Assembly (NCBI RefSeq): GCF_000719975.1
Contig: NZ_JOIJ01000002.1
Coordinates: 1 to 64,000 of the forward strand
DNA length: 64,000 bases
Reading direction: 5' to 3'
Source of the DNA: Prauserella rugosa
GTDB lineage: Bacteria > Actinomycetota > Actinomycetes > Mycobacteriales > Pseudonocardiaceae
Positions within the stretch are counted from its first letter, which is position 1, and each line of letters starts with the position of its first letter. The notes beneath the pieces are model-generated. The model was not told where the DNA came from. It saw only the letters and a program-made list of their open reading frames with translations, and did not search any database. The position numbers were made by a program, and so were the translations under genes. This document shows positions 1 to 64,000 of the stretch, in pieces.

Positions 1-373
1 CCACAACTCATCAGGAACCAACCGCCACGACAACGCATCAACCACAATGGACGATCATCCCGGACGACGGGTCAAGATCCAAACGAGACACGCTCTAAGA
101 TCACGTTTCCCAAATCACGCCATTTCCCACGATAATCCGAGTCGTGAACACGTAGTGAGTACACAAACCGGCGGCGTCCTCACTCGATCAGGCGTAGTGC
201 ATCACCCATTCACCAATCGCAGCCATGATCAATTGCTTCGACCGGTTGGGATCATCGGGCTTACCGTGGTCGGTGGATGCGGTCTTGGCCTGTGCCCCGC
301 CAAGTGGCAGGTGTGCAGCGTTACGGGACGATCATGACCGAAACACTGAACCTGTGACTGACGAGACGGATAA
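1..373. other. Low-GC stretch without a recognisable gene
   Basis: Base composition is visibly lower in GC (roughly 55%) than every gene to its right. Frame 3 is open from the left edge to a stop at 96-98 and its codons could be the tail of a gene lying outside the window, but I recognise no family. The remaining ~270 bases give only short open frames with no good ribosome site. The stretch ends exactly where the reading frame of a truncated transporter begins, so it may be the edge of an inserted element or a deletion scar. No terminal inverted repeat or target duplication could be recognised. Confidence 0.4.
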
Positions 374-859
374 CAAGCAGGATTTGACGCGGCAGCTGCC
401 GGAGTAGCACGTGCGGTCGCGCGGTTCGGCGGCCCGAGGCTGCTCGCCGCGGGAGCCGTCGTGCAGGTGGCGTTGCTGGTGATCATCGCCGCGATCTCGT
501 TCGCCGGCCCGGAGGGACGGTGGCAGTGGGAACTGTGGTTCCAGCTGCCCGGCATCGCCTACGGCGCGGCGTTGGGCCTGCAGTTCGCGCCGCTGATCGG
601 CGTGGTCATGGAGGCCGTGCCGACGGAGATCGCGGGGCTGACCGGCGGCCTGTTCTCGACCATGCAGCAGGCGAGCGTGGCCATCGGCATCGCCACCCTG
701 GGCGGACTGCTGACGACCGTCGCGTCGGACTCCGGCTTCGACACGGCGTTCGGAGTCGTACTGCTGGTCAACGTCCTCGGCGCACTCGCCTTCGGCGCGG
801 CCGCGCTGGTCCTCGGCCGCGTGCAGCGTCGGCGGACCGCCCAGGCCGACGTCCGATGA
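374..859 (+). pseudogene. 5'-truncated MFS transporter (C-terminal four to five helices)
   Basis: An open frame follows an in-frame TAA at 371-373. It encodes about 160 residues of the C-terminal end of a drug:proton antiporter of the DHA2/EmrB type, with several hydrophobic helices and the family-typical stretch running from a glycine-rich loop through MQQASVAIGIATLGG. A full-length protein would have 12-14 helices and over 450 residues, so two thirds of the gene is missing. The first usable start inside the frame is GTG 461, which would give 132 residues, too few for a transporter. The break coincides with the drop in GC to the left. It is probably non-functional. Confidence 0.7.
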
Positions 860-871
860 GCCCCACCGCGG

Positions 872-2014
872 TCAGCCCTGGTCGGCGGCGGGCGGATCGT
901 CGCGCGTCAGGAGCTCGCGCACGACCGACTCCCGGAGCGCGGCCGGGTCGTCGCCTGCCGCCAGGACCGCGGCGTGCACACGGTGCAGGACCCGGCCGGC
1001 CGCGTCACGGGCCTGCTCGGCTGTGTCACGGGCCTGCTCGGCCGCGGCGTGCTGTGCCTCGAGCCGTTCAAGCTGCGAGCGCAGCGCCGCCAGTTCGCTC
1101 TGCGCCTCGCTCTGTGCCGACGCGGCGGCGCGTTCGGCGGCCTGCTGCTCGGCAGCGGCCTGCTCCAGTCTCCGGGAGAGCTCCTGCTCCCGTTCGGACG
1201 CCCTGGCCAGGTCCGCACGCACCTGCTCGAGGTGCTCGGCGGCACTCTCCGCCCGTGCAGTGAGGCTCTCCTCCAGATCGCGGCTGCGCCTGCGGTGCTC
1301 GTCGAGTGCGGCGACGGCACTGTCGCGCTCCCCGGTGCGTTCGGCCAGCTGGGCACGCAGCTCGTCGAGCCGCTGCAGCAGTTCGTCAGCATGCCTGCGC
1401 ACGACCTTGTTCTCGTCCTCGGCGCGCCGGGCCCGGTCGATCGCGGCCTCCGCCGTGGCCTCCGCCCGTGCCCTGGCCAGTTCGGCCGCGTCGGCGGTGT
1501 CCACGGCTGAGGCCGCCCTGGCCACGGCCTCCTCGGCCTCGGTGCGGGCCTGTTGGGCGTCGGAGACGGCCTCGGCACGTTCCTGTTCGGCCCGGTCGGC
1601 GCGCTCGTCGGCCTCGCGCCGGGCTCGGGCGGCCTCGTCCGCCGCGCGATCGGCCTCGTCGGCCCGTGCCGCTGCCGCGGTGAGCTCGTCCTGCATGCGG
1701 GCGGTCACGGTGTCGAGGGCGCTGCCGAGCGTCTGCAGCGGTTCGAGCACCTGCCGCGAGGCGTCGGCGAACGTGTCGGTCGCCTCCCGCAGTGCCGTCG
1801 GCGGATCCGTCTCGCCGAGCGCCTCCCGCAACGCCTGCTGCGCGGCCGCCAACTGCTTGCACGTCTTGTCCCCGGGCCATCGGCGGTCGGGGCAGAACTC
1901 GTAGGGCCGCCCGCCCCGCGGTCCAGGTGGAGGAAGGGGCCGCTTGCAGTGACTGAACCCGCACAGGGCGGTCTGCGCCTCCGGCAACGTCACGGTCACG
2001 CTCTCCGAGCTCAT
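872..2014 (-). CDS. Zinc-ribbon coiled-coil protein of unknown function
   Basis: The protein has 380 residues. The N-terminal ~45 contain four cysteines arranged as C-x4-C (CGFSHC), then a proline/glycine loop with GRPYEFC and a later KTC. This resembles the short zinc-binding heads that recognise DNA in some actinobacterial proteins. From about residue 55 to 365 almost the whole chain is Ala/Glu/Arg-rich heptad coiled coil. It ends in a short acidic tail. The overall plan (small DNA-binding head plus long coil) recalls KfrA-like or nucleoid-structuring proteins, but I cannot assign a family. A smaller protein with a similar cysteine head is encoded at 12325-12690. The upstream region holds two direct repeats. 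Start at ATG 2014. Confidence 0.75.
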   Translation of the reverse strand: MSSESVTVTLPEAQTALCGFSHCKRPLPPPGPRGGRPYEFCPDRRWPGDKTCKQLAAAQQALREALGETDPPTALREATDTFADASRQVLEPLQTLGSALDTVTARMQDELTAAAARADEADRAADEAARARREADERADRAEQERAEAVSDAQQARTEAEEAVARAASAVDTADAAELARARAEATAEAAIDRARRAEDENKVVRRHADELLQRLDELRAQLAERTGERDSAVAALDEHRRRSRDLEESLTARAESAAEHLEQVRADLARASEREQELSRRLEQAAAEQQAAERAAASAQSEAQSELAALRSQLERLEAQHAAAEQARDTAEQARDAAGRVLHRVHAAVLAAGDDPAALRESVVRELLTRDDPPAADQG

Positions 2015-2031
2015 GCCGTCAGCCTAGTCAT

Positions 2032-2067
2032 GGGTTAGATAACATCCAACTCGGGTTAGCACTTATA
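2032..2067 (-). promoter_or_regulatory. Direct repeats and -10-like box upstream of coiled-coil gene
   Basis: The heptamer GGGTTAG occurs at 2032-2038 and 2053-2059, 21 bp apart, which is two helical turns. On the gene's strand these read CTAACCC. A TATAAG hexamer (minus strand, 2062-2067) could be a -10 element. No convincing -35 was found. The stretch 2030-2110 is AT-richer than its surroundings. Autoregulation by the zinc-ribbon protein is a guess. Confidence 0.35.
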
Positions 2068-2233
2068 CAACTAGAACACTGCACAGCTACAGAACATACA
2101 TTTTGTAGCCGAGTTCGCCGAGGCTCGATCAGTGCGGCGCTGAGCGGGTCATGAGGGCGGTGCGACGGGCTCGACGGGCCCGCCCGAGCCGGTGCGAGGC
2201 CGAGTCGAAAAACTGGGCTGCGCCACGGTCCCC

Positions 2234-2296
2234 GGGGCTGCAACACGGCCTCCCGAACCCGCAACACGCGCCCCTGAACCCGCAACACGGGCCCCG
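2234..2296. repeat. Three tandem 21-bp repeats
   Basis: Three consecutive 21-bp units lie at 2234-2254, 2255-2275 and 2276-2296, each containing GCAACACG with nearly the same flanks. Units two and three both begin GAACCCGCAACACG. They lie just beyond the stop codon of the dehydratase gene (2309) and before the promoter region of the coiled-coil gene. Function unknown; they could be a small intergenic satellite or part of a transcription end. Confidence 0.6.
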
Positions 2297-2308
2297 GGGG
2301 CTCGGCCA

Positions 2309-3469
2309 TCACCACTCGGCCAGGCGTCCGTCGGGAAGGCGCCAGTCCGGGTCGGGCAGGGTCCAGTCGCTCTCGCCGCGGGCCACCGCCTCCGGGTCGA
2401 GATCGACCCCGAGCCCGGACCCGGCCGGCACGGGCAGGTGACCCGCGGAGGGACTCAGCGGGGCCGGATCGACGAGGTAGTCGTGCATCTCGGCCGCGGC
2501 CAGCCCGGCGTAGCCGGTGTTGTAGTGCAGTCCGAGCGACTGTTCGAGCAGCGGGACGTTCCCGCAACACGCGGCGACCTGCAGCGACGCGGCCAGCGAG
2601 ATCGGCCCGTTCGGACAGTGCGGCACGACGGGCACGTCGAACGCCTCGGCCATGCGGCAGATCTTCTCCAGTTCGAACAGGCCGGTCAGCGACACGTCCG
2701 GCTGGAGCACGTCGACCACACCGCCGGTCAGCAGCTCGCGGAAGTCCCGCCGGGTCGTACACCGCTCTCCGGTGGCGATCCTGGTGGCGCCCTTGGCGCG
2801 GCAGATGTCCGGCAACAGGGCGTCCAGTCCCGGCGCGACGGGCTCCTCGACCCACAGCAGGCGGAACTGTTCGAGCTCACGCAGTAGGGGAGCGACCATG
2901 GACCGGTGGACGCGTCCGTGGAAGTCGAGCGCGATGTCCAGCTCGGTGCCGAACTCGTCGCGCAGTGCGCCGACCCGCGCCACGACCTCGTCGACGGCGG
3001 CGGGCGACTCCAGGAGGTCGAACTCGGCGGTCGCGTTCATCTTGACCGCGCCGTAGCCCTGGCCGACCCGCGTCCTGGCCTGGTCCACGACGTCGCCCGG
3101 CCGGTCGCCCGCGATCCACGCGTACACGCGGACCCGATCCCGCACGGGACCGCCCAGCAGATCGTGGACCGGAACACCGAGCCGTCTCGCCTTGATGTCC
3201 CACAGTGCGTGCTCCACGCCTGCCGCGGCAGTGGCGAGCACGGAACCGTCGCGGAAGAAGGCGCCGTCGCGGGCCCGGTGCCACAGTTCCTCGATCCGCC
3301 GTTCGTCCGCACCGTGGAGCACCCGGTCGAGTTCGGCCACCGCTGCACACACGGCCCGCGCGCGTTTCGGCACGATGGCCTCGCCCCACCCCGTCACCCC
3401 GTCGCTGGTCCGGACCCGCACCAGGATCCAGCGCGGTGCCACCGTGACGCTGCGGATCTCGTCGATCAT
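2309..3469 (-). CDS. dgoD: Enolase-superfamily sugar-acid dehydratase, galactonate dehydratase type
   Basis: A 386-residue member of the mandelate racemase / muconate lactonising family, very similar in length and motif order to E. coli D-galactonate dehydratase. It dehydrates a hexonate to a 2-keto-3-deoxy acid. Visible family motifs: PPRW-like N-terminus (APRW), KMN (catalytic Lys region), LDFHGRV (first metal ligand and the family-specific His), WVEEPV (metal ligand), TGER (metal ligand), QPDVS and PHCPNGPI. The terminal AEW matches the E. coli protein. The start ATG 3469 gives the family length. It is transcribed divergently from the aldolase gene across a 145-bp gap that holds a candidate operator. 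Galactonate is the best guess; other acid sugars are possible. Confidence 0.85.
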   Translation of the reverse strand: MIDEIRSVTVAPRWILVRVRTSDGVTGWGEAIVPKRARAVCAAVAELDRVLHGADERRIEELWHRARDGAFFRDGSVLATAAAGVEHALWDIKARRLGVPVHDLLGGPVRDRVRVYAWIAGDRPGDVVDQARTRVGQGYGAVKMNATAEFDLLESPAAVDEVVARVGALRDEFGTELDIALDFHGRVHRSMVAPLLRELEQFRLLWVEEPVAPGLDALLPDICRAKGATRIATGERCTTRRDFRELLTGGVVDVLQPDVSLTGLFELEKICRMAEAFDVPVVPHCPNGPISLAASLQVAACCGNVPLLEQSLGLHYNTGYAGLAAAEMHDYLVDPAPLSPSAGHLPVPAGSGLGVDLDPEAVARGESDWTLPDPDWRLPDGRLAEW

Positions 3470-3550
3470 CGCCCCAGCCCGTCCCTTCGGCTCGTCCACG
3501 GCGTTGACGCCCCGATCCGCCGATCCTAGGGTCGAAACCGCGGTCGGGAC

Positions 3551-3565
3551 AGAGGTCAAACCAAT
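3551..3565. promoter_or_regulatory. Candidate operator between dehydratase and aldolase genes
   Basis: The 15-mer AGAGGTCAAACCAAT matches 11 of 15 positions of the perfect palindrome upstream of the sugar transporter at 6554-6568, including the whole left half-site AGAGGTC. It lies in the divergent control region of the module, so one regulator could bind both. No regulator gene is present in the module itself. Confidence 0.4.
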
Positions 3566-3614
3566 GACGCGCCCCTCCGCATCCGACGACAACCGATGCC
3601 GCCGAGGAGCGTCG

Positions 3615-4280
3615 ATGTCCGACAGCACGGCACGCACAGCCGCAGGCCAGGCCGTCGCAGCACAGCTGGAGCGGGACAGGGTGGTCGCCATCTTCCGCGG
3701 CCTCCCGCCCGAGCGGTGCCGGGACGCGGGGCTGGCGCTGTTCGAGGCGGGCCTGCGCAGCTTCGAGGTCACGCTCAACACCGACCAGGCGCTGGACGGC
3801 ATCCGAGCACTGCGGGATGCCCTTCCCGCCGAGGCGGCCGTCGGGGCAGGCACCGTGCTCACCGCCGACGACGTGACCGCGGCACGCCGCGCAGGCGCGA
3901 GCTTCGTCATCTCGCCCGACGTCGACGAGCCGGTCGTGAGCCGGACGTTGGACGAGGGCATGGCCTCCGTCCCCGGCGCGTTCACCGCGACCGAGGTGGT
4001 GCGCGCCTGGCGCGCCGGCGCCCACCTGGTGAAGGTCTTCCCGATCTCGCCCGTGGGCGCGGAGCACATCCGGCAGCTGCGCGGGCCGCTCGCCGACATT
4101 CCGCTGCTCGTGTCGGGCGGAGTCGACGCGGGCCTCGCCGCGGAGTGTTTCGCTGCGGGCGCCGACGCGGCGGGGGTCGGTCTTCCGCTGTTCGGCGTCG
4201 ACCCCGACTCGGCGAGCGTCGCCGACATCACGGATGCAGGCAGGCGGTTCCTCCAGAAGGCCGGCGCGGGCCAGGGGTGA
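3615..4280 (+). CDS. KDPG/KDPGal-family aldolase
   Basis: A 221-residue class I aldolase of the Eda/DgoA family, which splits 2-keto-3-deoxy-6-phospho sugar acids into pyruvate and glyceraldehyde 3-phosphate. Seen: RVVAIFRG near the N-terminus, FEVTLNT (catalytic Glu strand), VGAGTVL, the Schiff-base lysine in HLVKVFP, and the phosphate-binding LVSGGVD. Start ATG 3615 follows GAGGAG with 5-nt spacing; an ATG at 3564 is in frame but overlaps the candidate operator. It sits head to head with the dehydratase and is followed immediately by the SDR gene. A KDGal kinase (DgoK) that would supply the phosphorylated substrate is not in the window. Confidence 0.85.
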   Translation: MSDSTARTAAGQAVAAQLERDRVVAIFRGLPPERCRDAGLALFEAGLRSFEVTLNTDQALDGIRALRDALPAEAAVGAGTVLTADDVTAARRAGASFVISPDVDEPVVSRTLDEGMASVPGAFTATEVVRAWRAGAHLVKVFPISPVGAEHIRQLRGPLADIPLLVSGGVDAGLAAECFAAGADAAGVGLPLFGVDPDSASVADITDAGRRFLQKAGAGQG

Positions 4281-4285
4281 GATCG

Positions 4286-5122
4286 GTGACGGCCGGGGGC
4301 GGCGCTGGGGACACTGCGGCGGGTGGCCGGTTCGCCGGGAGGGTGGCGCTCGTGACCGGCGCGGGGCGGGGGATTGGTGCCGTGATCGCCCAGGTACTGG
4401 CCGCGGAGGGCGCGAGCGTGACGGTCACGGACGTCCGCGGCGCCGCCGACACCGCACACGCGATCACCGACGCAGGCGGCCGCGCGGCCGCCGTCGACCT
4501 CGACCTGACCGACCGGAAGGCCAGGGACGGTCTCGTGGACGCCGTCCTCGGCCGGTGGGGACGGCTCGACGTCCTGGTCAACAACGCGGCCGCACACGGT
4601 TCGCGCGTCCCGCTGGCCGAACTCGACTACGCCGAGTGGGACGCGGTACTCGAGGCCAACCTGGCCGCCACGGCGTTCCTCAGCACACAGGCGGCCGCCG
4701 CCATGACCGGCGGCGGCTCGATCGTCAACGTGGCCAGCATCCAGCAGCGACTCCCGTTGCCGCACTACGGCGCCTACATCGCCAGCAAGGGCGGCATCAC
4801 CGCGTTGAGCAACGCCCTCGCCGTCGAACTGGCACCGGACGTGCGCGTGAACCTGGTGGCCCCCGGCGTGATCGACACCGAGTCGTTCCGGACGACACCC
4901 GGCGCCGACGCGCTGAGTAACGGGGCAGGGAGCGACGGGGCAGCGACCGGCGCGCAAGCACAGCCCGCGACGCTGCTCGGCCGGGCCGGGACCGCACACG
5001 AGATCGCCCGGGCGGTCGCGTTCCTCGCCTCGGACGAGTCGTCGTTCACCACCGGCGCGACGCTCACCGTCGACGGGGGACGGACACTGAGCCGGAAGCC
5101 GGACCCGCTCGCCGGTGGCTGA
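4286..5122 (+). CDS. SDR-family sugar or sugar-alcohol dehydrogenase
   Basis: A short-chain dehydrogenase of about 278 residues. Seen: the nucleotide-binding TGAGRGIG, the NNAA motif, the catalytic Ser in VNVASIQ, the YGAYIASKGG motif with the catalytic Tyr and Lys, and the C-terminal LTVDGG. An Asp in VTDVRG after the second strand suggests NAD preference. GTG 4286 follows AGGGGTGA with good spacing; GTG 4277, overlapping the aldolase stop, is an alternative. Its location suggests it oxidises a hexose (for example galactose to galactonolactone) feeding the dehydratase. It ends 13 bp from the convergent transporter gene. An Ala/Gly/Gln-rich insertion follows the substrate loop around residues 210-225. 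Confidence 0.8.
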   Translation: MTAGGGAGDTAAGGRFAGRVALVTGAGRGIGAVIAQVLAAEGASVTVTDVRGAADTAHAITDAGGRAAAVDLDLTDRKARDGLVDAVLGRWGRLDVLVNNAAAHGSRVPLAELDYAEWDAVLEANLAATAFLSTQAAAAMTGGGSIVNVASIQQRLPLPHYGAYIASKGGITALSNALAVELAPDVRVNLVAPGVIDTESFRTTPGADALSNGAGSDGAATGAQAQPATLLGRAGTAHEIARAVAFLASDESSFTTGATLTVDGGRTLSRKPDPLAGG

Positions 5123-5135
5123 CGAGCGTCCGTGA

Positions 5136-6533
5136 TCAGTGCGTGCCCACCAGTTTCGTCTCGATGTCCTCCAGGCTGCGGCCCTTGGTCTCGGGTACGA
5201 CCAGCACGGCGAACACCCAGGCGACGAGCGCGATGCCGGCGAAGATGAGGAACACCGTCCCGGTGCCCACGGCCAGCAACACCGGGAAGAACAGCCCGAC
5301 GGCGAAGTTGCCGATCCAGTTGACGAACGTGGCGACCCCCATCGCGGCGCCCCGCACACGCAGCGGGAAGATCTCGCCGAGCATGATCCACATGATGCCG
5401 CCCCAGCTCATCGAGAAGCTGACCTTGAACAGGGCGAGGGCAAGGATCGCGATCCATCCGCCCGCACCACCGCCGGAGAACCCACCGAGGAAGAAGGTCA
5501 ACCCGACGGTCAGCATGCACGCCGCCATGCCGAGCGCGCCGTAGATCAACGGGCGCCGCCTGCCCATCCGGTCCACGAGCATCAACATCACGACGGTCAC
5601 GACCACGGTCAGCGCTCCGAGGCCGGCGTTCGCGAGGATCGCCGCGCTGTCCCCGAAGCCGATGCTCGTCAGGATCGAGGGCGCGTAGTAGATGATCGTG
5701 TTGATACCGACGATCTGCTGCAGCAACGCCAGCCCGCAGCCCAGGAACAGCACGCGACGGAACCGGCGGGTGCGCAGCAGCTCCATCGTGCTCGCGTTGC
5801 CGACGCTGTGCGCGTCGATCTCCCGGATCTCGGCGATCTCGCGTTCGACCTCGTCGGCGTCCCGACTGCGCCGCAACACCGCGCGAGCCTCGTCGACGCG
5901 TCCCTTGCGCACCAGCCATCGAGGGCTCTCCGGTTGGAAGCGGACGCCGATCATCATCACGACGGCCGGCACGGCGGCGAGTGCGAACATCCACCGCCAG
6001 GCGCCGGCCGGGCTCAACGCGAGGTTCACCAGGTAGGCGACCAGGATGCCGCTGGAGATCATCAGCTGGTTCAGGCCGGAGAGCTTGCCGCGCGCGCGGG
6101 CGGGCGCGAGTTCGGACAGGTAGATCGGCACCATCACCGACGCCGTGCCGACCGCCAGGCCCATGATGAACCGCGAGAGGATCACCACGAGTGCGTTCGG
6201 GGCGATGCCGGCCAGTACGGCGCCGATCGCGAAGACGAAGCCGGCGACGAACACGATCGGCTTGCGGCCCACGCGGTCCGACACCGGCCCGCAGCCCAGC
6301 GCGGACACCATGGCACCGACGATGAGCGAGCTCGTGACCATGCCCTCCTGGAGAGGGGAGAGGCCCAGCTCGGGGGTGATGAACAGCAGGGCGCCCGCGA
6401 CGACGCCGAGGTCGTAGCCGAACAGCAGGCCGCCGAGCGCGCCGAAGAAGTAGGTCGACGCCATGGATCGTCGGCGGTTCGTGGTCGGACGTTCCGGTGT
6501 GGGGCTCTGCGCGGCGTCCGCGTCCTGGACCAT
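5136..6533 (-). CDS. MFS sugar:proton symporter (sugar porter family)
   Basis: A 465-residue, 12-helix transporter of the sugar porter family (XylE/GalP/IolT type). Visible signatures: GGLLFGYDLGV in helix 1, RVGRKP in the 2-3 loop, PIYLSELAPARARG after helix 4, QPESPRWL and the Arg-rich central loop, QQIVGINTIIYYAPSI in helix 7, RMGRR in the 8-9 loop and PETKGRSLE at the C-terminus. All are diagnostic. ATG 6533 is chosen because AGGTG precedes it by 5 nt; an upstream in-frame start at 6587 would add an unlikely charged leader. It ends beside the SDR gene. It likely imports the sugar or sugar acid used by the module. A perfect palindrome lies upstream. Confidence 0.9.
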   Translation of the reverse strand: MVQDADAAQSPTPERPTTNRRRSMASTYFFGALGGLLFGYDLGVVAGALLFITPELGLSPLQEGMVTSSLIVGAMVSALGCGPVSDRVGRKPIVFVAGFVFAIGAVLAGIAPNALVVILSRFIMGLAVGTASVMVPIYLSELAPARARGKLSGLNQLMISSGILVAYLVNLALSPAGAWRWMFALAAVPAVVMMIGVRFQPESPRWLVRKGRVDEARAVLRRSRDADEVEREIAEIREIDAHSVGNASTMELLRTRRFRRVLFLGCGLALLQQIVGINTIIYYAPSILTSIGFGDSAAILANAGLGALTVVVTVVMLMLVDRMGRRRPLIYGALGMAACMLTVGLTFFLGGFSGGGAGGWIAILALALFKVSFSMSWGGIMWIMLGEIFPLRVRGAAMGVATFVNWIGNFAVGLFFPVLLAVGTGTVFLIFAGIALVAWVFAVLVVPETKGRSLEDIETKLVGTH

Positions 6534-6553
6534 GGGTTCACCTACTAGGCGAT

Positions 6554-6568
6554 AGAGGTCTGACCTCT
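6554..6568. promoter_or_regulatory. Perfect 15-bp palindrome upstream of sugar transporter
   Basis: AGAGGTCTGACCTCT has 7-bp arms around one central base and lies 21 bp upstream of the transporter start. The size and symmetry suit a GntR-family (FadR-type) repressor such as those controlling galactonate genes. A related 15-mer occurs at 3551-3565. Confidence 0.5.
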
Positions 6569-6713
6569 TCCCGAACTTTGGGAGCACGATAGGACACGGT
6601 CTTCATTTCGTAAATGGGCGGAAATCCGTGGTGGCGCCCGCACCGAGGCCGAAACGGACACCGCGACGAAAACGGGAACGCAGTGCCGTCCGTGCCCGTC
6701 CGTCCGCATCCGG

Positions 6714-7418
6714 TCAGACCGCGTCGAGCACGAAGAACAGAAAGCAGAGGAAGGCCTCGCGTCCGCGGAGCTGCTCGCCGAACTCGTGGGGGAACCGTTC
6801 GCGGGCACCCGGCGCGGGCGGCGGCTCGTCGATCACGGAGATGCGGAAGCCGGCCGACGTGAACGCCGCGGTCATCGCGGCCAGCGGCCGGTGCCAGTAG
6901 GTGAGCACGGCATGCTGGCCGGCGAACGTGTACTCGTCCGACCACCGGGTGAGCGCGAAGTAGTCCGCCTCGGGGTGGGCCAGCTTGTAGATGATCGGAT
7001 GGTTGACCACGACAACCGCCCTGCCGCCGGGGCGCAGGACCCGGCGCAGTTCCGCCAGGGGAGCGGACCAGTCCCGCAGATAGTGCAGCACGAGGCAGGC
7101 GACCACGTCGTCGAACGCCCCGTCCGGATAAGGCCACGGCTCGGCGAGGTCGGCCAGCCGCAGCGCGACGTCGGGACCGAGGCGCTCACGTGCGAGGTCG
7201 AGCATCGCCGCACTCGCGTCGAAACCGGCCACCGTGGCCCCGCGGGCCCGGAGATCCGCCAGGACCGGGCCCGCACCGCACCCGGCATCGAGCACGCGCC
7301 TGCCCGCGACGTCACCGAGGAGCTCCAGCACGGCAGGCCGGGCGTAGTAGGCGTTGACGAGGCTCTGCTCGTTCTCGGCGGCATAGGCCTCGGCGAACGC
7401 GTCGTAGTCGTTCTCCAC
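6714..7418 (-). CDS. Class I SAM-dependent methyltransferase
   Basis: A 234-residue methyltransferase of unknown substrate. The SAM-binding motif I (VLDAGCGAG), an acidic end of strand 2 (GFDAS), motif II region (DDVVACLVLHYL) and the LRPGGR motif are in order, as in UbiE/BioC-like enzymes. GTG 7418 is taken as the start because an in-frame ATG at 7490 would lie right against the terminator hairpin of the preceding rbpA gene. No partner gene is adjacent that would suggest a substrate. Confidence 0.75.
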   Translation of the reverse strand: MENDYDAFAEAYAAENEQSLVNAYYARPAVLELLGDVAGRRVLDAGCGAGPVLADLRARGATVAGFDASAAMLDLARERLGPDVALRLADLAEPWPYPDGAFDDVVACLVLHYLRDWSAPLAELRRVLRPGGRAVVVVNHPIIYKLAHPEADYFALTRWSDEYTFAGQHAVLTYWHRPLAAMTAAFTSAGFRISVIDEPPPAPGARERFPHEFGEQLRGREAFLCFLFFVLDAV

Positions 7419-7492
7419 CGGCCCAGTCGACCACGGCGATCCGCACCGGGTCGTCGGACGCGCCGCGGAATGGCCGGTGGTGGCACACATGA

Positions 7493-7531
7493 GGCGGCGC
7501 CCGCACCGGAAAAACCGGTACGGGCGCCGCC
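7493..7531 (-). terminator. Terminator after rbpA
   Basis: 17-bp arms (7493-7509 and 7515-7531) with a single mismatch flank an A5 loop on the plus strand. It lies 27 bp beyond the rbpA stop and before the methyltransferase gene, so the two genes are probably separate transcripts. Confidence 0.8.
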
Positions 7532-7557
7532 AGTGGTGGGAGCGAAACCTCGACGGC

Positions 7558-7899
7558 TCAGGAGCGACCGCGGCGGGCCTTCAGCTCCTCGAGCCGCTCG
7601 TTGAGCAGTTCCTCGAGCTCGGGGACCGACCGCCGCTCCAGGAGCATGTCCCAGTGCGTACGCGGGGGCTTGGCCTCCTTCTGCTCCTGCTGACCGCCCT
7701 CCACGATGTCCGACTCGCTGCCGTGCAGCCGGCACTCCCAGGTGGCGGGCACTTCGGCGTCGTCGGAGAAGGGGACCTCGAACTCGTGGCCCTTCGGACA
7801 GGCGTAACGCACGCTACGCCGGGGAGCGAGGTCGTGATTGCGGTCGGTCTCGTAGCTAACCGCTCCCAACCTGCTTCCACGGAGAACACGGTCGGCCAT
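7558..7899 (-). CDS. rbpA: RNA polymerase-binding protein RbpA
   Basis: The 113-residue protein matches the actinobacterial transcription factor that binds the principal sigma factor and RNA polymerase and stabilises open promoter complexes. Visible regions: N-terminal tail (MADRVLRGSRLGAVSYE), the core domain around VRYACPKGHEFEVPFSDDAEVPATWECR, the basic linker region (KPPRTHWDML) and the sigma-interacting helix (LERRSVPELEELLNERLEEL). It is monocistronic, bounded by a strong hairpin downstream and a possible stress promoter upstream. In Streptomyces rbpA is known to be induced by the thiol-stress sigma factor SigR, which fits the promoter seen here. Confidence 0.97.
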   Translation of the reverse strand: MADRVLRGSRLGAVSYETDRNHDLAPRRSVRYACPKGHEFEVPFSDDAEVPATWECRLHGSESDIVEGGQQEQKEAKPPRTHWDMLLERRSVPELEELLNERLEELKARRGRS

Positions 7900-7955
7900 G
7901 ATGAGTCCTTTCAGTCGGCTCCCGGTCTGGAGCCAGGGTCATGCTCACCGAGTGC

Positions 7956-7983
7956 AACGAACACCGGTGCCAGGTTCATTCCC
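7956..7983 (-). promoter_or_regulatory. Possible SigR/SigH-type promoter of rbpA
   Basis: On the minus strand GGGAAT (7978-7983) is followed after 19 bp by GTT (7956-7958), about 57 bp upstream of the rbpA start. The SigR consensus in Streptomyces is close to GGGAAT-N18-GTT, so the spacing is one longer than ideal. Regulation of rbpA by SigR is known in Streptomyces. Confidence 0.4.
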
Positions 7984-8146
7984 CGTCACCCGAATCGTTA
8001 CCCACGACTCACCGCATGACCCCGGGTAAACAGCTTCTCCTTGAAGGGAGACGGCAACCGCCTCCGCATGACGCGTCGATGACGTTCTTTCGCGGGTGCA
8101 TCCCCCATGCGGGTGAGACGGCGATACAGCTGCCTGGCCAGCCGGG

Positions 8147-8998
8147 TCAGGTCAGCCGGAGCTGACCGTGGCCCGAACCCGCAGGCCCGAGATCGCCGAG
8201 GCGGTAGTGCCGCCGACACAGTACTTGGTAACGCACCGTAGCCGCCTCCTCGCGCGCCCGTGGTGTCGCCTGATTCACCTCGGCGGAGGACACGTCCGAC
8301 GCATCGTCCGAGGTATGCGTGCCGGGGCCGGGCACGGCCGGGGGATCGGACGGCGTGTCCGCGTCGTTCCCGTCGGCGGGTTCTGCGGTGTCTGCTACGA
8401 CGACGGTGTCGCCGGTGCGCAGCACCCGTTCGCCGCTCACGCGGGCGTTGAACCGGCCGGGAAGGCCGCACCAGCACAGCACCTCGACCTGCACGGGCTG
8501 CAACTCGTCGGCGAGCTCGAACAGTCGCTGCGCACCGGGGAACAGCCGGCTCCGGAAGTCGGTGGCGATGCCGAAGCAGTAGACGTCGACGGTTGCCTCG
8601 TCGGCGAGTTCCCCGAGCTGTTCGACCTGCTCGGGCGACAGGAACTGCGCCTCGTCGACGATCAGGTAGTCGACGTGCGTGCCCTGTTCCCACGCCCGCC
8701 GCACCACGGTGCGCAGATCGGTGGCGCCGTCGAGCTCGATCGCCTCGCGCGTGATCCCGATGCGGCTGGTGATCTGCCCGGGCCCGGACCGGTCGTTACT
8801 CACCAGCAACAGACCCTGCCTGCCCTGACGTGCCAGGTTGTGGTCGATCTGCAGCGCGAGCGTCGACTTCCCGCAGTCCATCGGACCGTACGAGAACTTG
8901 ATCCTGCCCACGTTCGGAAGCTCACGGCGCGAACCCCACGCGGGGACCGGCGAGAGCGCGTCGGTCGGATCGGCTCCGGGGTTCTCCACCGCTGTCAC
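8147..8998 (-). CDS. tdk: Thymidine kinase with enlarged zinc domain
   Basis: A class II thymidine kinase, which phosphorylates thymidine with ATP in pyrimidine salvage. Seen: Walker A GPMDCGKST, the Walker B / carboxylate region YLIVDEAQFL, the YCFGI strand, and the structural zinc ligands CWC and later CRRHY. At 283 residues it is about 60-70 longer than usual. The excess is a Pro/Asp/Ser/Thr-rich insertion of about 50 residues between VVVADTAE and VRYQVLCRRHY, i.e. inside the lasso loop that covers the nucleotide base. There is also a ~30-residue N-terminal extension. No operon partners. Confidence 0.88.
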   Translation of the reverse strand: MTAVENPGADPTDALSPVPAWGSRRELPNVGRIKFSYGPMDCGKSTLALQIDHNLARQGRQGLLLVSNDRSGPGQITSRIGITREAIELDGATDLRTVVRRAWEQGTHVDYLIVDEAQFLSPEQVEQLGELADEATVDVYCFGIATDFRSRLFPGAQRLFELADELQPVQVEVLCWCGLPGRFNARVSGERVLRTGDTVVVADTAEPADGNDADTPSDPPAVPGPGTHTSDDASDVSSAEVNQATPRAREEAATVRYQVLCRRHYRLGDLGPAGSGHGQLRLT

Positions 8999-9025
8999 GC
9001 CGGTGCACCCTAGCCGCTCGCCGAG

Positions 9026-10450
9026 CTACAGCACCGCAGGCGCTCTGTTACCGGCCGCCGCGATGGCCCTTCTCACAGGCAACAGGAGCACCAACACGAA
9101 GCCGATCACGAAGAAGATGATCAGCGCGAGGATGGCGTACCGGAACGTGCCGGTCGCCTGACCCACCGCCGCGAACAACAACGGCCCCAGCCACGACGTG
9201 CCGCGCTCACCGACCTCGTAGAGGGAGTAGTACTGCGCCTCCTTACCCGCCGGGATCATCTGGCTGTACAGCGAGCGGGAAAGCGCGTTGGTGCCGCCCA
9301 TCACCAGGCCGATACCCACCGCCAGCGAGTAGAACTGCAGCGCCTGGCCCGCCTCGACGAAGTAGGCGTAGACCAGCACCAGGACCCACACCAGCAGGCT
9401 CGCGAGGATCACCTTCTTGGCGCCGAACCTGCGCGCGGCCAGTCCGTGCAGCATCGCGCCGAGGTAGGCGACGAACTGGATCACCAGCACCGTCACGATC
9501 ATCACTTCGTCGTCGAAGCGCAGCTCCTCGGTGCCGTACTGCGCCGAGACGTTCACGACGGTGCTGATGCCGTCGGTGTAGACCAGGTAGGCACCGAGGA
9601 AACCGAGTGTCAACGGCAGAGCCATGGCAGCCTTCGCGGTGTCCCGCAGCTCGACGAAGCCCGCCGTGAGCACGCTCAGGCCCCGCTCCCTGCCGTGCGG
9701 AGGCTGGTGTTCGCGCAGACGCATGAGCGGGATGATCGTGAACCCGGCCCACCAGAGCGCCGACAGCAGATAGCAGATGCGCACGGCCGTCGACTCGCTG
9801 ATGCCGAACGTGTCCCTGCTGAGGTAGAACGCCAGCTGCACGGCCAGTGCCGTGCCACCGCCGAGGTAACCCCACGCCCAGCCCCTGGACGACACCTCGT
9901 CGCGTTCGTCGGGGGTCGCGATGTCCGGCAGGAACGCGTAGTAGGTGACGATCGAGGCGCCGTACCCGATGTTGGCCACGATGTAGAGCACGGCACCGAG
10001 CTCCCACCGTCCGTCGTCGACGAAGAACAGCAGGGCCGTCGAACCAGCGCCGATCAGCGCGAACAGCCCGAGCATGAACTTCTTCCGCTGGCTGCGGTCG
10101 GCGATGGCGCCCGCGATGGGCAGCACGAGCACCTGGACGACCGTGGCGACCGCCAGCAGATAACCCCACAGCGAGCCGGCGGGGAACGTCAGGCCGAGCA
10201 CCGAGATGTCGCAGTCCACGAGGCGGTTCTCGTTGCCGTCGGGGCCCGTACAGGCACCGGGGCCGTTGCGCGCGATGTCGCTGCGGGCGGCGTCGGCGGC
10301 CACGGAGCTCATGTACAGCGCGCCGAACACCGTGATGACCGAGGTGTTGAACGCCTGGTTCGCCCAGTCGTAGAGGTACCAACCGCGCTGTTCCCGTTTG
10401 CGCTGCGCCGGGTCGGCGGGTGGTTGTGGCCCGGGCGACGTGCTCGTCAT
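9026..10450 (-). CDS. UMF1-family MFS transporter
   Basis: A 474-residue multi-pass membrane protein of the UMF1 family, related to the yeast vacuolar effluxer Atg22. Diagnostic is the N-terminal WYLYDWANQAFNTSV, followed by helices, the cytoplasmic loop ADRSQRKKF, the motif YYAFLPDIATPDERDEVSSRGWAWGY, and GGTNALSRSLYSQMIP near the C-terminus. An extracytoplasmic loop of about 35 residues after the first helix contains two cysteines (GACTGP and VDCD). The substrate is unknown for bacterial members. It is transcribed away from the Rpf-like gene across a 180-bp control region. Confidence 0.88.
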   Translation of the reverse strand: MTSTSPGPQPPADPAQRKREQRGWYLYDWANQAFNTSVITVFGALYMSSVAADAARSDIARNGPGACTGPDGNENRLVDCDISVLGLTFPAGSLWGYLLAVATVVQVLVLPIAGAIADRSQRKKFMLGLFALIGAGSTALLFFVDDGRWELGAVLYIVANIGYGASIVTYYAFLPDIATPDERDEVSSRGWAWGYLGGGTALAVQLAFYLSRDTFGISESTAVRICYLLSALWWAGFTIIPLMRLREHQPPHGRERGLSVLTAGFVELRDTAKAAMALPLTLGFLGAYLVYTDGISTVVNVSAQYGTEELRFDDEVMIVTVLVIQFVAYLGAMLHGLAARRFGAKKVILASLLVWVLVLVYAYFVEAGQALQFYSLAVGIGLVMGGTNALSRSLYSQMIPAGKEAQYYSLYEVGERGTSWLGPLLFAAVGQATGTFRYAILALIIFFVIGFVLVLLLPVRRAIAAAGNRAPAVL

Positions 10451-10633
10451 TCGTGTGTCCCCATGTCGCTGTGGTTCGGTTGTTCAGGCCTGTGTGCGCC
10501 GTCGTCGGTGCGCAGGATCGCGTACTCCAGATGTGTCTGCGTGTCGCTGAAACATCCCCCGCGTGTGGTATGTGATAATGCCGTTTCCAGTGTGACAGTT
10601 GTGGCGACTGTCCGGTTTGCTTACCGTGCCGTT

Positions 10634-11344
10634 ATGGACAGACGCCGGTTCCGCGGCCTGACGCGGGGATTCACCAAGCTTCTCCTCATCGCCATGGCCG
10701 CCCTCGGCGTCCACCTCGCACTCGCGGTCCCGACCGCCGCCGACCCCAGCCGTTCGGACTGGGCCAAGCTCCGCATGTGCGAGTCGACCGAGCGGTACCA
10801 CGTGAACACCGGCACCGGTTACTACGGTGCGTACCAATTCGACCTGCCGACCTGGCGCAGCGTGGGCGGACAGGGACGTCCGGACCAGGCGAGTCCGGCC
10901 GAACAGGACTACCGCGCGCTGTACCTGTACCGCATGCGTGGATGGCAGCCCTGGGAGTGCGCCAACATGGTCGGCCTCGTCGACGACGCGGACGCCCGCA
11001 GCAAGGTCGTTCCCAGCCGCGGGGACGCCGCCTACATCGGTGGCCGGAAACCAGCGCCCGTGCCCGCCCCCGCACCCCAGCCCGCGCCGGGTCCGGCACC
11101 CGCGCCCGAGGCGAAGCCCGCCTGGTCGGGACTGGTGTACGCCTACGGCGACTGCGCGCCGGCGCTGCGCACGTTCCAGTTGCGGATGAACGATCTCGGC
11201 TACGACTTCCAGGGCACGGGCTGCTACTACGACAAGACCAAGCAGGCCGTGCTGGACCTGCAACGTGCCAACGACATCCGCGATTCGGGCAGGCTCGGCC
11301 CGAAGACGTGGAAGGCTGCATGGGAAGGGGTCGCACCGCGCTGA
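10634..11344 (+). CDS. Secreted Rpf-like transglycosylase with peptidoglycan-binding domain
   Basis: A 236-residue exported protein. An N-terminal signal peptide (charged start, hydrophobic helix ending ...AVPTAADP) is followed by a resuscitation-promoting-factor / lysozyme-like domain: WAKLRMCESTERYHVNTGTGYYGAYQF holds the catalytic Glu and the conserved WQPWECAN end. A Pro/Ala linker (about residues 140-160) leads to a C-terminal PG_binding_1-type repeat (LRTFQLRMNDLGYDF...DLQRAND). Such enzymes cut peptidoglycan glycan strands and promote regrowth from dormancy in actinobacteria. ATG 10634 is the start; upstream a GATAAT box at 10574-10579 may be a -10 element. Confidence 0.88.
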   Translation: MDRRRFRGLTRGFTKLLLIAMAALGVHLALAVPTAADPSRSDWAKLRMCESTERYHVNTGTGYYGAYQFDLPTWRSVGGQGRPDQASPAEQDYRALYLYRMRGWQPWECANMVGLVDDADARSKVVPSRGDAAYIGGRKPAPVPAPAPQPAPGPAPAPEAKPAWSGLVYAYGDCAPALRTFQLRMNDLGYDFQGTGCYYDKTKQAVLDLQRANDIRDSGRLGPKTWKAAWEGVAPR

Positions 11345-11417
11345 GCCGGGTCCGTGCGGGACGGTCGTGGAGCCGTGGGGACGGTGGTGGTCTCCGGGCG
11401 CGGATGGGTCGTCGAGC

Positions 11418-12257
11418 TCAGCGGGACGGCGCGTCGTCGTCGGCGGCCGCGTCAGCTGCGGGTTCGCCGGTCGATGACCACTGGCCCCGTGCGACGAGGA
11501 GATCGCGCAGCACGTCCGGCCGGTCGGTGACGATGCCGTCCACGCCGAGGTCGAGCAGCTCGCGCATCTCGGCACGCTCGTCGATGGTCCACACATGCAC
11601 CTCGATGCCGGCGTTGCGGGCCGAACGCACGAAGGCCTTGTCCACGACGGTCATCCGGCCCTGTTTGCGCGGCACCTGGGCCATCGCGCCGCGGCTCAGC
11701 AGACCGAGTCGCAGGAACGGCACCCAGCCGCCGGCCCACAGGATCGCTGCCGAACGCGGACCGCACGCCGTGACGAGCCGGTCGCCACCGAGCTTGCGGA
11801 GCCGGGCGAGACGGGAATCGGAGAACGCGGCCGCACCCACGCGGTCGAACGCCGAGGTGCGCCTGATGGCGTCGACGAACGGATCCACGGCGTCGTCGGC
11901 CTTGACGTCGATGTTGAAGTGCACGTCGGGCAGTTCCTCGAGTACGTCCTCGAGGCGCGGGATCGCCGCACGCCCGCCGATCTTCGCGCGCCGGACGACG
12001 TCCCACGGCTGTTCGGCGATCGGCCCGGTGCCGTCGGTCGTGCGGTCCAGCAGCGCGTCGTGGTGGACGACGACGACGCCGTCGGAGGTCGCGTGGACGT
12101 CCGTCTCGACGTAGCGGTACCCCTCCTCGGCGGCGCGGCGGAACGCGGGCAGCGAGTTCTCCAGTCCTTCGAGATCGCCCAGGTGCCATCCGCGATGCGC
12201 GAAGGCACGGGGGACAGGGGCGTCGAGGTACGGATGGATCCGGGGTGCGTGCGCCAC
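11418..12257 (-). CDS. Glycerophosphodiester phosphodiesterase family protein
   Basis: A 279-residue GDPD TIM barrel that hydrolyses glycerophosphodiesters to glycerol 3-phosphate and an alcohol. Catalytic motifs are clear: AHRGWHL with the first catalytic His, LENSLPAFRRAAEEGYRYVETDVHATSDGVVVVHHD with the Glu/Asp metal ligands and second His, NIDVKA, and the closing VHVWTID...GVDGIVTDRPD. GTG 12257 is chosen because it precedes the conserved region by a typical distance; longer in-frame extensions are Arg/Ser-rich and unlikely. It has no signal peptide, so it is probably cytoplasmic. It is convergent with the Rpf-like gene. Confidence 0.88.
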   Translation of the reverse strand: MAHAPRIHPYLDAPVPRAFAHRGWHLGDLEGLENSLPAFRRAAEEGYRYVETDVHATSDGVVVVHHDALLDRTTDGTGPIAEQPWDVVRRAKIGGRAAIPRLEDVLEELPDVHFNIDVKADDAVDPFVDAIRRTSAFDRVGAAAFSDSRLARLRKLGGDRLVTACGPRSAAILWAGGWVPFLRLGLLSRGAMAQVPRKQGRMTVVDKAFVRSARNAGIEVHVWTIDERAEMRELLDLGVDGIVTDRPDVLRDLLVARGQWSSTGEPAADAAADDDAPSR

Positions 12258-12324
12258 GTCGTCCAGTGTGCCGGACCGGCGTGGCCACGGCATGGACGTG
12301 GTGTGGCCGTCTAAGGTCGGCGCG

Positions 12325-12690
12325 GTGAGTACTTCGCCGACCCGTGAGGAGCTCCGGGCACTACGGAACGAGGCGCCGCAACACTGCGGGTGGTGTGGCC
12401 GTTCGCTGGAACAGGGCGCGTCGGCCGGCCGCAGGCGCCGGTACTGCGGACAGTCGTGTCGCCAGCGCGCGTACGAGCGGCGCACGGCCGTTCAGCGCAC
12501 CGGTCTGCCCGAGGACGCCGTCGTGCTGTCCGGCGAGGAGATCGCCGCGTTGCAGGATCGGCTGTTCCAGCTGCGATGCGCGGCCGAGGACGTCGCCACG
12601 GCCGCCGTGGACGGAGCGGGCAGCGACGAACTCGAGAAACTCGCCGGCGAGGTCAGCCGGATCGCGCGCGACATCGAAGCGCTCCGCTGA
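12325..12690 (+). CDS. Small zinc-ribbon protein of unknown function
   Basis: A 121-residue protein with a compact zinc-binding head, CGWCGRSLEQ...RRRRYCGQSCRQRAYERR (C-x2-C and C-x3-C), a motif seen in many uncharacterised actinobacterial proteins and resembling the cysteine head of the coiled-coil protein at 872-2014. The remainder (residues 60-121) is an acidic helix pair, probably a short coiled coil used for dimerisation. GTG 12325 follows AAGG by 9 nt. The gene is divergent from the glycerophosphodiesterase. A role in DNA or RNA binding is inferred only from the head and the basic patch after it. Confidence 0.7.
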   Translation: MSTSPTREELRALRNEAPQHCGWCGRSLEQGASAGRRRRYCGQSCRQRAYERRTAVQRTGLPEDAVVLSGEEIAALQDRLFQLRCAAEDVATAAVDGAGSDELEKLAGEVSRIARDIEALR

Positions 12691-12696
12691 CGGCCC

Positions 12697-12741
12697 ACAC
12701 TCGCCCCTGTTTTGTCACCGTGACGAAACAGGGGCGAGTGT
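12697..12741. terminator. Bidirectional terminator
   Basis: 22-bp arms (12697-12718 and 12720-12741) with one G:T-type mismatch. It lies 7 bp after the zinc-ribbon gene stop and before the stop of the convergent quinone-reductase gene, with T-rich and A-rich runs inside the arms. It should end both transcripts. Confidence 0.85.
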
Positions 12742-12842
12742 CCGGACGTTGGATCACGAGGGGAGAGGTGGCTGTCGGCCGCGGTGGAGTACCTCCGCGG
12801 CGGTGTCGTGAACGCAGGGGCGTCCAGTCCCGGTCGGTGTGC

Positions 12843-13853
12843 CTACTCCCAGCCGTCGAGGACGATCTTGCCGACGGTGCGGTTGTTCTCGATCCGCTCG
12901 TGGGCCTGGCGCAGCGTCTCGCGGCTGATCGGGCTCAGCGTCTCCGTCGTGGTCGGACGCACCTTGCCGGCATCGGTGAGCCTGCTGACCTCGGTGAGCA
13001 TCCGGTGCTGCTCGGCCATGTCGGGCGTCTGCTGCGTCGGCCGGGTGAACATGAGCTCCCAGTGCCACGTGATGCTCCGGGGCTTCAGCGGCTCGACGTC
13101 CCGGGGGCCGTCGTCGATGGCCACGATCTCGCCGAAGGGCCGCACGATGTTCGCGTAGGTCTCGATCTGTCCCTCGGAATGGGCGGTGAAGAGCCAGTCC
13201 ACGCCGCCGGGGGCCAGGTCGAGGACCTCGGCCGACAGGTCACCGTGATGGTTGACGGTGTCCTCGGCGCCGAGGTCGCGGACCCAGGCCTGCCGTTCCG
13301 CGTCGGACGCGGTGGCGATCACGCGCACGCCGGGGAGCAGCGCCTCGGCGAGCTGGAGCAGGATCGACCCGACACCGCCGGTCGCACCGATGACGAGCAG
13401 CGTTCCCGTGCTGGCCTCGGTGAGGCGGAACCTGTCGAACAGGGTTTCCCATGCGGTGATCGCCGTCAGCGGCAACGACGCGGCGTCGGCGAACGACGTC
13501 GACGCCGGTTTGGGGCCCACGATCCGCTCGTCGACGAGGTGGAAACGCTGGTTCGTCCCGGGACGGTCGATGGTTCCGGCGTAGAACACCTCGTCGCCGG
13601 GTGCGAACAGGCTCACCTCGTCGCCGACGGCGCGAACGACACCGGCGGCGTCGAACCCCAACACGCGGAAGCCGTCGGCGGGCGCGCCGGCACGAAGCTT
13701 CCTGTCGACCGGGTTGACCGACACGGCCCGAACATCGACGAGCAGATCGTGTGGACCCGGCTGCGGAGTCTCGACGTCCCGGGCGACGAAGGACTCCGGG
13801 TCGGTGGCGGGAAGGTTGTCCGTATAACCGATGGCGGTGTGCGTCGTGCTCAT
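12843..13853 (-). CDS. Zinc-type alcohol dehydrogenase / quinone oxidoreductase family protein
   Basis: A 336-residue medium-chain reductase of the quinone oxidoreductase group. Seen: N-terminal GroES-like fold with SVNPVDRKLRAG and VLGFDAAGVV, and the Rossmann motif VIGATGGVGSILLQLA. It lacks the structural-zinc cysteine cluster and the catalytic zinc Cys/His set, so it probably reduces quinones or enones with NADPH rather than oxidising alcohols. ATG 13853 is preferred; GTG 13871 is possible. A complex inverted repeat lies 80-130 bp upstream, suggesting control by a MarR/HxlR/TetR-type regulator, but no such gene is adjacent. Confidence 0.82.
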   Translation of the reverse strand: MSTTHTAIGYTDNLPATDPESFVARDVETPQPGPHDLLVDVRAVSVNPVDRKLRAGAPADGFRVLGFDAAGVVRAVGDEVSLFAPGDEVFYAGTIDRPGTNQRFHLVDERIVGPKPASTSFADAASLPLTAITAWETLFDRFRLTEASTGTLLVIGATGGVGSILLQLAEALLPGVRVIATASDAERQAWVRDLGAEDTVNHHGDLSAEVLDLAPGGVDWLFTAHSEGQIETYANIVRPFGEIVAIDDGPRDVEPLKPRSITWHWELMFTRPTQQTPDMAEQHRMLTEVSRLTDAGKVRPTTTETLSPISRETLRQAHERIENNRTVGKIVLDGWE

Positions 13854-13935
13854 GACTCCACGATTCCTCACCAGGTGCGGAAACGCCTCAGGAGAGGCCT
13901 CGGAAGTGGTCGCGGCAACCCGAACAGCACTCCGA

Positions 13936-13984
13936 CGGACACTACCAGAGTGCCGATAATGGACATTATGTTAAGTAGTGTTCG
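13936..13984. promoter_or_regulatory. Nested inverted repeats upstream of quinone reductase
   Basis: Outer arms at 13936-13945 and 13975-13984 match at 9 of 10 positions (core ACACTAC/GTAGTGT). Inside lies ATAATG-GA-CATTAT at 13956-13969. The stretch is AT-rich against the surroundings. It may be an operator for the reductase gene. Confidence 0.4.
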
Positions 13985-14083
13985 TGAGGGCCGCCAGGAC
14001 CGCCTCCTCCGAGCCTCTCCCGGCCTGCGCACCGACCCACGACACTCGGGCCGGCCTCGCTCGCTTCGTGGCACGCTTTCCCG

Positions 14084-14340
14084 GTGTCCTTCTCTGTGTC
14101 GCCGGACGCGCTACCGAGCTGGCTGCCCACGTGGTGTCTCGACCGCTTCGGCAGCCGACCCGACACCGTCCTGTTCCGACACCGATCGCTCTCGGACGTC
14201 GTCGCTCACTACGCGCACGCGTTCGCGCGGTTGATGGCCGGCTTGGCTTCGGTTCCAGGTCCCACCACCGGTCGATCCGTCTCAGCGTCGCCGATGACGC
14301 CGTCGACGACCGCACGGCCGCGGGCGTGCGACCACTCTCC
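14084..14340 (+). pseudogene. Decayed aminoglycoside/choline phosphotransferase-like gene
   Basis: From GTG 14084 the first ~33 residues (for example PSWLPTWCLDRFG and VLFRHRSLSDVV) look like the N-terminus of an APH-family kinase just before its ATP-binding lysine. The frame then jumps to AHAFARLMAGL, which resembles a later helix of the same family, and degenerates into low-complexity sequence. The P-loop lysine, HGD catalytic loop and DxD are absent. I read this as an internally deleted remnant. It runs into the convergent DUF3626 gene. Confidence 0.4.
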
Positions 14341-15203
14341 TACTTGTGTGCTCGGCCGAACCGGGCCAGGCAGTGCCACACCTGTTTGACCCACTGCCGC
14401 GGATGACGTCCCGCGCGGGCCGCTGCGCCGACGACCGCGGGGGTGAGCTCGGTCCCGAGTTCCCGCGCGAGCTCGACGATGTGGGCGCCTCGGTAGTCCT
14501 CGTCGAACGCGTCCGGCGTGGCGCGGAATCCGGGATGGAACTCGACGCGGCAGCCCGTTCGCTCGGCCCACTGCTCCACGTCGGTGCCGGCGAAGCACGG
14601 GTCCAGCACGATGGCCTCGACGTCGCTGTGCAGGTGCACCTGCCCGTGGACGTGCGCCTCGACGGCGTCGTCGAGGTCGTCGACCCCCGATTCGTCGGCC
14701 ATGCGGCTCAGCGTCGGCAGCATGCGCGCATCCCCGACCTCGTCCGGTTCCCACACCGAGTCGGGAAAGCAGAACGTGGACCGGTCGAGCACCTCGGGCC
14801 GCATGCGCAGGTAGGACGATCCGAACCGGATGGCACCACCGTACGGATCGCCGCCGCGGTTCCACGCTCCGTACACCGGCCGCGCTGACGCGGGCCCGTG
14901 GTCGTAGCGGCCATCGAACAGTCTGCTCTCCCACCGCCACCGGTCCCCTCCCGGGAACGCGGTCAGTCCCCCGTTCGAGATTCCCGTGGTGAACTGCGAC
15001 CGGTACACGCCGTCCTCGGCGAGCGAGGCGATGACCTTCCGTCCGTTGTGGGGCCAGTCCGGGTGGAACTGCAGGGTGACGGCCTCGACGCGGGCAGCGG
15101 CCCGGGTGCGCACCCCGTCACCGGCGCGGTCCTCGACCCGGGCGTGAGCGCTGTCGTCGGCCCTGTCTCCGGCTCTGTCTCCGGCCCGGTCGTCGGCGCG
15201 CAT
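14340..15203 (-). CDS. DUF3626 domain protein
   Basis: A 287-residue protein whose residues from about 40 on match DUF3626: VTLQFHPD, DGVYRSQFTTGISNGGLTAFPGGDRWRWE, YGAWNRGGDPYGGAIRFGSSYLRM, several His/Asp-rich strands (HVHGQVHLHSDVEAIVLDPCFAGT) and EFHPGFR. The biochemical function is unknown. The first ~35 residues are an unusual RAGD/RADD-rich repeat (near-repeats in the DNA at about 15120-15200). The usual N-terminal helices of the family appear to be missing or replaced, so the start at ATG 15203 is uncertain and the gene may be N-terminally altered. Confidence 0.7.
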   Translation of the reverse strand: MRADDRAGDRAGDRADDSAHARVEDRAGDGVRTRAAARVEAVTLQFHPDWPHNGRKVIASLAEDGVYRSQFTTGISNGGLTAFPGGDRWRWESRLFDGRYDHGPASARPVYGAWNRGGDPYGGAIRFGSSYLRMRPEVLDRSTFCFPDSVWEPDEVGDARMLPTLSRMADESGVDDLDDAVEAHVHGQVHLHSDVEAIVLDPCFAGTDVEQWAERTGCRVEFHPGFRATPDAFDEDYRGAHIVELARELGTELTPAVVGAAARAGRHPRQWVKQVWHCLARFGRAHK

Positions 15204-15258
15204 GGGCGCATCGTACGAAGCCGCGCGGGCGGCTCACCAGCGATTTTCCGGTCGGGAG

Positions 15259-16002
15259 TCAGTCCCGTGCCCGGCCCCGCGCGTCGAGCTCCGCGGCCTC
15301 CTCGGGGGTCGGTGCCGTGCCGCCGAGATGCGCGGGCAGCCACCAACGGTCGTCCTCGTCCGCGGGCCGGTCCGGATAGCCGGCCTGCAGTTCGTCCAGG
15401 ATCTCCTGCATCCGGGTGCGCAGCTGTCCGGTGAGCAGGTCGGGGTCGTCGTCCGGGGTGGGACGGAACGGCTCGCCCGCGTGGATGTGGATCGGCACGT
15501 GCCGTTTGGTCAACGTGCGCGGCCTGCCCTTCGTCCACAGCCGCTGGGTTCCCCACAGCGCCATGGGAACGACCGGCACGCCCGCGTCGGCCGCCATCCG
15601 CACCGCGCCGGACTTGATCGGCTTGACCGTGAACGACCGGCTGATCGTGGCCTCCGGGAACACCCCTACGACCTCGCCCGACCGCAGCCGGTCCACGGCC
15701 TCGTCGTAGGAGGCCTTACCCGCGGCGCGGTCCACCGAGATGTGGTGCATACCGCGCATGAGCGGGCCCGCGATCCGGTTGTCGAAGATCTCCTTTTTCG
15801 CCATGAAGCGCACCAGCCGCTTGGCCGGCTGCGCCCCGAGCCCGCAGAAGATGAAGTCCAGGTAGCTGACGTGGTTGCACGCGATCACCGCCCCGCCGCT
15901 GCGCGGGACATGTTCGGTGCCCGTCACCCTCAGTCGGTTGTCCAGCACGCGGAACATGGTCTTGGCCGCCAGTACGACGGGCGGGTACACGATCTCTGCC
16001 AC
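15259..16002 (-). CDS. plsC: 1-acyl-sn-glycerol-3-phosphate acyltransferase family protein
   Basis: A 247-residue PlsC-family acyltransferase, which esterifies lysophosphatidic acid in phospholipid synthesis. Acyltransferase block I is CNHVSYLDF (catalytic H-x4-D), block II GMHHISVDR, block III VVGVFPEATIS (FPEGT equivalent) and block IV VVPMALWG. The N-terminus is a hydrophobic membrane-associating helix. The C-terminal 30 residues are acidic and polar. It is a single gene, 120 bp from the FGGY kinase gene. An alternative substrate such as another lysolipid cannot be excluded. Confidence 0.88.
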   Translation of the reverse strand: MAEIVYPPVVLAAKTMFRVLDNRLRVTGTEHVPRSGGAVIACNHVSYLDFIFCGLGAQPAKRLVRFMAKKEIFDNRIAGPLMRGMHHISVDRAAGKASYDEAVDRLRSGEVVGVFPEATISRSFTVKPIKSGAVRMAADAGVPVVPMALWGTQRLWTKGRPRTLTKRHVPIHIHAGEPFRPTPDDDPDLLTGQLRTRMQEILDELQAGYPDRPADEDDRWWLPAHLGGTAPTPEEAAELDARGRARD

Positions 16003-16125
16003 ACCGCCAGGCTACGCAACCGTAGGTTTGCTCGCTCGTGGCTGGGTCCCCGGTCACATCACCACGCCACCTGAGCTGGTCGCGCCACCCGGGCCGCCTC
16101 GCGCCAGCCGCCTCGCGGGTGCGGT

Positions 16126-17580
16126 TCACAGCCGCCACAGCTCGCGGGCCGAGGACAACGTCTCCCGGTACTCGGCGTAGCCGCGGCGGTACCGTTCGGC
16201 CGCCGCCGGATCGCACTCGACCGTCTGTGCGTTGGCCGCCCAGCGCTCCGCGTCGAACGGCCTGCCCAGTGCCTCGGCCGCGACGAGGACCGCGCCCCGT
16301 GCCCCGACGCCGGGATCGCTCGGGATGACGATCGGCGTGCCGAGGACGTCGGCGAAGATCTGCGTCCACGCCCTCGACCGGACGCCGCCCCCGCAGGCGT
16401 ACAGCGTCCCGGACAGTCCCGCCGCCTCGAAGCAGTGCCGGGCGGCGTAGGCGATCGACTCGCACAGCGCCCGGACGACGTCGGCAGGTCCGTGTTCGAG
16501 CGTCAGCCCCGAGAACTGCGCCCGCGCGGCCGCGTCCACGAACGGCGCGCGCTCCCCCGACGCGGACAGGAACGGCAGCGCGCGCACCCCGTCGGCTCCG
16601 GGGCCGCTCTCGGCGAGCAGGTCGTCGATGCGCTCGACCTCGATGCCGAACATGCGGCAGGCCCAATCGATGCTGGCGGTGCCGACCATCGCGGGCATGG
16701 CCCTGAGGTAGGTGCGCTCGTCCGGTGTGGCCAGGAACATTCCCGCCGGCTCGGCGTCGGCGTCGAACCACGCGTCGTCGGTCAGCACCTGACAGGCCAG
16801 CGTGGTGCCCGCGGTGAGGATGCCGTCGCCCGCCCTGCGCACGCCCGCTCCGATCGCGCTCGCGGGCAGGTCGAACGGTCCCGCGGTCACCGGTAGTCCC
16901 TCGGGAAGGCCCAGCAATTCCGCGCCGCGCGAATCGAGCGAGAAGACACTGCGCGACTTGGCCGGTTCGGCCAGCAGGTCACGCCGGTGGGACAGTCCGC
17001 ACGCGGCGATGGCACCGTCGTCGTAGCGTCGGGTGGCCGGATCGAGGAACGGCAGGGACGCGTCGGACACGTCGACGGTGATCTCACCGGTGAGGCGCTG
17101 CAGCACGGCGTCCACGCAGTAGCCCGCGACGACGGCCCGGTCGAGCGACTCGGGCTCGTGTTCGTCCAGGTGGGACAGGATCGGACCGGCGCATCCGGGG
17201 AACATGCCCGATGCCGTCCTGCGGAAGACGTCGTCGGTGACGCCGCTGGCCTGCCACGCCGCCAGCCGTTCGTTCGCGCGACCGTCCAGCCAGGACACGG
17301 CCGGCCGGACCGCAGCGCCACTCTCGTCCCGCAGCCACACGCCGTCGCCCTGCCCGGTCAGCGCGAGAGCCTCCACGCGGCCCTCGAGCGCCCGCGCGAC
17401 TTCCCTGACCACGGTCGCGACCGTGCCCACGACCTGGTCGAGGTCCTGTTCGACCCGTCCACCCGGCAGCTGGTGTACCTCCGAGGGCGTGCAGGCCTGC
17501 GCGACGGCCACGCCGGAGTCGTCGAACACGACGGCCTTGGTCAGCGACGTTCCGATGTCGACACCGATGATGTGGTTCAT
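16126..17580 (-). CDS. FGGY-family polyol/ketose kinase
   Basis: A 484-residue carbohydrate kinase. The first nucleotide-binding motif is IGVDIGTSLTKAVVFD. The segment LALTGQGDGVWLRDESG resembles that of erythritol kinases more than glycerol or xylulose kinases. WLDGRAN is the sugar-binding region. The second phosphate motif is in GDGILTAGTTLACQ, and ACGGGVRSRAWTQIFADVLG is the C-terminal FGGY signature region. ATG 17580 overlaps the stop of the hydroxyacid dehydrogenase gene by 4 nt, so it is the last gene of the leftward polyol operon. A four- or five-carbon polyol or ketose substrate is inferred from context. Confidence 0.85.
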   Translation of the reverse strand: MNHIIGVDIGTSLTKAVVFDDSGVAVAQACTPSEVHQLPGGRVEQDLDQVVGTVATVVREVARALEGRVEALALTGQGDGVWLRDESGAAVRPAVSWLDGRANERLAAWQASGVTDDVFRRTASGMFPGCAGPILSHLDEHEPESLDRAVVAGYCVDAVLQRLTGEITVDVSDASLPFLDPATRRYDDGAIAACGLSHRRDLLAEPAKSRSVFSLDSRGAELLGLPEGLPVTAGPFDLPASAIGAGVRRAGDGILTAGTTLACQVLTDDAWFDADAEPAGMFLATPDERTYLRAMPAMVGTASIDWACRMFGIEVERIDDLLAESGPGADGVRALPFLSASGERAPFVDAAARAQFSGLTLEHGPADVVRALCESIAYAARHCFEAAGLSGTLYACGGGVRSRAWTQIFADVLGTPIVIPSDPGVGARGAVLVAAEALGRPFDAERWAANAQTVECDPAAAERYRRGYAEYRETLSSARELWRL

Positions 17581-18605
17581 CGCAACACGTCCGGGTTCGC
17601 CACGTTGAGCAAGGTCTCGCCGCGCGCGTAACGGCCCACCTCCGCCGCGACGATCTCGGCGGCGCGCTGGGCGGTCTGTTTGCTGCAGCCGGCCAGGTGC
17701 GGGGTCGCGATCACGTTGGGCAGGGACCGCAGTTCCCAGTCGGCGGGTGGTGGTTCCTCGTCGTAGACGTCGAGTGCCAGCGCACCGAGTTTGCCGCTGC
17801 GCAACAGGTCCGGCAATGGCGCGTAGTCGAGCAGCCCGCCGCGTGCCGAGTTGACCAGGACCGCGCCCTCGGGAAGCAGCGCGAGCTTCTCGGCGTCGAT
17901 CAGGTGGTGGGTCTGCTCGGTCAGCCGGGCGTGCAGGCTGACCACGGGACTGCTGCGCAGCAGTTCGTCGAGTTCGACCAGGTTGGCACCGTCGGCCGCG
18001 ACCCGGTCGGCGTCGGCGTACGGGTCCGCGACGAGCACCCGGGAACCGAAGGCCACGAGGACCTTGGCCACGCGGGCGCCGATGGCGCCGTAACCGACCA
18101 GGCCGACGGTCGTACCGTCGAGTTCGAGACCCGCGTTCGGGTAGGCGTAGTAGTCCCCGCGCCACTGGCCGCCGAGCAGTTCGGCCGACGCGGTGGGGAT
18201 CCGGCGCATCGCCGCGAGGATGAGCCCGATCGCGAACTCCGCGGCCGCGGCCGCGTTCCGTCCGGGTGCGAACGTGACCGCGACGCCCGCCTCGGTCGCG
18301 GCGGTCAGGTCCACGTTCACCGGGCCGCCGCGGCACACCGAGACCAGGCGCAGGTCCGGGGCCGCCGCGAACACCTTCTTCGTGAACGGGGCCATCTGCG
18401 TGACCGCGACCTCGGCATCCCCCAGCGCCTCGATCACCTGGTCCTCGGTGCCGCTGGCTTCCTGCACCCCGCCGACGGGGCCGAAGGGCTCCACCGGCCA
18501 CGGCAGCGACAGCTCGCTGAACTCCGCGTCGGCCACGTGGGCGCGCACCGCGTCGGTCAGCAGGGTCGTGCCGACGAATTCGTCTCCTGCAGCGAGTATC
18601 CGCAA
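17577..18605 (-). CDS. D-isomer-specific 2-hydroxyacid dehydrogenase
   Basis: A 342-residue NAD-dependent dehydrogenase of the phosphoglycerate / erythronate-phosphate dehydrogenase group. The Rossmann motif GLVGYGAIGARVAKVL, the catalytic Arg in LVNSARGG, the Glu in YDEEPPP and the His in TPHLAG are all present. FAPGRNAAAAAEFAIGLIL is the typical hinge. The N-terminal substrate domain (about 1-110) has a family-typical CRGGPVNVD. It overlaps the next kinase by 4 nt. Because its neighbours handle tetrulose- or pentulose-type phosphates, a (phospho)aldonate such as erythronate 4-phosphate is a plausible substrate, but this is inference. Confidence 0.82.
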   Translation of the reverse strand: MRILAAGDEFVGTTLLTDAVRAHVADAEFSELSLPWPVEPFGPVGGVQEASGTEDQVIEALGDAEVAVTQMAPFTKKVFAAAPDLRLVSVCRGGPVNVDLTAATEAGVAVTFAPGRNAAAAAEFAIGLILAAMRRIPTASAELLGGQWRGDYYAYPNAGLELDGTTVGLVGYGAIGARVAKVLVAFGSRVLVADPYADADRVAADGANLVELDELLRSSPVVSLHARLTEQTHHLIDAEKLALLPEGAVLVNSARGGLLDYAPLPDLLRSGKLGALALDVYDEEPPPADWELRSLPNVIATPHLAGCSKQTAQRAAEIVAAEVGRYARGETLLNVANPDVLR

Positions 18606-18648
18606 CGTCGTTGTTCCTCTCGTGCTGCTTCGGGTTGTGCCGCTGGTG

Positions 18649-19113
18649 TCAGGTCGCGGCGTCCGCCTGTTCGTACTCGGTGATGTGGGCGACCTTGGCG
18701 GCGCTGGCCGAGGCCGGGTCGAAGGTGTAGCCGAGCCATTCGGTCACGATCCGCTTGGCGAGTTCCGGACCGATCACCCGGGCGCCGAACGTGATGACCT
18801 GGCAGTTGTTGGATTTCACGGAACGTTCGGCCGAGTACGAGTCGTGCGCGACCGTCGCCCGCACACCGGGGACCTTGTTGGCCGAGATGGCGACACCGAT
18901 GCCGGTGCCGCAGACGAGCACGCCGCGGTCGGCCTCCCCCGCGGCGATCTTCTCGGCGGCCGCGAGTCCCAGTACCGGATAGGCTCGGGTGTCGTCGGCG
19001 CTGTCCACGCCGACGTCGATGACCTCGCTGACCCGTTCGTCGGCCGACAGCAGGGTTCGGACCTCGTTCTTCAGTGTCACGCCTGCATCGTCGGCGGCCA
19101 CGACCACTCGCAT
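18649..19113 (-). CDS. RpiB/LacAB-family isomerase, erythrulose-4-phosphate isomerase type
   Basis: A 154-residue aldose-ketose isomerase. The catalytic Cys sits in LVCGTGIGVAISANKVPGVRA. In ordinary ribose-5-phosphate isomerase B the segment after YSAE reads R-x-HN with a catalytic His; here it is SVKSNNCQVITFGARVIG. An SNN version is what I recall from EryI of the Brucella erythritol pathway and DerI of mycobacterial threitol pathways, which convert D-erythrulose 4-phosphate to D-erythrose 4-phosphate. The N-terminal ADDAG also differs from the usual DHAG. It is directly coupled (1-nt overlap) to the DhaKL kinase gene, the pairing expected for D-erythrulose use. Confidence 0.82.
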   Translation of the reverse strand: MRVVVAADDAGVTLKNEVRTLLSADERVSEVIDVGVDSADDTRAYPVLGLAAAEKIAAGEADRGVLVCGTGIGVAISANKVPGVRATVAHDSYSAERSVKSNNCQVITFGARVIGPELAKRIVTEWLGYTFDPASASAAKVAHITEYEQADAAT

Positions 19114-20825
19114 CAGTGCTGTCCTCCCAACACGTCGCCGATCGCGGTGACGATGAGCGCGAACGACGTCGCGCCCGGATCGGCGTGTCCCTTGCTGCGT
19201 TCGGCCAGGCGTGCGGCCCTGCCCTTGCCGGGAAGCAGGTCGGCGGTGCGGGAGGCGGCGTCGGTCGCCGCCTGCGCCGCCTTGCGCCACGCGCCGGCGA
19301 GCTCGGAAGCCGCATGGGCCTGCAGCGTGGCGCGGAACGGTTCGACGGCGTCGAGCATGGTCTTCTCCCCCGGCTTGGCCTTGCCGAGGTCGACGAACGC
19401 GCGCACCGCCCTGTCCACCGCGGCGGAGACGGTTCGGGCATCCGGGTCGGCGTGGGTGCCGGCGTGGCCGATCGCCTCACGCAGGCCGGCCCCCGTCTCG
19501 GCCAGCAGCACGCCGTACAGGGCACCGGAGGCGCCCCCGGCCGCGTCGGCGAAGGCGGTGCCCGCCGCGAGCAGCCGATCTGCGACGCCTTCCGCGGTGC
19601 GGGCCGCGGCCACGGCGGCCCGCATGCCCCGGGTCATGCCCAGTCCGTGGTCGCCGTCGGCCGCCACCGCGTCCAGCCTGCCGAGTTCGGTCTCGTGCTC
19701 CTCGATCGTCCGCAGCGCCGCGGTGAGCGCGCGGTCGACGATGCCCTGGCCGTCGCCGGCGGGAGTGGAGACTGTGTCGTCGACCGTGTTCGACGGGCGG
19801 ACCGAACCGAGCGGGCGCCCGTCGCTGCGGTACCCCGGTGAGGAACACGGCGCCGCGTACAGCTCCGCCAGTTCGTCGTCGAGCACCATCGCCGACAGCG
19901 AGACGCCGGCCATGTCGAGTGAGGTGACGAACTCGCCCACCTCGATGTGCACCGGGTCCAGACCCGCGCCGACGAGACGTTCGTGCACCCGCTTGTAGGT
20001 CACGAACAGTTCCTCGTACTTGGTGCGGCCGAGACCGTTGAGCAACACGGCGACGCGGCCGTCTCCCTGTGCGGCGGGCAGGTCCTTCACCTCGGCCAGC
20101 AGTCCGTCGACGAGCTCGTCTGCCAGTTGCACCGCATCGAGCCTGCCGACTGTGCGCACGCCGGGTTCGCCGTGGATGCCCAGGCCCAGCTCCATCTCGG
20201 TGTCCTCGACGGTGAACAGCGGTGTGGCCGCGCCGGGCAGCGTGCATCCGCCGAACGCCGCACCGAAGGTGCGGGTGTGCTGATTGGCCTTGACCGCCGC
20301 CGCGTGGACGGCGTCGAGGTCGTCACCGCGTTCCGCGGCCGCGCCCGCCACCTTGAACACGAGGAAGTCACCCGCGACGCCGCGGCGGCTGGCCGGGTCG
20401 TCCACCGGGCCGCTGGCGACGTCGTCGGTGACGAGGATGGTGCGGCTGTCGATCCCCTCGGCCGCCAACCGGCGCGCCGCCAGTCCGAAGTGGAGGACAT
20501 CGCCCTGGTAGTTGCCGTAGCCGAACAGGACGCCTGCGCCGCCGTCGACGGCCCGCGCCGTGCGGTAGACCTGCTCGGCACTGGGGCTGGTGAACACGTC
20601 GCCGACGACCGCGCCGTCGGCCAGGCCGGTGCCGACCAGGCCGGCGAACGCCGGGTAGTGGCCACAGCCGCCGCCGATGACGACCGCCACCTTGCCCGGC
20701 CTCGGCGCGTCGGCGGTCACGACGCCGTAGGCGCCGGGGACCTTGCGCACCTCCCGGCCGTAGGCGGTCACGAACCCGTCGACCCAGTCGCGTTTGAACG
20801 TCTCGGCGGTTCCCAACACCGTCAT
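19113..20825 (-). CDS. Fused DhaK-DhaL ATP-dependent ketose kinase
   Basis: A 570-residue kinase. Residues 1-330 form the DhaK domain: GGGCGHYPAF, GDVFTSPSAEQV, LFGYGNYQGDVLHF, and the substrate-binding His in LGLGIHGEPG. After a short linker the DhaL nucleotide-binding domain follows, with the Mg-binding AADGDHGLGMTRG and DAAGGASGALYG. Such single-chain ATP-using enzymes phosphorylate dihydroxyacetone or, in tetritol pathways, D- or L-erythrulose (DerK/LerK). Coupling to an EryI/DerI-like isomerase favours D-erythrulose. The start overlaps the HAD gene stop by 4 nt. Confidence 0.87.
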   Translation of the reverse strand: MTVLGTAETFKRDWVDGFVTAYGREVRKVPGAYGVVTADAPRPGKVAVVIGGGCGHYPAFAGLVGTGLADGAVVGDVFTSPSAEQVYRTARAVDGGAGVLFGYGNYQGDVLHFGLAARRLAAEGIDSRTILVTDDVASGPVDDPASRRGVAGDFLVFKVAGAAAERGDDLDAVHAAAVKANQHTRTFGAAFGGCTLPGAATPLFTVEDTEMELGLGIHGEPGVRTVGRLDAVQLADELVDGLLAEVKDLPAAQGDGRVAVLLNGLGRTKYEELFVTYKRVHERLVGAGLDPVHIEVGEFVTSLDMAGVSLSAMVLDDELAELYAAPCSSPGYRSDGRPLGSVRPSNTVDDTVSTPAGDGQGIVDRALTAALRTIEEHETELGRLDAVAADGDHGLGMTRGMRAAVAAARTAEGVADRLLAAGTAFADAAGGASGALYGVLLAETGAGLREAIGHAGTHADPDARTVSAAVDRAVRAFVDLGKAKPGEKTMLDAVEPFRATLQAHAASELAGAWRKAAQAATDAASRTADLLPGKGRAARLAERSKGHADPGATSFALIVTAIGDVLGGQH

Positions 20826-21499
20826 GATCGCACCAACTCCCCGGTGAGGTAGGCGAGCAACGTCCGGCGGACCTCGTCGTTGTCCGAGGCGATCCGCGCC
20901 GCCAGTTCGAGCGCGTCGGGCTTCGGCGGGTAGGTGGGATTCGGCAGCGCCACGACCGTGAGCCCCGCGGCCGCGGCTGCCCTGATGCCGTTACTGGAGT
21001 CCTCCACCCCGAGACACCGCTGTCCCGGCACGTCGAGGCGGGCGGCCGCCTCGACGTAGACGTCCGGGCTCGGTTTGCCACGCGCCACCTCGGCACTCGA
21101 CACCGTGGCCCTGAACTCCGACGTCAGCCCGTGGGTGGCCAGCACCGCGTCGATCACGCGGCGCGCCGCCGACGAGGCGAGTGCGATGGGCACGCGTGCC
21201 CCGACGTCCCGCACCATCGCGTCGGCGCCCGGCAGCAGCGGTGCGTGACCGGCTTCGATCGAGGCGATCATGCCGTCGACCACGGCGTCCTCGACCTGCT
21301 GGACGGCCTCGGCGGTCTCGGTCCGTTCGGCCAGGTAACCGGCCCATTCGGGGGCGCTCATCCCCTGCACCCTCGCGGTGTCCTCGGGCGTCCACTCCAC
21401 TCCGTGGCGGGCGGCGTAGGCGACCCAGTTCTCTTCCCAGAGGTGTTCACTCTCGACCAGCACCCCGTCGAGGTCGAACACGACCGCGGCGAACGTCAT
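20822..21499 (-). CDS. HAD-family sugar phosphatase / phosphoglucomutase-like
   Basis: A 225-residue haloacid-dehalogenase hydrolase of the beta-phosphoglucomutase-like subfamily. Motif I FDLDGVLVESE has the nucleophilic and acid/base Asp, motif II is LASSAA, the Lys is in ARGKPSPDVY and motif III is CLGVEDSSNGIRAA. The cap domain lies between residues 20 and 85. It is the first gene of the leftward polyol operon. An AAAGGGG ribosome site is 7 nt before the ATG. It may dephosphorylate excess sugar phosphates or isomerise one. Promoter and operator lie just upstream. Confidence 0.85.
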   Translation of the reverse strand: MTFAAVVFDLDGVLVESEHLWEENWVAYAARHGVEWTPEDTARVQGMSAPEWAGYLAERTETAEAVQQVEDAVVDGMIASIEAGHAPLLPGADAMVRDVGARVPIALASSAARRVIDAVLATHGLTSEFRATVSSAEVARGKPSPDVYVEAAARLDVPGQRCLGVEDSSNGIRAAAAAGLTVVALPNPTYPPKPDALELAARIASDNDEVRRTLLAYLTGELVRS

Positions 21500-21523
21500 T
21501 CACAGCCCCTTTCACGCTCGGAC

Positions 21524-21556
21524 TGTTAAATTAACACCCGCGATGGGATTTGTCAG
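21524..21556 (-). promoter_or_regulatory. Promoter with DeoR-type operator of leftward polyol operon
   Basis: On the minus strand CTGACA (21551-21556) and TAATTT (21528-21533) are spaced exactly 17 bp. The perfect 13-bp palindrome TGTTAAATTAACA (21524-21536) covers the -10 box, so a bound repressor would block RNA polymerase. The palindrome recurs with two changes at 23171-23183. The DeoR regulator between them is the obvious ligand. Confidence 0.7.
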
Positions 21557-21635
21557 GGGTGGCCGCGTGGCAGTGTGGCCGCGAGACCGCGCGTGGACAC
21601 CACGCTCGGGTCGGCTCGATCGGGAAGGCGGGGAG

Positions 21636-22280
21636 ATGAACAAGGGCGGCGAGACGGACGAGCGCGAGGTGCGGCTCCTGCTCGTGCGGCACGGGGAAAC
21701 GACGTGGCATGCGGACAACCGCTACGCGGGCAGCAGCGACGTGGGCCTGACCGCGCGGGGGCACCGACAGGCGGCCGCACTCGCACGGTGGGCAGCGAGC
21801 TGCCACAGCCGGCCCGCTGCGGTGTACTGCTCGCCGCAGAGCAGGGCGATCGACACGGCACGACCGGTCGCGGCCGCACTGGGCACCCAGCCGGCCGTCG
21901 TGCCGGAGCTGGCCGAGGCGCACTTCGGCATCGCGGAGGGCCACACACTCGGCGAGCTGCCCGCCGACGTGGCGGCCCGGTTCCGCGCGGACCCGGTGGC
22001 ACACGCCTTCCCGGAGGCCGAACCGCCCGCCGTCGTGGCCGAACGGGGCGCGGGTGCTCTGCGCCACGTCGCGGCCCGCCACCGGGCCACCGGCTCCGAC
22101 GCTCCCGCACTGGTCGTCGCGCACAACACCCTGCTGCGCCTGTCCCTGTGCCTGCTGTTCGGAATCCCCCTGTCCACCTACCGCCGGGTGTTACCCCGAC
22201 TCGACAATGCGGCCGTCACCGAGATCGGCATACACGCAGGACACGCCAGCCTGCGACGGCTCAACGCGGCGGTGAGGTGA
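21636..22280 (+). CDS. Histidine phosphatase family protein
   Basis: A 214-residue member of the phosphoglycerate-mutase-like phosphatases. The phospho-accepting His is in LLLVRHGETTW; a Ser/Arg pair in YCSPQSRAIDTA and the second His in LVVAHNTLLRL complete the site. The typical acid residue appears in ELAEAHFG. ATG 21636 follows a purine-rich GGCGGGGAG; an upstream in-frame ATG at 21543 adds an Arg/Gly-rich leader that overlaps the control region. It is transcribed toward and ends 1 nt before the DeoR gene, so it belongs to the polyol locus, probably acting on a small sugar phosphate. Confidence 0.82.
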   Translation: MNKGGETDEREVRLLLVRHGETTWHADNRYAGSSDVGLTARGHRQAAALARWAASCHSRPAAVYCSPQSRAIDTARPVAAALGTQPAVVPELAEAHFGIAEGHTLGELPADVAARFRADPVAHAFPEAEPPAVVAERGAGALRHVAARHRATGSDAPALVVAHNTLLRLSLCLLFGIPLSTYRRVLPRLDNAAVTEIGIHAGHASLRRLNAAVR

Positions 22281-22281
22281 G

Positions 22282-23082
22282 ATGCTGGAGCCCGTGACGG
22301 AGAAGACGGACAAGGGCGCCGGACAGCGCGCGAGCAGGCAGCAACGCATCACCGACTACGTGATCGGCAACGGTTCCGCCTCGGCGGCCGAGCTGGCGGA
22401 GCTGACCGGCGTGAGCGTGATGACCGTGCACCGCGACCTGGACGAGCTCGCCCGGCGCGGTCTGCTGCGCAAGTTCCGGGGCGGGGTGTCGGCCCAGCCG
22501 TCGACGGTGTTCGAGAGCAACTCGGAGTACCGCCTCAACGCGCACGTCGAGGCAAAGGCGGCGATCGCCAGGCGGGCCCTGACCTACGTCGAGCCGGGGA
22601 TGTCGATCCTGCTCGACGATTCCACGAGCGCGCTCGCGCTGGCGAAACTGCTGACCGAGGTGACGCCGTTGACGGTTGCGACGAACTACCTGCGGGCCAT
22701 CGAGCTACTCAAGGACGTCGAGGACATCCGGCTGATCGGCATCGGCGGCGACTACTCCCCGACGCACGACGCGTTCGTGGGTATGCCGTGCCTGGAGACG
22801 GTGGAGCGGCTCACCGTGGATGCGACGTTCGTGTCCACGTCGGCCATGAACACGGACATGACCTTCCATCAGGAGCCCGAGATCGTCATGGTCAAACGGG
22901 CGATGCTGCAGAGCGCGCAGAACCGCGTGCTGCTCATGGATTCGAGCAAGATGCCGCGTACCGCACTCCACCGGCTCGCGCCGCTGACCGATTACCACCG
23001 GCTGATCGTGGACGCGAAGACGCCCGAGGCGACCGTCGAGGAACTGCGGAACCGGACCGAGGTGGACGTCGCGCCGCTCTGA
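22282..23082 (+). CDS. DeoR-family transcriptional regulator
   Basis: A 266-residue sugar-phosphate-responsive repressor. The N-terminal winged helix-turn-helix (about residues 20-75) has the family signature QQRITDYVIGNG...AAELAELTGVSVMTVHRDLDELARRGLLRKFRGG. The C-terminal DeoRC domain holds DDSTSALALAKLL and VATNYLRAI, a phosphosugar isomerase-like pocket, plus the ...VFVSTSAMN-like and LLMDSSKM motifs. It is co-transcribed with the histidine phosphatase. Two palindromic AT-rich sites, one over the promoter of the leftward operon and one over that of the permease, are its likely operators; the effector is probably a sugar phosphate made by the kinases here. Confidence 0.9.
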   Translation: MLEPVTEKTDKGAGQRASRQQRITDYVIGNGSASAAELAELTGVSVMTVHRDLDELARRGLLRKFRGGVSAQPSTVFESNSEYRLNAHVEAKAAIARRALTYVEPGMSILLDDSTSALALAKLLTEVTPLTVATNYLRAIELLKDVEDIRLIGIGGDYSPTHDAFVGMPCLETVERLTVDATFVSTSAMNTDMTFHQEPEIVMVKRAMLQSAQNRVLLMDSSKMPRTALHRLAPLTDYHRLIVDAKTPEATVEELRNRTEVDVAPL

Positions 23083-23089
23083 TCGACGG

Positions 23090-23136
23090 TTCGGCTGTCG
23101 ACGCCCTGGGCCTCGACAATCGGCTCGACAGCCGAA
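23090..23136 (+). terminator. Hairpin after DeoR gene
   Basis: Perfect 12-bp arms at 23090-23101 and 23125-23136 (TTCGGCTGTCGA and its complement) with a 23-nt loop, 8 bp after the regulator stop. There is no T-run, so termination is likely but not certain. Confidence 0.55.
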
Positions 23137-23164
23137 AGCCACCGGGAACTCGTGAAAATCACAT

Positions 23165-23194
23165 CTTGTCTGTGAACTTAACATGGGTGATGAT
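23165..23194 (+). promoter_or_regulatory. Promoter and DeoR-type operator of polyol permease
   Basis: TTGTCT (23166-23171) and GATGAT (23189-23194) are 17 bp apart. Between them lies TGTGAACTTAACA (23171-23183), which matches 11 of 13 positions of the perfect palindrome at 21524-21536. An operator between -35 and -10 is a classic repression site. Confidence 0.6.
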
Positions 23195-23221
23195 GCGGGC
23201 AGTCACATCCATGGAGGCGAG

Positions 23222-24586
23222 ATGACTGCCCAGACAACACCGACGTTGTCCGAACCCGGCGGTGGGTTCCGCGGGTTGCTCGAGAAATGGGGGCTGCCGG
23301 CGCCGTTGCTGCTCGGCTACGTCGGCCTGCTGCTGTTCATGATCGGCGACGGAGTCGAGTCGGGCTTCATCGCACCGTTCATGGCCGATCACGGCGCCGG
23401 TGACGACATCCGCGCCTCGTACGTCATCACGGTCTACGGCGTCGCGGTGATGCTGGCGTCGTGGCTGTCGGGCGCGCTGTCCGAACTGTGGGGCCCGCGC
23501 CGGGTCATGATGCTCGGCTTCGCCATCTGGATCGTGTTCGACGTGCTGTTCCTCGCCGTCGCGGTCAGTGGTGAGAACTACGCACTGATGATGGTGTTCT
23601 ACGGCATCCGCGGATTCGGCTACCCGATGTTCGCCTTCGGGTTCCTCGTGTGGATCACCGCCGTGGCACCGATCGCGCGGCTCGGAGCCGCCGTCGGCTG
23701 GTTCTACTTCGCCTTCACCGGTGGCCTGCCGACGCTGGGCTCCCTGGTCGCCAGCTTCACCAACCCGATCTTCGGCCATTACGGCACGTTGTGGTTGTCG
23801 ATCGCCATCCTCGGCGCGGGCGGCCTGGTGTGCCTGCTCGGTGTCCGCGAGCGCACGGGCTACAGCAGGCTCGCCCCGCCGGAGGTCAAACCGGTGCAGA
23901 GCCTCATGTCCAGCGTGTCGATCGCGTGGAAGAAGCCCCAGGTCGGCCTCGGGATGATCGCCCGGGTCATCAACACCGCACCCGAGTTCGGCATGCTCGT
24001 GTTCTTCCCGACCATCTTCGCCCACCAGATCGGGTTCGGTGAGGGCCGATGGCTGCTGCTGGTGTCGGTCATCTACGGCACCAACATCGTGTTCAACCTG
24101 ATCTTCGGGGTGCTGTCGGACAAGATCGGATGGCGCACGACGATCTTCTGGTTCGGCGCGGTGGGCTGTGCCGTCTCGATTCTGCTGCTGTACTTCGTCC
24201 CACTGGCACTCGGCGCCGACTACTACTGGGTCGCGCTGCTCGTCGGCGCCCTGTACGGCGCGACGCTCGCCGGGTTCGTCCCGATCTCGGCGCTGCTCCC
24301 GTCGTTGGCTCCGGAGAACAAGGGCGGGGCGATGGCGTTGCTGAACCTCGGTGCCGGTGCGGCCACGTTCGTCGGGCCCGCGATCGTGAGCCTGTTCCTC
24401 GGCCCGGCAGGCGCCGCGGGCGTGGTGATCATCTTCTCCGCGCTGTACGTCGTGGCCGCGGTCATCGTCCGTTTCCTCAAGCTGCCCGAGGTCACCGAGC
24501 AGGCGCTGGAGAAGGACGCCAACCTCCAGGAGGTCACACACGAGGTGACACAGGAGGCCGGGCCGGACGTCGCGGTGCGCCGGTGA
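23222..24586 (+). CDS. Polyol permease (RbtT/DalT/CsbX-type MFS)
   Basis: A 454-residue 12-helix transporter. GYVGLLLFMIGDGVESGFIAPFM in helix 1 is the hallmark of ribitol/arabinitol permeases. Also visible: SGALSELWGPRRVMMLG between helices 2 and 3, YGIRGFGYPMFAFGFLVWI, RTGYSRLAPPE in the central loop, and GVLSDKIGWR. ATG 23222 has an excellent GGAGG site at 5 nt; an in-frame upstream ATG at 23183 lies on the operator. It is followed with a 4-nt overlap by a second sugar kinase, so import and phosphorylation are coupled. Substrate is likely a C4-C5 polyol or ketose. Confidence 0.88.
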   Translation: MTAQTTPTLSEPGGGFRGLLEKWGLPAPLLLGYVGLLLFMIGDGVESGFIAPFMADHGAGDDIRASYVITVYGVAVMLASWLSGALSELWGPRRVMMLGFAIWIVFDVLFLAVAVSGENYALMMVFYGIRGFGYPMFAFGFLVWITAVAPIARLGAAVGWFYFAFTGGLPTLGSLVASFTNPIFGHYGTLWLSIAILGAGGLVCLLGVRERTGYSRLAPPEVKPVQSLMSSVSIAWKKPQVGLGMIARVINTAPEFGMLVFFPTIFAHQIGFGEGRWLLLVSVIYGTNIVFNLIFGVLSDKIGWRTTIFWFGAVGCAVSILLLYFVPLALGADYYWVALLVGALYGATLAGFVPISALLPSLAPENKGGAMALLNLGAGAATFVGPAIVSLFLGPAGAAGVVIIFSALYVVAAVIVRFLKLPEVTEQALEKDANLQEVTHEVTQEAGPDVAVRR

Positions 24587-26004
24587 CGGTCGTCGGGATC
24601 GACGTCGCGACCGCGGGGGTCCGTGCCTCCGCGGTCGCCGACGACGGCACGGTGGTGGCCCGCGCCTCGGCCCCGCTGCCCGCACCGGTGCGTACCGCCG
24701 GAGGCCGGAGCGAGCAGGACGCCCGAGCGTGGTGGCCCGCGGTGGAGTCGGCGCTGTGGCAGGTCTGCGCGGCCCCCGAGGTGGGCACAGTGGACGCGGT
24801 GGCGGTGGCAGCGACGTCCGGCACGATCGTCGCCGTCGACCGCCACGGCACGCCCGTCTCCCCCGCACTGATGTACGACGACCGCCGCGCCGCGCGGGAG
24901 AACGCCACGGCAGCGACCGTGGGCGCCGACCGGTGGGACGCGATGGGAACGGCGGTCACGCCCACGATGGCACTCGGGCGGATCGCCTGGTTGGCGCGGG
25001 AGTACCCCGACGCGGCGGGCGTGGCGCACACGCCGGACGTCATCGGCACGGCGCTGCTGGGCGAGCCCGTGCCCGTGGACTGGTCGCACGCGCTCAAGAG
25101 CGGTTACGACCCGGGAGTGCGCACCTGGCCGTGGGAGGTGTTCGACGCGCTCGGTGTCCCGCCGTCCTGGCTGCCCGGCGTCGTGGCGCCGACGTGTGTC
25201 CTCGGCGAGACACCGCGGCCCGTCGCAGGGCTCCCGAAGGGCTGTCGCGTCGTGGCCGGCATGACCGACGGCTGCGCCGCACAGATCGCCACGGGCGCGG
25301 TCTCACCGGGCCGGTTCGCCGGCATCCTCGGCACCACCTACGTCCTCAAAGGCGTCACCAGGCACCGCCTCGTCGACCCCGCGGGCGCGGTGTACAGCCA
25401 CCGTCATCCCGACGGTTGGTGGCTGGCCGGAGGCGCGTCGAACACCGGCGGGGCGGGGGTGACCGGCGACCTGCGGCGCCTCGACGCGGCCGCGGCCGCT
25501 CGGGGCCCCGCCGGTATGGTCGCCTATCCCCTGACCGGGACGGGCGAGCGGTTCCCGTTCTCGGCCGGCGATGCCCGCGGGTTCGTGCTCGGCGAGCCGT
25601 CCGACGAGGTGGAGCTGCACCGCGCGCGTCTGGAAGGCGTCGCGTTCCTCGAACGCCTGGCGCTGGAGACCATGCGCTCGCTCGGAGCCACAGTCGAGGG
25701 TCCGCTGCTCGCCGCGGGCGGTGGGAGCGCGAGCGCGCTGTGGAACCGGATCCGGGCCACGGTCACGGGCCTGAGCCTGCAGGTCGCGGAGCACGCGGAG
25801 ACCGCCTACGGCGCCGCGTTGCTGGCCGCGGCCGGAACGGCGCCGGGTGGATTGGACCACCTCGTCGCGCGGGCGGCCACACGTGGCACGGTCGTCGACC
25901 CCGAGCAGGCGGAGGCCGAGGCTCTCGAGGCGTCGTACCTGCGGTTCGTCGGCGAGCTCGGCAGGCGCGGATGGCTCGACCGCGTCCCGATGGTTGAACG
26001 GTGA
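24583..26004 (+). CDS. FGGY-family carbohydrate kinase
   Basis: A 473-residue kinase of a different branch from the one at 16126-17580. The first phosphate-binding strand is VVGIDVATAGVRASAVADDG. AATSGTIVAVDRHG and ALMYDDRRA form the sugar-contacting segment, similar to ribulokinase or xylulokinase-like proteins. GILGTTYVLKG is the second phosphate motif, and LAAGGGSASALWNRIRATVTG the C-terminal signature. GTG 24583 overlaps the permease stop (GTGA). Presence of two FGGY kinases and one DhaKL kinase in one regulon suggests that more than one ketose or polyol is used. Confidence 0.83.
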   Translation: MTVVGIDVATAGVRASAVADDGTVVARASAPLPAPVRTAGGRSEQDARAWWPAVESALWQVCAAPEVGTVDAVAVAATSGTIVAVDRHGTPVSPALMYDDRRAARENATAATVGADRWDAMGTAVTPTMALGRIAWLAREYPDAAGVAHTPDVIGTALLGEPVPVDWSHALKSGYDPGVRTWPWEVFDALGVPPSWLPGVVAPTCVLGETPRPVAGLPKGCRVVAGMTDGCAAQIATGAVSPGRFAGILGTTYVLKGVTRHRLVDPAGAVYSHRHPDGWWLAGGASNTGGAGVTGDLRRLDAAAAARGPAGMVAYPLTGTGERFPFSAGDARGFVLGEPSDEVELHRARLEGVAFLERLALETMRSLGATVEGPLLAAGGGSASALWNRIRATVTGLSLQVAEHAETAYGAALLAAAGTAPGGLDHLVARAATRGTVVDPEQAEAEALEASYLRFVGELGRRGWLDRVPMVER

Positions 26005-26183
26005 TGATCGCGCCGTTTAGCATCCGGCGCATGGGTGCTGTTCGCGTCGCCTCCGCCGACCGCGTGTTCGCGGTCTTCGGCGACCACAGCTATCGCATGG
26101 ACCTTCGGGGCTGACCACGTGCGCGCATCGCGCGCCCGACGTGTGTCCGAATCCGCTTCTCCGACCAAGGATGTGCCCTGTCC

Positions 26184-27110
26184 ATGGACGTCTCTGCTCC
26201 CCTGGCCGATCTGCACCGTCATCTCGAAGGTTCGATCCGGCCTTCCACCGCCCACGAACTCGCCCTGCGCACCGGCACGGGACGGCGACGCGCCGACTTC
26301 GTCGCCGGACGTGGAGGCGACCTGCTGCCGTACCTGGCGAAGATCGACAACGCCGCCCGGCTCGCGGTCATGACCGGCGACTGGTGGCGTATCACCCGCG
26401 AGGCGATCGCCGACGCCTGCGACGACGGACTGTCCGCGGTCGAGTTGCGGTTCAGCCCGCAGTTCATCGCGGGGCTGACGGGACTGGACCCCGACGCCGT
26501 GATCGAGACCGTTGGCGACGCGACCACGCGGCACGGTCTGCCGATCGAGGTCGGACTGATCGGCATCGTGGTGCGGGACGAGGGCCCCGAGTCGGCCGAC
26601 CGCCAGATGCGCCGACTGTTGCACCACGCCGATCGACTCGTCGGTGTGGACCTCGCGGGCGACGAGGCCGGATTCCCGGTCGCCCAGTTCGCCGGGGTGT
26701 TCGCCCGCGCCCACGACGCAGGCGTGGCGGTCACGGTCCACGCCGGTGAAGCCGCGGGACCCGGCAGCGTCCGCGACGCCGTGCGATACCTGCGCCCGCG
26801 GCGCATCGGCCATGGCGTGCGGTCGGCCGAGGACCCCGCGCTGCTCGAGCTGCTCGCCGCCGACGGCATCACCCTCGAGGTCGCGATCACGAGCAACGTC
26901 CAGACCGGTGCCGCCACCGACCGTGCGCACCACCCGCTGAGCACGCTCGTCGCCGCAGGGGTTCCCGTGGCGTTGTGCACCGACAACCCGTCGGTCAGCA
27001 ACACCCGGCTCACCCGCGAGTACGACCTGGCGCGCGACCTCGTCGGTGACGACGCCGCCGAGCGCATCCGCCGCCACGCCTTCACCGCGAGGTTCGGTAC
27101 GGCGCACTAG
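26184..27110 (+). CDS. add: Adenosine deaminase family protein
   Basis: A 308-residue metal-dependent deaminase. The zinc ligands and catalytic residues are visible: DLHRHLEGS (HxH), VTVHAGEAAGP (zinc His plus catalytic Glu), RIGHGVR (catalytic His) and LCTDNPSVSNT (zinc Asp). It hydrolyses adenosine (or a related 6-aminopurine or modified nucleoside) to the 6-oxo form in purine salvage. ATG 26184 follows AAGGATG. It is not obviously linked to the polyol genes upstream, from which a 180-bp gap separates it. Confidence 0.88.
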   Translation: MDVSAPLADLHRHLEGSIRPSTAHELALRTGTGRRRADFVAGRGGDLLPYLAKIDNAARLAVMTGDWWRITREAIADACDDGLSAVELRFSPQFIAGLTGLDPDAVIETVGDATTRHGLPIEVGLIGIVVRDEGPESADRQMRRLLHHADRLVGVDLAGDEAGFPVAQFAGVFARAHDAGVAVTVHAGEAAGPGSVRDAVRYLRPRRIGHGVRSAEDPALLELLAADGITLEVAITSNVQTGAATDRAHHPLSTLVAAGVPVALCTDNPSVSNTRLTREYDLARDLVGDDAAERIRRHAFTARFGTAH

Positions 27111-27119
27111 CCTGGCGCG

Positions 27120-27893
27120 GTGGTGGAGTCATGGGTCGTGAACGGATTGCGTGCCGGCGGGTGCGTGTTCGCCGAACAGGAAGCGGCCCTGCTCGAGGAG
27201 GCGACCGGCGGGGCGACCGCGGATCTGGAGCGCCTGGTCGCCCGGCGGGTCGCCGGTGAACCCCTCGAGTACCTGCTCGGATGGGCCGAGTTCCAGGGCC
27301 TGCGGATCGTTGTCGAACCGGGCGTGTTCGTGCCACGCCGGCGTACGGAGTTCCTCGTCGAGCGGGCACGGGACGTGCTGCCGCCCGGCGGAGTCGCCGT
27401 CGACCTGTGCTGTGGGTCGGGGGCGGTGGCCGCCGCGCTCCGTCACGCGCGGCCGGATGCCGTCGTGCACGCCGCCGACCTCGATCCGGCCGCAGTGCGC
27501 TGTGCCCGTCGCAACCTGCCCGCACGCGTGTACGAGGGCGACCTGTTCGCCGCGCTGCCGGCGGCGCTTCGCGGAACCGTCGACGTCGTGATCGCGAACG
27601 TGCCGTACGTCCCCTCAGCGGCCATCGCGACCATGCCGCCGGAGGCACGCGACCACGAACCGGCGGCGGCGCTCGACGGAGGTGCCGACGGCTTGGCAGT
27701 GCTGCGACGCGTGGCCCGCGCCGCACCCGACTGGCTCGCACCGGGCGGTCATCTGCTGAGCGAGACGAGCGAGACGCAATCCGGCCCCGCCGTCGAGGAA
27801 CTCCGGATGGCGGGCTTCGACGCGCACGCCGAGGCGTGCGACGAGCTGTCCGCCACGGCCGTCATCGGCAGGCGAACTCCGGATTGTGGATGA
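27120..27893 (+). CDS. Putative protein N5-glutamine methyltransferase (PrmC/HemK-like)
   Basis: A 257-residue methyltransferase. The N-terminal helical part (RLVARRVAGEPLEYLLGWAEFQGLRIVVEPGVFVPRRRTEFLVE) is the PrmC/HemK signature. Motif I is VDLCCGSGAVAAAL, and the catalytic motif, NPPY in true PrmC, is NVPYVP here. True PrmC modifies release factors; the altered NVPY suggests a paralogue with another substrate. GTG 27120 (or 27123) is 10 nt after the adenosine deaminase stop, suggesting co-transcription. Confidence 0.83.
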   Translation: MVESWVVNGLRAGGCVFAEQEAALLEEATGGATADLERLVARRVAGEPLEYLLGWAEFQGLRIVVEPGVFVPRRRTEFLVERARDVLPPGGVAVDLCCGSGAVAAALRHARPDAVVHAADLDPAAVRCARRNLPARVYEGDLFAALPAALRGTVDVVIANVPYVPSAAIATMPPEARDHEPAAALDGGADGLAVLRRVARAAPDWLAPGGHLLSETSETQSGPAVEELRMAGFDAHAEACDELSATAVIGRRTPDCG

Positions 27894-27999
27894 CCCCGAC
27901 GACGAAGTAGGGCACGGTGCCGAGCACCTCGCGGTAGCAGGCGTGGGCCGCGCACATGGCGTCGGCGAACAGGCTCGGCCGCGGCCATGAATTCGCTCA
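27862..27999 (-). pseudogene. Possible frameshifted small gene remnant
   Basis: On the minus strand a GTG at 27997-27999 opens a frame beginning MSEFMAAAE. A shift of one frame then continues as a protein-like tail containing YREVLGTVPYFVVGVIHNPEF and a stop at 27862-27864. The tail has a natural amino-acid balance unlike the Arg/Pro-rich shadows nearby. Neither part is recognisable as a family. It overlaps the 3' end of the methyltransferase gene. Confidence 0.2.
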
Positions 28000-28039
28000 C
28001 TCGGCCATGGCTGAGCGCTCGCTCAGGAGACAATGAGCG
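27994..28039. promoter_or_regulatory. Cluster of TGAGCG/CGCTCA half-sites upstream of moxR-type gene
   Basis: Four alternating half-sites occur: CGCTCA 27994-27999, TGAGCG 28012-28017, CGCTCA 28020-28025 and TGAGCG 28034-28039. The middle pair forms TGAGCG-CT-CGCTCA, typical in shape of TetR-family operators. They lie 25-70 bp before the ATPase start. No TetR gene is nearby. Confidence 0.45.
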
Positions 28040-28063
28040 CATCCGCCGGTGTTGGGAGGACGC

Positions 28064-28969
28064 ATGAGTGACGCGGTGTTCGAGTCGGTGGACGACGTCG
28101 TCGAACGACTCGCCGGGGCGGGGTACCTTGCCTCCGATGCGGTCGCCACGACCGTGTTCCTCGCCGACCGGCTCGGCAAGCCGCTGCTGGTCGAAGGCCC
28201 GGCAGGCGTGGGCAAGACCGAGTTGGCGCGGGCCATGGCCGCGGCGACCGGCAGCGAGCTGATCCGTCTCCAGTGCTACGAGGGCATCGACGAGTCGCGG
28301 GCGCTGTACGAGTGGAACCACGCCAGCCAGCTGCTGCGCATCACGGCGGCCAAGGACGAGGACTGGGACGCCACGCGCGAGCACGTGTTCAGCGAGGAGT
28401 TCCTGCTCTCGCGGCCACTGCTCACCGCGATCCGCAACCCGGATCCGACCGTGCTGCTCATCGACGAGGTCGACAAGGCCGACGTCGAGGTCGAGGGCCT
28501 GCTGCTGGAGGTGCTCGGCGACTTCCAGGTGACGGTCCCCGAACTCGGCACGATCACCGCCACCCGCACACCGCTGGTGGTGCTCACCTCGAACGCCACG
28601 CGGGAACTGTCCGAGGCACTCAAACGGCGATGCCTGTTCCTGCACCTGGACTTCCCCGCCGCGGAGCTCGAACGCGACATCGTGACGCTGCGCGTGCCCG
28701 AACTCGACCGGGAACTGGCCGCGTCGCTGGTCCGCGTGGTCGGCGCCCTGCGGCAGTTGGAGCTGCGCAAGTCGCCGTCGATCGCGGAGTCGGTCGACTG
28801 GGCACGCACACTGCTCGCGCTGGGCGCCGACACGCTCACCGAGGACGTCGTGCGCTCGACGCTCGGCGTGATCCTCAAGTACGAGCCGGATCAGCGGAAG
28901 GCGTTGGCCGAGCTCCGGCTCGACGCGGTGACCGGCCCGATCGGCGAATCGGCTGGTGCGACGGCGTGA
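28064..28969 (+). CDS. MoxR-type AAA ATPase
   Basis: A 301-residue AAA+ ATPase of the MoxR/CoxD group. Walker A is GPAGVGKT (45-52), Walker B is LLIDEVDKAD (about 131-140), and the sensor-1 region is VVLTSNATREL with an arginine in LKRRCLFLHLDFP. These ATPases act as chaperones that assemble or activate metal-cofactor enzymes together with a VWA protein. ATG 28064 follows GGGAGGA by 3 nt. The VWA partner gene overlaps its stop (GTGA). No carbon monoxide dehydrogenase or other obvious client is encoded nearby. Confidence 0.9.
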   Translation: MSDAVFESVDDVVERLAGAGYLASDAVATTVFLADRLGKPLLVEGPAGVGKTELARAMAAATGSELIRLQCYEGIDESRALYEWNHASQLLRITAAKDEDWDATREHVFSEEFLLSRPLLTAIRNPDPTVLLIDEVDKADVEVEGLLLEVLGDFQVTVPELGTITATRTPLVVLTSNATRELSEALKRRCLFLHLDFPAAELERDIVTLRVPELDRELAASLVRVVGALRQLELRKSPSIAESVDWARTLLALGADTLTEDVVRSTLGVILKYEPDQRKALAELRLDAVTGPIGESAGATA

Positions 28970-30471
28970 CCCGCCACGGCGGCTACGGCACCGCCGAGCG
29001 GCTTGTCGAGTTCGTGCGTTCGCTGCGCGAACACGGCGTCGCCGTCGGCACCGGGGAGACGGTCGACGCGGCCGCGGCAGCGGAGGTCGTCGGCTTCGAC
29101 GACCGGGACCGGCTCCGCGAGGCACTCGCCGCGAGCGTGCTGCGCGGCGCGGGGCAACGTCCGGTGTTCGACGGCGTCTTCGACGTGTACTTCCCCGCCG
29201 CGCACGGCACGTCCGTCAGCGGCACCGACGACGCCGGCGAGCCCGAGACGCCGCTGCAGCTGCGGGACGCTCTGCTCGACGCGCTGGTGAGCGGCGACGA
29301 CGCCCGCGTGCGCGCCCTCGCCGCCGCGGGCGTGGACCTGTTCGGCGGCTACGGCGGTGCGGGCCGAGGACAAGGCGGGCAAGGCGGTCACGGCGAACAA
29401 GGCGCACAGGGCGGTGGCGGCGTCGCCGGCATCCAGGGATCGGGCGAGGCTTCCGGTTCCGGTTCGGGCATGGCAGCTCGGCTCAGCGGCTGGTCGGCGT
29501 ATCAGACGCTCGGCCAGGTGCGCCCGCAGGCGCTTCGCGCACGGCTGCGCGAGGCCATCCGGGCCTCCCGCGCCGAAGGGCTCGGCGACGACGCGGCCGA
29601 GGCGCTGGCCGCACGTGAGGCCGACGCAGGCATCGCGGCGTTCACCGAACACGTGCGTGCGGAGGCCCGCAGGCGTACCGCCGAACTGCGCGGCAGGGAG
29701 CGGATCGCCCGCCATGCCGTCGCGCCGCAGACCGAACTCGTCGCCTTCACCAATGCCACCGCCGAACAGTTCGCCGAGATGCGCCGTGCGGTGCAGCCGC
29801 TGTCCCGCAAGCTGGCCACCCGGCTCGCGGCCCGGCGCCGCCGCGCCGCACGGGGCCGCATCGACCTGCGGCGCACGTTGCGCCGCTCGTTGTCCACCGG
29901 CGGCGTGCCGATGCGGCCGGTGATGCGCAGGCGGCGTCCAGGACGGCCCGAACTCGTGCTGCTGTGCGACATGTCCGGCTCGGTCGCCGGCTTCGCCCAG
30001 TTCACGCTCCTGCTGACCCAGGCGCTGAGCGATCAGTTCTCGAAGGTGCGCAGCTTCGCGTTCGTCGGAGTGACCGACGAGATCACCCATCTCGTGCGCG
30101 CGGGACGCGACGAACCCGAACACCTCGCCGAGCGCATCCTCACCGAGGCCACGTTGACACGCATGGGCATGAGCAGCGACTACGACGGTGCACTCCGGAC
30201 CTTCGTGGACGGGTGGGCCGACGCGCTGGGCCCGCGCACGAGCGTGCTCATCCTCGGCGACGGGCGCACCAACGGCGCCCCGCCCAACCTGCCCGCACTG
30301 CGCGAGATCGCCGAGCGGGCCGGGCACGTCCACTGGCTCAACCCCGAACCGATGTCGGCCTGGGGCACGGGCGATTCCGAGGCCCACCGCTACGCCCGCG
30401 AAGTGCCGATGTACGAGTGCCGCACCATCCGGCAGCTCTCCCACCTGGTGACGCGGCTGCTGCCCGGCTGA
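28966..30471 (+). CDS. VWA domain protein, CoxE family
   Basis: A 501-residue partner of the preceding ATPase. The N-terminal half is helical, interrupted by a Gly/Gln/Ser-rich linker (about residues 127-165). A very basic stretch (residues ~285-325) precedes the von Willebrand A domain, whose metal site is LLCDMSGSVAGF (DxSxS) with a later Thr/Asp pair in THLVRAGRD and LGDGRTNG. MoxR-CoxE pairs are thought to remodel client enzymes such as molybdenum hydroxylases. Here the pair stands alone, so the client is unknown. Confidence 0.88.
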   Translation: MTRHGGYGTAERLVEFVRSLREHGVAVGTGETVDAAAAAEVVGFDDRDRLREALAASVLRGAGQRPVFDGVFDVYFPAAHGTSVSGTDDAGEPETPLQLRDALLDALVSGDDARVRALAAAGVDLFGGYGGAGRGQGGQGGHGEQGAQGGGGVAGIQGSGEASGSGSGMAARLSGWSAYQTLGQVRPQALRARLREAIRASRAEGLGDDAAEALAAREADAGIAAFTEHVRAEARRRTAELRGRERIARHAVAPQTELVAFTNATAEQFAEMRRAVQPLSRKLATRLAARRRRAARGRIDLRRTLRRSLSTGGVPMRPVMRRRRPGRPELVLLCDMSGSVAGFAQFTLLLTQALSDQFSKVRSFAFVGVTDEITHLVRAGRDEPEHLAERILTEATLTRMGMSSDYDGALRTFVDGWADALGPRTSVLILGDGRTNGAPPNLPALREIAERAGHVHWLNPEPMSAWGTGDSEAHRYAREVPMYECRTIRQLSHLVTRLLPG

Positions 30472-30484
30472 GCGCCCCGCCCGC

Positions 30485-31327
30485 TCAGGACGCGGCACGC
30501 ATCGCCTGCAGAAGCGTGTCCGCCTCGTCGTCGGTCAGCACCACGCCGAGGTCGGCCAGCTCGGCGAGCGCGCCGTCCGGGGTGAGCGGCGTTTCGTCCT
30601 TGGTGCCGTCGGGGCGTTCGACGATCCGCTTTCCGCCGAGCAGCTGGGTGATGACGCCGGGTTCGAGGCGCATCGCGATCAGGCCACGGGTGAACGGCGA
30701 CTTCGGGTGCGTCGCGACGTAGTGGTTGAACACCTCGTAGTCGACGGGACGCTGCGGGGTCTCGTCGAACGCGTATTGCGGCTCCCATCCGTGTGCCGTG
30801 TACTTCTCGAGCGTCCACCCGCCGTCGCCGTGCAGCAGGCGCGTCGGCCATCCGGCCTGGTCGACGACGATGCCGTGCTCGAGGGGCATCGGCCGCAGGA
30901 CGCTCGCCCCGAAGCCCACGTCGGCGAGGTAGCGCGCCCCGTCGACGGCCACGATCAGGTTCATGTGCGACTTCGGCCCGTTGCGATGCGGCTGGACCCG
31001 CGCCGTCAACCGCACGACGTCGTAACCGAGGCGTTCGAGTGCGGCGGCGAACAGCAGGCTGTGCTCGTAGCAGTAGCCGCCGCGACTGCGGCCGACGAGC
31101 TTGGCCTGGATGTCGCCGAGGTCGAGCGATGGTGGGCGCCCGGAGAACGGGTCGACGTTCTCGAACGGGATGGCTTGCACGTGCGCCTCGTGCAGGCCGC
31201 CGAGCGCGAGTGCCGAAGGCGGCTCGGCGGAACCGCCGATGCGCGCCAGGTAGGCCTCGAGGTCCAGTACGTCGACGGTCCACGGGTCGGTGGCCGGTGC
31301 AGTGGCCCCCGTGATCTCGGTGGTCAT
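30485..31327 (-). CDS. nat: Arylamine N-acetyltransferase
   Basis: A 280-residue NAT enzyme that transfers acetyl groups from acetyl-CoA to arylamines and hydrazines. The catalytic triad is visible: Cys in RGGYCYEHS, His in KSHMNLIV, and Asp in YLADVGFG. The family N-terminus (LDLEAYLARIG...LHEAHVQAIPFENVD) is complete, and the C-terminal beta-barrel and lid follow. Length fits the 270-285 residues typical of actinobacterial NATs. It is convergent with the VWA gene and divergent from the transporter gene across a 315-bp gap. Confidence 0.92.
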   Translation of the reverse strand: MTTEITGATAPATDPWTVDVLDLEAYLARIGGSAEPPSALALGGLHEAHVQAIPFENVDPFSGRPPSLDLGDIQAKLVGRSRGGYCYEHSLLFAAALERLGYDVVRLTARVQPHRNGPKSHMNLIVAVDGARYLADVGFGASVLRPMPLEHGIVVDQAGWPTRLLHGDGGWTLEKYTAHGWEPQYAFDETPQRPVDYEVFNHYVATHPKSPFTRGLIAMRLEPGVITQLLGGKRIVERPDGTKDETPLTPDGALAELADLGVVLTDDEADTLLQAMRAAS

Positions 31328-31642
31328 GGCGCCAGCCTCACACCTCGACCTCGCTGGAGGTCAACCCGGCCTGACCGCGACGCGGCGCGCCGCCCTCCAC
31401 CTGCCCGGCCCCGCGAGTGAGTTACCGCACGTCAGCGCGGGTAATCCCCCACGAACCGCCCATTTCGGCTCACCTGATCGGCGGAGCCAGGGCGACCCGC
31501 GGGAATATGTAGTTGCAGCAATCAAGTTATTTGTTATGTTGCTATAACCGTTCCCACGAACCTGTCCTATCCAGGTCTTGTCCTACTCAGGGGGTTCACC
31601 ACGTCCGCGCACGCTCAGACCGTCGAGGATCCCGACGCGACG
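31328..31642. promoter_or_regulatory. Control region between nat and fused MFS gene, with AT-rich core
   Basis: No gene is seen. A markedly AT-rich island at 31505-31548 contains TTGCAG (31513-31518) and TATGTT (31535-31540) spaced 16 bp, plus TTGCAGCAA-type imperfect repeats, so it probably holds the promoter and a MarR- or TetR-type operator for the transporter. Further left TTACCGC and GCGGGTAA face each other at about 31424-31445. AGGGGG at 31589-31594 is a strong ribosome site, but the codon 6 nt after it is ACG. Confidence 0.45.
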
Positions 31643-34141
31643 ATGTCGAAACGCGAGATCATGCAGGCCTTCGTCGGCCTGCTGCTCGCGCTGCTCGTCG
31701 CGATCCTGTCCTCGACGATCGTCTCCAACGCACTCCCCAGGATCATCGCCGACCTCGACGGCACGCAGAGCCAGTACACCTGGGTGATCACGGCGATGCT
31801 GCTGACCTCGACGGCGACCACCCCCATCTGGGGCAAGCTCGCCGACCTGTTCAGCAAGAAGCTGCTGTACCAGCTGGCGATCATCATCTTCACCGTCGGC
31901 TCGGTGCTCGGCGGCTTCGCCCAGTCGATGCCCGAGCTGATCACCTACCGGGCCATCCAGGGCATCGGCATGGGTGGTCTGCAGGCGCTCGTCCAGGCCG
32001 TGATCGCCGCGATGATCTCGCCGCGCGAACGCGGCCGGTACTCGGGCTACATCGGCGCGACGTTCGCCGTCGCGACCGTGTCCGGCCCGCTGCTCGGCGG
32101 CATCATCGTCGACTCGCCACTCGGCTGGCGCTGGTGCTTCTGGGTCTGCGTGCCGATCGCGGTGCTCGCGCTGATCGTCCTCGGTAAGACGCTGAAGCTC
32201 CCGGTGATCAAGCGGGACGTGAAGATCGACTGGCTCGGCGCCACGCTCATCGTCGGCGGTGTCGCGCTCGTGCTCATCTGGGTCTCGCTCGCCGGTGACC
32301 AGTTCGACTGGTGGTCGACCACCACGGCGTTGTACCTCGGCGGCGCCGCGGTCGTCCTCGCGCTGGCGATCCTCGTCGAGGCGAAGGTCTCCGAACCGGT
32401 CGTGCCGCTCAAGCTGTTCCGCAATCGCTCGTTCAGCCTGACGGTCATCGGCACGCTCGCCGTCGGCACGGCGATGTTCGGTGGCGCGGTCTTCCTGGCG
32501 CAGTACTACCAGATCGCTCGCGGCTACTCCCCCACGCACGCGGGCCTGATGACGCTGCCGATGGTGCTCGGCCTCTTCCTGTCGTCCACGATCGCCGGTC
32601 AGGTGGTGTCGCGGATCGGCCGCACGAAGCCGTTCCTCGTCGCCGGCGCGGCGATCCTGGTGGTCGCACTCGGCCTGCTGGGCACGATCGACGCCGACAT
32701 CAACCTCGTGCAGATGGGCGCCTACCTGGCCCTGATGGGTACCGGCACCGGCATGCTCATGCAGAACCTCGTCCTGGTCGCGCAGAACACGGTCGGCATG
32801 CGGGACGTCGGCTCCAGCACCGCCGTCGTGACGTTCTTCCGCACCCTCGGCGGTTCGGCCGGTGTGTCGGCACTCGGCGCCGTACTGGCCAACAACGTCA
32901 CCGACTACATCGTCGAATCGGCAGCCGAACGCGGCCTGCCGATGGGAGCGGCCGCAGGCTCCGGAGGGGGCGGCAACACCCTCGACGTGGGCTCGCTGCC
33001 CGCGCCGGTGCAGGACATCGTGCGCCACGCCTACGGCGACGCGATCGGTGACGTGTTCTTCATCGGCGCGTGCGTCGCCGTGGTCACGTTGCTCGCGGTC
33101 ATCTTCATCAAGGAGACGCCGCTGCGCACGACCCTCGACATCACCGACGACGCCGAGCCGAAGAGCGACGCGGCCGCGGCCGAGGAGACCGCCGAACTCG
33201 CTGCGCCGGTGCCCGCCAACGGCCAGGCCGCGGCGGTTCCCGCGGCACGTGCGGCCGAGTCCGCGCCGCAGCGGCCCGCTCCCCTGTTCGCCGGCGGCAA
33301 CGGGGCGGCGCGCCGCACGGCGGTCGTGCACGGTGTGGTGACGGTCGGCGGTCAGCCCGCCTCGGGTGTCACACTCACCCTGACCGACGCCGCGGGTGCG
33401 CAGGTCGACCTGGCCAGGACCGGCGAGGACGGTGCGTTCCGGGTGGGCGGCCGGGAACCCGGCCGCTACATCCTGATCGCGGCCTCGGAGAACCTCCAGC
33501 CGTCGGCGCAGTCGGTGGAGCTGGGTTCGACGCCGTTGCACCGGGACATCGCACTGACCGGTTCCGGCCAGATCAGCGGCCGGGTGCGCACCCAGCAGAC
33601 CCGGCCGGTGGGCGGTGCGACGGTGGTGCTGACCGACGCAGGCGGCGACGTCCTCGACGCCAGCCTCACCGGCGGCGACGGCTGGTACCGCTTCCCGGAC
33701 GTCTCCGGCGGCGCGTACACACTCGCGGTCACGGCCCAGGGCTACCGCCCGCAGGCCACGCCCGTGCGGATGTCCACAGGGGAACGCATCACCCAGGACA
33801 TCGAGCTCACCGCCGCGGGACACCTCGAAGGGATCGTGCGGTCCGAACTCAGCGGTGCGGCCGTCCCGGAGGCTCGCGTCGTGCTGCTCGACGAGAACGG
33901 GAACGTCTCGGGCGTCACGATGACCGCGGCCGACGGGTCGTACCGGTTCGACGACGTCGACTACGGCCAGTACACCGTGATCGCCAGCGGATACGGCCCG
34001 GCCACCGCGACCGTGCGCGTCACGGGTGAGGCCGAGGGCTCGCTGGACTTCGAACTCGGCTACTCGTCGGACAACGCACTCGGCCGCGAGCGCACCGACG
34101 GTGCGGACGTGGCCAGCGACTCGGACACGCCGCAGGCGTAG
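31643..34141 (+). CDS. DHA2-type MFS transporter fused to three carboxypeptidase-regulatory-like domains
   Basis: An 832-residue protein. Residues 1 to ~500 are a 14-helix drug:proton antiporter of the EmrB/QacA family, with motif A-like GKLADLFSKK and motif C-like GPLLGGIIVD. A flexible Ala/Pro/Glu-rich linker (500-555) leads to three beta-sandwich repeats of about 82 residues each (~558-640, 641-724, 725-812), every one with V-x-G-x-V ... G-x-F/YRF ... G-x-Y and resembling the CarboxypepD_reg/CNA-B-like fold. ATG 31643 is the first standard start. The better ribosome site points to an ACG at 31601, which would add 14 residues. The C-terminal domains lie on the same side as the C-terminus of the transporter, expected to be cytoplasmic, which makes their role puzzling. 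Confidence 0.88.
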   Translation: MSKREIMQAFVGLLLALLVAILSSTIVSNALPRIIADLDGTQSQYTWVITAMLLTSTATTPIWGKLADLFSKKLLYQLAIIIFTVGSVLGGFAQSMPELITYRAIQGIGMGGLQALVQAVIAAMISPRERGRYSGYIGATFAVATVSGPLLGGIIVDSPLGWRWCFWVCVPIAVLALIVLGKTLKLPVIKRDVKIDWLGATLIVGGVALVLIWVSLAGDQFDWWSTTTALYLGGAAVVLALAILVEAKVSEPVVPLKLFRNRSFSLTVIGTLAVGTAMFGGAVFLAQYYQIARGYSPTHAGLMTLPMVLGLFLSSTIAGQVVSRIGRTKPFLVAGAAILVVALGLLGTIDADINLVQMGAYLALMGTGTGMLMQNLVLVAQNTVGMRDVGSSTAVVTFFRTLGGSAGVSALGAVLANNVTDYIVESAAERGLPMGAAAGSGGGGNTLDVGSLPAPVQDIVRHAYGDAIGDVFFIGACVAVVTLLAVIFIKETPLRTTLDITDDAEPKSDAAAAEETAELAAPVPANGQAAAVPAARAAESAPQRPAPLFAGGNGAARRTAVVHGVVTVGGQPASGVTLTLTDAAGAQVDLARTGEDGAFRVGGREPGRYILIAASENLQPSAQSVELGSTPLHRDIALTGSGQISGRVRTQQTRPVGGATVVLTDAGGDVLDASLTGGDGWYRFPDVSGGAYTLAVTAQGYRPQATPVRMSTGERITQDIELTAAGHLEGIVRSELSGAAVPEARVVLLDENGNVSGVTMTAADGSYRFDDVDYGQYTVIASGYGPATATVRVTGEAEGSLDFELGYSSDNALGRERTDGADVASDSDTPQA

Positions 34142-34150
34142 TCCCCACCA

Positions 34151-34196
34151 CGAGGGTGGCGGTACGGGCGTTCGGGGGCCCGTACCGCCACCCTCG
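34151..34196 (+). terminator. Strong terminator after fused MFS gene
   Basis: Perfect 19-bp arms (34151-34169 and 34178-34196) with an 8-nt loop, 9 bp after the stop codon and before the cupin gene. Confidence 0.88.
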
Positions 34197-34250
34197 TCGC
34201 CGGTACCCGGACGCTCCGGTGCCGGGCGCGTGGTCTTCTATGCTCCGGAC

Positions 34251-34697
34251 ATGTCCACACCGCACCGCCCGCCGCTGGCCGAGACGCTCGATCTGGAACC
34301 GCATCCCGAGGGCGGCTGGTTCCGGCGCACCTGGACCTCCGGCCACAGCCATCGGCCGGAGGGATACCCTTCCGACCGTCCACTCGCGACCGGAATCCAC
34401 TATCTGCTGGCCTCCGGCGAGGAATCCGCGTGGCATCGCGTGCGCAGCGACGAACTGTGGCTGTGGCACCGCGGCGGACCGCTCACGCTCTCGCTCGGCG
34501 GATCGGGCGAGCGGCCCGCGGCCGAGCCGCAGCGGTACGTCCTCGGCCCCGACGTCGAACAGGGCCACCACCTGCAGGTCACCGTCCCCGGCGGCGTGTG
34601 GCAGTCGGCCCGGCCGGTCACGGACGACGTGCTCGTGTCGTGCATCGTCTGCCCCGGCTTCGATTTCGCCGACTTCACCCTGCTCCCCGGCGACTGA
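34251..34697 (+). CDS. Cupin-fold DUF985 family protein
   Basis: A 148-residue single-domain cupin. LDLEPHPEGGWFRRTW at the N-terminus, IHYLLASGEESAWHRVRSDELWLWHRGGPL (metal-binding His region), and a C-terminal ending VCPGFDFADFTLL are characteristic of the DUF985 family. Structures of relatives show a metal-containing beta barrel, but the reaction is unknown. It is separated from the transporter by a strong terminator and from the GDSL gene by 67 bp. Confidence 0.87.
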   Translation: MSTPHRPPLAETLDLEPHPEGGWFRRTWTSGHSHRPEGYPSDRPLATGIHYLLASGEESAWHRVRSDELWLWHRGGPLTLSLGGSGERPAAEPQRYVLGPDVEQGHHLQVTVPGGVWQSARPVTDDVLVSCIVCPGFDFADFTLLPGD

Positions 34698-34764
34698 CGC
34701 GCACACCGCGACGCCGGGTGAGCGTGTGCGCGGACACACGGCCGGCAGGGATACAGTCCGAGGA

Positions 34765-35532
34765 ATGATCCAGCGGTTCGTCGCACTGGGAGACTCGTTC
34801 ACGGAAGGGGTCGGGGACGACGATCCCGCCTACCCCAACGGCGTCCGAGGCTGGGCCGATCGCGTCGCCGAGGCACTCGCCGCCGCCGACCCCTCGGTGA
34901 CCTACGCCAATCTGGCGGTCCGTGGCCGCCTGCTCGACCGCATCGTCGCCGAACAGATCGATCCCGCCCTCACGATGCGACCCGACCTCGTGACGCTGTA
35001 CGCAGGCGGGAACGACCTGATGCGCCCGCGGCCGGACATCGACCGGCTCGCCGAGACCTACGACGTGGCCGTCGGCAAACTCGCCGCATCCGGCGCCACC
35101 GTCGTGCTGTTCACCGGCGTCGACGGCATCGAGGACCCGGTGTTCCGCAAGATGCGCGGGCGGACGGCCGTCTACAACGAACACGTACGCCTCATCGCGG
35201 CCCGGCACGGCGCGCTGGTCGTGGACATGTGGGCGATGCGGGCGCTGCGCGACCGTCGCATGTGGTCCGCGGACCGGATCCATCTCGGCCCCGACGGGCA
35301 CACGACCGTCGCCAAGGCGGTACTCGACACGCTCGGCGTGCCGCACCGCGTGCCGCCGGTCGAGCTCGGCCCGCCGCCTGCCACGACCGCGGCACAACGC
35401 CGTGCCGAGAACCTGCACTGGGCGCGCACCCACGTCGTGCCCTGGATCGGCAGGCGGCTGCGTGGCACGTCCTCCGGCGACGCCGTGACGGCGAAACGCC
35501 CCGAGCCGGCCCCGGTCGTCTCCCGGCCATGA
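34765..35532 (+). CDS. SGNH/GDSL hydrolase family protein
   Basis: A 255-residue esterase-type hydrolase. Block I is VALGDSFTEGVGD with the nucleophilic Ser, the Gly of block II is in NLAVRGRLLDRI, block III is YAGGNDLMRP with the Asn, and block V is DRIHLGPDGH with catalytic Asp and His. No signal peptide is present, so it is cytoplasmic or unconventionally located. A C-terminal basic, Pro-rich tail of about 30 residues extends past the fold. Likely an acyl-ester hydrolase of unknown substrate. Confidence 0.9.
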   Translation: MIQRFVALGDSFTEGVGDDDPAYPNGVRGWADRVAEALAAADPSVTYANLAVRGRLLDRIVAEQIDPALTMRPDLVTLYAGGNDLMRPRPDIDRLAETYDVAVGKLAASGATVVLFTGVDGIEDPVFRKMRGRTAVYNEHVRLIAARHGALVVDMWAMRALRDRRMWSADRIHLGPDGHTTVAKAVLDTLGVPHRVPPVELGPPPATTAAQRRAENLHWARTHVVPWIGRRLRGTSSGDAVTAKRPEPAPVVSRP

Positions 35533-35624
35533 ACGTCCCGGGGCCGCGGCGTGCCTCGCCGCGTCTCCCGGTGCTCGCCCTGCACTACCGCCTGACCCCA
35601 CGCCGCTGAGCGGGCCCCGAACAG

Positions 35625-35675
35625 CCGGAAGGGCCGGTTCCCACGGCGCAGGCAAGTGGGAACCGGCCCTTCCGG
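35625..35675. terminator. Bidirectional terminator between GDSL and SPFH genes
   Basis: Perfect 20-bp arms (35625-35644 and 35656-35675) with an 11-nt loop, placed between two convergent genes. Confidence 0.88.
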
Positions 35676-35700
35676 TGTTACGAGTTACCGCTGCAGATGC

Positions 35701-37143
35701 TCACTGCTGCCGCGGCGGGCCACCGAAAGGCGGGCCCTGCGGCGGGAACTGCCCACCCTGCGGAGGCTGCGGCGGCTGCTGGGGCGGCTGCTGACCCGGG
35801 TTACCGCCGTACGGCCCCGCCTGCGGCGGCTGCTGCTGCGGAGGCTGCTGGGGCTGTGCCTGCTGGGGCGGCGGGGTCTGCGGGGCGGACGGCTGCGCGG
35901 GCGGCACCGGCGGGAGCTCCGGCGACGACTCGGCCTCCTCCTTCTCCTTCTCCTGCGACGAGCCCGTCTGCACGGGCTGGCCGCCACCGAGCGCCTGCAG
36001 CGCGGCAGGCGGCGGGGGCGGCGCGGACGGCGTGCCGTGCAGCGGGCCGACCTCCTGGCGGGCGACCTTCTCGGCCTCGCGCACGGCCTCGGCGACGCTC
36101 GGGTCCGACTTGGTGTCGAACCACGCGGCAACCTCCTCGTCCTCGAGCGGCGGCATCTCGGTCTGGTCGTCCTTCGGCGGCTCGTACCGGAACACGCCGT
36201 CCTCGCCGGGAGCGCCGAGCTGGCGGGCGAAGCCCTCGAGGGCCTTGCCGTACTCGCTCGGGATCATCCACACCTTGTTCGCGTCGCCCTGGGCCATCTG
36301 CGGCAGCGTCTGCAGGTACTGGTAGGCCAGCACCTCCGGCGTCGGCTTGCCGGCCTTGATCGCGGCGAACACCTTCTCGATGGCCTTGGCCTGGCCCTGA
36401 GCCTGCAGGTACCGGGCGGCACGTTCACCCTGCGCGCGCAGGATGCGGGACTGGCGCTCGGCCTCCGCGGACAGGATCGCAGCCTGCTTCGAACCCTCTG
36501 CGGCGAGGATCTGGCTCTGCTTCTGGCCTTCGGCCGTCTTGATGGCCGACTCCCGCTCACCTTCGGCGGTCAGCACCATGGCGCGCTTCTCCCGGTCGGC
36601 GCGCATCTGCTTCTCCATCGAGTCCTGAATGGAGGGAGGCGGGTCGATGGCCTTCAGCTCGACCCGCGCCACGCGGATACCCCAGCGGCCGGTCGCCTCG
36701 TCGAGCACGCCCCGCAGCTGCTGGTTGATGTTGTCGCGAGAGGTCAGCGCGTCCTCGAGGCTCATGCCACCGACGAGGTTGCGCAGTGTCGTCGTGGTCA
36801 GCTGTTCCACACCGACGATGTAGTTCGAGATCTCGTACACCGCGGCGCGGGAGTCGGTGACCTGGAAGTACACGACCGTGTCGATCGAGACCGTCAGGTT
36901 GTCCTGGGTGATCACCGGCTGCGGCGGGAACGAGACGACCTGTTCCCGCAGGTCGACCTTCGCGCGCACCTTGTCCAGGAACGGCACGAGGAAGTTCAGG
37001 CCGGGACCCGCCACGACCTTGAACCGCCCGAGCCGCTCGATGACGGCCGATTGTGATTGTGGCACCACCATGAGCGCTTTCGAGATCGTGACGACCACGA
37101 GAAGCGCGATGACGGCGACAACAATGATTCCTGCTGTCGACAC
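35701..37143 (-). CDS. SPFH/stomatin-family membrane protein with Pro/Gln-rich tail
   Basis: A 480-residue protein. An N-terminal membrane anchor (IIVVAVIALLVVVTISKAL) is followed by the SPFH/band-7 domain (VVPQSQSAVIERLGRF ... VDLREQVVSFPPQPVITQDNL ... VYFQVTD), then an Ala/Glu/Gln coiled coil (~residues 185-265) that drives oligomerisation, and a C-terminal domain ending in about 100 residues of Pro/Gln/Gly. Actinobacterial relatives organise membrane microdomains and may support protein quality control. It forms an operon with a second, shorter SPFH protein and an NfeD protein, the usual partner. Confidence 0.9.
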   Translation of the reverse strand: MSTAGIIVVAVIALLVVVTISKALMVVPQSQSAVIERLGRFKVVAGPGLNFLVPFLDKVRAKVDLREQVVSFPPQPVITQDNLTVSIDTVVYFQVTDSRAAVYEISNYIVGVEQLTTTTLRNLVGGMSLEDALTSRDNINQQLRGVLDEATGRWGIRVARVELKAIDPPPSIQDSMEKQMRADREKRAMVLTAEGERESAIKTAEGQKQSQILAAEGSKQAAILSAEAERQSRILRAQGERAARYLQAQGQAKAIEKVFAAIKAGKPTPEVLAYQYLQTLPQMAQGDANKVWMIPSEYGKALEGFARQLGAPGEDGVFRYEPPKDDQTEMPPLEDEEVAAWFDTKSDPSVAEAVREAEKVARQEVGPLHGTPSAPPPPPAALQALGGGQPVQTGSSQEKEKEEAESSPELPPVPPAQPSAPQTPPPQQAQPQQPPQQQPPQAGPYGGNPGQQPPQQPPQPPQGGQFPPQGPPFGGPPRQQ

Positions 37144-37191
37144 GTGTTCCTCTCCCCTTCACTGTGCGGACCGGTTGTCCTTCTGGTGCGA

Positions 37192-37821
37192 TCACGCGCC
37201 CGCGTGGCCGCTCCGGTCAGCGTCTGTTGGATGTGCACGCGGCGCCGGCCGTTCCGCGTGCTCTGGTTGCGGCGCATCCGCCGGCGTCACGTCGACCTCG
37301 CCGATCCGCACGCCCCACGGGGCGCACTCCCGGTCCGCCCGGTCGCGCAGGTGCGGAGCCAGTACCGCGCCGCCCTGCACCGACCGCAGCTGTTCGGCCG
37401 CCGTCCTGCCTCCGAGCTCCCGCAGCGCCGTGGTGACGACGCGTTCGACACTCTCCATGTGGCTCGGCTCCCGCCTGGCGGTCGTGCCGTCCGGCGCCGG
37501 ACGGTCGTAGACCGCGGCACGCGCGTCCGTCACCCGGAACCGCACAGTCACCACGACGCCGACGGCGGCGCCGTCGGCCGTGACCACCGGCTGGGCCGGC
37601 ATGCGCAGGATCTGCTCCCGCAGATCGACCCTCGCGCGCACCCGGTCGACGAACGGGACGAGCAGCCGCAGGCCGGTGCCGGCCACGGTGCGGAACCGGC
37701 CGCCCCGCTCCACCACCACCGCCTGCTCGGGCCGCACGCGCAGCAGCGCCTTCGGCGCGACCACGAGGGCGGCCAGAACCACCACGACGGTCACGACCGC
37801 GACGACGGTGGCGTTGTCCAC
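37192..37821 (-). CDS. Short divergent SPFH-domain paralogue
   Basis: A 209-residue protein aligned over its first ~165 residues with the neighbouring stomatin: membrane anchor, then VRPEQAVVVERGGRFRTVAGTGLRLLVPFVDRVRARVDLREQILRMPAQPVVTADG. It stops before the coiled coil that relatives need for oligomerisation and ends in a His/Pro/Asp-rich tail. It may be a dominant partner subunit or a decaying duplicate. It is 48 bp upstream of the full-length gene and 66 bp downstream of the NfeD gene in the same direction. Confidence 0.75.
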   Translation of the reverse strand: MDNATVVAVVTVVVVLAALVVAPKALLRVRPEQAVVVERGGRFRTVAGTGLRLLVPFVDRVRARVDLREQILRMPAQPVVTADGAAVGVVVTVRFRVTDARAAVYDRPAPDGTTARREPSHMESVERVVTTALRELGGRTAAEQLRSVQGGAVLAPHLRDRADRECAPWGVRIGEVDVTPADAPQPEHAERPAPRAHPTDADRSGHAGA

Positions 37822-37887
37822 TCCTGCTCCTTCTCGACGTGGACGGTGGATGCGACTCGGAAAATTCCGCCCGAGGGAACGCGGGCG

Positions 37888-38319
37888 TCAGATCTCCGCC
37901 GCCACCACCGCGGTGGCGCCTTCGATCTCCACGACGGTGACCTGCGTGCCCGGATCGATGACGTAGCCGTCGGCCATGGCGCGCGCCGACCAGGTGTCAC
38001 CGGCCAGCTTGACCTGGCCGCCGTGCACGTCCACCCGCGAGAGCGTGACCGCGTGGGTGCCCACGAGGGCCTCGGAGTTGGTCTTCACACCGGGTCCGGC
38101 CAGGAACCGGCGCTTGAGTGCGGGTCTGGCCAGGAACAACAGTCCCGACGAGGCGATCGCGAACACGGCCACGTCCACGTAGGGGTTGCCGGTGATCGCC
38201 TCCGACGCCGCCCCGGCCAGCGCGCCGAGTCCGAGCATCAGCAGCACGAAGTCGCCGGACAACACCTCGGCCACGATCAAGACGATGCCGACGATGAGCC
38301 AGATGAGCGCCGCTGTCAT
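37888..38319 (-). CDS. NfeD-family membrane protein
   Basis: A 143-residue short NfeD protein with three to four hydrophobic segments in residues 1-70 and a C-terminal OB-fold soluble domain (about 80-143: NSEALVGTHAVTLSRVDVHGGQVKLAGDTWSARA...VTVVEIEGATAVV). NfeD proteins work with stomatin-like proteins at membrane microdomains, and the two SPFH genes follow directly. ATG 38319 is preceded by a GGGAG at 8 nt. Confidence 0.9.
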   Translation of the reverse strand: MTAALIWLIVGIVLIVAEVLSGDFVLLMLGLGALAGAASEAITGNPYVDVAVFAIASSGLLFLARPALKRRFLAGPGVKTNSEALVGTHAVTLSRVDVHGGQVKLAGDTWSARAMADGYVIDPGTQVTVVEIEGATAVVAAEI

Positions 38320-38412
38320 GGACACATGCTCCCAGATCGATGATGTCGGGATGAACCGGATCACACGCCGTGACCCACGCGTGATCTCGGGTGCCCGCCG
38401 TGCGGCGTGCGG

Positions 38413-39225
38413 TCACTCCGACGGTTCGGTGACGAAGTCGATCAACCGTTCGACCGCGCCGATGAGCGGCGTCTCGACGTCGCGGAAACTGCCGACCGCG
38501 GCCAGCACGCGCTGCCAACCCTCGTAGGTCTCGCCCCAGCCGAGCGCATCGCACACCCCGCGCTTCCACTCGGTGCCCTTCGGAACGCGCGGCCAGGCCT
38601 CGATGCCGAGCGCGTCGGGTTTGACGGCCTCCCAGATGTCGACGTACGGGTGCCCGGTGATCATCACGTCGGGGTCGGTGATGCCCTCGACGATCCGCGA
38701 CTCCTTACTTCCGGGCACGAGGTGGTCGACCAGCACACCGAGCCTGCGCCCCGGCCCGGTGCCGAACTCGGCGATCGCGTCGGCCAGCACGTCCACGCCG
38801 TCCAGCGGCTCCACGACGACGCCCTCCACGCGCAGGTCGTGTCCCCAGATCCGCTCCACGAGCTCGGCGTCGTGCTTGCCTTCGACCCAGATGCGCGAGT
38901 CGCGGGCCACCCTGGCGCGCAGGCCGTCCACGTGCACCGAGCCCGACGCCGAGCGCGCCGGTGCCTGCTGTGGCTGTTGCGCGCCGCGGGCCGGCACGAG
39001 CGTCACCGGCTTGCCCTCGAGCAGGAAGGCGGCGGGGCCGAGCGGGAAGACCCGGTGTGTGCCGTGCCGGTCCTCGAGGACGGCGTTGCCGTGCTCCAGA
39101 CGGACCAGGGCGCCGCAGAACCCGCTCGCCGGGTCCTCCACGACGAGGCCGGGGTCCGCCGGGACCTCGGGCACCTTGCGCTTGCGAGCGCCGGACAGGA
39201 TGTCGCCATACGCGTGGGATCGCAC
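38413..39225 (-). CDS. DUF3097 family protein
   Basis: A 270-residue actinobacterial protein of unknown function. It begins VRSHAYGDILSG with a basic RKRKVPEVPADPGLVVED segment; the C-terminal half contains IWVEGKHDAELVERIWG and GVLVDHLVPGSKE, which look like a Toprim-type acidic core (Glu ... Asp-x-Asp-like), and HPYVDIWEAVKP. A nucleic-acid-processing role is inferred from that resemblance only. GTG 39225 is the likely start. The family is conserved in actinobacterial cores. Confidence 0.82.
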   Translation of the reverse strand: MRSHAYGDILSGARKRKVPEVPADPGLVVEDPASGFCGALVRLEHGNAVLEDRHGTHRVFPLGPAAFLLEGKPVTLVPARGAQQPQQAPARSASGSVHVDGLRARVARDSRIWVEGKHDAELVERIWGHDLRVEGVVVEPLDGVDVLADAIAEFGTGPGRRLGVLVDHLVPGSKESRIVEGITDPDVMITGHPYVDIWEAVKPDALGIEAWPRVPKGTEWKRGVCDALGWGETYEGWQRVLAAVGSFRDVETPLIGAVERLIDFVTEPSE

Positions 39226-39284
39226 GACCCGAGAACCTAGCGGCACGGCCCGGCGCAGTCCGGGAGCGCCACGCGCGGCAGACC

Positions 39285-40112
39285 TCAGAACAGGGGCCAG
39301 GGAACGGCCTGCCACTCCCCGCTCGGCGCCGGGTGCACGCCCGTGGCGATGAGAGCGTCCGTGCGGGCGGCGAGTGCGGCGATCTCGGCGGCCGTCAGGT
39401 GGGCCGACAGCGTCTCGCCGAGCTCGCGGTCCAGCGTCCACCGGAGCTTGCGGAGCTTGTCGAGTGCCTCGTCGGGAAGCGGCTCGCCGGTCCACCCCCA
39501 GAGCACGGTGCGCAACTTGGGGTCGCTGTGCAGGCAGATGCCGTGGTCGATGCCGTAGATGCGCCCGTCGGCACCGGGCAGGATGTGCCCGCCCTTGCGG
39601 TCGGTGTTGTTGACCACGACGTCGAGGATCGCGAGGTCGCGCAACCCCGGCCGGTCGGCGTGGGCGACCACGAGCGGGTCACCGTCCTCGTCGGCGGCCC
39701 GCAGCACCACGCGCCAGCCGTCGGGCAGGTCCTCGGGTGCGACGACGTCGACGAGTTCGTCGGTGTCGTCGGTGTCGATCCACAGCTGCACCATGCCGTC
39801 GCCGAACGGGCCCTCCCGCAGCACCGTGGGTGGCACGTGGCCGATCTCGGCGGCCTGGGCGATCAGCGCCGTGGCGACCTCGCGCCCTGCGAGGGTGCCG
39901 TCGGGGAAGTCCCACAGCGGCCGTTCCCCCGCCACCGGCTTGTACACGACCTCGGCCTGCAGCCCGTCGAGCTCCACGGAGCCGAACAACGTCACGTTGG
40001 AGGCGTCGACGAGCCTGCCCTCGACCTCGATCCGCCCACGCGTGATCAGTTCGGCCACGGCGGGATCCGCCGGGTCGACGGGCCGGTCACGGTCGTTGGG
40101 GGCCTCGGACAC
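39285..40112 (-). CDS. SCO1664-family kinase-like protein
   Basis: A 275-residue protein with remote resemblance to phosphatidylinositol 3/4-kinases. The segment AEVVYKPVAGERPLWDFP carries a candidate ATP-binding Lys, AILDVVVNNTDRKGGHIL resembles the catalytic loop (NTDR in place of HxxN), and GIDHGICLHSDPKL the DHG metal site. The substrate is unknown. It lies 6 nt downstream of the DUF3090 gene, a pairing conserved across actinobacteria. Confidence 0.87.
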   Translation of the reverse strand: MSEAPNDRDRPVDPADPAVAELITRGRIEVEGRLVDASNVTLFGSVELDGLQAEVVYKPVAGERPLWDFPDGTLAGREVATALIAQAAEIGHVPPTVLREGPFGDGMVQLWIDTDDTDELVDVVAPEDLPDGWRVVLRAADEDGDPLVVAHADRPGLRDLAILDVVVNNTDRKGGHILPGADGRIYGIDHGICLHSDPKLRTVLWGWTGEPLPDEALDKLRKLRWTLDRELGETLSAHLTAAEIAALAARTDALIATGVHPAPSGEWQAVPWPLF

Positions 40113-40118
40113 CTCGCC

Positions 40119-40697
40119 TCAGCCCTCGTCGGTGAGTTCCGAGTCGCGCCGGTACCCGTTCTGGCGTGGGCAGATGTGCCCTGCCGGGTCGAGTGGTTCG
40201 CCGCACAGCGGGCACGGCTTCCTCCCGGCACCGACGACCCGGTCGGCGCGCGAGGCGAACGCACGGGCCGCCGCGGGGCTGAGGAACACCCGCACCGCGT
40301 CGGGACCCTCCTCGGTGTCGTCGAGCACGACCGTCTCGTCGACCTCGCCCTCGGTGACGGCGAGCAGTTCGATCACGACGGCCTGGGTCTCGGCGTCCCA
40401 GCCCAGCCCCATGGTGCCGACGCGGAACTCCTCCTCGACCGGCACGGAGAGCGGGTCGTTGTCGAGGAGTTCGTCCGGCGCCTCGTCGGGGACTTCGGCG
40501 TCGAACCTGCTGGCGATCTCCTCGAGCAGCGAGCTCAGACGTTCGGCGAGCACGGAGACCTGCTGCTTCTCGATGGTCACGCTGATGGTGCGCGTGTCCT
40601 CGGTGGCCTGCAGGTAGAACGTGCGATCACCGGGTTCCCCGACGGTTCCCGCGACGAACCGGTCGGGCTGGCGGAAGACGTGGATGACACGAGCCAT
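40119..40697 (-). CDS. DUF3090 family protein with zinc-ribbon tail
   Basis: A 192-residue protein. The N-terminal domain (RVIHVFRQPDRFVAGTVGEPGDRTFYLQA) is the DUF3090 signature; the middle is acidic. The C-terminus PCPLCGEPLDPAGHICPRQNG forms a C-x2-C ... H-x-C zinc ribbon. Function unknown. It is first of a two-gene leftward unit with the SCO1664 protein. In mycobacteria the next gene upstream is, as I recall, the histidine-phosphatase-like phosphomutase, which here is 20 kb away. Confidence 0.9.
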   Translation of the reverse strand: MARVIHVFRQPDRFVAGTVGEPGDRTFYLQATEDTRTISVTIEKQQVSVLAERLSSLLEEIASRFDAEVPDEAPDELLDNDPLSVPVEEEFRVGTMGLGWDAETQAVVIELLAVTEGEVDETVVLDDTEEGPDAVRVFLSPAAARAFASRADRVVGAGRKPCPLCGEPLDPAGHICPRQNGYRRDSELTDEG

Positions 40698-40802
40698 GGC
40701 CCTTACGACCCTAAGCCAACTTCCCCGCCGGGTCTCGTCCGGGTGCGGCGCGTCTCGTGATCTTGTCGATGCGCCGCGGCCCGTGCCTCTAGGCTGGCGC
40801 GC

Positions 40803-42842
40803 ATGCCTGCGATCGCACCCTTCGGAACCTGGTCCTCCCCGATCGAGGCCGCGGACGTGGCCGCGGCGGGAGTGACCCCACAGTGGCTCGACGTCGTGTC
40901 CGGCGGTCCCGGAACCGAAGGCGGGAGCGTGTGGTGGGCCGAGTCGAGGCCCGCGGAGGGCGGCCGCGTCGCGCTGGTGCGGCTCGGTGCGAGCGGTGCG
41001 GTCGAGGACGTACTGCCCGCACCGTGGAACGTCCGCAACCGGCTCCACGAGTACGGCGGCAGGCCGTGGCAGGTGGTCGGCGACACCGCAGGCACGGGAG
41101 GCGCAGTCGACACCGGCGGGACCGGCGGGACCGGCGGGACCATCGTCTTCACGCACTGGGCCGACCAGCGCATCCACGCGCGCGACGTCGCGGGCGGACC
41201 GGTGCGCGCGCTGACGCCGGAACCCGACCAGCCGCACGGCGTGCGGTACGGCGATCTGCGCCCCGGCCTCCGAGGCGAGGTGGGCGAGGTGTGGGCGGTC
41301 CGGGAGACCGTCGTGGGCTCCCGGCGAACCGACATCGCACGTGACCTGGTCGCGGTGGGCCTCGACGGTGCGATCCGGTCGCTGGCGGCCACCCATCACT
41401 TCATGACGGCCCCGCAGATCTCGCCCGACGGCACGCGGGCGGCCTGGCTCGGCTGGAACCACCCGGCCATGCCCTGGGACGAGACCGAGGTGTGCGTGGC
41501 CGAGATCGATGCCTCCGGCACGTTCGGCCCGCACCGCGTCGTGCTGGGAGGCCGCGGAGTGTCGGTCTGCCAGCTCGACTGGGAGAGCGCGACGACGCTG
41601 CTCGCACTCGCCGACCCCGGCGGATGGTGGAACCTCCACCGGGTCGACCTCCAGCACGCCGAGGGCGCGGCCGGCTCGCCCGTCCCGGTGGTCCCGGTCG
41701 AGGCGGAACTCGGTGGGCCGATGTGGAAGGTCGGTTCCCGGTGGAGCGCCCAGCTCGGCGACGGCCGCCACGCGGTGCTCGCCTCGAGCAGGCTGGCCGT
41801 GCTCGACGAGGCCGACGGTTCGTGCACGCCGCTGGCTCCCGAGCTCACGTCCTGGTCCCCGACCGTGGCGGTCCACGACGGCGCCGTGGTGGGGGTCGCC
41901 GCGGGCCCGCGGTCCGAACTCGCGGTGGTCCGTGTCGACCCCGCCGACGGGACGGTCACGCATCTGACACCGCAGCCGCCGCTGCCGCCCGCCGAGTACC
42001 TCTCGGTGCCGGAGGAACGCACGTTCCGCACCTCCGGCGGCGAGGACGTGCCCGCCTACGTCTACGCGCCGCGCAACCCGGACTTCGCCGCCCCGGAGGG
42101 TGAGCTGCCGCCGTACCTGGTGCACGTCCACGGCGGGCCGACCGGACGCAACCATCCGGTGCTCGACCTGGACTTCTCGTACTTCACCAGCCGGGGCATC
42201 GGTGTCGTGGCGGTCGACTACGGCGGGTCGACCGGATACGGGCGGCGTTACCGGGAACGGCTGCGCGAGCAGTGGGGCGTCGTGGACGTCGCGGACTGCG
42301 CCGCGGTCGCCGGGGCGCTGGCCGCGGAAGGGACGCTCGATCCCGAGCGGGTCGGCATCCGTGGCGGCAGCGCGGGCGGGTTCACGTCGGCGGCGTCGGT
42401 GACGACGGCCGACACGGCAGGCACCTACCGGGCCGCGACCGTCAAGTTCCCGATCCTGGACCTGTCGCAGTGGACGGGCGAGGGCGGCGAGACCCACGAC
42501 TTCGAGTCGCGTTACGTCGACGGGCTCGTCGGACCGCTGCCGGAGACGGCGCAGCGGTACCGCGCCCGCTCCCCCATGCACAACCTGGACAACCTCGCAG
42601 CGGCCGTGCTGATGCTCCAGGGACTCGAGGACGAGATCTGCCCGCCCGAGCAGGCGCAGCGGTTCGTCGACGCGTTGGAGGGCAGCGGCATCCCGCACGC
42701 GTTCCTCACGTTCGCGGGCGAACAGCACGGATTCCGCCGCGCCGCGACCATCGTCACCGCGCTCGAAGCGGAACTCGCGTTCTACGGGCAGGTGTTCGGT
42801 TTCGCCACCCCGGGTGTCGCGGCCCTGGAGCTGCGCCGATGA
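40803..42842 (+). CDS. S9-family prolyl-oligopeptidase-type peptidase
   Basis: A 679-residue serine peptidase. An N-terminal beta-propeller-like half (residues 1 to ~400, with repeated SPDGTRAAWLGW-like strands) precedes an alpha/beta hydrolase domain. The nucleophile is in IRGGSAGGFTSAA (about residue 522), the Asp in LEDEICPPEQ and the His in AGEQHGFRRA. It resembles acylaminoacyl- or dipeptidyl-peptidases. There is no signal peptide. A TGG/GTG-rich spacer encodes GTGGTGGT near residues 100-115. It overlaps the LD-carboxypeptidase gene by 4 nt. Confidence 0.92.
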   Translation: MPAIAPFGTWSSPIEAADVAAAGVTPQWLDVVSGGPGTEGGSVWWAESRPAEGGRVALVRLGASGAVEDVLPAPWNVRNRLHEYGGRPWQVVGDTAGTGGAVDTGGTGGTGGTIVFTHWADQRIHARDVAGGPVRALTPEPDQPHGVRYGDLRPGLRGEVGEVWAVRETVVGSRRTDIARDLVAVGLDGAIRSLAATHHFMTAPQISPDGTRAAWLGWNHPAMPWDETEVCVAEIDASGTFGPHRVVLGGRGVSVCQLDWESATTLLALADPGGWWNLHRVDLQHAEGAAGSPVPVVPVEAELGGPMWKVGSRWSAQLGDGRHAVLASSRLAVLDEADGSCTPLAPELTSWSPTVAVHDGAVVGVAAGPRSELAVVRVDPADGTVTHLTPQPPLPPAEYLSVPEERTFRTSGGEDVPAYVYAPRNPDFAAPEGELPPYLVHVHGGPTGRNHPVLDLDFSYFTSRGIGVVAVDYGGSTGYGRRYRERLREQWGVVDVADCAAVAGALAAEGTLDPERVGIRGGSAGGFTSAASVTTADTAGTYRAATVKFPILDLSQWTGEGGETHDFESRYVDGLVGPLPETAQRYRARSPMHNLDNLAAAVLMLQGLEDEICPPEQAQRFVDALEGSGIPHAFLTFAGEQHGFRRAATIVTALEAELAFYGQVFGFATPGVAALELRR

Positions 42843-43780
42843 CGCAGCGCGTGCCGGGCGCGGCGGGCATGCGTGGTCTGCGCCGCGGGGACACCGTCGC
42901 GCTGATCGCCCCGTCCGGGCCGGTGCCCGAGCATCTGGTGACCCAGGCCGTCGACGCGTTCACCTCGTGGGGACTGACGGTGCAGGTGTTCGACAGCGTG
43001 CGGGCGCGGCATCCGCGGCGTGGGTACCTCGCCGGCACCGACGAGCAGCGGGCGGCCGACTTCGAGGCGGCATGGACACGCGACGACGTCGCGGCGGTCG
43101 TGGCGGCCAGGGGCGGCTACGGTGCGCAGCGCATGATCGATCTGGTCGACTGGGACGCCGTGGCCGCCGCGGGCCCGAAGCCGTTCGCGGGATCGAGCGA
43201 CATCACGGCGTTGCACGCCGCGATCGCGAACCGGCTCGGCCTGCCGACGGTGTTCGCCACGATGCCTGCCTCCACCCACTTCGACGCCACCGCGGCCGAG
43301 AGCCTGCGCACGGCGCTGTTCGAGCCCGCGGCGACCCGCACGGTGCAGGGGCCGCACGCGAGGACGCTGGTGAAGGGCGCGGCGCAGGGCCCGACGATCG
43401 GCGGCAACCTGTGCCTGCTGGCGGCGAGCGCGGGCACCCCCGAGGCGCAGTCGGCCGCGGGAGCCATCGCTCTGCTCGAGGACGTCGGGGAGGACACCTA
43501 CCGCATCGATCGGATGCTCACGCAGCTGCTGCGGTCGGGCTGGTTCGACGGGGTGGCCGGTATCGCTCTCGGGTCGTGGAGCGGATGCGGCGAGCCCGCC
43601 GAGATCGAGGAACTGGTGCTGGAACGACTCGGCCCGCTCGAGGTGCCGATGGTGTGGGAACTCGGCTTCGGCCACCACGTGGGTGCGCTCACCGTGCCAC
43701 TCGGGGTGCCGTGCGAGCTCGACGCCGACGCCGCACGGCTGGTGATCAATCCCGCGCCCGCCCGCACGGACGGCACCTAA
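42839..43780 (+). CDS. S66-family LD-carboxypeptidase
   Basis: A 313-residue LD-carboxypeptidase, which removes the terminal D-Ala from cytoplasmic muropeptides (murein tetrapeptides) in cell-wall recycling. LRRGDTVALIAPSGPV is the N-terminal signature, VAARGGYGAQRMIDLVDW follows, the nucleophilic Ser lies in FAGSSDITALH, and the Glu/His pair is represented by ALLEDVGEDTYRIDRML and LGFGHHVGALTVPLG. It is translationally coupled to the S9 peptidase. With the nearby dipeptide importer and D-aminopeptidase it suggests use of wall-derived peptides. Confidence 0.9.
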   Translation: MTQRVPGAAGMRGLRRGDTVALIAPSGPVPEHLVTQAVDAFTSWGLTVQVFDSVRARHPRRGYLAGTDEQRAADFEAAWTRDDVAAVVAARGGYGAQRMIDLVDWDAVAAAGPKPFAGSSDITALHAAIANRLGLPTVFATMPASTHFDATAAESLRTALFEPAATRTVQGPHARTLVKGAAQGPTIGGNLCLLAASAGTPEAQSAAGAIALLEDVGEDTYRIDRMLTQLLRSGWFDGVAGIALGSWSGCGEPAEIEELVLERLGPLEVPMVWELGFGHHVGALTVPLGVPCELDADAARLVINPAPARTDGT

Positions 43781-43789
43781 GCTCGGGGT

Positions 43790-44254
43790 ATGCAGCTCGA
43801 TGAGGCCGAGGCGCGTGCTCGGTTCGCCGACGCCCGCTCGGCGACGTTGGCCACGGCCGGCGCCGACGGCGTCCCCCATCTGGTTCCGATCACGTTCGCC
43901 CTCGACGGCAGCGCAGGCCACGGTGCCGCTGCCGGCGACGACGGAACGCCCGTCAAGGACGTCGTCGTGTTCGCCGTCGACGACAAGCCGAAGTCGACGA
44001 CGAACCTGCGTCGACTGCGCAACATCGCCGCCAACCCGCACGTGTCGCTGCTGGTCGACCACTACGAGGACGACTGGCGCCGGCTCTGGTGGGTACGGGC
44101 GGACGGCACGGCCACCATCCACGAGGAGGGCTCCGCGCGCATGTCGGCGGTGCGTGCGCTGATCATGCGCTACCCGCAGTACGAGGATCTGCCCCCGCGC
44201 GGGCCGGTGGTGTCGATCGGGGTCAGCGCGTGGCGTGGCTGGTCGGCGAGTTGA
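43790..44254 (+). CDS. PPOX-class F420-dependent oxidoreductase
   Basis: A 154-residue split-barrel flavin/deazaflavin reductase. ARFADARSATLATAGADGVPHLVPITFAL is the N-terminal barrel; KPKSTTNLRRLRNIAANPHVSLLVDHYEDDWRRLWWVRADGTA is typical of the mycobacterial TIGR03668-type F420-dependent group. An insertion of about 15 Gly/Ala/Asp residues lies in the strand 2-3 loop. It starts 10 nt after the LD-carboxypeptidase stop. Its last 32 bp overlap the end of the convergent mannosyltransferase gene. Confidence 0.85.
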   Translation: MQLDEAEARARFADARSATLATAGADGVPHLVPITFALDGSAGHGAAAGDDGTPVKDVVVFAVDDKPKSTTNLRRLRNIAANPHVSLLVDHYEDDWRRLWWVRADGTATIHEEGSARMSAVRALIMRYPQYEDLPPRGPVVSIGVSAWRGWSAS

Positions 44255-45830
44255 GCGGAAGCTCCGGGTCGCGCACGTCCGGCTTCCGCCACGCGGCGAC
44301 CAGACCCAGCGGATCGGGCTTGAGCAACGACGCCGAGGCGTACACGCTCGCCGCGACCACGCCGAGGATGAACAGCCAGTGGTACAGGCTCTGTTCGCCG
44401 GTCGGGTAGTACACGAGCACGAGGAACACCGAGATCCCGACGACGGCGGCGAGGTGCTCGCGCTTCCAACGGAACAGCGACAGGATGACGAAGCCCCACG
44501 TCAGGTACCACGGCAACGTCGGCGGCGCGAAGATCGCCACGGTCAGCAGCGCGATTCCCATGCGGAAGATCGTGGTGTTCTCCGTGCCGTTGCGGGCCAG
44601 CCACCACTGCCGCACCACGATGGCGGCCAGCACCAGCCAGCCGAGGCCCCTGGCCACGTCGATGAACGGTGCGGGCGGCACGTCGACGACGGTCTTGACG
44701 AGGGTGTGCACGGCCTCGCCGACGCCGCTGGGGAAGTTCAGCCAGTTGACGATGATCTGCGGCGCCGACAGCCCGGCGAACCAGCCCAGGTTGAACGAGC
44801 CCAGTGAGGCCCACGTGCCGAGGACGAACACGGCGCCGAAGATGCCCACCGACGGCGTCACGGCCGTGAGGAAACGGCGGAACAGGTTCTTGTCCGCCGG
44901 CAGGTGGTTCGCCCAGATCCACACCAGGAACGGCAGGGCGATCGCGGCGGTCGGCTTGATCAGCATGCCGATGGTGACCAGCACGATCGCCACGGCGTGT
45001 TTGCGCTCGAGTGCCGCCAGCACGCCGACTGTGAGGAAACCGAGCATGAGCAGGTCGTTGTGCGGGCCGCCGACGAGGTGGATGACCATCATCGGGCTGG
45101 CGACCGCGAGCCACATCGTCACCGGCAGGTTGCCGCCGAGCCTGCGCACGAGCCGCGGCAGGGCCCACAGCACGGCGGCCAGGCCTGCCAGCAGGACGAG
45201 GCGGGTGACGATCACGCCCGCGATGACGTTGTCGCCCGTGATGCCGACGATGCTCTTGGACACCCACAGGAACAGCGGCCCGTAGGGCGCGGGCGTGGTC
45301 TGCCACAGCGGGTGGACGTTCTCGACCACGGTCGGCAGGGTCTGCAGGGCCGAGGGACCGTAGGCGTACGGGTCGAGGCCGTGCAGCAGCTGTGCGCCCT
45401 GGCCGAGGTAGGAGTAGACGTCGCGGGTGAACAGCGGCGGCGCCGCCAGCAGCGGTGCCATCCACGACAGCGCGGCGATGACGACCGGCCGGGTGCCGAC
45501 GCGACCGGCGAGCACGTATCGGCCGAGGCGGATCCACGCCCACACGACGAGGCCGAAGCCGACGTACAGCAGTCCCGTCATCAGCACCTGGCCGTGGCCG
45601 AACCGGATCCACGACAACGGACCGTCGCTGAGGATCGGGTCGTGCACGAGCACGCCCGCGGCTCCGAACGACGCGATGAGCACCAGGACGCTGCCGACGA
45701 TGCCCATCACCGTCGTGCGCAGCGGGTACCGCGGTGCGGCGCCGTCGGCGTCGCCCGGCAGGAACGTGTCAGCGATGCCCTTGCCGGTCCGGGTGCCGGC
45801 ACCGGGCACAGGGTCTGTGGTGGTCGCCAT
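44223..45830 (-). CDS. mptB: Polyprenol-phosphomannose-dependent alpha-1,6-mannosyltransferase, MptA/MptB type
   Basis: A 535-residue GT-C glycosyltransferase with about 12-13 membrane helices. The first extracytoplasmic loop carries the LFTRDVYSYLGQGAQLLHGLDPYAYGP segment with the conserved acidic residue that contacts the polyprenyl-phosphate-mannose donor, followed by PAPYGPLFLWVSK and HLVGGPHNDLLMLG. These are hallmarks of the lipomannan/lipoarabinomannan core elongating enzymes MptA and MptB. Its 3' end overlaps the F420-type gene by 32 bp. It adds mannose outside the membrane to the growing lipomannan backbone. Confidence 0.85.
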   Translation of the reverse strand: MATTTDPVPGAGTRTGKGIADTFLPGDADGAAPRYPLRTTVMGIVGSVLVLIASFGAAGVLVHDPILSDGPLSWIRFGHGQVLMTGLLYVGFGLVVWAWIRLGRYVLAGRVGTRPVVIAALSWMAPLLAAPPLFTRDVYSYLGQGAQLLHGLDPYAYGPSALQTLPTVVENVHPLWQTTPAPYGPLFLWVSKSIVGITGDNVIAGVIVTRLVLLAGLAAVLWALPRLVRRLGGNLPVTMWLAVASPMMVIHLVGGPHNDLLMLGFLTVGVLAALERKHAVAIVLVTIGMLIKPTAAIALPFLVWIWANHLPADKNLFRRFLTAVTPSVGIFGAVFVLGTWASLGSFNLGWFAGLSAPQIIVNWLNFPSGVGEAVHTLVKTVVDVPPAPFIDVARGLGWLVLAAIVVRQWWLARNGTENTTIFRMGIALLTVAIFAPPTLPWYLTWGFVILSLFRWKREHLAAVVGISVFLVLVYYPTGEQSLYHWLFILGVVAASVYASASLLKPDPLGLVAAWRKPDVRDPELPLNSPTSHATR

Positions 45831-45941
45831 ACTGGGATTTGAGGTTACACACCGCGTTCGGCGGGCCCGGTATCACCCGGCGCACGGTCGCTCACCGGGT
45901 GCCGCATCGTCGGCGCACCGCCTGCGGCGTGCGGTCGGCGT

Positions 45942-47645
45942 TCACCGGTCGTCCGCCGTCGCCGCGGGCAGCGCGTCGAGCAGCGAACGCGTGTAGTCGT
46001 GCTGCGGTCGTAGCAGCACCTGTTCGACATCGCCGACCTCCACCAGCTCGCCGCGGTACATCACGGCGACCCGGTCGGCGATGTTCCAGGCCAGGCCGAG
46101 ATCGTGGGTGATCACCAGCCCCGCGAGACCGAGCCGGGCACGCAGCCGCAGCAGCAGCCCGAGGATCTCCCCGCGCACCGAGGCGTCCAGGGACGCGACC
46201 GGTTCGTCGGCGACGAGCACGTCCGGTTCCAGGGCCAGGGCGCCGGCGATGACCACACGCTGGCGCTGCCCGCCGGACAATTCGTGCGGAAGGCGCGGTA
46301 GGAAGTCCTCGGCAGGCCGGAGCTCGGCCGCCTCGAGTGCGGCGACCACCCGCTCGCGTTCGTCGCCGTCGAGGCCGTGGATGCGGGGCCCTTCGGCGAC
46401 GGACTCGTACACGGTGTGCCGCGGGTTCAGCGCACTGCTCGGATCCTGCAAGACCAGCTGCACGCGCCGCCGGTAGGCCCGTAGCGCCGACGTCGAGGTC
46501 GGCAGCGGCTCGCCGTCGTGGCGCACACTGCCCGACGTCGGGCGCTGCAGTCCCAGCAGTGTCCGCGCGAGCGTGGTCTTGCCGGAGCCGGACTGGCCCA
46601 CGAGCGCCACGATCTCCCCCGCGCGCACGTCCAGGTCGACACCGGCCACCGCGGGCACCGTCGCGCCCGTGCGATCGCGGAAGTGCACCCGCAGGTCGCG
46701 GGCCGACAGCAGCACGGGCGCTTCGGGATCGGGCCCGGTGGTCTCCGGCAGCGGCGCGGTCGTCGCCGGTGCGTAGCGCGACAGTGGATCGCCCACGGTG
46801 GGAAAGGCACCCGCCAGCGCCTTGGTGTGCTCGTGCCCGGGTGCGGCGATGACGTCCTTGGCCGCACCGGATTCGACCACCTCCCCGCGGTACATGACCG
46901 CGATCCGGCGGCACGTCGAGGCCAGCACCGACAGGTCGTGGGTGATGAACATGAGTCCGATGCCCTGCTCGGCGACGAGCCCGCCGAGCAGGTCGAGCAC
47001 CTGCGCCTGGACGACGACGTCGAGCGCGGTCGTCGGTTCGTCGGCGATGAGCAGCCGTGGCCGGCACGCCAGGGCCATCGCGATCATCACCCGCTGCTTC
47101 TGCCCTCCCGAGAGCTCGTGCGGGTACGAACGCGCCTTCGACGGCGGCAGGTCGACCTGGGCGAGCAGCTCGCGGACGCGGGCGTCGACCTCCGCCTCGG
47201 ACGGCGCGGTGTGCCCGGCCGGCGCCCCGGACTCCCCTGGCGCCTCCGACGGGTCGGCGGCGTCTCCGGCGACCGTGCCGTGTAGGCGGATCGGCTCGGC
47301 GATCTGCCGTCCGATGCGCTGCACCGGGTTCAGCGCGTGCATGGCGCCCTGGAAGACCACCGCAGCCTCGGACCACCGGACCGCGCGCAGCCGGCCCCAC
47401 CGCATGTCGGCGACGTTCTCGCCGTCGAGCAGCACCTCGCCGGTGACGGTCGCCGACTTCGGCAGCAGGCGCAGCACGCTCGCCGCGACGGTGGACTTGC
47501 CCGACCCCGACTCCCCCGCGATCCCCAGTGTCTCGCCCTTGTCGAGGGTCAGGTCGACGCCGCGGACGGCGTGCACGTCGCCGGCGGCGGAGCGGTAGGT
47601 GACGCCGAGGTTCCTCAGCTCGAGCAGTGGTGGCGGCGAGGTCAC
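45942..47645 (-). CDS. Fused oligopeptide ABC transporter ATPase (DppD-DppF type)
   Basis: A 567-residue protein with two complete ABC domains in one chain. Domain 1: Walker A GESGSGKST, signature LSGGQKQR, Walker B RLLIADEPTTALD, H-loop FITHDLSV. Domain 2: Walker A GQSGSGKTT, signature LSGGQRQR, Walker B VLVADEPVASLD, H-loop VITHDLGLA. Peptide importers usually have two separate ATPase genes; this fusion gives an obligate pair. An acidic Pro/Glu insertion of about 30 residues follows the first Q-loop region. GTG 47645 has an AGGGGGAC site and overlaps the permease stop by 4 nt. Confidence 0.92.
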   Translation of the reverse strand: MTSPPPLLELRNLGVTYRSAAGDVHAVRGVDLTLDKGETLGIAGESGSGKSTVAASVLRLLPKSATVTGEVLLDGENVADMRWGRLRAVRWSEAAVVFQGAMHALNPVQRIGRQIAEPIRLHGTVAGDAADPSEAPGESGAPAGHTAPSEAEVDARVRELLAQVDLPPSKARSYPHELSGGQKQRVMIAMALACRPRLLIADEPTTALDVVVQAQVLDLLGGLVAEQGIGLMFITHDLSVLASTCRRIAVMYRGEVVESGAAKDVIAAPGHEHTKALAGAFPTVGDPLSRYAPATTAPLPETTGPDPEAPVLLSARDLRVHFRDRTGATVPAVAGVDLDVRAGEIVALVGQSGSGKTTLARTLLGLQRPTSGSVRHDGEPLPTSTSALRAYRRRVQLVLQDPSSALNPRHTVYESVAEGPRIHGLDGDERERVVAALEAAELRPAEDFLPRLPHELSGGQRQRVVIAGALALEPDVLVADEPVASLDASVRGEILGLLLRLRARLGLAGLVITHDLGLAWNIADRVAVMYRGELVEVGDVEQVLLRPQHDYTRSLLDALPAATADDR

Positions 47646-48523
47646 CGGTCCCCCTTCAGACGCGGGTTCAGCACGGTCTCCAGCGCGCGCCCGACGAGCG
47701 TGAACGACAGCACGACGAGCACGATCATCACGCCGGGCGGCAGCAGGTACCACCACGCTCCGGCGGTGACCGCACCCGACGAGTTGGCTCGGTCGAGCAT
47801 CGAGCCCCAGGAGATCTCGGGGCCGGCCATGCCGAGGAAGGCCAATGTGGACTCGGCGATGATCGACCCGCCGACGACGAGTGTGGTGTTGGCGAACACC
47901 AGTGGCAGCACCGACGGCAGGACGTGTTTGCCGATCACGTGTGCGTGCCCGCCGCCGAGTGCCTTGGACCGCTCGATGTAGGGACGTCCTTCGACGGCGA
48001 GGGTCTGCGCACGCACCAGCCGTGCCGTGGTGGGCCACGAGGTCGCTCCGATCGCGAGGATCAGCGTCCACATCGACTTCGGAAGCACGGCCATCAGCAC
48101 CGCGGCGAGCACGAGCGCGGGAAGCACCAGGAAGAAGTCGGTGACACGCATCAGCACCGCCGACACCCAGCCGCCGAAATGCGCCGAGACCACGCCCACG
48201 AGCGTGCCGACGAGCACGGACAACAGGGTCGCGGCGAAACCGACGAGCAGCGACACCCGGGCGCCCCAGAACGTCAGCAGCAGGATCGACCGGCCCGATT
48301 CGTCGGTGCCGAGCCAGAACCGGCCGCTCGGCGGTTCCAGCGGCGAGCCGGTGGCGGTGACGACGTCCAGGCCCGCCTGGTCGACCACCAGCGGGGCGAC
48401 GAGCGAGGCCACGACGAGGGCCACGATGAACGCCGCGCCGACGAGTCCGCCGGTGTTGCCGCGGAACTCCTGCCAGACCTGCACGGCGGCCGCTCGCCGT
48501 CGCTGCCACACCGGGGCGCTCAC
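47642..48523 (-). CDS. Dipeptide/oligopeptide ABC permease (DppC type)
   Basis: A 293-residue inner-membrane permease with an N-terminal extension, five to six helices and the cytoplasmic EAA-like loop YIERSKALGGGHAHVIGKHVLPSVLP that contacts the ATPase. The motif FWLGTDESGRSILLLTFWGARVSLLVGF after the first helix is the DppC/OppC signature. GTG 48523 overlaps the upstream permease stop (GTGA). Confidence 0.92.
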   Translation of the reverse strand: MSAPVWQRRRAAAVQVWQEFRGNTGGLVGAAFIVALVVASLVAPLVVDQAGLDVVTATGSPLEPPSGRFWLGTDESGRSILLLTFWGARVSLLVGFAATLLSVLVGTLVGVVSAHFGGWVSAVLMRVTDFFLVLPALVLAAVLMAVLPKSMWTLILAIGATSWPTTARLVRAQTLAVEGRPYIERSKALGGGHAHVIGKHVLPSVLPLVFANTTLVVGGSIIAESTLAFLGMAGPEISWGSMLDRANSSGAVTAGAWWYLLPPGVMIVLVVLSFTLVGRALETVLNPRLKGDR

Positions 48524-49539
48524 GACGCACGCACCCGCGGGTCGACGACCCGGTACAGCAGATCGGCCAGCAGATTCATCACGATCACCGAACCGGCCAG
48601 GATCACGAACACCCCCTGCAGGACCGGAAGGTCCGGACCACGTAGCGCCTCGTAGGTCAGCAGGCCGAGACCCGGCCACGAGAACACCGCCTCGACCGTG
48701 ACGGTGCCGGACACGACCATGCCGAACTGGAGGAAGATCAGCGTCATCGTCGGCAGCAACGCGTTCGGCACGGCGTGGCGCCTGCGCACGAGATCGTCCC
48801 GCAGTCCTTTCGCCCTCGCGGTCTGCAGATAGTCGGCACCCATCTCTTCGAGCAGGGACGAACGCATGACGAGCATGTACTGCGCGTAGATCACCAGCAG
48901 CAACGTCAGACAGGGCAGCGTGAGGTGCCACGCGACGTCGAGGATCTGCGCGGCCGCCCCGTCGGGGGTGTCGACCGAGCTCATGCCCCTGCTCGGGAAC
49001 ACCCCCTGCGTGGCGATGAGCAGCAGCAGGCCGAGCCAGAACTGCGGCATCGACCACAGGGCCAGTGCGATGCCCGTCTGGGTGCGGTCGAACATCCCTC
49101 CCCTGCGCCATGCGGCACGCACGCCGAGCCACATACCCAGCAGCACCGCCAGCACGGTCGCGGTCCCCACCAGCAGCAGCGTGGGCCACACGCGCTCACC
49201 GATCATGTCCGCGACCGGCCGCCGGTACATGTAGGAGGTGCCGAAGTCACCGCGGAGCAGGCCGCCGACGTAGTCGAGGAACTGCTGCCACAGCGGCTGG
49301 TCGAGTCCGAGACGTTCCCGCAGGTGCGCGAGCTGCTCGGCGCCCGTGGGGCGTTCCCTGGTCATGGTGGCCAGCGGATCGCCGGGGATCATCCGGAACA
49401 GGAAGAACCCGAGGGCCACCACGAAGACAAGGCTGACGAGTGCGCCGCCGATCTTGCCCGCGACGTAGCGCACCGTGGAGGTGCCTGCGCGCCGCTCGTC
49501 GGGGTCGATGGCGGGCTCGCCGGTCGTGCTGACGGTCAC
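48520..49539 (-). CDS. Dipeptide/oligopeptide ABC permease (DppB type)
   Basis: A 339-residue permease. After a polar N-terminal ~25 residues, FFLFRMIPGDPL is the DppB/OppB signature. An EAA-like loop (YLQTARAKGLRDDLVRRRHAVPNALLP) lies in the C-terminal half, and six helices are apparent. It is the second gene of the four-gene importer operon, starting 10 nt after the binding-protein stop. Confidence 0.92.
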   Translation of the reverse strand: MTVSTTGEPAIDPDERRAGTSTVRYVAGKIGGALVSLVFVVALGFFLFRMIPGDPLATMTRERPTGAEQLAHLRERLGLDQPLWQQFLDYVGGLLRGDFGTSYMYRRPVADMIGERVWPTLLLVGTATVLAVLLGMWLGVRAAWRRGGMFDRTQTGIALALWSMPQFWLGLLLLIATQGVFPSRGMSSVDTPDGAAAQILDVAWHLTLPCLTLLLVIYAQYMLVMRSSLLEEMGADYLQTARAKGLRDDLVRRRHAVPNALLPTMTLIFLQFGMVVSGTVTVEAVFSWPGLGLLTYEALRGPDLPVLQGVFVILAGSVIVMNLLADLLYRVVDPRVRAS

Positions 49540-49548
49540 GCGTCGTCC

Positions 49549-51366
49549 CTACTCCCGATCGTCGGCGGAGCCCTTGCGGCGCGCCAGCATCGTGCCTCCG
49601 CCCGCGACGACCACGAGCGCGACCGCGCCGATGGCCACCCACGCGCCCGTCGGCATGCCGCCCTCACCGCCACCGTCCACGGGCTTGGCGCCCGCGAAAC
49701 CCCAGTAGCCGGTCTGCTCCATGATCACCCCGTCGCCCCGTGGCTGGCGGGGAAAGCCGGTCCACCGGTCCGAGCGGTACGCCTCGAGCGTCTGCTCGTA
49801 GGTCAGCACGAAGCTCGGGGCGTCCTTGTAGTACACCGCCTGGGCCCGTTTGACGATCTCGGCGCGCTTGGCGGGATCCATCTCGGCCAGCTGCTGCTTG
49901 TACAGCCGGTCGTAGGCGGGGTTGCAGTAGAAGGCGTTGCTGCGGCTGCTGCCCTCCGACGTCGGCAGAGCGCCGCACGTCTGCTTGGCGAGGATGTAGT
50001 CCGGGTCCGGGTTGGTGCCGTATCCGGAGAGCGCGAGGTCGTACTCGCCTGCGGTGGTCTTCTCGTCCATCTCGTTGTCGGACACCATGTCCTTGGTGAC
50101 CTTGATGCCGATGTCGCCGAGCCAGCCGACGATGTAGTCGGCCGTGCGGACGTCGAACTCCTCGCTCGAGCGCGCCGTGAGGGTGAACTCGAGGGGCCTG
50201 CCGTCCGGGGTGCGGCGAACGCCGTCCCCGCCCTTCTCGTAGCCGGCCTCGTCCAGCATGGTGTTGGCTCGCTGCGGATCGAACGTGAACTTCTCGTCGC
50301 CGCTGGGCTGGTAGTGGTAGTCGTCGTAGATCTCCGGCACGAGCCCACCCGGCTGCTGGCCGTATCCGCCGAGCGCCTTGTCCACGAGCGTCTCGGTGTC
50401 GATGGCGCGGGCGATGGCCTGCCGAACCGTGACGTCCTGGAGCGCGGGGTGCCCGCTGCCGATGCTGCGACCGGCCTGGTTCTTCGCACCCGGGTTCATC
50501 AGCAGGTCGCTGTAGCGGCGTCCGTTGGCCTGGCTGGTGGTGATGCCGTCGGTGTTCTTGAGTGCGTCGAACTGTGCGGGGGTCAGCCGGTTGACGAAGT
50601 CGACCTCACCGCTCTGCAGGGCCGAGACCGCGGCGTCGGCGTTCTCGAACTGGATGAACTGCAGCTCGTCGACGTCCACCTTGCCGCGCCAGAAGTGCTC
50701 GTTGGCCTCCAGCTTGACGATCCGGTTGGGCTGGTAGTCGGTGATCACGAACGGGCCGCTGCCCACGCCGACCATGTCGAGGGTGTCGGTCTCGCCGGCC
50801 GAGTAGTCGTCGACCTTCGACCAGATGTGCTTCGGGACGATCGGAATGTCCAGTGCCGTCATGCTGGCCTGCGGTTCCGATGTGGTGACCTTGACGGTGC
50901 GCTCGTCGGGTGCGGTGACCTTCTCGAAGTTCTCCACGTAACTTCCGTTGGCCTCGGCGGCCACCGGATCGTTCATGATCTTGTCGAAGGTGAACTTGAC
51001 GTCCTCGGACGTCAAGTCCTGCCCGTCCGACCACTTCATGCCGTCGCGGATGGTGAACGTCCACGTCAGACCGTCGTCGGAGGGCTCCCACTTCTCCGCG
51101 ACCCCGCCCGTGGGCGTCGCGTCCTCGGCCGAAGGCGGGGTCATGAACTCCCACGCCATCCGCCCGATCATCGTGCTCGAGGCGAAGCTGGCCGTGAACG
51201 GGTTGAGATGGTCGATCTCCTGGACGAGCGCGACACGCAGCACCGAGCGGTCGCCGTCCTCACCGTCCTGCGCACTCGCGGCGGGGGTGAACGGCCCCGC
51301 GACCAGAACGGGAACAGCCAGTGTGGCCAGCAGCGCTCTGCTGCGCCGGAATCGACGGAAACGCAC
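49549..51366 (-). CDS. Peptide-binding protein with C-terminal membrane anchor
   Basis: A 605-residue family 5 solute-binding protein. A signal peptide (basic start, ALLATLAVPVLVAGPFTPAASAQ) lacks a lipobox cysteine, so this is not a lipoprotein. The ligand-binding domain (LRVALVQEIDHLNPFTASFAS..., WTFTIRDGMKWSDGQDLTSEDV, RQAIARAIDTE) matches DppA/OppA. At the C-terminus a Gly-rich spacer precedes a transmembrane helix (AWVAIGAVALVVVAGGGTML) and a short basic tail, so the protein is anchored by its C-terminus. GTG 51366 has GAGGTG at 6 nt. It presents peptides to the importer encoded downstream. Confidence 0.9.
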   Translation of the reverse strand: MRFRRFRRSRALLATLAVPVLVAGPFTPAASAQDGEDGDRSVLRVALVQEIDHLNPFTASFASSTMIGRMAWEFMTPPSAEDATPTGGVAEKWEPSDDGLTWTFTIRDGMKWSDGQDLTSEDVKFTFDKIMNDPVAAEANGSYVENFEKVTAPDERTVKVTTSEPQASMTALDIPIVPKHIWSKVDDYSAGETDTLDMVGVGSGPFVITDYQPNRIVKLEANEHFWRGKVDVDELQFIQFENADAAVSALQSGEVDFVNRLTPAQFDALKNTDGITTSQANGRRYSDLLMNPGAKNQAGRSIGSGHPALQDVTVRQAIARAIDTETLVDKALGGYGQQPGGLVPEIYDDYHYQPSGDEKFTFDPQRANTMLDEAGYEKGGDGVRRTPDGRPLEFTLTARSSEEFDVRTADYIVGWLGDIGIKVTKDMVSDNEMDEKTTAGEYDLALSGYGTNPDPDYILAKQTCGALPTSEGSSRSNAFYCNPAYDRLYKQQLAEMDPAKRAEIVKRAQAVYYKDAPSFVLTYEQTLEAYRSDRWTGFPRQPRGDGVIMEQTGYWGFAGAKPVDGGGEGGMPTGAWVAIGAVALVVVAGGGTMLARRKGSADDRE

Positions 51367-51408
51367 GGTTACACCTCGTTGTCTCCAGGAGAGGACCCGA
51401 AGCGCAAA

Positions 51409-51438
51409 AAGTAACCACCTGCACGAACGCACTGTCAA
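51409..51438 (-). promoter_or_regulatory. Promoter of the peptide importer operon
   Basis: On the minus strand a consensus TTGACA (51433-51438) is followed 18 bp later by TTACTT (51409-51414), or by TACTTT at 19 bp. It lies 43 bp upstream of the binding-protein start, within an AT-richer stretch. Confidence 0.5.
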
Positions 51439-51561
51439 CGATTTGCCCAACGGTTTCCAAGCCGTAACCGACGGAAGTAGCAACCGGCGTCCACACCCGG
51501 CGCGCGCCGCACCCCGACGGCGTTCCCGGTGTCGTGCTCGGTGACGTACTTGGTGACGTAC

Positions 51562-51948
51562 TCAGTGCGGCGCGAGGCCGCGCTCGACGAGGGCGTCTTC
51601 CAGGGTCAGGCGGGTGATGTCGCGGTCGATGCCGGTGGTCGGTTCGTCCAGCGCCTCGGCGGGGATCCCCGTGGCGCGGCAGGCCTCGGCGAGCAGGGCG
51701 TCGTAGCGCTCGTGCGCCTCGCGCCGGTGGAACCGGGACGCATCCGGCTCGAGGCGCTCCAGCACCCGGCGCGCGTGGCGCAGGTCGGCGGCGATGCACT
51801 CGATCGGGCGACCCTGCGGCACGGGCCCACCGTGGGCCCTGCCGCGGCGCACGGCCGCCCCGACGACGCCCGGCGTCGTCACGATCAGCAGCACCGCCAC
51901 ACTCGGGAACACGAAGAGCGCGGCATGCACCAGCAGCTCCGCGGCCAT
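51562..51948 (-). CDS. Small membrane-anchored protein of unknown function
   Basis: A 128-residue protein: a single N-terminal hydrophobic helix (LLVHAALFVFPSVAVLLIVTTPGVVGAAV) followed by a soluble Arg/Glu-rich helical domain (IECIAADLRHARRVLERLEPDASRFHRREAHERYDALLAEACRATGI). It is not a recognised family, though the domain resembles small actinobacterial proteins found near catabolic genes. It is transcribed divergently from the M55 aminopeptidase gene with an 85-bp gap. Confidence 0.7.
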   Translation of the reverse strand: MAAELLVHAALFVFPSVAVLLIVTTPGVVGAAVRRGRAHGGPVPQGRPIECIAADLRHARRVLERLEPDASRFHRREAHERYDALLAEACRATGIPAEALDEPTTGIDRDITRLTLEDALVERGLAPH

Positions 51949-52033
51949 GCCTCAGGATAGGCGCAGACGGGGCGAATGCGACACCGCCGGCGACATGATC
52001 GTTTCGGCCGTCCCCGCGTCGTAGCCTGTGGCC

Positions 52034-52894
52034 ATGACAGAGCCCAGCCGGACCTCCTCCGGTCCCACGAAGATCATGATCTCGGCCGACATGGAAGGCG
52101 TCACCGGTGTCACCTGGACCGACGACGTCCTGCCCGGCACCGAGCAGTGGCAGCGCTTCCGGCAGATGCTGACCGGCGACGTGAACGCCGCCGTGGCCGG
52201 CCTGTGCTCGGGCGGGGCCGACAGCGTGCTGGTCAACGAGGCGCACCTGTCGCAGCGGAACCTGCTGCTGGAGGAGCTCGACACGAGGGCCAGGCTGCTG
52301 ACCGGCCGCCACAAGCCACTGTCCATGATGGAGGGCGTGGACTCCGGAGTGGACGGAGCGGTCCTGCTCGGATACCACGCGGGCTCCGGGTGCGAGGGCG
52401 TGCTGTCGCACACCTACCTGCCCGCCCACATCACCGGCGTGTGGCTCGACGACGCGCCGGCCAGTGAGGGCAGGCTGAACACGGTGCTGGCGGCCGAGTA
52501 CGGCGTGCCGGTCCTGGTCGTCACCGGCGACGACCGCGCATGCGCCGACGCCGCCGAGTACGCACCCGGCGCCGAGCACGTCGTGGTCAAGGAATGCGTG
52601 AGCCGCTACGCCGCGGTGTGCGACCCGCCGTCGGTCACGTCCGCCCGCATCGCCGAGGCCGCCGAACGCGCCATGGCGCGCGCCGGCCGCGGCGAGCGCG
52701 TGGTGGGCCCGCACCGCATCGAGATCGAGTTCGACGCGAGCCACCTCGCCCAGGCGGCCGCGGTGGTGCCCACGGTGGAGGAGGTCGGACTCCGCAGGGT
52801 CGGCTTCGACGCGGCCACGATGACCGACGCGATGAAGGCGTTCAAGGTCGTGACCTCGATCGCCGACGGGGCCGTGCAAGGCAAGTACGGCTGA
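52034..52894 (+). CDS. M55-family D-aminopeptidase (DppA type)
   Basis: A 286-residue zinc D-aminopeptidase. ISADMEGVTGVTW is the family N-terminal metal motif; further ligands are in LLGYHAG and SHTY, and the catalytic segment is ECVSRYAAVCDPPSVT. B. subtilis DppA of this family cleaves D-Ala-D-Ala and related peptides and is encoded with a dipeptide importer, as here (the importer operon lies 670 bp away on the opposite strand). ATG 52034 is preferred over GTG 52028. Confidence 0.9.
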   Translation: MTEPSRTSSGPTKIMISADMEGVTGVTWTDDVLPGTEQWQRFRQMLTGDVNAAVAGLCSGGADSVLVNEAHLSQRNLLLEELDTRARLLTGRHKPLSMMEGVDSGVDGAVLLGYHAGSGCEGVLSHTYLPAHITGVWLDDAPASEGRLNTVLAAEYGVPVLVVTGDDRACADAAEYAPGAEHVVVKECVSRYAAVCDPPSVTSARIAEAAERAMARAGRGERVVGPHRIEIEFDASHLAQAAAVVPTVEEVGLRRVGFDAATMTDAMKAFKVVTSIADGAVQGKYG

Positions 52895-52949
52895 GCCGCT
52901 CGGCACCGGCCAGGCACGGCCCGCGAACCGATCGAGCGTGGGCCGAGGG

Positions 52950-53465
52950 TCAGTACTCCTCGATCGCCCTGGTCGCCATGCCGCTCACCAGCGAGCCGAT
53001 GGCGATGCCCATGACGATGTAGACGAGCGCGCTGGCGATCTGCACCTCGAGCTCGACCGCGATCGTGAACGGCCACACGACGAACACCACCGTCACCAGG
53101 CCGACGATCCAACCGAGGAAGGCCATCGGCCGGGGCGCGACGAGCATGAGCAGGTGCGCCAGCGCGGTCGCGAGGAACGATCCGACGACGCCGAAGCCCG
53201 CGAGCCACACGGCGCCGATGTAGTCGACGGCCCCCTCGGCGTTGGCGGGTGCGATCACCGGGATGTCGAACACACCGGTCACGACGAGCGTGGCGACCAC
53301 GCCGACCAGTGCGGCCACGAGCGCGGTCGCCGCACCGCCGGCCCACAGCGTGCCCGCGTTGACGCGCGGCCTCGACGACGTCACGCGACGCCGGCCGCCG
53401 TGATCGCCGTACTCGCCGCGATCACCGTACGAGTCGTAACCGTCGGATCCGTAATAGCTGCTCAC
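52950..53465 (-). CDS. Four-helix membrane protein, possibly DUF6069
   Basis: A 171-residue protein. A Tyr/Gly/Asp-rich N-terminal cytoplasmic tail (SYYGSDGYDSYGDRGEYGDHGG) precedes four transmembrane segments: ALVAALVGVVATLVV, an amphipathic YIGAVWLAGFGVVGSFLAT, LGWIVGLVTVVFVVW and ALVYIVMGIAIGSLV. The plan fits DUF6069 proteins of actinobacteria; function unknown. GTG 53465 gives this length. It is convergent with the M55 gene. Confidence 0.72.
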   Translation of the reverse strand: MSSYYGSDGYDSYGDRGEYGDHGGRRRVTSSRPRVNAGTLWAGGAATALVAALVGVVATLVVTGVFDIPVIAPANAEGAVDYIGAVWLAGFGVVGSFLATALAHLLMLVAPRPMAFLGWIVGLVTVVFVVWPFTIAVELEVQIASALVYIVMGIAIGSLVSGMATRAIEEY

Positions 53466-53703
53466 CGTTACCAACGGTAAGCCCGCACCGGCCGGTGCGC
53501 GACACGACGACGCGGGCGACACGCGGCCACCGCCCGACAGGGTGTCACCGTGGGCCCGTGGTGGTGTCGGTCCGGCGGCACTGTGCCGCGAGATCGGCCC
53601 GTCGGACTACGGTGTGGTGCGTGGTGCATACCGGTTTCCGTTGCAGGCGACGCCCGCGAACCCCACGGACGCGGGCGGAACTCGGAAGACGGGGAGCACG
53701 CGG

Positions 53704-55821
53704 ATGATCGGCGCAGCACTGGAGACCGCGGTCGACCGGCTGCGCGCCTCGGATCCCGGTTGGTCCCGCAGCAGGCGTGCGCTCTCCGCCGTCCTCGGCA
53801 TCGCGATCGCCGTGGCGGTGCTCGTGCCCACCGGCCAGCCGTTGACGGTCGTTCTGGTCGGTGCGATCGGGGCGATGATGGCCGCGTTCGCGATCAGCGA
53901 CCCGGAACCCGCGGGGCAAGCCGTGTCGCTGTTGCTGGTGTTCGTCGTCGGCGCCGCGGCCCTGACCGCCGCGAGCCTCGGTCAGGGCGCGCCGCCGCTC
54001 GACGGCGTCGTGTTCGTGCTCCTGATCTTCGTCGCGGTCTACGCCCAGCGGTTCGGCCCACGCGGCATCGCGCTCGGTTCGGCGTCGTTCTTCCTGTTCT
54101 TCTTCGCGATGTTCCTGCAGACCCGGCTCGCGCAGGTGCCGACCCTGCTGCTGGCACTCGGCGTCGGGCTGACCGCCAACGCCGTCGTGCGGTTCGTGGT
54201 GCTGCCCCGCAGGGCCGGCCGCGAACTGCTCGCCGTGCGCCGGTCGTTCCGTACCCGTCTCAGCGCCAGCGTCGCCGCGGCGGCGGGTCACCTCGCGTCG
54301 GGCGGTTCGGCCCGCAGCGACAAACAGCTGCGGCGGGCCGGTGATCGCCTGCACGAGGCCGTGCTGCTGATCGAGGACACGATCGGCGACGTGTTCGACG
54401 ACCCGAAGGCGACGGCACTGCTGCGCAGGCGCGCGCTCGAGGTGGAACTGGCGGCGCAGTGGCTGGCGATCACCACCCGTCGGGTGTGCGGCGACGCGCT
54501 CGACCCGGCCGTCCGCGACGACCTCGTCGCGCGCCTGCACCGGTTCCGTTCGCTGATCGAACGCGACCCGCGCGAGCTGCCCGTCATCAGCGACACCGAG
54601 GAGTTCAGCGAACTGCTCGTCAGCGGCAGCAGGCTCGGCGACAACGCCGAACCCGGCGACGAGGTGCGCCGCGCCATCGCCGAACTGGCGCTGGCCGACC
54701 TCAACGCCCAGCGCATCGCCGAACGCGACTACTCGGCCGAGCCGGAACCGCCCGAGGAACCGGAGCCGGAACGCACCCCGCTGCTGGCCTACGACAACCA
54801 GACCCGCAGTGCCATCCAGGCGGTCCTCGGCGGCGGCCTCGCCGTGCTCGGCGGCGAACTCGTCTCGCACCAACGGTGGTACTGGGCGGTGCTGACCGTG
54901 TTCGTCGTCTTCCTCGGCGCCTCCAGCGCCGGTGCGACCCTGATCAAGAGCGCCCGCCGCATCGTGGGCACGGTCGTGGGCATCTTCGCCGGCGCCCTGT
55001 GCGCACTCGTCGTGGCCGAGAATCTGCCCGCCACGATCGTGCTGATCCTGGCCTGCGTGTTCGGCATGGTGTTCTTCGCCCGCACGTCGCAGGTCGTGAT
55101 GACGTTCTTCATCACCACGATGCTCGGCCTGCTCTACAGCCTGCTCGGCACGTTCAGCATCGACGTCCTCGGCGTGCGTCTGGCCGAGACGGCCGTCGGC
55201 GCGGCGGCGGGCGTACTCGCCGCGGTCGTCATCGTGCCGGTGCGCACCAGAGCGGTGATGCTCGACGACGTCGCGACCACCCTCGAGGACCTGCGCGAGT
55301 ACGTCACGCACACCCGCACGCTGCTCACCGGCGTGGACAACGTGAACGTCATCGAACTGTCGCGCATCCTCGATCGCGACGTCGAACAGGTCCGGACCAC
55401 CGTGGAACCGCTCACCCACCCGATCAGCCTGCGGGCCGCCCGGCGCGACTACGGCTGGTACGTGCTCGACACCCTCGAGGCCGTCGCGTTCCGGGCCCGG
55501 CACATCGCGGCGCGCGCCCAGCCGGGCCTGCTCGCGCTCGACGACCGGCTCGAGGCGGTGACCACCAGGATCACGCACAACATCGACACGTTGCTGGAAG
55601 CCATCCGCTCCCCCGGCGCGAAGGGACACGTCGTGTCCCCACCCGGCGACGACGGCATCGGACCCCACGACGAGCCTGCGGTCCGCGTCGTGCTCGGCAG
55701 CTTCGCCAAGCTCGACGAGGCCGTCGGCGCCCTCGGCAAGGCGTTCGGCGTCACACCCAGGACCGGCTCAATCGGTACAGGTGAGGCGACGCACCCGCCC
55801 GGAGCCGACACCGCCGGATAG
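53704..55821 (+). CDS. FUSC-family membrane protein
   Basis: A 705-residue protein with the duplicated plan of fusaric-acid-resistance/AaeB-like exporters. A first block of five to six helices (about residues 25-165: LGIAIAVAVLVPTGQPLTVVLVGAIGAMMAAFA ...) is followed by a long helical soluble region (170-355), a second helix block (about 365-520, with YWAVLTVFVVFLGASSAGATLIKSARRIVGTVVGIFAG, the conserved R-x2-GT-x2-G signature), and a C-terminal helical domain. It probably exports aromatic or amphipathic acids. ATG 53704 follows GGGAG by 8 nt. Confidence 0.88.
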   Translation: MIGAALETAVDRLRASDPGWSRSRRALSAVLGIAIAVAVLVPTGQPLTVVLVGAIGAMMAAFAISDPEPAGQAVSLLLVFVVGAAALTAASLGQGAPPLDGVVFVLLIFVAVYAQRFGPRGIALGSASFFLFFFAMFLQTRLAQVPTLLLALGVGLTANAVVRFVVLPRRAGRELLAVRRSFRTRLSASVAAAAGHLASGGSARSDKQLRRAGDRLHEAVLLIEDTIGDVFDDPKATALLRRRALEVELAAQWLAITTRRVCGDALDPAVRDDLVARLHRFRSLIERDPRELPVISDTEEFSELLVSGSRLGDNAEPGDEVRRAIAELALADLNAQRIAERDYSAEPEPPEEPEPERTPLLAYDNQTRSAIQAVLGGGLAVLGGELVSHQRWYWAVLTVFVVFLGASSAGATLIKSARRIVGTVVGIFAGALCALVVAENLPATIVLILACVFGMVFFARTSQVVMTFFITTMLGLLYSLLGTFSIDVLGVRLAETAVGAAAGVLAAVVIVPVRTRAVMLDDVATTLEDLREYVTHTRTLLTGVDNVNVIELSRILDRDVEQVRTTVEPLTHPISLRAARRDYGWYVLDTLEAVAFRARHIAARAQPGLLALDDRLEAVTTRITHNIDTLLEAIRSPGAKGHVVSPPGDDGIGPHDEPAVRVVLGSFAKLDEAVGALGKAFGVTPRTGSIGTGEATHPPGADTAG

Positions 55822-55842
55822 CATCCGGAGTACAAGCACTGA

Positions 55843-56853
<1,011 letters not shown>

Positions 56854-56876
56854 TCGACGTCGCACCGGCGACTCTC

Positions 56877-56919
56877 AAGGGGCCGGGGAAGGCACACACC
56901 GCCCTCCCCGGCCCCTTTT
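56877..56919 (+). terminator. Rho-independent terminator of mdh
   Basis: The main stem pairs 56877-56888 with 56906-56917 (12 perfect bp, extended by 4 more pairs around one mismatch), and a TTTT run follows at 56916-56919. It lies 24 bp after the stop. Confidence 0.9.
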
Positions 56920-56960
56920 CCGTCGTATCGCCCCGCTCGTAACCCCTGTCTGCGCGTCCC

Positions 56961-57101
56961 CGGTGATTCCTCCGCGCCGTTTCCCGGGAATCACCGTCGC
57001 GGTATGTCATTACCCAACGTGTCCACAGACACCTTTCGCCTGACGTGGAACGCCTGGAATGTCCGCAACGTCAATACTGCCAACTACTGCCGTTCGGCAG
57101 T
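56961..57101 (+). promoter_or_regulatory. ECF-type promoter and inverted repeats upstream of lipoprotein gene
   Basis: GGAAC (57047-57051) and CGTC (57069-57072) are 17 bp apart, the pattern of stress-responsive ECF sigma-factor promoters, about 57 bp before the lipoprotein start. Upstream CGGTGATTCC (56961-56970) and its exact complement (56987-56996) form a 10-bp inverted repeat. In the presumed leader ACTGCCG-TT-CGGCAGT (57086-57101) can form a hairpin or bind a dimer. Confidence 0.4.
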
Positions 57102-57128
57102 GCTGATCACACACAGTGAGGGGTTCCA

Positions 57129-57797
57129 GTGCGTAAGGGACGTATGGCCGCCGTCGCGGCCACCGCGACGATCGGTCTGCTGCTCACCGCCTGTGGCGGG
57201 GACGACACGGAAGGCTCGGCCGAACCCGCGAACACCACGGAGGCCACGAGCTCCGCAGCGCCGTCCTCGGACGTCGCCGAGCCGATAGACGCGGGCGACG
57301 ACGAGGACTCGGGTGCCGCGCCCGCCGATGCGGGCGAGATCACCGAGCCCGGCACGACGCTGTCCTTCGGCGAGACCGCGACCCTTCCCGCCGACGAGGA
57401 CGACCCCGAGGCGGGCACCATCGGGGTGACCGTGACGGGGATCGAGAAGGGTGACCACGCGGATCTGCCGAAGAAGAGCGACGGCAGTGAGCTCGACGAG
57501 CGGATCACGCCGTACTACCTGAAGTACACGCTGACGAACAACACCGGCGACAGCTCGGTGTCCTCGTCGGTCTACCTCAACGGCACCCTCGACGACGGCG
57601 GCCGGACCGGCGCGGTGCTCACCGTCATGGGCGGCATCGACAAGTGCGATCGCGGCAGCCGGCCCTCCGACTGGGACCAGCCCGGTTCGACGATGGAGTC
57701 CTGCAAGATCCAGGGTTCGGCGCTCGGTGACGTCACGGAGGTGCACTTCGACGACTACGACGCCTACAAGGACGACCCCATCGTCTGGACCGAGTGA
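57129..57797 (+). CDS. Lipoprotein of unknown function (first of tandem pair)
   Basis: A 222-residue secreted lipoprotein. The signal peptide ends in lipobox LLTAC, so the mature protein is acylated at Cys 22. A ~60-residue Glu/Ser/Ala-rich flexible region follows, then a compact beta-rich domain (TLSFGETATLPADEDDPEAGTIGVTVTGIEKGDHADL ... ITPYYLKYTLTNNTGDS ... VHFDDYDAYKDDPIVWTE) similar in strand pattern to DUF4352-like folds. GTG 57129 follows GAGGGG. The next gene is a diverged copy, sharing DERITPYY, GVDKC/GIDKC and the VWT ending. Function unknown; an envelope-stress role would fit the promoter. Confidence 0.85.
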   Translation: MRKGRMAAVAATATIGLLLTACGGDDTEGSAEPANTTEATSSAAPSSDVAEPIDAGDDEDSGAAPADAGEITEPGTTLSFGETATLPADEDDPEAGTIGVTVTGIEKGDHADLPKKSDGSELDERITPYYLKYTLTNNTGDSSVSSSVYLNGTLDDGGRTGAVLTVMGGIDKCDRGSRPSDWDQPGSTMESCKIQGSALGDVTEVHFDDYDAYKDDPIVWTE

Positions 57798-57826
57798 CGG
57801 CCCACGCTGAGCTCGCGGATTGCAGA

Positions 57827-57859
57827 AGGTCGCCGGCTTCGACGGGAAGCCGGCGACCT
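57827..57859 (+). terminator. Hairpin between tandem lipoprotein genes
   Basis: Perfect 14-bp arms (57827-57840 and 57846-57859) with a 5-nt loop, 30 bp after the first lipoprotein stop; no T-run. It may attenuate rather than stop transcription into the second gene. Confidence 0.7.
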
Positions 57860-57947
57860 CGTCCTCACACCGTCACGATGGTCGGTCGCAGAGCCTCCGC
57901 TGCGAACACTGCCACGTCGGAAGCCCACTCGACCCAGTGAGGTAAAC

Positions 57948-58550
57948 GTGCGCAACGGAAGTATCGTCGCTTCGGCGGCCGCAATCGCTACGGGCCTCTT
58001 GCTGTCGGCCTGCGGCGATGGAGCCGCAGTGCCGGGCGGCGAGCGCGCGGCACCGGGCGACGACATCACCGCACCGGGAACCACACTGGAGATCGGCGAG
58101 CGGGCGGTCGTGCCGTTCGAACACAAGCGGGACAAAAGAGGCGTCCCCGGCACCGTCGTCGAGAAGGGCACCATCGCCATCACGGTGACCGGTGTCGAGA
58201 AGGGCGCCCCTGCGGACCTGCCCCAGAGCGGCGGTTCCACGATCGACGAGCGCATCACGCCGTACTACATCAGTTTCACCGCCGAGAACCTCGACGGCTC
58301 CACCCTGGACAACGCGCGGGTCGAGCTGCACGGCCGCCTCGACGGCGGCCGATCCACGAGTCTGGCGATGGGATTTGCGCAGGGCGTGGACAAGTGTGAG
58401 AGCAAGTCCGCCCCGAGATTCTTCGACGAGCCGGGCCTGTCGTTCACCAGCTGCACGATCGAGCCCTCACTGCACGGCGAGGACGTGGCCGAGGTGCACT
58501 TCACCGATGCTCCCGACTACGAGGACAGCCCGGTCGTCTGGACCAGGTGA
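57948..58550 (+). CDS. Lipoprotein of unknown function (second of tandem pair)
   Basis: A 200-residue lipoprotein with lipobox LLSAC at residue ~22 and a shorter linker than its neighbour. The C-terminal domain is a clear paralogue: ITVTGVEKGAPADLPQ, IDERITPYYISFTAENL, GVDKCESKSAPRFFDEPG and a VVWTR end. Two conserved cysteines (KC and SC) in both copies probably form a disulfide. GTG 57948 follows GAGGT by 6 nt. It is convergent with the M3 peptidase gene. Confidence 0.85.
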   Translation: MRNGSIVASAAAIATGLLLSACGDGAAVPGGERAAPGDDITAPGTTLEIGERAVVPFEHKRDKRGVPGTVVEKGTIAITVTGVEKGAPADLPQSGGSTIDERITPYYISFTAENLDGSTLDNARVELHGRLDGGRSTSLAMGFAQGVDKCESKSAPRFFDEPGLSFTSCTIEPSLHGEDVAEVHFTDAPDYEDSPVVWTR

Positions 58551-58556
58551 CGACCC

Positions 58557-58595
58557 GTTCCCGGTCCGGACACGGTCGGCGTCCGGACCGGGAAC
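58557..58595. terminator. Bidirectional terminator
   Basis: Perfect 15-bp arms (58557-58571 and 58581-58595) with a 9-nt loop, between the second lipoprotein gene and the convergent M3 peptidase gene. Confidence 0.85.
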
Positions 58596-58612
58596 GCCGG
58601 GACGGCGTCAGC

Positions 58613-60670
58613 TCACGCTGCGGTGAGACCGCGCCGTTCGAGTAACGGCTGCAGCTCGGGGTCACGGCCGCGGAAGGCGCGGAACGCCTCCATCACGTCG
58701 ACGCTGCCGCCCTTGGCGAGCAGCTCGTGGCGGAAGCGGTCGCCGTTCTCCCGCGTCATCCCGCCGTTCTCGCGGAACCACTCGACCGAGTCGGCGTCCA
58801 GCACCTCGGCCCAGATGTAGGAGTAGTAACCGGCCGAGTAGCCGTTCGTGAAGATGTGCGCGAAGTACGTGCTGCGGTACCGCGGCGGCACCTCCGGCAT
58901 GGCGACGCCCGCCTTCGCCAGCGCCTCGGCCTCGAAGGTCTCGACGTCGCCGATCTCGGTGTCGGGTCCGATGGAGTGCCACGCCAGGTCGAGCAGCGCC
59001 GCAGCGAGGTACTCCGTGGTGCGGAAACCCTCGCCGTAGTTCGTCGACTCCTTCAACTTCGCCACGATCTCGGCGGGCAACGGCTCCCCGGTGCGGTAGT
59101 GCCGGGCGTAGCGTTCCAGCACCTCGGGCCACAGGGCCCACATCTCGTTGACCTGGGAGGGGAATTCCACGAAGTCGCGCGGCACGTTCGGACCCTGCAA
59201 CGACTGGTACTCCACATCGGACAGCAATCCGTGCAGCGCGTGCCCGAACTCGTGGAACATCGTGGTGACCTCGTCGAAGGTCAGCAGCGTCGGCTCGCCC
59301 TCGGGGGGCTTGGTGATGTTGAGGTTGTTGAGCACGACCGGCTTCTGGCCGAACAACCGCGACTGCTCGACGAAGTTCGTCATCCACGCGCCGCCACGCT
59401 TGGTCTCGCGGGTGTAGAAGTCCCCGAGGAACAGGCCCAGCGGCGAGCCGTCGGCGTCGAAGACCTCGAAGACCCGGACGTCCGGCAGGTAACCGGCCAG
59501 GTCCGTCCGTTCGGTGAACGACAGCCCGTACACCTGGCCCGCGGCGAAGAACACCCCGTCGACCAGCACCCGGTCGAGCTCGAAGTACGGACGGAGCGCG
59601 GCCTCGTCGACGTCGTACTTGCGCTTGCGCACCCGCTCGGCGTAGAACGCCCAGTCCCACGGCTGCAACTCGTCGGTGCCGCCGACGTCGTAGCCGTCGC
59701 GCCGCATCTCCTCGCGCAGTTCCTCGGCCTCGGCACGGGCGTTGGCGACGGCGGGGCCTGCGAGCCGCTCCAGCATGCCGCGCGCCGCCTCGTACGAGCC
59801 CGCGGTCTGGTCCTCGATGACGTAGGCGGCGTGGTGCGGGTAGCCGAGCAGCGCGGCGCGTTCGGCCCGCAGCCTGGCGATCCGCGTCAGCACCTCTCTG
59901 GTGTCGTGGTCGTTGCCCCGGCCGCCCCTCGACACCGACGCCCGGTGCACCCGCTCGCGCAGCGCCCGGTTCTCCAGCGACGCCAGGATCGGCTGCGCGG
60001 ACGGCAGGCCCAGCGTCAACAGGTACTTGCCGTCCTCGCCACGCGCCGCGGCCGCATCCGCCGCGGCGGCGATCTCCGCGTCCGACAGTCCGGCCAGCTC
60101 GGCCTTGTCGTCCACGAGCACGGCGAGGTCGTTCATCTCGGCCTGCAGGTGGTTCTCGAACGTGGTCTCCAGTGTGGACAGCTGCTCGTTCAGTTCCCTG
60201 AGGCGCTGCTGTTTCTCCGCGGGCAGGCCCGCGCCCGCGCGTTGGAACGCGACGTGCGTGCGGTGCAGGAGCCAGGCCTGCTCGGGCGTCAGGTCGAGCT
60301 CGTCGCGCCGGTCGTACACGGCCTTGACCCTGGCGAACAGCCGCTCGTCGAGGTAGATCCCGTCGGAGTGCGCGGCCAGTTTCGGAGCGACCTCCGCCTG
60401 TGCTCGGCGGCGCGGCTCGGTGCCGTCGGGGCCGACGAGGTTGAACAGGGTCTGCACCGCCCGATGCACCAACTGTCCCGACCGCTCCAGCGCGACGATC
60501 GTGTTCTCGAACGACGGCGGTTCCGGGTCGTCGGCGATCGCCTTGATCTCTGCGCGGTGTTCGGCGAAGCCCGCTTCGAAGGCGGGCAGGAAGTGTTCGT
60601 CGGCGATGCGGTCGAACGGGGGCAGCCCGTACGGCAGTTCACTCGGTGCCAGCAACGGGTTGTCGGTCAC
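58613..60670 (-). CDS. M3-family metallopeptidase (Dcp/oligopeptidase A type)
   Basis: A 685-residue cytoplasmic zinc oligopeptidase. The active site TMFHEFGHALHGLL (HExxH near residue 470) is followed by the third ligand region DFVEFPSQVNEMW. The N-terminal helical domain (LPPFDRIADEHFLPAFEAGFAEHRAEI) and C-terminal SAGYYSYIWAEVLDADSVEWF are typical of peptidyl-dipeptidase Dcp. It degrades short peptides. GTG 60670 overlaps the phosphomutase stop by 4 nt, so it is the last gene of the leftward unit with phosphomutase, uppP and the LLM oxidoreductase. Confidence 0.94.
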   Translation of the reverse strand: MTDNPLLAPSELPYGLPPFDRIADEHFLPAFEAGFAEHRAEIKAIADDPEPPSFENTIVALERSGQLVHRAVQTLFNLVGPDGTEPRRRAQAEVAPKLAAHSDGIYLDERLFARVKAVYDRRDELDLTPEQAWLLHRTHVAFQRAGAGLPAEKQQRLRELNEQLSTLETTFENHLQAEMNDLAVLVDDKAELAGLSDAEIAAAADAAAARGEDGKYLLTLGLPSAQPILASLENRALRERVHRASVSRGGRGNDHDTREVLTRIARLRAERAALLGYPHHAAYVIEDQTAGSYEAARGMLERLAGPAVANARAEAEELREEMRRDGYDVGGTDELQPWDWAFYAERVRKRKYDVDEAALRPYFELDRVLVDGVFFAAGQVYGLSFTERTDLAGYLPDVRVFEVFDADGSPLGLFLGDFYTRETKRGGAWMTNFVEQSRLFGQKPVVLNNLNITKPPEGEPTLLTFDEVTTMFHEFGHALHGLLSDVEYQSLQGPNVPRDFVEFPSQVNEMWALWPEVLERYARHYRTGEPLPAEIVAKLKESTNYGEGFRTTEYLAAALLDLAWHSIGPDTEIGDVETFEAEALAKAGVAMPEVPPRYRSTYFAHIFTNGYSAGYYSYIWAEVLDADSVEWFRENGGMTRENGDRFRHELLAKGGSVDVMEAFRAFRGRDPELQPLLERRGLTAA

Positions 60671-61404
60671 GCGCGGTCCTTTCGTCCGGTGGAGCCTCCG
60701 ATGACGGCGTCGGAACCGGAGGCCGAGGAAGAGGTCTTCGCCGAGCGGCGGCCACGCTTCTTGGCCGGTTTCGGCGGCACGACGCCACCGAGATCGCCGC
60801 CGTTGTCGTTGATGCGCAGCACGAACGGGCGCGTCTCGCCGTAGCGCACGACCGACACCGAAGCCGGGTCCACGACGATGCGCTGGAAGCTGTCCAGGTG
60901 CTGGCCGAGCGCGTCGGCGAGGATCGCCTTGAGCACGTCGCCGTGGCTGCACAGCGCCCACACCGCGTGCTCGCCGTGCTCGGCGGTGATGCGGGCGTCG
61001 TGGTCGCGCACGGCGGCGACGGCGCGCGCCTGGACGGCCGCGAGTCCCTCTCCTCCGGGGAACACCGCCGCCGACGGGTGGTCCTGGACCACCCGCCACA
61101 ACGGTTCCTTCGTGAGGGTCTTCAGCTCGCGGCCCGTCCAGTCGCCGTAGTCCACTTCGGCCAGCCGCGACTCGGCGATCCGCGACAGGCCGCGGGCCGT
61201 GGCGAGCGGTTCGAGGGTCTGCTTGCAGCGCAGCAGAGGCGAGGACACGAGAGCCGCCAGCGGCACGTCGGACAGGCGCTCGACCATGTCCCGCGCCTGC
61301 CGGCGGCCCGTGTCGTCCAGCGAGATCCTCGGCGTGCGACCGGCCAGGATCCCCGAACCGTTGGCCGTCGACCGGCCGTGGCGCAGCAGAATGACGGTTC
61401 CCAC
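60667..61404 (-). CDS. MSMEG_4193-type phosphomutase / histidine phosphatase
   Basis: A 245-residue histidine phosphatase. ILLRHGRSTANGSGILAGR has the phospho-His, SSPLLRCKQTLEPL the second arginine region, EVDYGDWTGRELKTL the acidic residue, and WALCSHGDVLKAILAD the second His. This sequence style is that of the actinobacterial MSMEG_4193 family, encoded in mycobacteria beside DUF3090, SCO1664 and uppP. A basic Lys/Ser-rich tail of about 45 residues (PPKPAKKRGRRSAKTSSSA) extends past the fold. Its substrate is not established. Confidence 0.88.
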   Translation of the reverse strand: MGTVILLRHGRSTANGSGILAGRTPRISLDDTGRRQARDMVERLSDVPLAALVSSPLLRCKQTLEPLATARGLSRIAESRLAEVDYGDWTGRELKTLTKEPLWRVVQDHPSAAVFPGGEGLAAVQARAVAAVRDHDARITAEHGEHAVWALCSHGDVLKAILADALGQHLDSFQRIVVDPASVSVVRYGETRPFVLRINDNGGDLGGVVPPKPAKKRGRRSAKTSSSASGSDAVIGGSTGRKDRA

Positions 61405-61426
61405 GCCGTCACTCTACGCGCTGTCG

Positions 61427-62266
61427 TCAGGTGCCGACCGGCCCCGCGTTCGGGTCGAGCACGCCGGTGAACACCAGCACGTACAGCAGCAGGCCGAGCG
61501 CCACGCGGTAGATCACGAACGGCAGGAACGAGTGCGTCTTGATGTAGGACATCAGCCACGCGACCACCGCGTAACCGACCGCGAACGCCACCACCGTCGC
61601 CAGGATGGTCGGGCCCCACGCCGGCGCGTCACCGGCGCCGATGTCGGTCAGCTTGTACAGACCGGAGGCCATCACGGCGGGCACGGCCAGCAGGAACGAG
61701 TACTCGGCGGCGGCGGCGCGGTTGTAGCCCATCAGGCGGCCACCGGTGATCGTGCCGCCCGAGCGCGACACGCCCGGCACCAGTGCGAGCGCCTGGAAGA
61801 ACCCGTACGCCAGACCGTGCTTGACGGTCAGGTGGTCCAGATCGCGCTCCTGCCTGCCGAACCGGTCCGCCGCCCACAACAAGAGACCGAACACGATCAG
61901 CGTGGTCGCGATCAGCCGCAGGTCGCGGAACGCGTGGTCGATCTGGTCCTGGAACAACAGGCCCAGCACGGCGATCGGGATGGAGCCGACGATGATCAGC
62001 CAGCCCATCTTCGCGTCCTGGTCACGCCGGTACTCGGCCTTGTACAGCGAGAAGAACCAGCTCTTGATGATCGTGCCGATCTTCTTGGCGAAGAACAGGA
62101 TCACCGCGAGTTCGGTGCCGATCTGCGTGACGGCCGTGAACGCCGCACCCGGATCGCCCCAGCCCGCGAACGCGGCCGTCACGCGCAGGTGCGCGCTGGA
62201 CGACACCGGAAGGAACTCCGTCAGGCCCTGGACGATGCCCAGGACGATCGCTTCGAACCAGCCCAT
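61427..62266 (-). CDS. uppP: Undecaprenyl-diphosphatase
   Basis: A 279-residue polytopic membrane enzyme that recycles undecaprenyl pyrophosphate, the carrier for peptidoglycan and other wall polymers; overexpression of relatives gives bacitracin resistance. Signatures: [20 protein letters not shown] near the N-terminus, and [21 protein letters not shown] with the catalytic Arg/Ser. About eight helices. ATG 62266 shares one base with the stop of the oxidoreductase gene, indicating translational coupling. A terminal periplasmic/cytoplasmic tail is short. Confidence 0.96.
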
Positions 62267-63312
62267 CAGCCGGCCACCCCCGACAGCTCCAGTGCGTCCA
62301 CGGCGGTCCGCAGCGCGTCCTTGCCCTGTTCCGGTGCCACGAACGGCGACACCGTCATCGTCGTCACTCCCGCCTCGGCGAACGCGGCCATCCGCTCGGC
62401 GATCCGCTCCTTCGGTCCGAGCAGCGACGTCGCGTCGAGGAACTCGGCGGGCACCGCGGCCATCGCGCCCGCGTGGTCCTTCGCGAGGAACTTCTCCTGC
62501 ACCTCGGCAGCCTCGGCCTCGAATCCCATGCGTGCGGCGAGGCGGTTGTAGAAGTTCTTCTCCTTGCTGCCCATCCCGCCCAGGTAGAGCGCCGCGTAGG
62601 CGCGCACCGAGTCGGCACACACCCGCCAGTCGTCGCCGGGCACGAGCGGCACGGTCGGCGCGATGTCGAAGGACTCCAGGCTCCGCCCCGCCTTCTCCGC
62701 GCCCGCACGCAGCTGCCCGAGCTGTTCGGCACTGTGCTCGGGCGAGAAGAACACCGGCAGCCACCCGTCGGCGATCTCACCGGTCAACTCGATGTTCTTC
62801 GGCCCGATCGCCGCGAGGTACACCGGCACCTCATCCCGCACCGGGTGCACCGTCAGCCGCAACGCCTTGCCGGGACCGTCCGGGAGCGGCAGCTGGAAGT
62901 GCGCCCCGTCGTAGGCGACCTTCTCGCGGCGCATTGCGGTGCGCACGATGTCGATGTACTCGCGCGTGCGGCCCAACGGCGCGGTGAACCGCACCCCGTG
63001 CCAACCTTCCGACACCTGCGGACCTGACACCCCGAGCCCGAGCCGGAACCTGCCGCCCGACAACGAGTCCAGTGTGGCCGCCGTCATGGCCGTCATCGCC
63101 GGCGTCCGCGCCGGGATCTGGAGCACCGCGCTGCCCACGTCGATCCGCGAGGTCTGCGCGGCGATCCACGACAGCACCGTGGGCGCGTCCGATCCGTACG
63201 CCTCGGCGACCCATACCACCGAAAAGCCGAGCTCGTCGGCATGTTTGGCGAGCGTCAGATTGCTCGCGTCGTTCCCTGCACCCCAGTAACCGAGGTTCAC
63301 ACCCAATCGCAC
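62266..63312 (-). CDS. LLM-class F420-dependent oxidoreductase
   Basis: A 348-residue TIM-barrel oxidoreductase of the bacterial luciferase-like superfamily. [53 protein letters not shown] and [22 protein letters not shown] are features of F420-using members in actinobacteria (TIGR03559-like). GTG 63312 is chosen because relatives begin with RLGVNLGYW; in-frame GTGs at 63324 and 63339 would add 4 or 9 residues. It heads the operon with uppP, phosphomutase and M3 peptidase and is divergent from the aldo/keto reductase gene. Substrate unknown. Confidence 0.9.
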
Positions 63313-63399
63313 GGGCGCCGACACTATCGGTGGTCGCACAACCCGCCGATGGTGCCTTGGTCAACAGCGGCGAGAGGCGCATCGTTACGCTGGGCTGTC

Positions 63400-64000
63400 A
63401 TGGAATGTCGCCCACTCGGCGCCTCCGGTCTGAAGGTGTCACGCACGGGCCTCGGCACGATGTCCTGGGGCACCGACACCGACGCCGAGGAAGCCGCCAA
63501 CCAGCTCGTGGCGTTCGTCGACGCGGGAGGCACGCTCGTCGACACCGCCGACGTCTACGGCGACGGGGAGAGCGAGCGGATCCTCGGTTCGCTGCTCGCC
63601 GATCTCGTCCCGCGAGAGGACATCGTCCTCGCCACGAAGGCGGCGGCGCGGCGGGCCGACGGTCCGTTCGGCGGCGGGGCGTCCCGCGGCTCGTTGCTCC
63701 TGGCCCTCGACGAGTCGCTGCGCAGGCTGGGCGTCGACCACATCGACCTCTGGCAGGTCCACGCGTGGGACCCCGGCGTGCCGCTCGACGAGACACTCTC
63801 GGCGCTGGAGCACGCGGTCACCAGCGGCAAGGTCCGCTACCTCGGCGTGTCCAACTACGCGGGCTGGCAGCTCGCGACGGCCGCCTGCGGGCTGCGGACG
63901 ACCCGGCTGGTGTCGACCCAGACCGAGTACTCGCTGCTCGAACGCGGTGCCGAGGCCGAGCTCGTTCCCGCGGCCGCGCACCACGGCGTCGGCCTGCTGC
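63400..64000 (+). CDS. Aldo/keto reductase, partial (runs off window)
   Basis: About 200 N-terminal residues of an NADPH-dependent aldo/keto reductase, open to the window edge. The catalytic tetrad is visible: Asp in LVDTADVYGDGESE with the Tyr, Lys in LATKAA, and His in QVHAWDP. RPLGASGLKVSRTGLGTMSWG is the family opening, and RYLGVSNYAGWQL the typical later strand. ATG 63400 is the only sensible start. The 3' end lies outside the window. Confidence 0.92.
   Translation, partial: MECRPLGASGLKVSRTGLGTMSWGTDTDAEEAANQLVAFVDAGGTLVDTADVYGDGESERILGSLLADLVPREDIVLATKAAARRADGPFGGGASRGSLLLALDESLRRLGVDHIDLWQVHAWDPGVPLDETLSALEHAVTSGKVRYLGVSNYAGWQLATAACGLRTTRLVSTQTEYSLLERGAEAELVPAAAHHGVGLL

Follow-up and report, generated by a model that had tools for sequence, protein, structure and literature searches.

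A 64-kb window of the Prauserella rugosa genome (the whole stretch analyzed here) carries a DeoR/GlpR-family regulator gene within a cluster of carbohydrate-related genes transcribed in both directions. The leftward operon, on the minus strand, runs in the order HAD-family phosphatase (20822-21499), fused DhaK-DhaL dihydroxyacetone-kinase family protein (19113-20825), RpiB-type sugar-phosphate isomerase (18649-19113, with an ATG chosen as start), D-isomer specific 2-hydroxyacid dehydrogenase (17577-18605), and FGGY carbohydrate kinase 1 (16126-17580, starting at the first ATG; family searches used one extra residue), with adjacent genes either overlapping by a few bases or separated by no more than 43. 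On the plus strand, a histidine phosphatase gene (His_Phos_1; 21636-22280) sits directly upstream of deoR (22282-23082; 266 amino acids), followed by an MFS permease gene of the RbtT/DalT/CsbX family (23222-24586, with its start set at 23222 and an in-frame ATG also at 23183) and FGGY carbohydrate kinase 2 (24583-26004), the last two overlapping by 4 bases. GC content is 70.7% across the window and 71.3% across 16126-26004, in keeping with the ~70% given in the first-pass annotation, which had proposed a bidirectional polyol regulon with a DeoR gene between two shared operator sites. The DeoR gene does lie between the sites, along with a second rightward gene, that of the histidine phosphatase, which the first-pass annotation passed over.

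The family assignments of these proteins come from Pfam and NCBIfam matches. The RpiB-like protein exceeds the cutoff of TIGR02133 (RPI_actino; 186.7 versus 168.2) and falls below that of the D-erythrulose-4-phosphate isomerase DerI (NF051858; 166.3 bits, cutoff 240), and the permease belongs to TIGR00897 (RbtT/DalT/CsbX; 532.8 versus 375 bits). Both FGGY kinases score below the xylulokinase XylB model (TIGR01312, cutoff 380.25 bits; 211.3 for kinase 1 and 171 for kinase 2). The regulator has HTH_DeoR and DeoRC domains (PF08220, 46.4 bits, cutoff 21; PF00455, 139.6 bits, cutoff 31.8) and is below the cutoff of all 11 NCBIfam equivalog families listed, which include YgbI, SrlR, AgaR, UlaR, DeoR, and haloarchaeal GlpR; its best match is NF040890 (YgbI; 125.2 versus 400 bits). 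Only two DeoRC proteins were found in this genome, the second encoded at C5:77788. The motif DSSK begins at residue 220 of the cluster DeoR, and D220 and K223 are kept in all 33 aligned sequences, the window's included. By analogy with the sensor domains of LacR and UlaR, in which an Asp/Lys pair three residues apart contacts the inducer (excerpted text of PMC10991401), these residues would form the inducer-contact pair.

Two AT-rich 13-mers accompany these genes. The core of operator 1, TGTTAAATTAACA (21524-21536, minus strand; TGTTAATTTAACA on the HAD strand), lies 24 bases upstream of the HAD start codon that opens the leftward operon, and that of operator 2, TGTGAACTTAACA (23171-23183, plus strand), lies between the DeoR gene and the rightward permease-FGGY kinase 2 pair; both occur exactly where first reported and match at 11 of 13 bases, differing at positions 4 and 7. 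They had been described as the only such AT-rich palindromes noticed in the locus. Taking as AT-rich near-palindromes the 13-mers in which 5 or more of the 6 pairs are complementary and 8 or more bases are A or T, we found five in the window, among which only these two have TGT...ACA ends and only the one at 21524 is a perfect palindrome. With up to 2 mismatches, TGTKAAMTTAACA occurs in the 64-kb window at these two sites alone (four strand-wise matches versus 0.15 expected from 100 shuffles), a count that is weak by itself because the pattern was derived from the two sites. Across the 5,218,148-base assembly, matches with 0 to 1 mismatch likewise fall only at these two sites, and eight other places match with 2 mismatches each.

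The two cores stand in different promoter registers. Conservation across species points to a leftward promoter, CTGACA-N17-TAATTT (21528-21556, minus strand), with GTGACA-N17-TAATTT in many relatives, and to a rightward promoter, TTGTCT-N17-GATGAT (23166-23194, plus strand), which takes the form TTGNNN-N17-CATGAT in relatives, with operator 2 in the spacer and TTG and CATGAT kept. A scan for sigma-70 consensus promoters and terminators listed neither, so the hexamers are drawn from this conservation. The idea that each site sits inside a -35/-10 pair fits operator 2, whose core lies between the hexamers with its first base being the last base of the -35 element; operator 1 instead overlaps the putative leftward -10 element, which falls within it. 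Between the deoR stop codon and operator 2 there is also a perfect 12-nt inverted repeat, TTCGGCTGTCGA and TCGACAGCCGAA, 23 nt apart (23090-23136), which is possibly a terminator-like stem, though absent from the terminator scan.

Alignment of the cores across loci indicates that the predicted operator is longer than 13 bp, with extra half-sites 20 bp to either side. We aligned 30 operator 1 and 32 operator 2 sites on the core alone, having chosen them because a 13-mer with no more than 2 mismatches stood where an operator was expected; as these loci are related, the resulting counts and z-values are not independent. A further TTMACA appears 20 bp upstream of the one in the core (z = 4.0 at operator 1 and 6.6 at operator 2), and a further TGTKAA 20 bp downstream of its core counterpart (z = 4.3 and 4.5). 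Further offset peaks at operator 1 comprise the right half at -27 (z = 3.7), which is the -35 hexamer, and the left half at +32 and -21 (z = 3.0 and 2.8); peaks at +/-5 are the core overlapping itself. In the window, the extended operator 1 would span 21511-21549 (minus strand), with outer half-sites ATCCCA on the HAD-distal side (4 of 6 matches) and CGTGAA on the HAD-proximal side (5 of 6). Exactly 20 bp upstream of operator 2 lies a second, weaker palindrome, CGTGAAAATCACA (23151-23163, plus strand), nearly complete, whose right half is the conserved outer half-site of operator 2. Counting against the extended reading, the +20 half-site overlaps the -10 element at operator 2 and abuts the ribosome-binding region at operator 1. 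The spacing of the array is the same at both operators although their promoter registers differ. Operator 1 sites in which the inner right half is weak tend to have a strong outer half (rho = -0.90; 30 related sites), a trend absent at operator 2 (rho = 0.16; 32 sites).

Conservation of the palindromes in orthologous loci, on which the first-pass annotation had staked its proposal, is borne out in Prauserella, Amycolatopsis, Nocardiopsis, Halopolyspora, Saccharopolyspora, Saccharomonospora, Streptomonospora, and Streptomyces, and in a variant form in part of Kribbella. Both sites are kept in the window, four Prauserella, nine cluster-bearing Amycolatopsis, and four Nocardiopsis loci, most Saccharopolyspora loci, and the split genomes described below. 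Among 150 same-family genomes, 38 carry the exact palindrome TGTKAANTTMACA, at 45 places in all, compared with 15 places for the reversed control pattern, and its occurrence is not random: a DeoR relative lies within 1.5 kb at 33 of the 45 and within 10 kb at 38, the remaining 7 having none on the same contig. Presence of a nearby site also tracks regulator identity. For 63 DeoR places of at least 52% identity (one per genome, with paralogues of at most 46% dropped), an exact palindrome lies within 1.5 kb of deoR in 21 of 22 genomes at 70% identity or above, 5 of 11 at 60 to 70%, and 0 of 30 below 60%. Altogether, 26 of the 33 genomes (out of 150) with a DeoR of at least 60% identity have such a palindrome, and in 6 of the remaining 7 the matrix picks out operators at the cluster. 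In two lower-identity genera, the palindrome is 2 to 7 kb from deoR and, in the one genome examined from each, directly before FGGY kinase 2, in an FGGY2-phosphatase unit (L091) or a single operon (L092); both are further arrangements that keep the sites. G009 has an orphan DeoR at 80% identity, yet the exact palindrome is absent genome-wide. The same genome holds a diverged cluster (L144, G009:C11; FGGY1 43%, FGGY2 47%, permease 59%, phosphatase 50%, 2-hydroxyacid dehydrogenase 56% identity) with its own DeoR (42%) and without an operator of this kind.

A 27-position matrix, for which the window and 13 loci of Prauserella and Amycolatopsis supplied 28 training sites, was applied to 92 held-out loci (L019-L105 and L138-L147 minus training loci; L091-L104 were taken partly for carrying the exact palindrome, and L145 and L146 repeat L031 and L035). 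No score reached the threshold of 18 on either strand of 5.0 Mb of scrambled sequence (top score, 16.6), which consisted of six first-order scrambles of 44 test loci chosen without the orphan, Kribbella, Jiangella, and Phytoactinopolyspora loci. If a cluster locus is defined as one with at least two cluster genes, 56 of the 72 such held-out loci have an operator no more than 300 bp upstream of a regulon gene, whereas none of the 20 cluster-less loci has one there. Of all matches in the 92 loci, 85 of 90 are upstream of regulon genes, and unlinked matches occur in three cluster-less loci, all from the L091-L104 group. The 16 cluster loci lacking an operator by this rule comprise 6 from Jiangella or Phytoactinopolyspora, 6 of the 15 from Kribbella, 3 from Streptomyces (one with a match farther upstream than 300 bp), and G009. 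Streptomyces loci with a match have the right-hand site only at this threshold; seven show weaker left-hand matches (14.5 to 17.4), and scores of at least 14 arise by chance about 0.13 times per 20 kb in scrambles scored with a different matrix. Given the genome-wide, cross-genome, and scrambled-sequence controls, we ruled out a chance origin of the palindromes.

Plasmids extend this distribution. A 700-kb linear plasmid of Streptomyces sp. NBC_01727 (L149), found apart from the held-out set, carries the core cluster in the order FGGY, 2-hydroxyacid dehydrogenase, phosphatase, DeoR, FGGY, with a site scoring 32.9 between DeoR and the second kinase, a location suggesting that the regulon may be mobile between strains. 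Plasmids of Rhizobium and Rubrobacter with weaker DeoR relatives have no operator at threshold. The Rubrobacter indicoceani plasmid (L150) does have a sub-threshold palindrome (14.9) at 7882, some 100 bp upstream of a DeoR gene (43% identity) that adjoins transketolase, FGGY kinase, and HAD genes.

The sites also follow their genes through rearrangement. In L017 and L018, the permease gene is inverted and has its own operator. Five genomes carry an isolated deoR: G038, G097, G072, and G134, all of the genus Actinopolyspora (a G038 contig matches A. xinjiangensis), and G005, a contig of which matches Halosaccharopolyspora lacisalsi. Here deoR is found on a separate contig or, for G072, at a distance of about 2.2 Mb, and the enzyme clusters retain operators ahead of both HAD and the permease (full-matrix scores, 23.7 to 31.6); the three isolated DeoR loci examined (L145-L147) have no match above 13. 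Because the operators stay with the enzymes when deoR is elsewhere, they are unlikely to be mere neighbors of deoR. In the same genus as the Actinopolyspora split genomes, G133 and G149 lack a DeoR relative at an E value of 1e-40, as well as relatives of the 2-hydroxyacid dehydrogenase and FGGY1 exceeding 40% identity; the exact palindrome is absent from G149 and present once in G133, where the surrounding 18 kb holds no cluster gene.

This comparison, in which sites separate cluster from cluster-less held-out loci and move with the genes, supports the single regulon originally predicted, with HAD, DhaKL, RpiB-like, 2-hydroxyacid dehydrogenase, and FGGY genes leftward and the permease and second FGGY kinase rightward. 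We consider it highly probable, from comparative sequence evidence, that the cluster DeoR is a local repressor of that regulon acting through both operators. The scheme we infer for binding, repression, oligomeric state, autoregulation, inducer, and substrate is as follows. Without inducer, DeoR would bind operator 1 and cover the -10 element of the leftward operon (HAD, DhaKL, RpiB, 2-hydroxyacid dehydrogenase, FGGY kinase 1), probably also controlling the divergent phosphatase-deoR transcript and thereby its own synthesis, and at operator 2 it would occupy the spacer of the promoter that serves the permease and FGGY kinase 2. Repression is suggested by the position of the sites, one over a promoter hexamer and the other between two. 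The kinases would make a phosphorylated ketose or polyol that binds the DeoRC domain and releases DeoR from the DNA, sugar-phosphate release being suggested by D220 and K223 at the LacR and UlaR inducer positions (PMC10991401, in excerpt). The central palindrome TGTKAA-N-TTMACA with half-sites at 20 bp would suit two dimers, or one tetramer, contacting the same face of the DNA at a distance of about two turns. Excerpts of PMC10991401 report tetramers for UlaR on DNA and for AgaR and an octamer for DeoR, and such oligomers fit the 20-bp array. We give roughly even odds to the fuller proposal in which a DeoR tetramer reads four half-sites arranged almost symmetrically over 39 bp, TTMACA-N7-TGTKAA-N-TTMACA-N7-TGTKAA, and this array is kept in two different promoter registers, with regulator gene and operators unlinked in some lineages and both persisting.

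Other readings of the sites account for some of these observations. The palindromes might be bound by another regulator, for instance the second DeoR-family protein or a global factor, with proximity to deoR reflecting cluster conservation only; the genome does encode a second DeoRC protein (C5:77788), and in the five split genomes the sites are far from deoR. We find this improbable, however, since the sites are confined to the cluster with no further place at 0 to 1 mismatch in the genome, the nearby site follows DeoR identity (21/22, 5/11, 0/30), and G133 and G149 lack both DeoR and close 2-hydroxyacid dehydrogenase and FGGY1 relatives, with no exact palindrome in G149 and, in G133, only the one described above.

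Control of one side only, left or right, with the other palindrome a relic, would suit loci with a single operator at threshold, such as the right-hand site of Streptomyces, but it appears very unlikely given that both sites persist in the window, Prauserella, Amycolatopsis, Nocardiopsis, most Saccharopolyspora, and the split genomes; the weaker left-hand matches in seven Streptomyces loci lean the same way, in a score range also reached by chance at the rate given above. Least credible of all, and rejected here, is the view that conservation reflects core promoter elements without a repressor operator. The putative -10 hexamer TAATTT inside operator 1 and the conserved TTG and CATGAT flanking operator 2 would agree with it, but the same palindrome and half-site spacing recur while the promoter register changes, and operator 2 is strongly conserved inside a spacer where a promoter does not need it.

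For the DeoR regulon, a pentitol or a related polyol or ketose is the likely substrate, as suggested by the membership of the permease in the RbtT/DalT/CsbX family. The term "polyol" is plausible on the strength of that permease, but the case for it is weaker than was implied, because no polyol dehydrogenase was recognized among the ten window proteins scanned with Pfam and NCBIfam. In Halopolyspora (L030), the gene after the permease encodes an SDR, and in L017 a class II aldolase, a protein not represented among the ten scanned, is encoded after FGGY kinase 1. The solved structures nearest to FGGY kinase 2 are those of SePSK and AtXK-1, a distant match (entries named in PMC4880283), and assays reported in that paper suggested D-ribulose phosphorylation by SePSK. 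This distant likeness did not yield a substrate assignment.

As far as the excerpted sources extend, the nearest known locus is rbtT-mtlD-sixA-xylB-atlR of Corynebacterium glutamicum, which shares with the window an RbtT-type permease, a histidine phosphatase (sixA), an FGGY kinase (xylB), and a DeoR-type repressor. We take SixA to be of the same family as the window histidine phosphatase. The window goes beyond that locus in having DhaKL, RpiB, 2-hydroxyacid dehydrogenase, HAD, and a second FGGY kinase, and no mannitol/arabitol dehydrogenase was recognized among the ten window proteins scanned; the likeness is one of gene content. Excerpts describe induction of rbtT, mtlD, sixA, xylB, and atlR by arabitol (PMC6685057) and AtlR as repressor of the arabitol and mannitol genes (PMC7999487). 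RhaR regulons, predicted by comparative genomics in the DeoR family, are likewise local sugar regulons with conserved motifs upstream of catabolic genes, but, in the excerpted text of PMC3870299, RhaR sites are two imperfect direct repeats at 10 to 11 bp, unlike the sites seen here, where a 13-bp palindrome forms an inverted repeat and the outer half-sites stand 20 bp away. Escherichia coli UlaR, DeoR, and AgaR and Lactococcus lactis LacR share the family and the Asp/Lys pair with the window protein (D220/K223; PMC10991401, excerpted), yet their target genes differ, and the window protein is far below the UlaR, DeoR, and AgaR NCBIfam cutoffs. The Rhizobium plasmid locus (L148) resembles the window in that polyol-type genes adjoin a DeoR relative of 42.6% identity; its DeoR relatives are surrounded by genes for FGGY kinases, a sugar ABC transporter, and a glycerol-3-phosphate dehydrogenase, but it differs in lacking an operator of this kind (best score, 13.1). 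It presumably resembles the rhizobial erythritol locus.

Local DeoR-family sugar regulons are well known, and the extended half-site array is the newest part of this description. No description of the operator was recognized among the matches listed by a literature search that covered few subscription journals. Three papers contain one of five operator 13-mers and, judging by title and abstract opening, concern other subjects. A guess from two sites has become a transferable regulon whose matrix tells loci with the cluster from those without it across many genera of actinobacteria, with a defined set of genes for a pathway acting on a ketose or polyol: two FGGY kinases, DhaKL, RpiB, 2-hydroxyacid dehydrogenase, and HAD and histidine phosphatases. 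The array offers a specific model of how a DeoR-family oligomer may read DNA, and the lineages with deoR unlinked from its operators amount to a natural experiment.

Several further observations concern individual loci. High-scoring palindromes at L097:8996 (G019, 26.5) and L094:8970 (G115, 20.9) are in genomes without a DeoR relative at an E value of 1e-40. A 2-hydroxyacid dehydrogenase match in L110 (G069:C1:2206647-2207663) contains one in-frame TGA. In six Amycolatopsis loci (L015, L016, L020, L022, L023, and L027), minus-strand matrix matches scoring 13 to 22 lie about 180 bp into the permease gene and may represent an auxiliary operator or a coding constraint.
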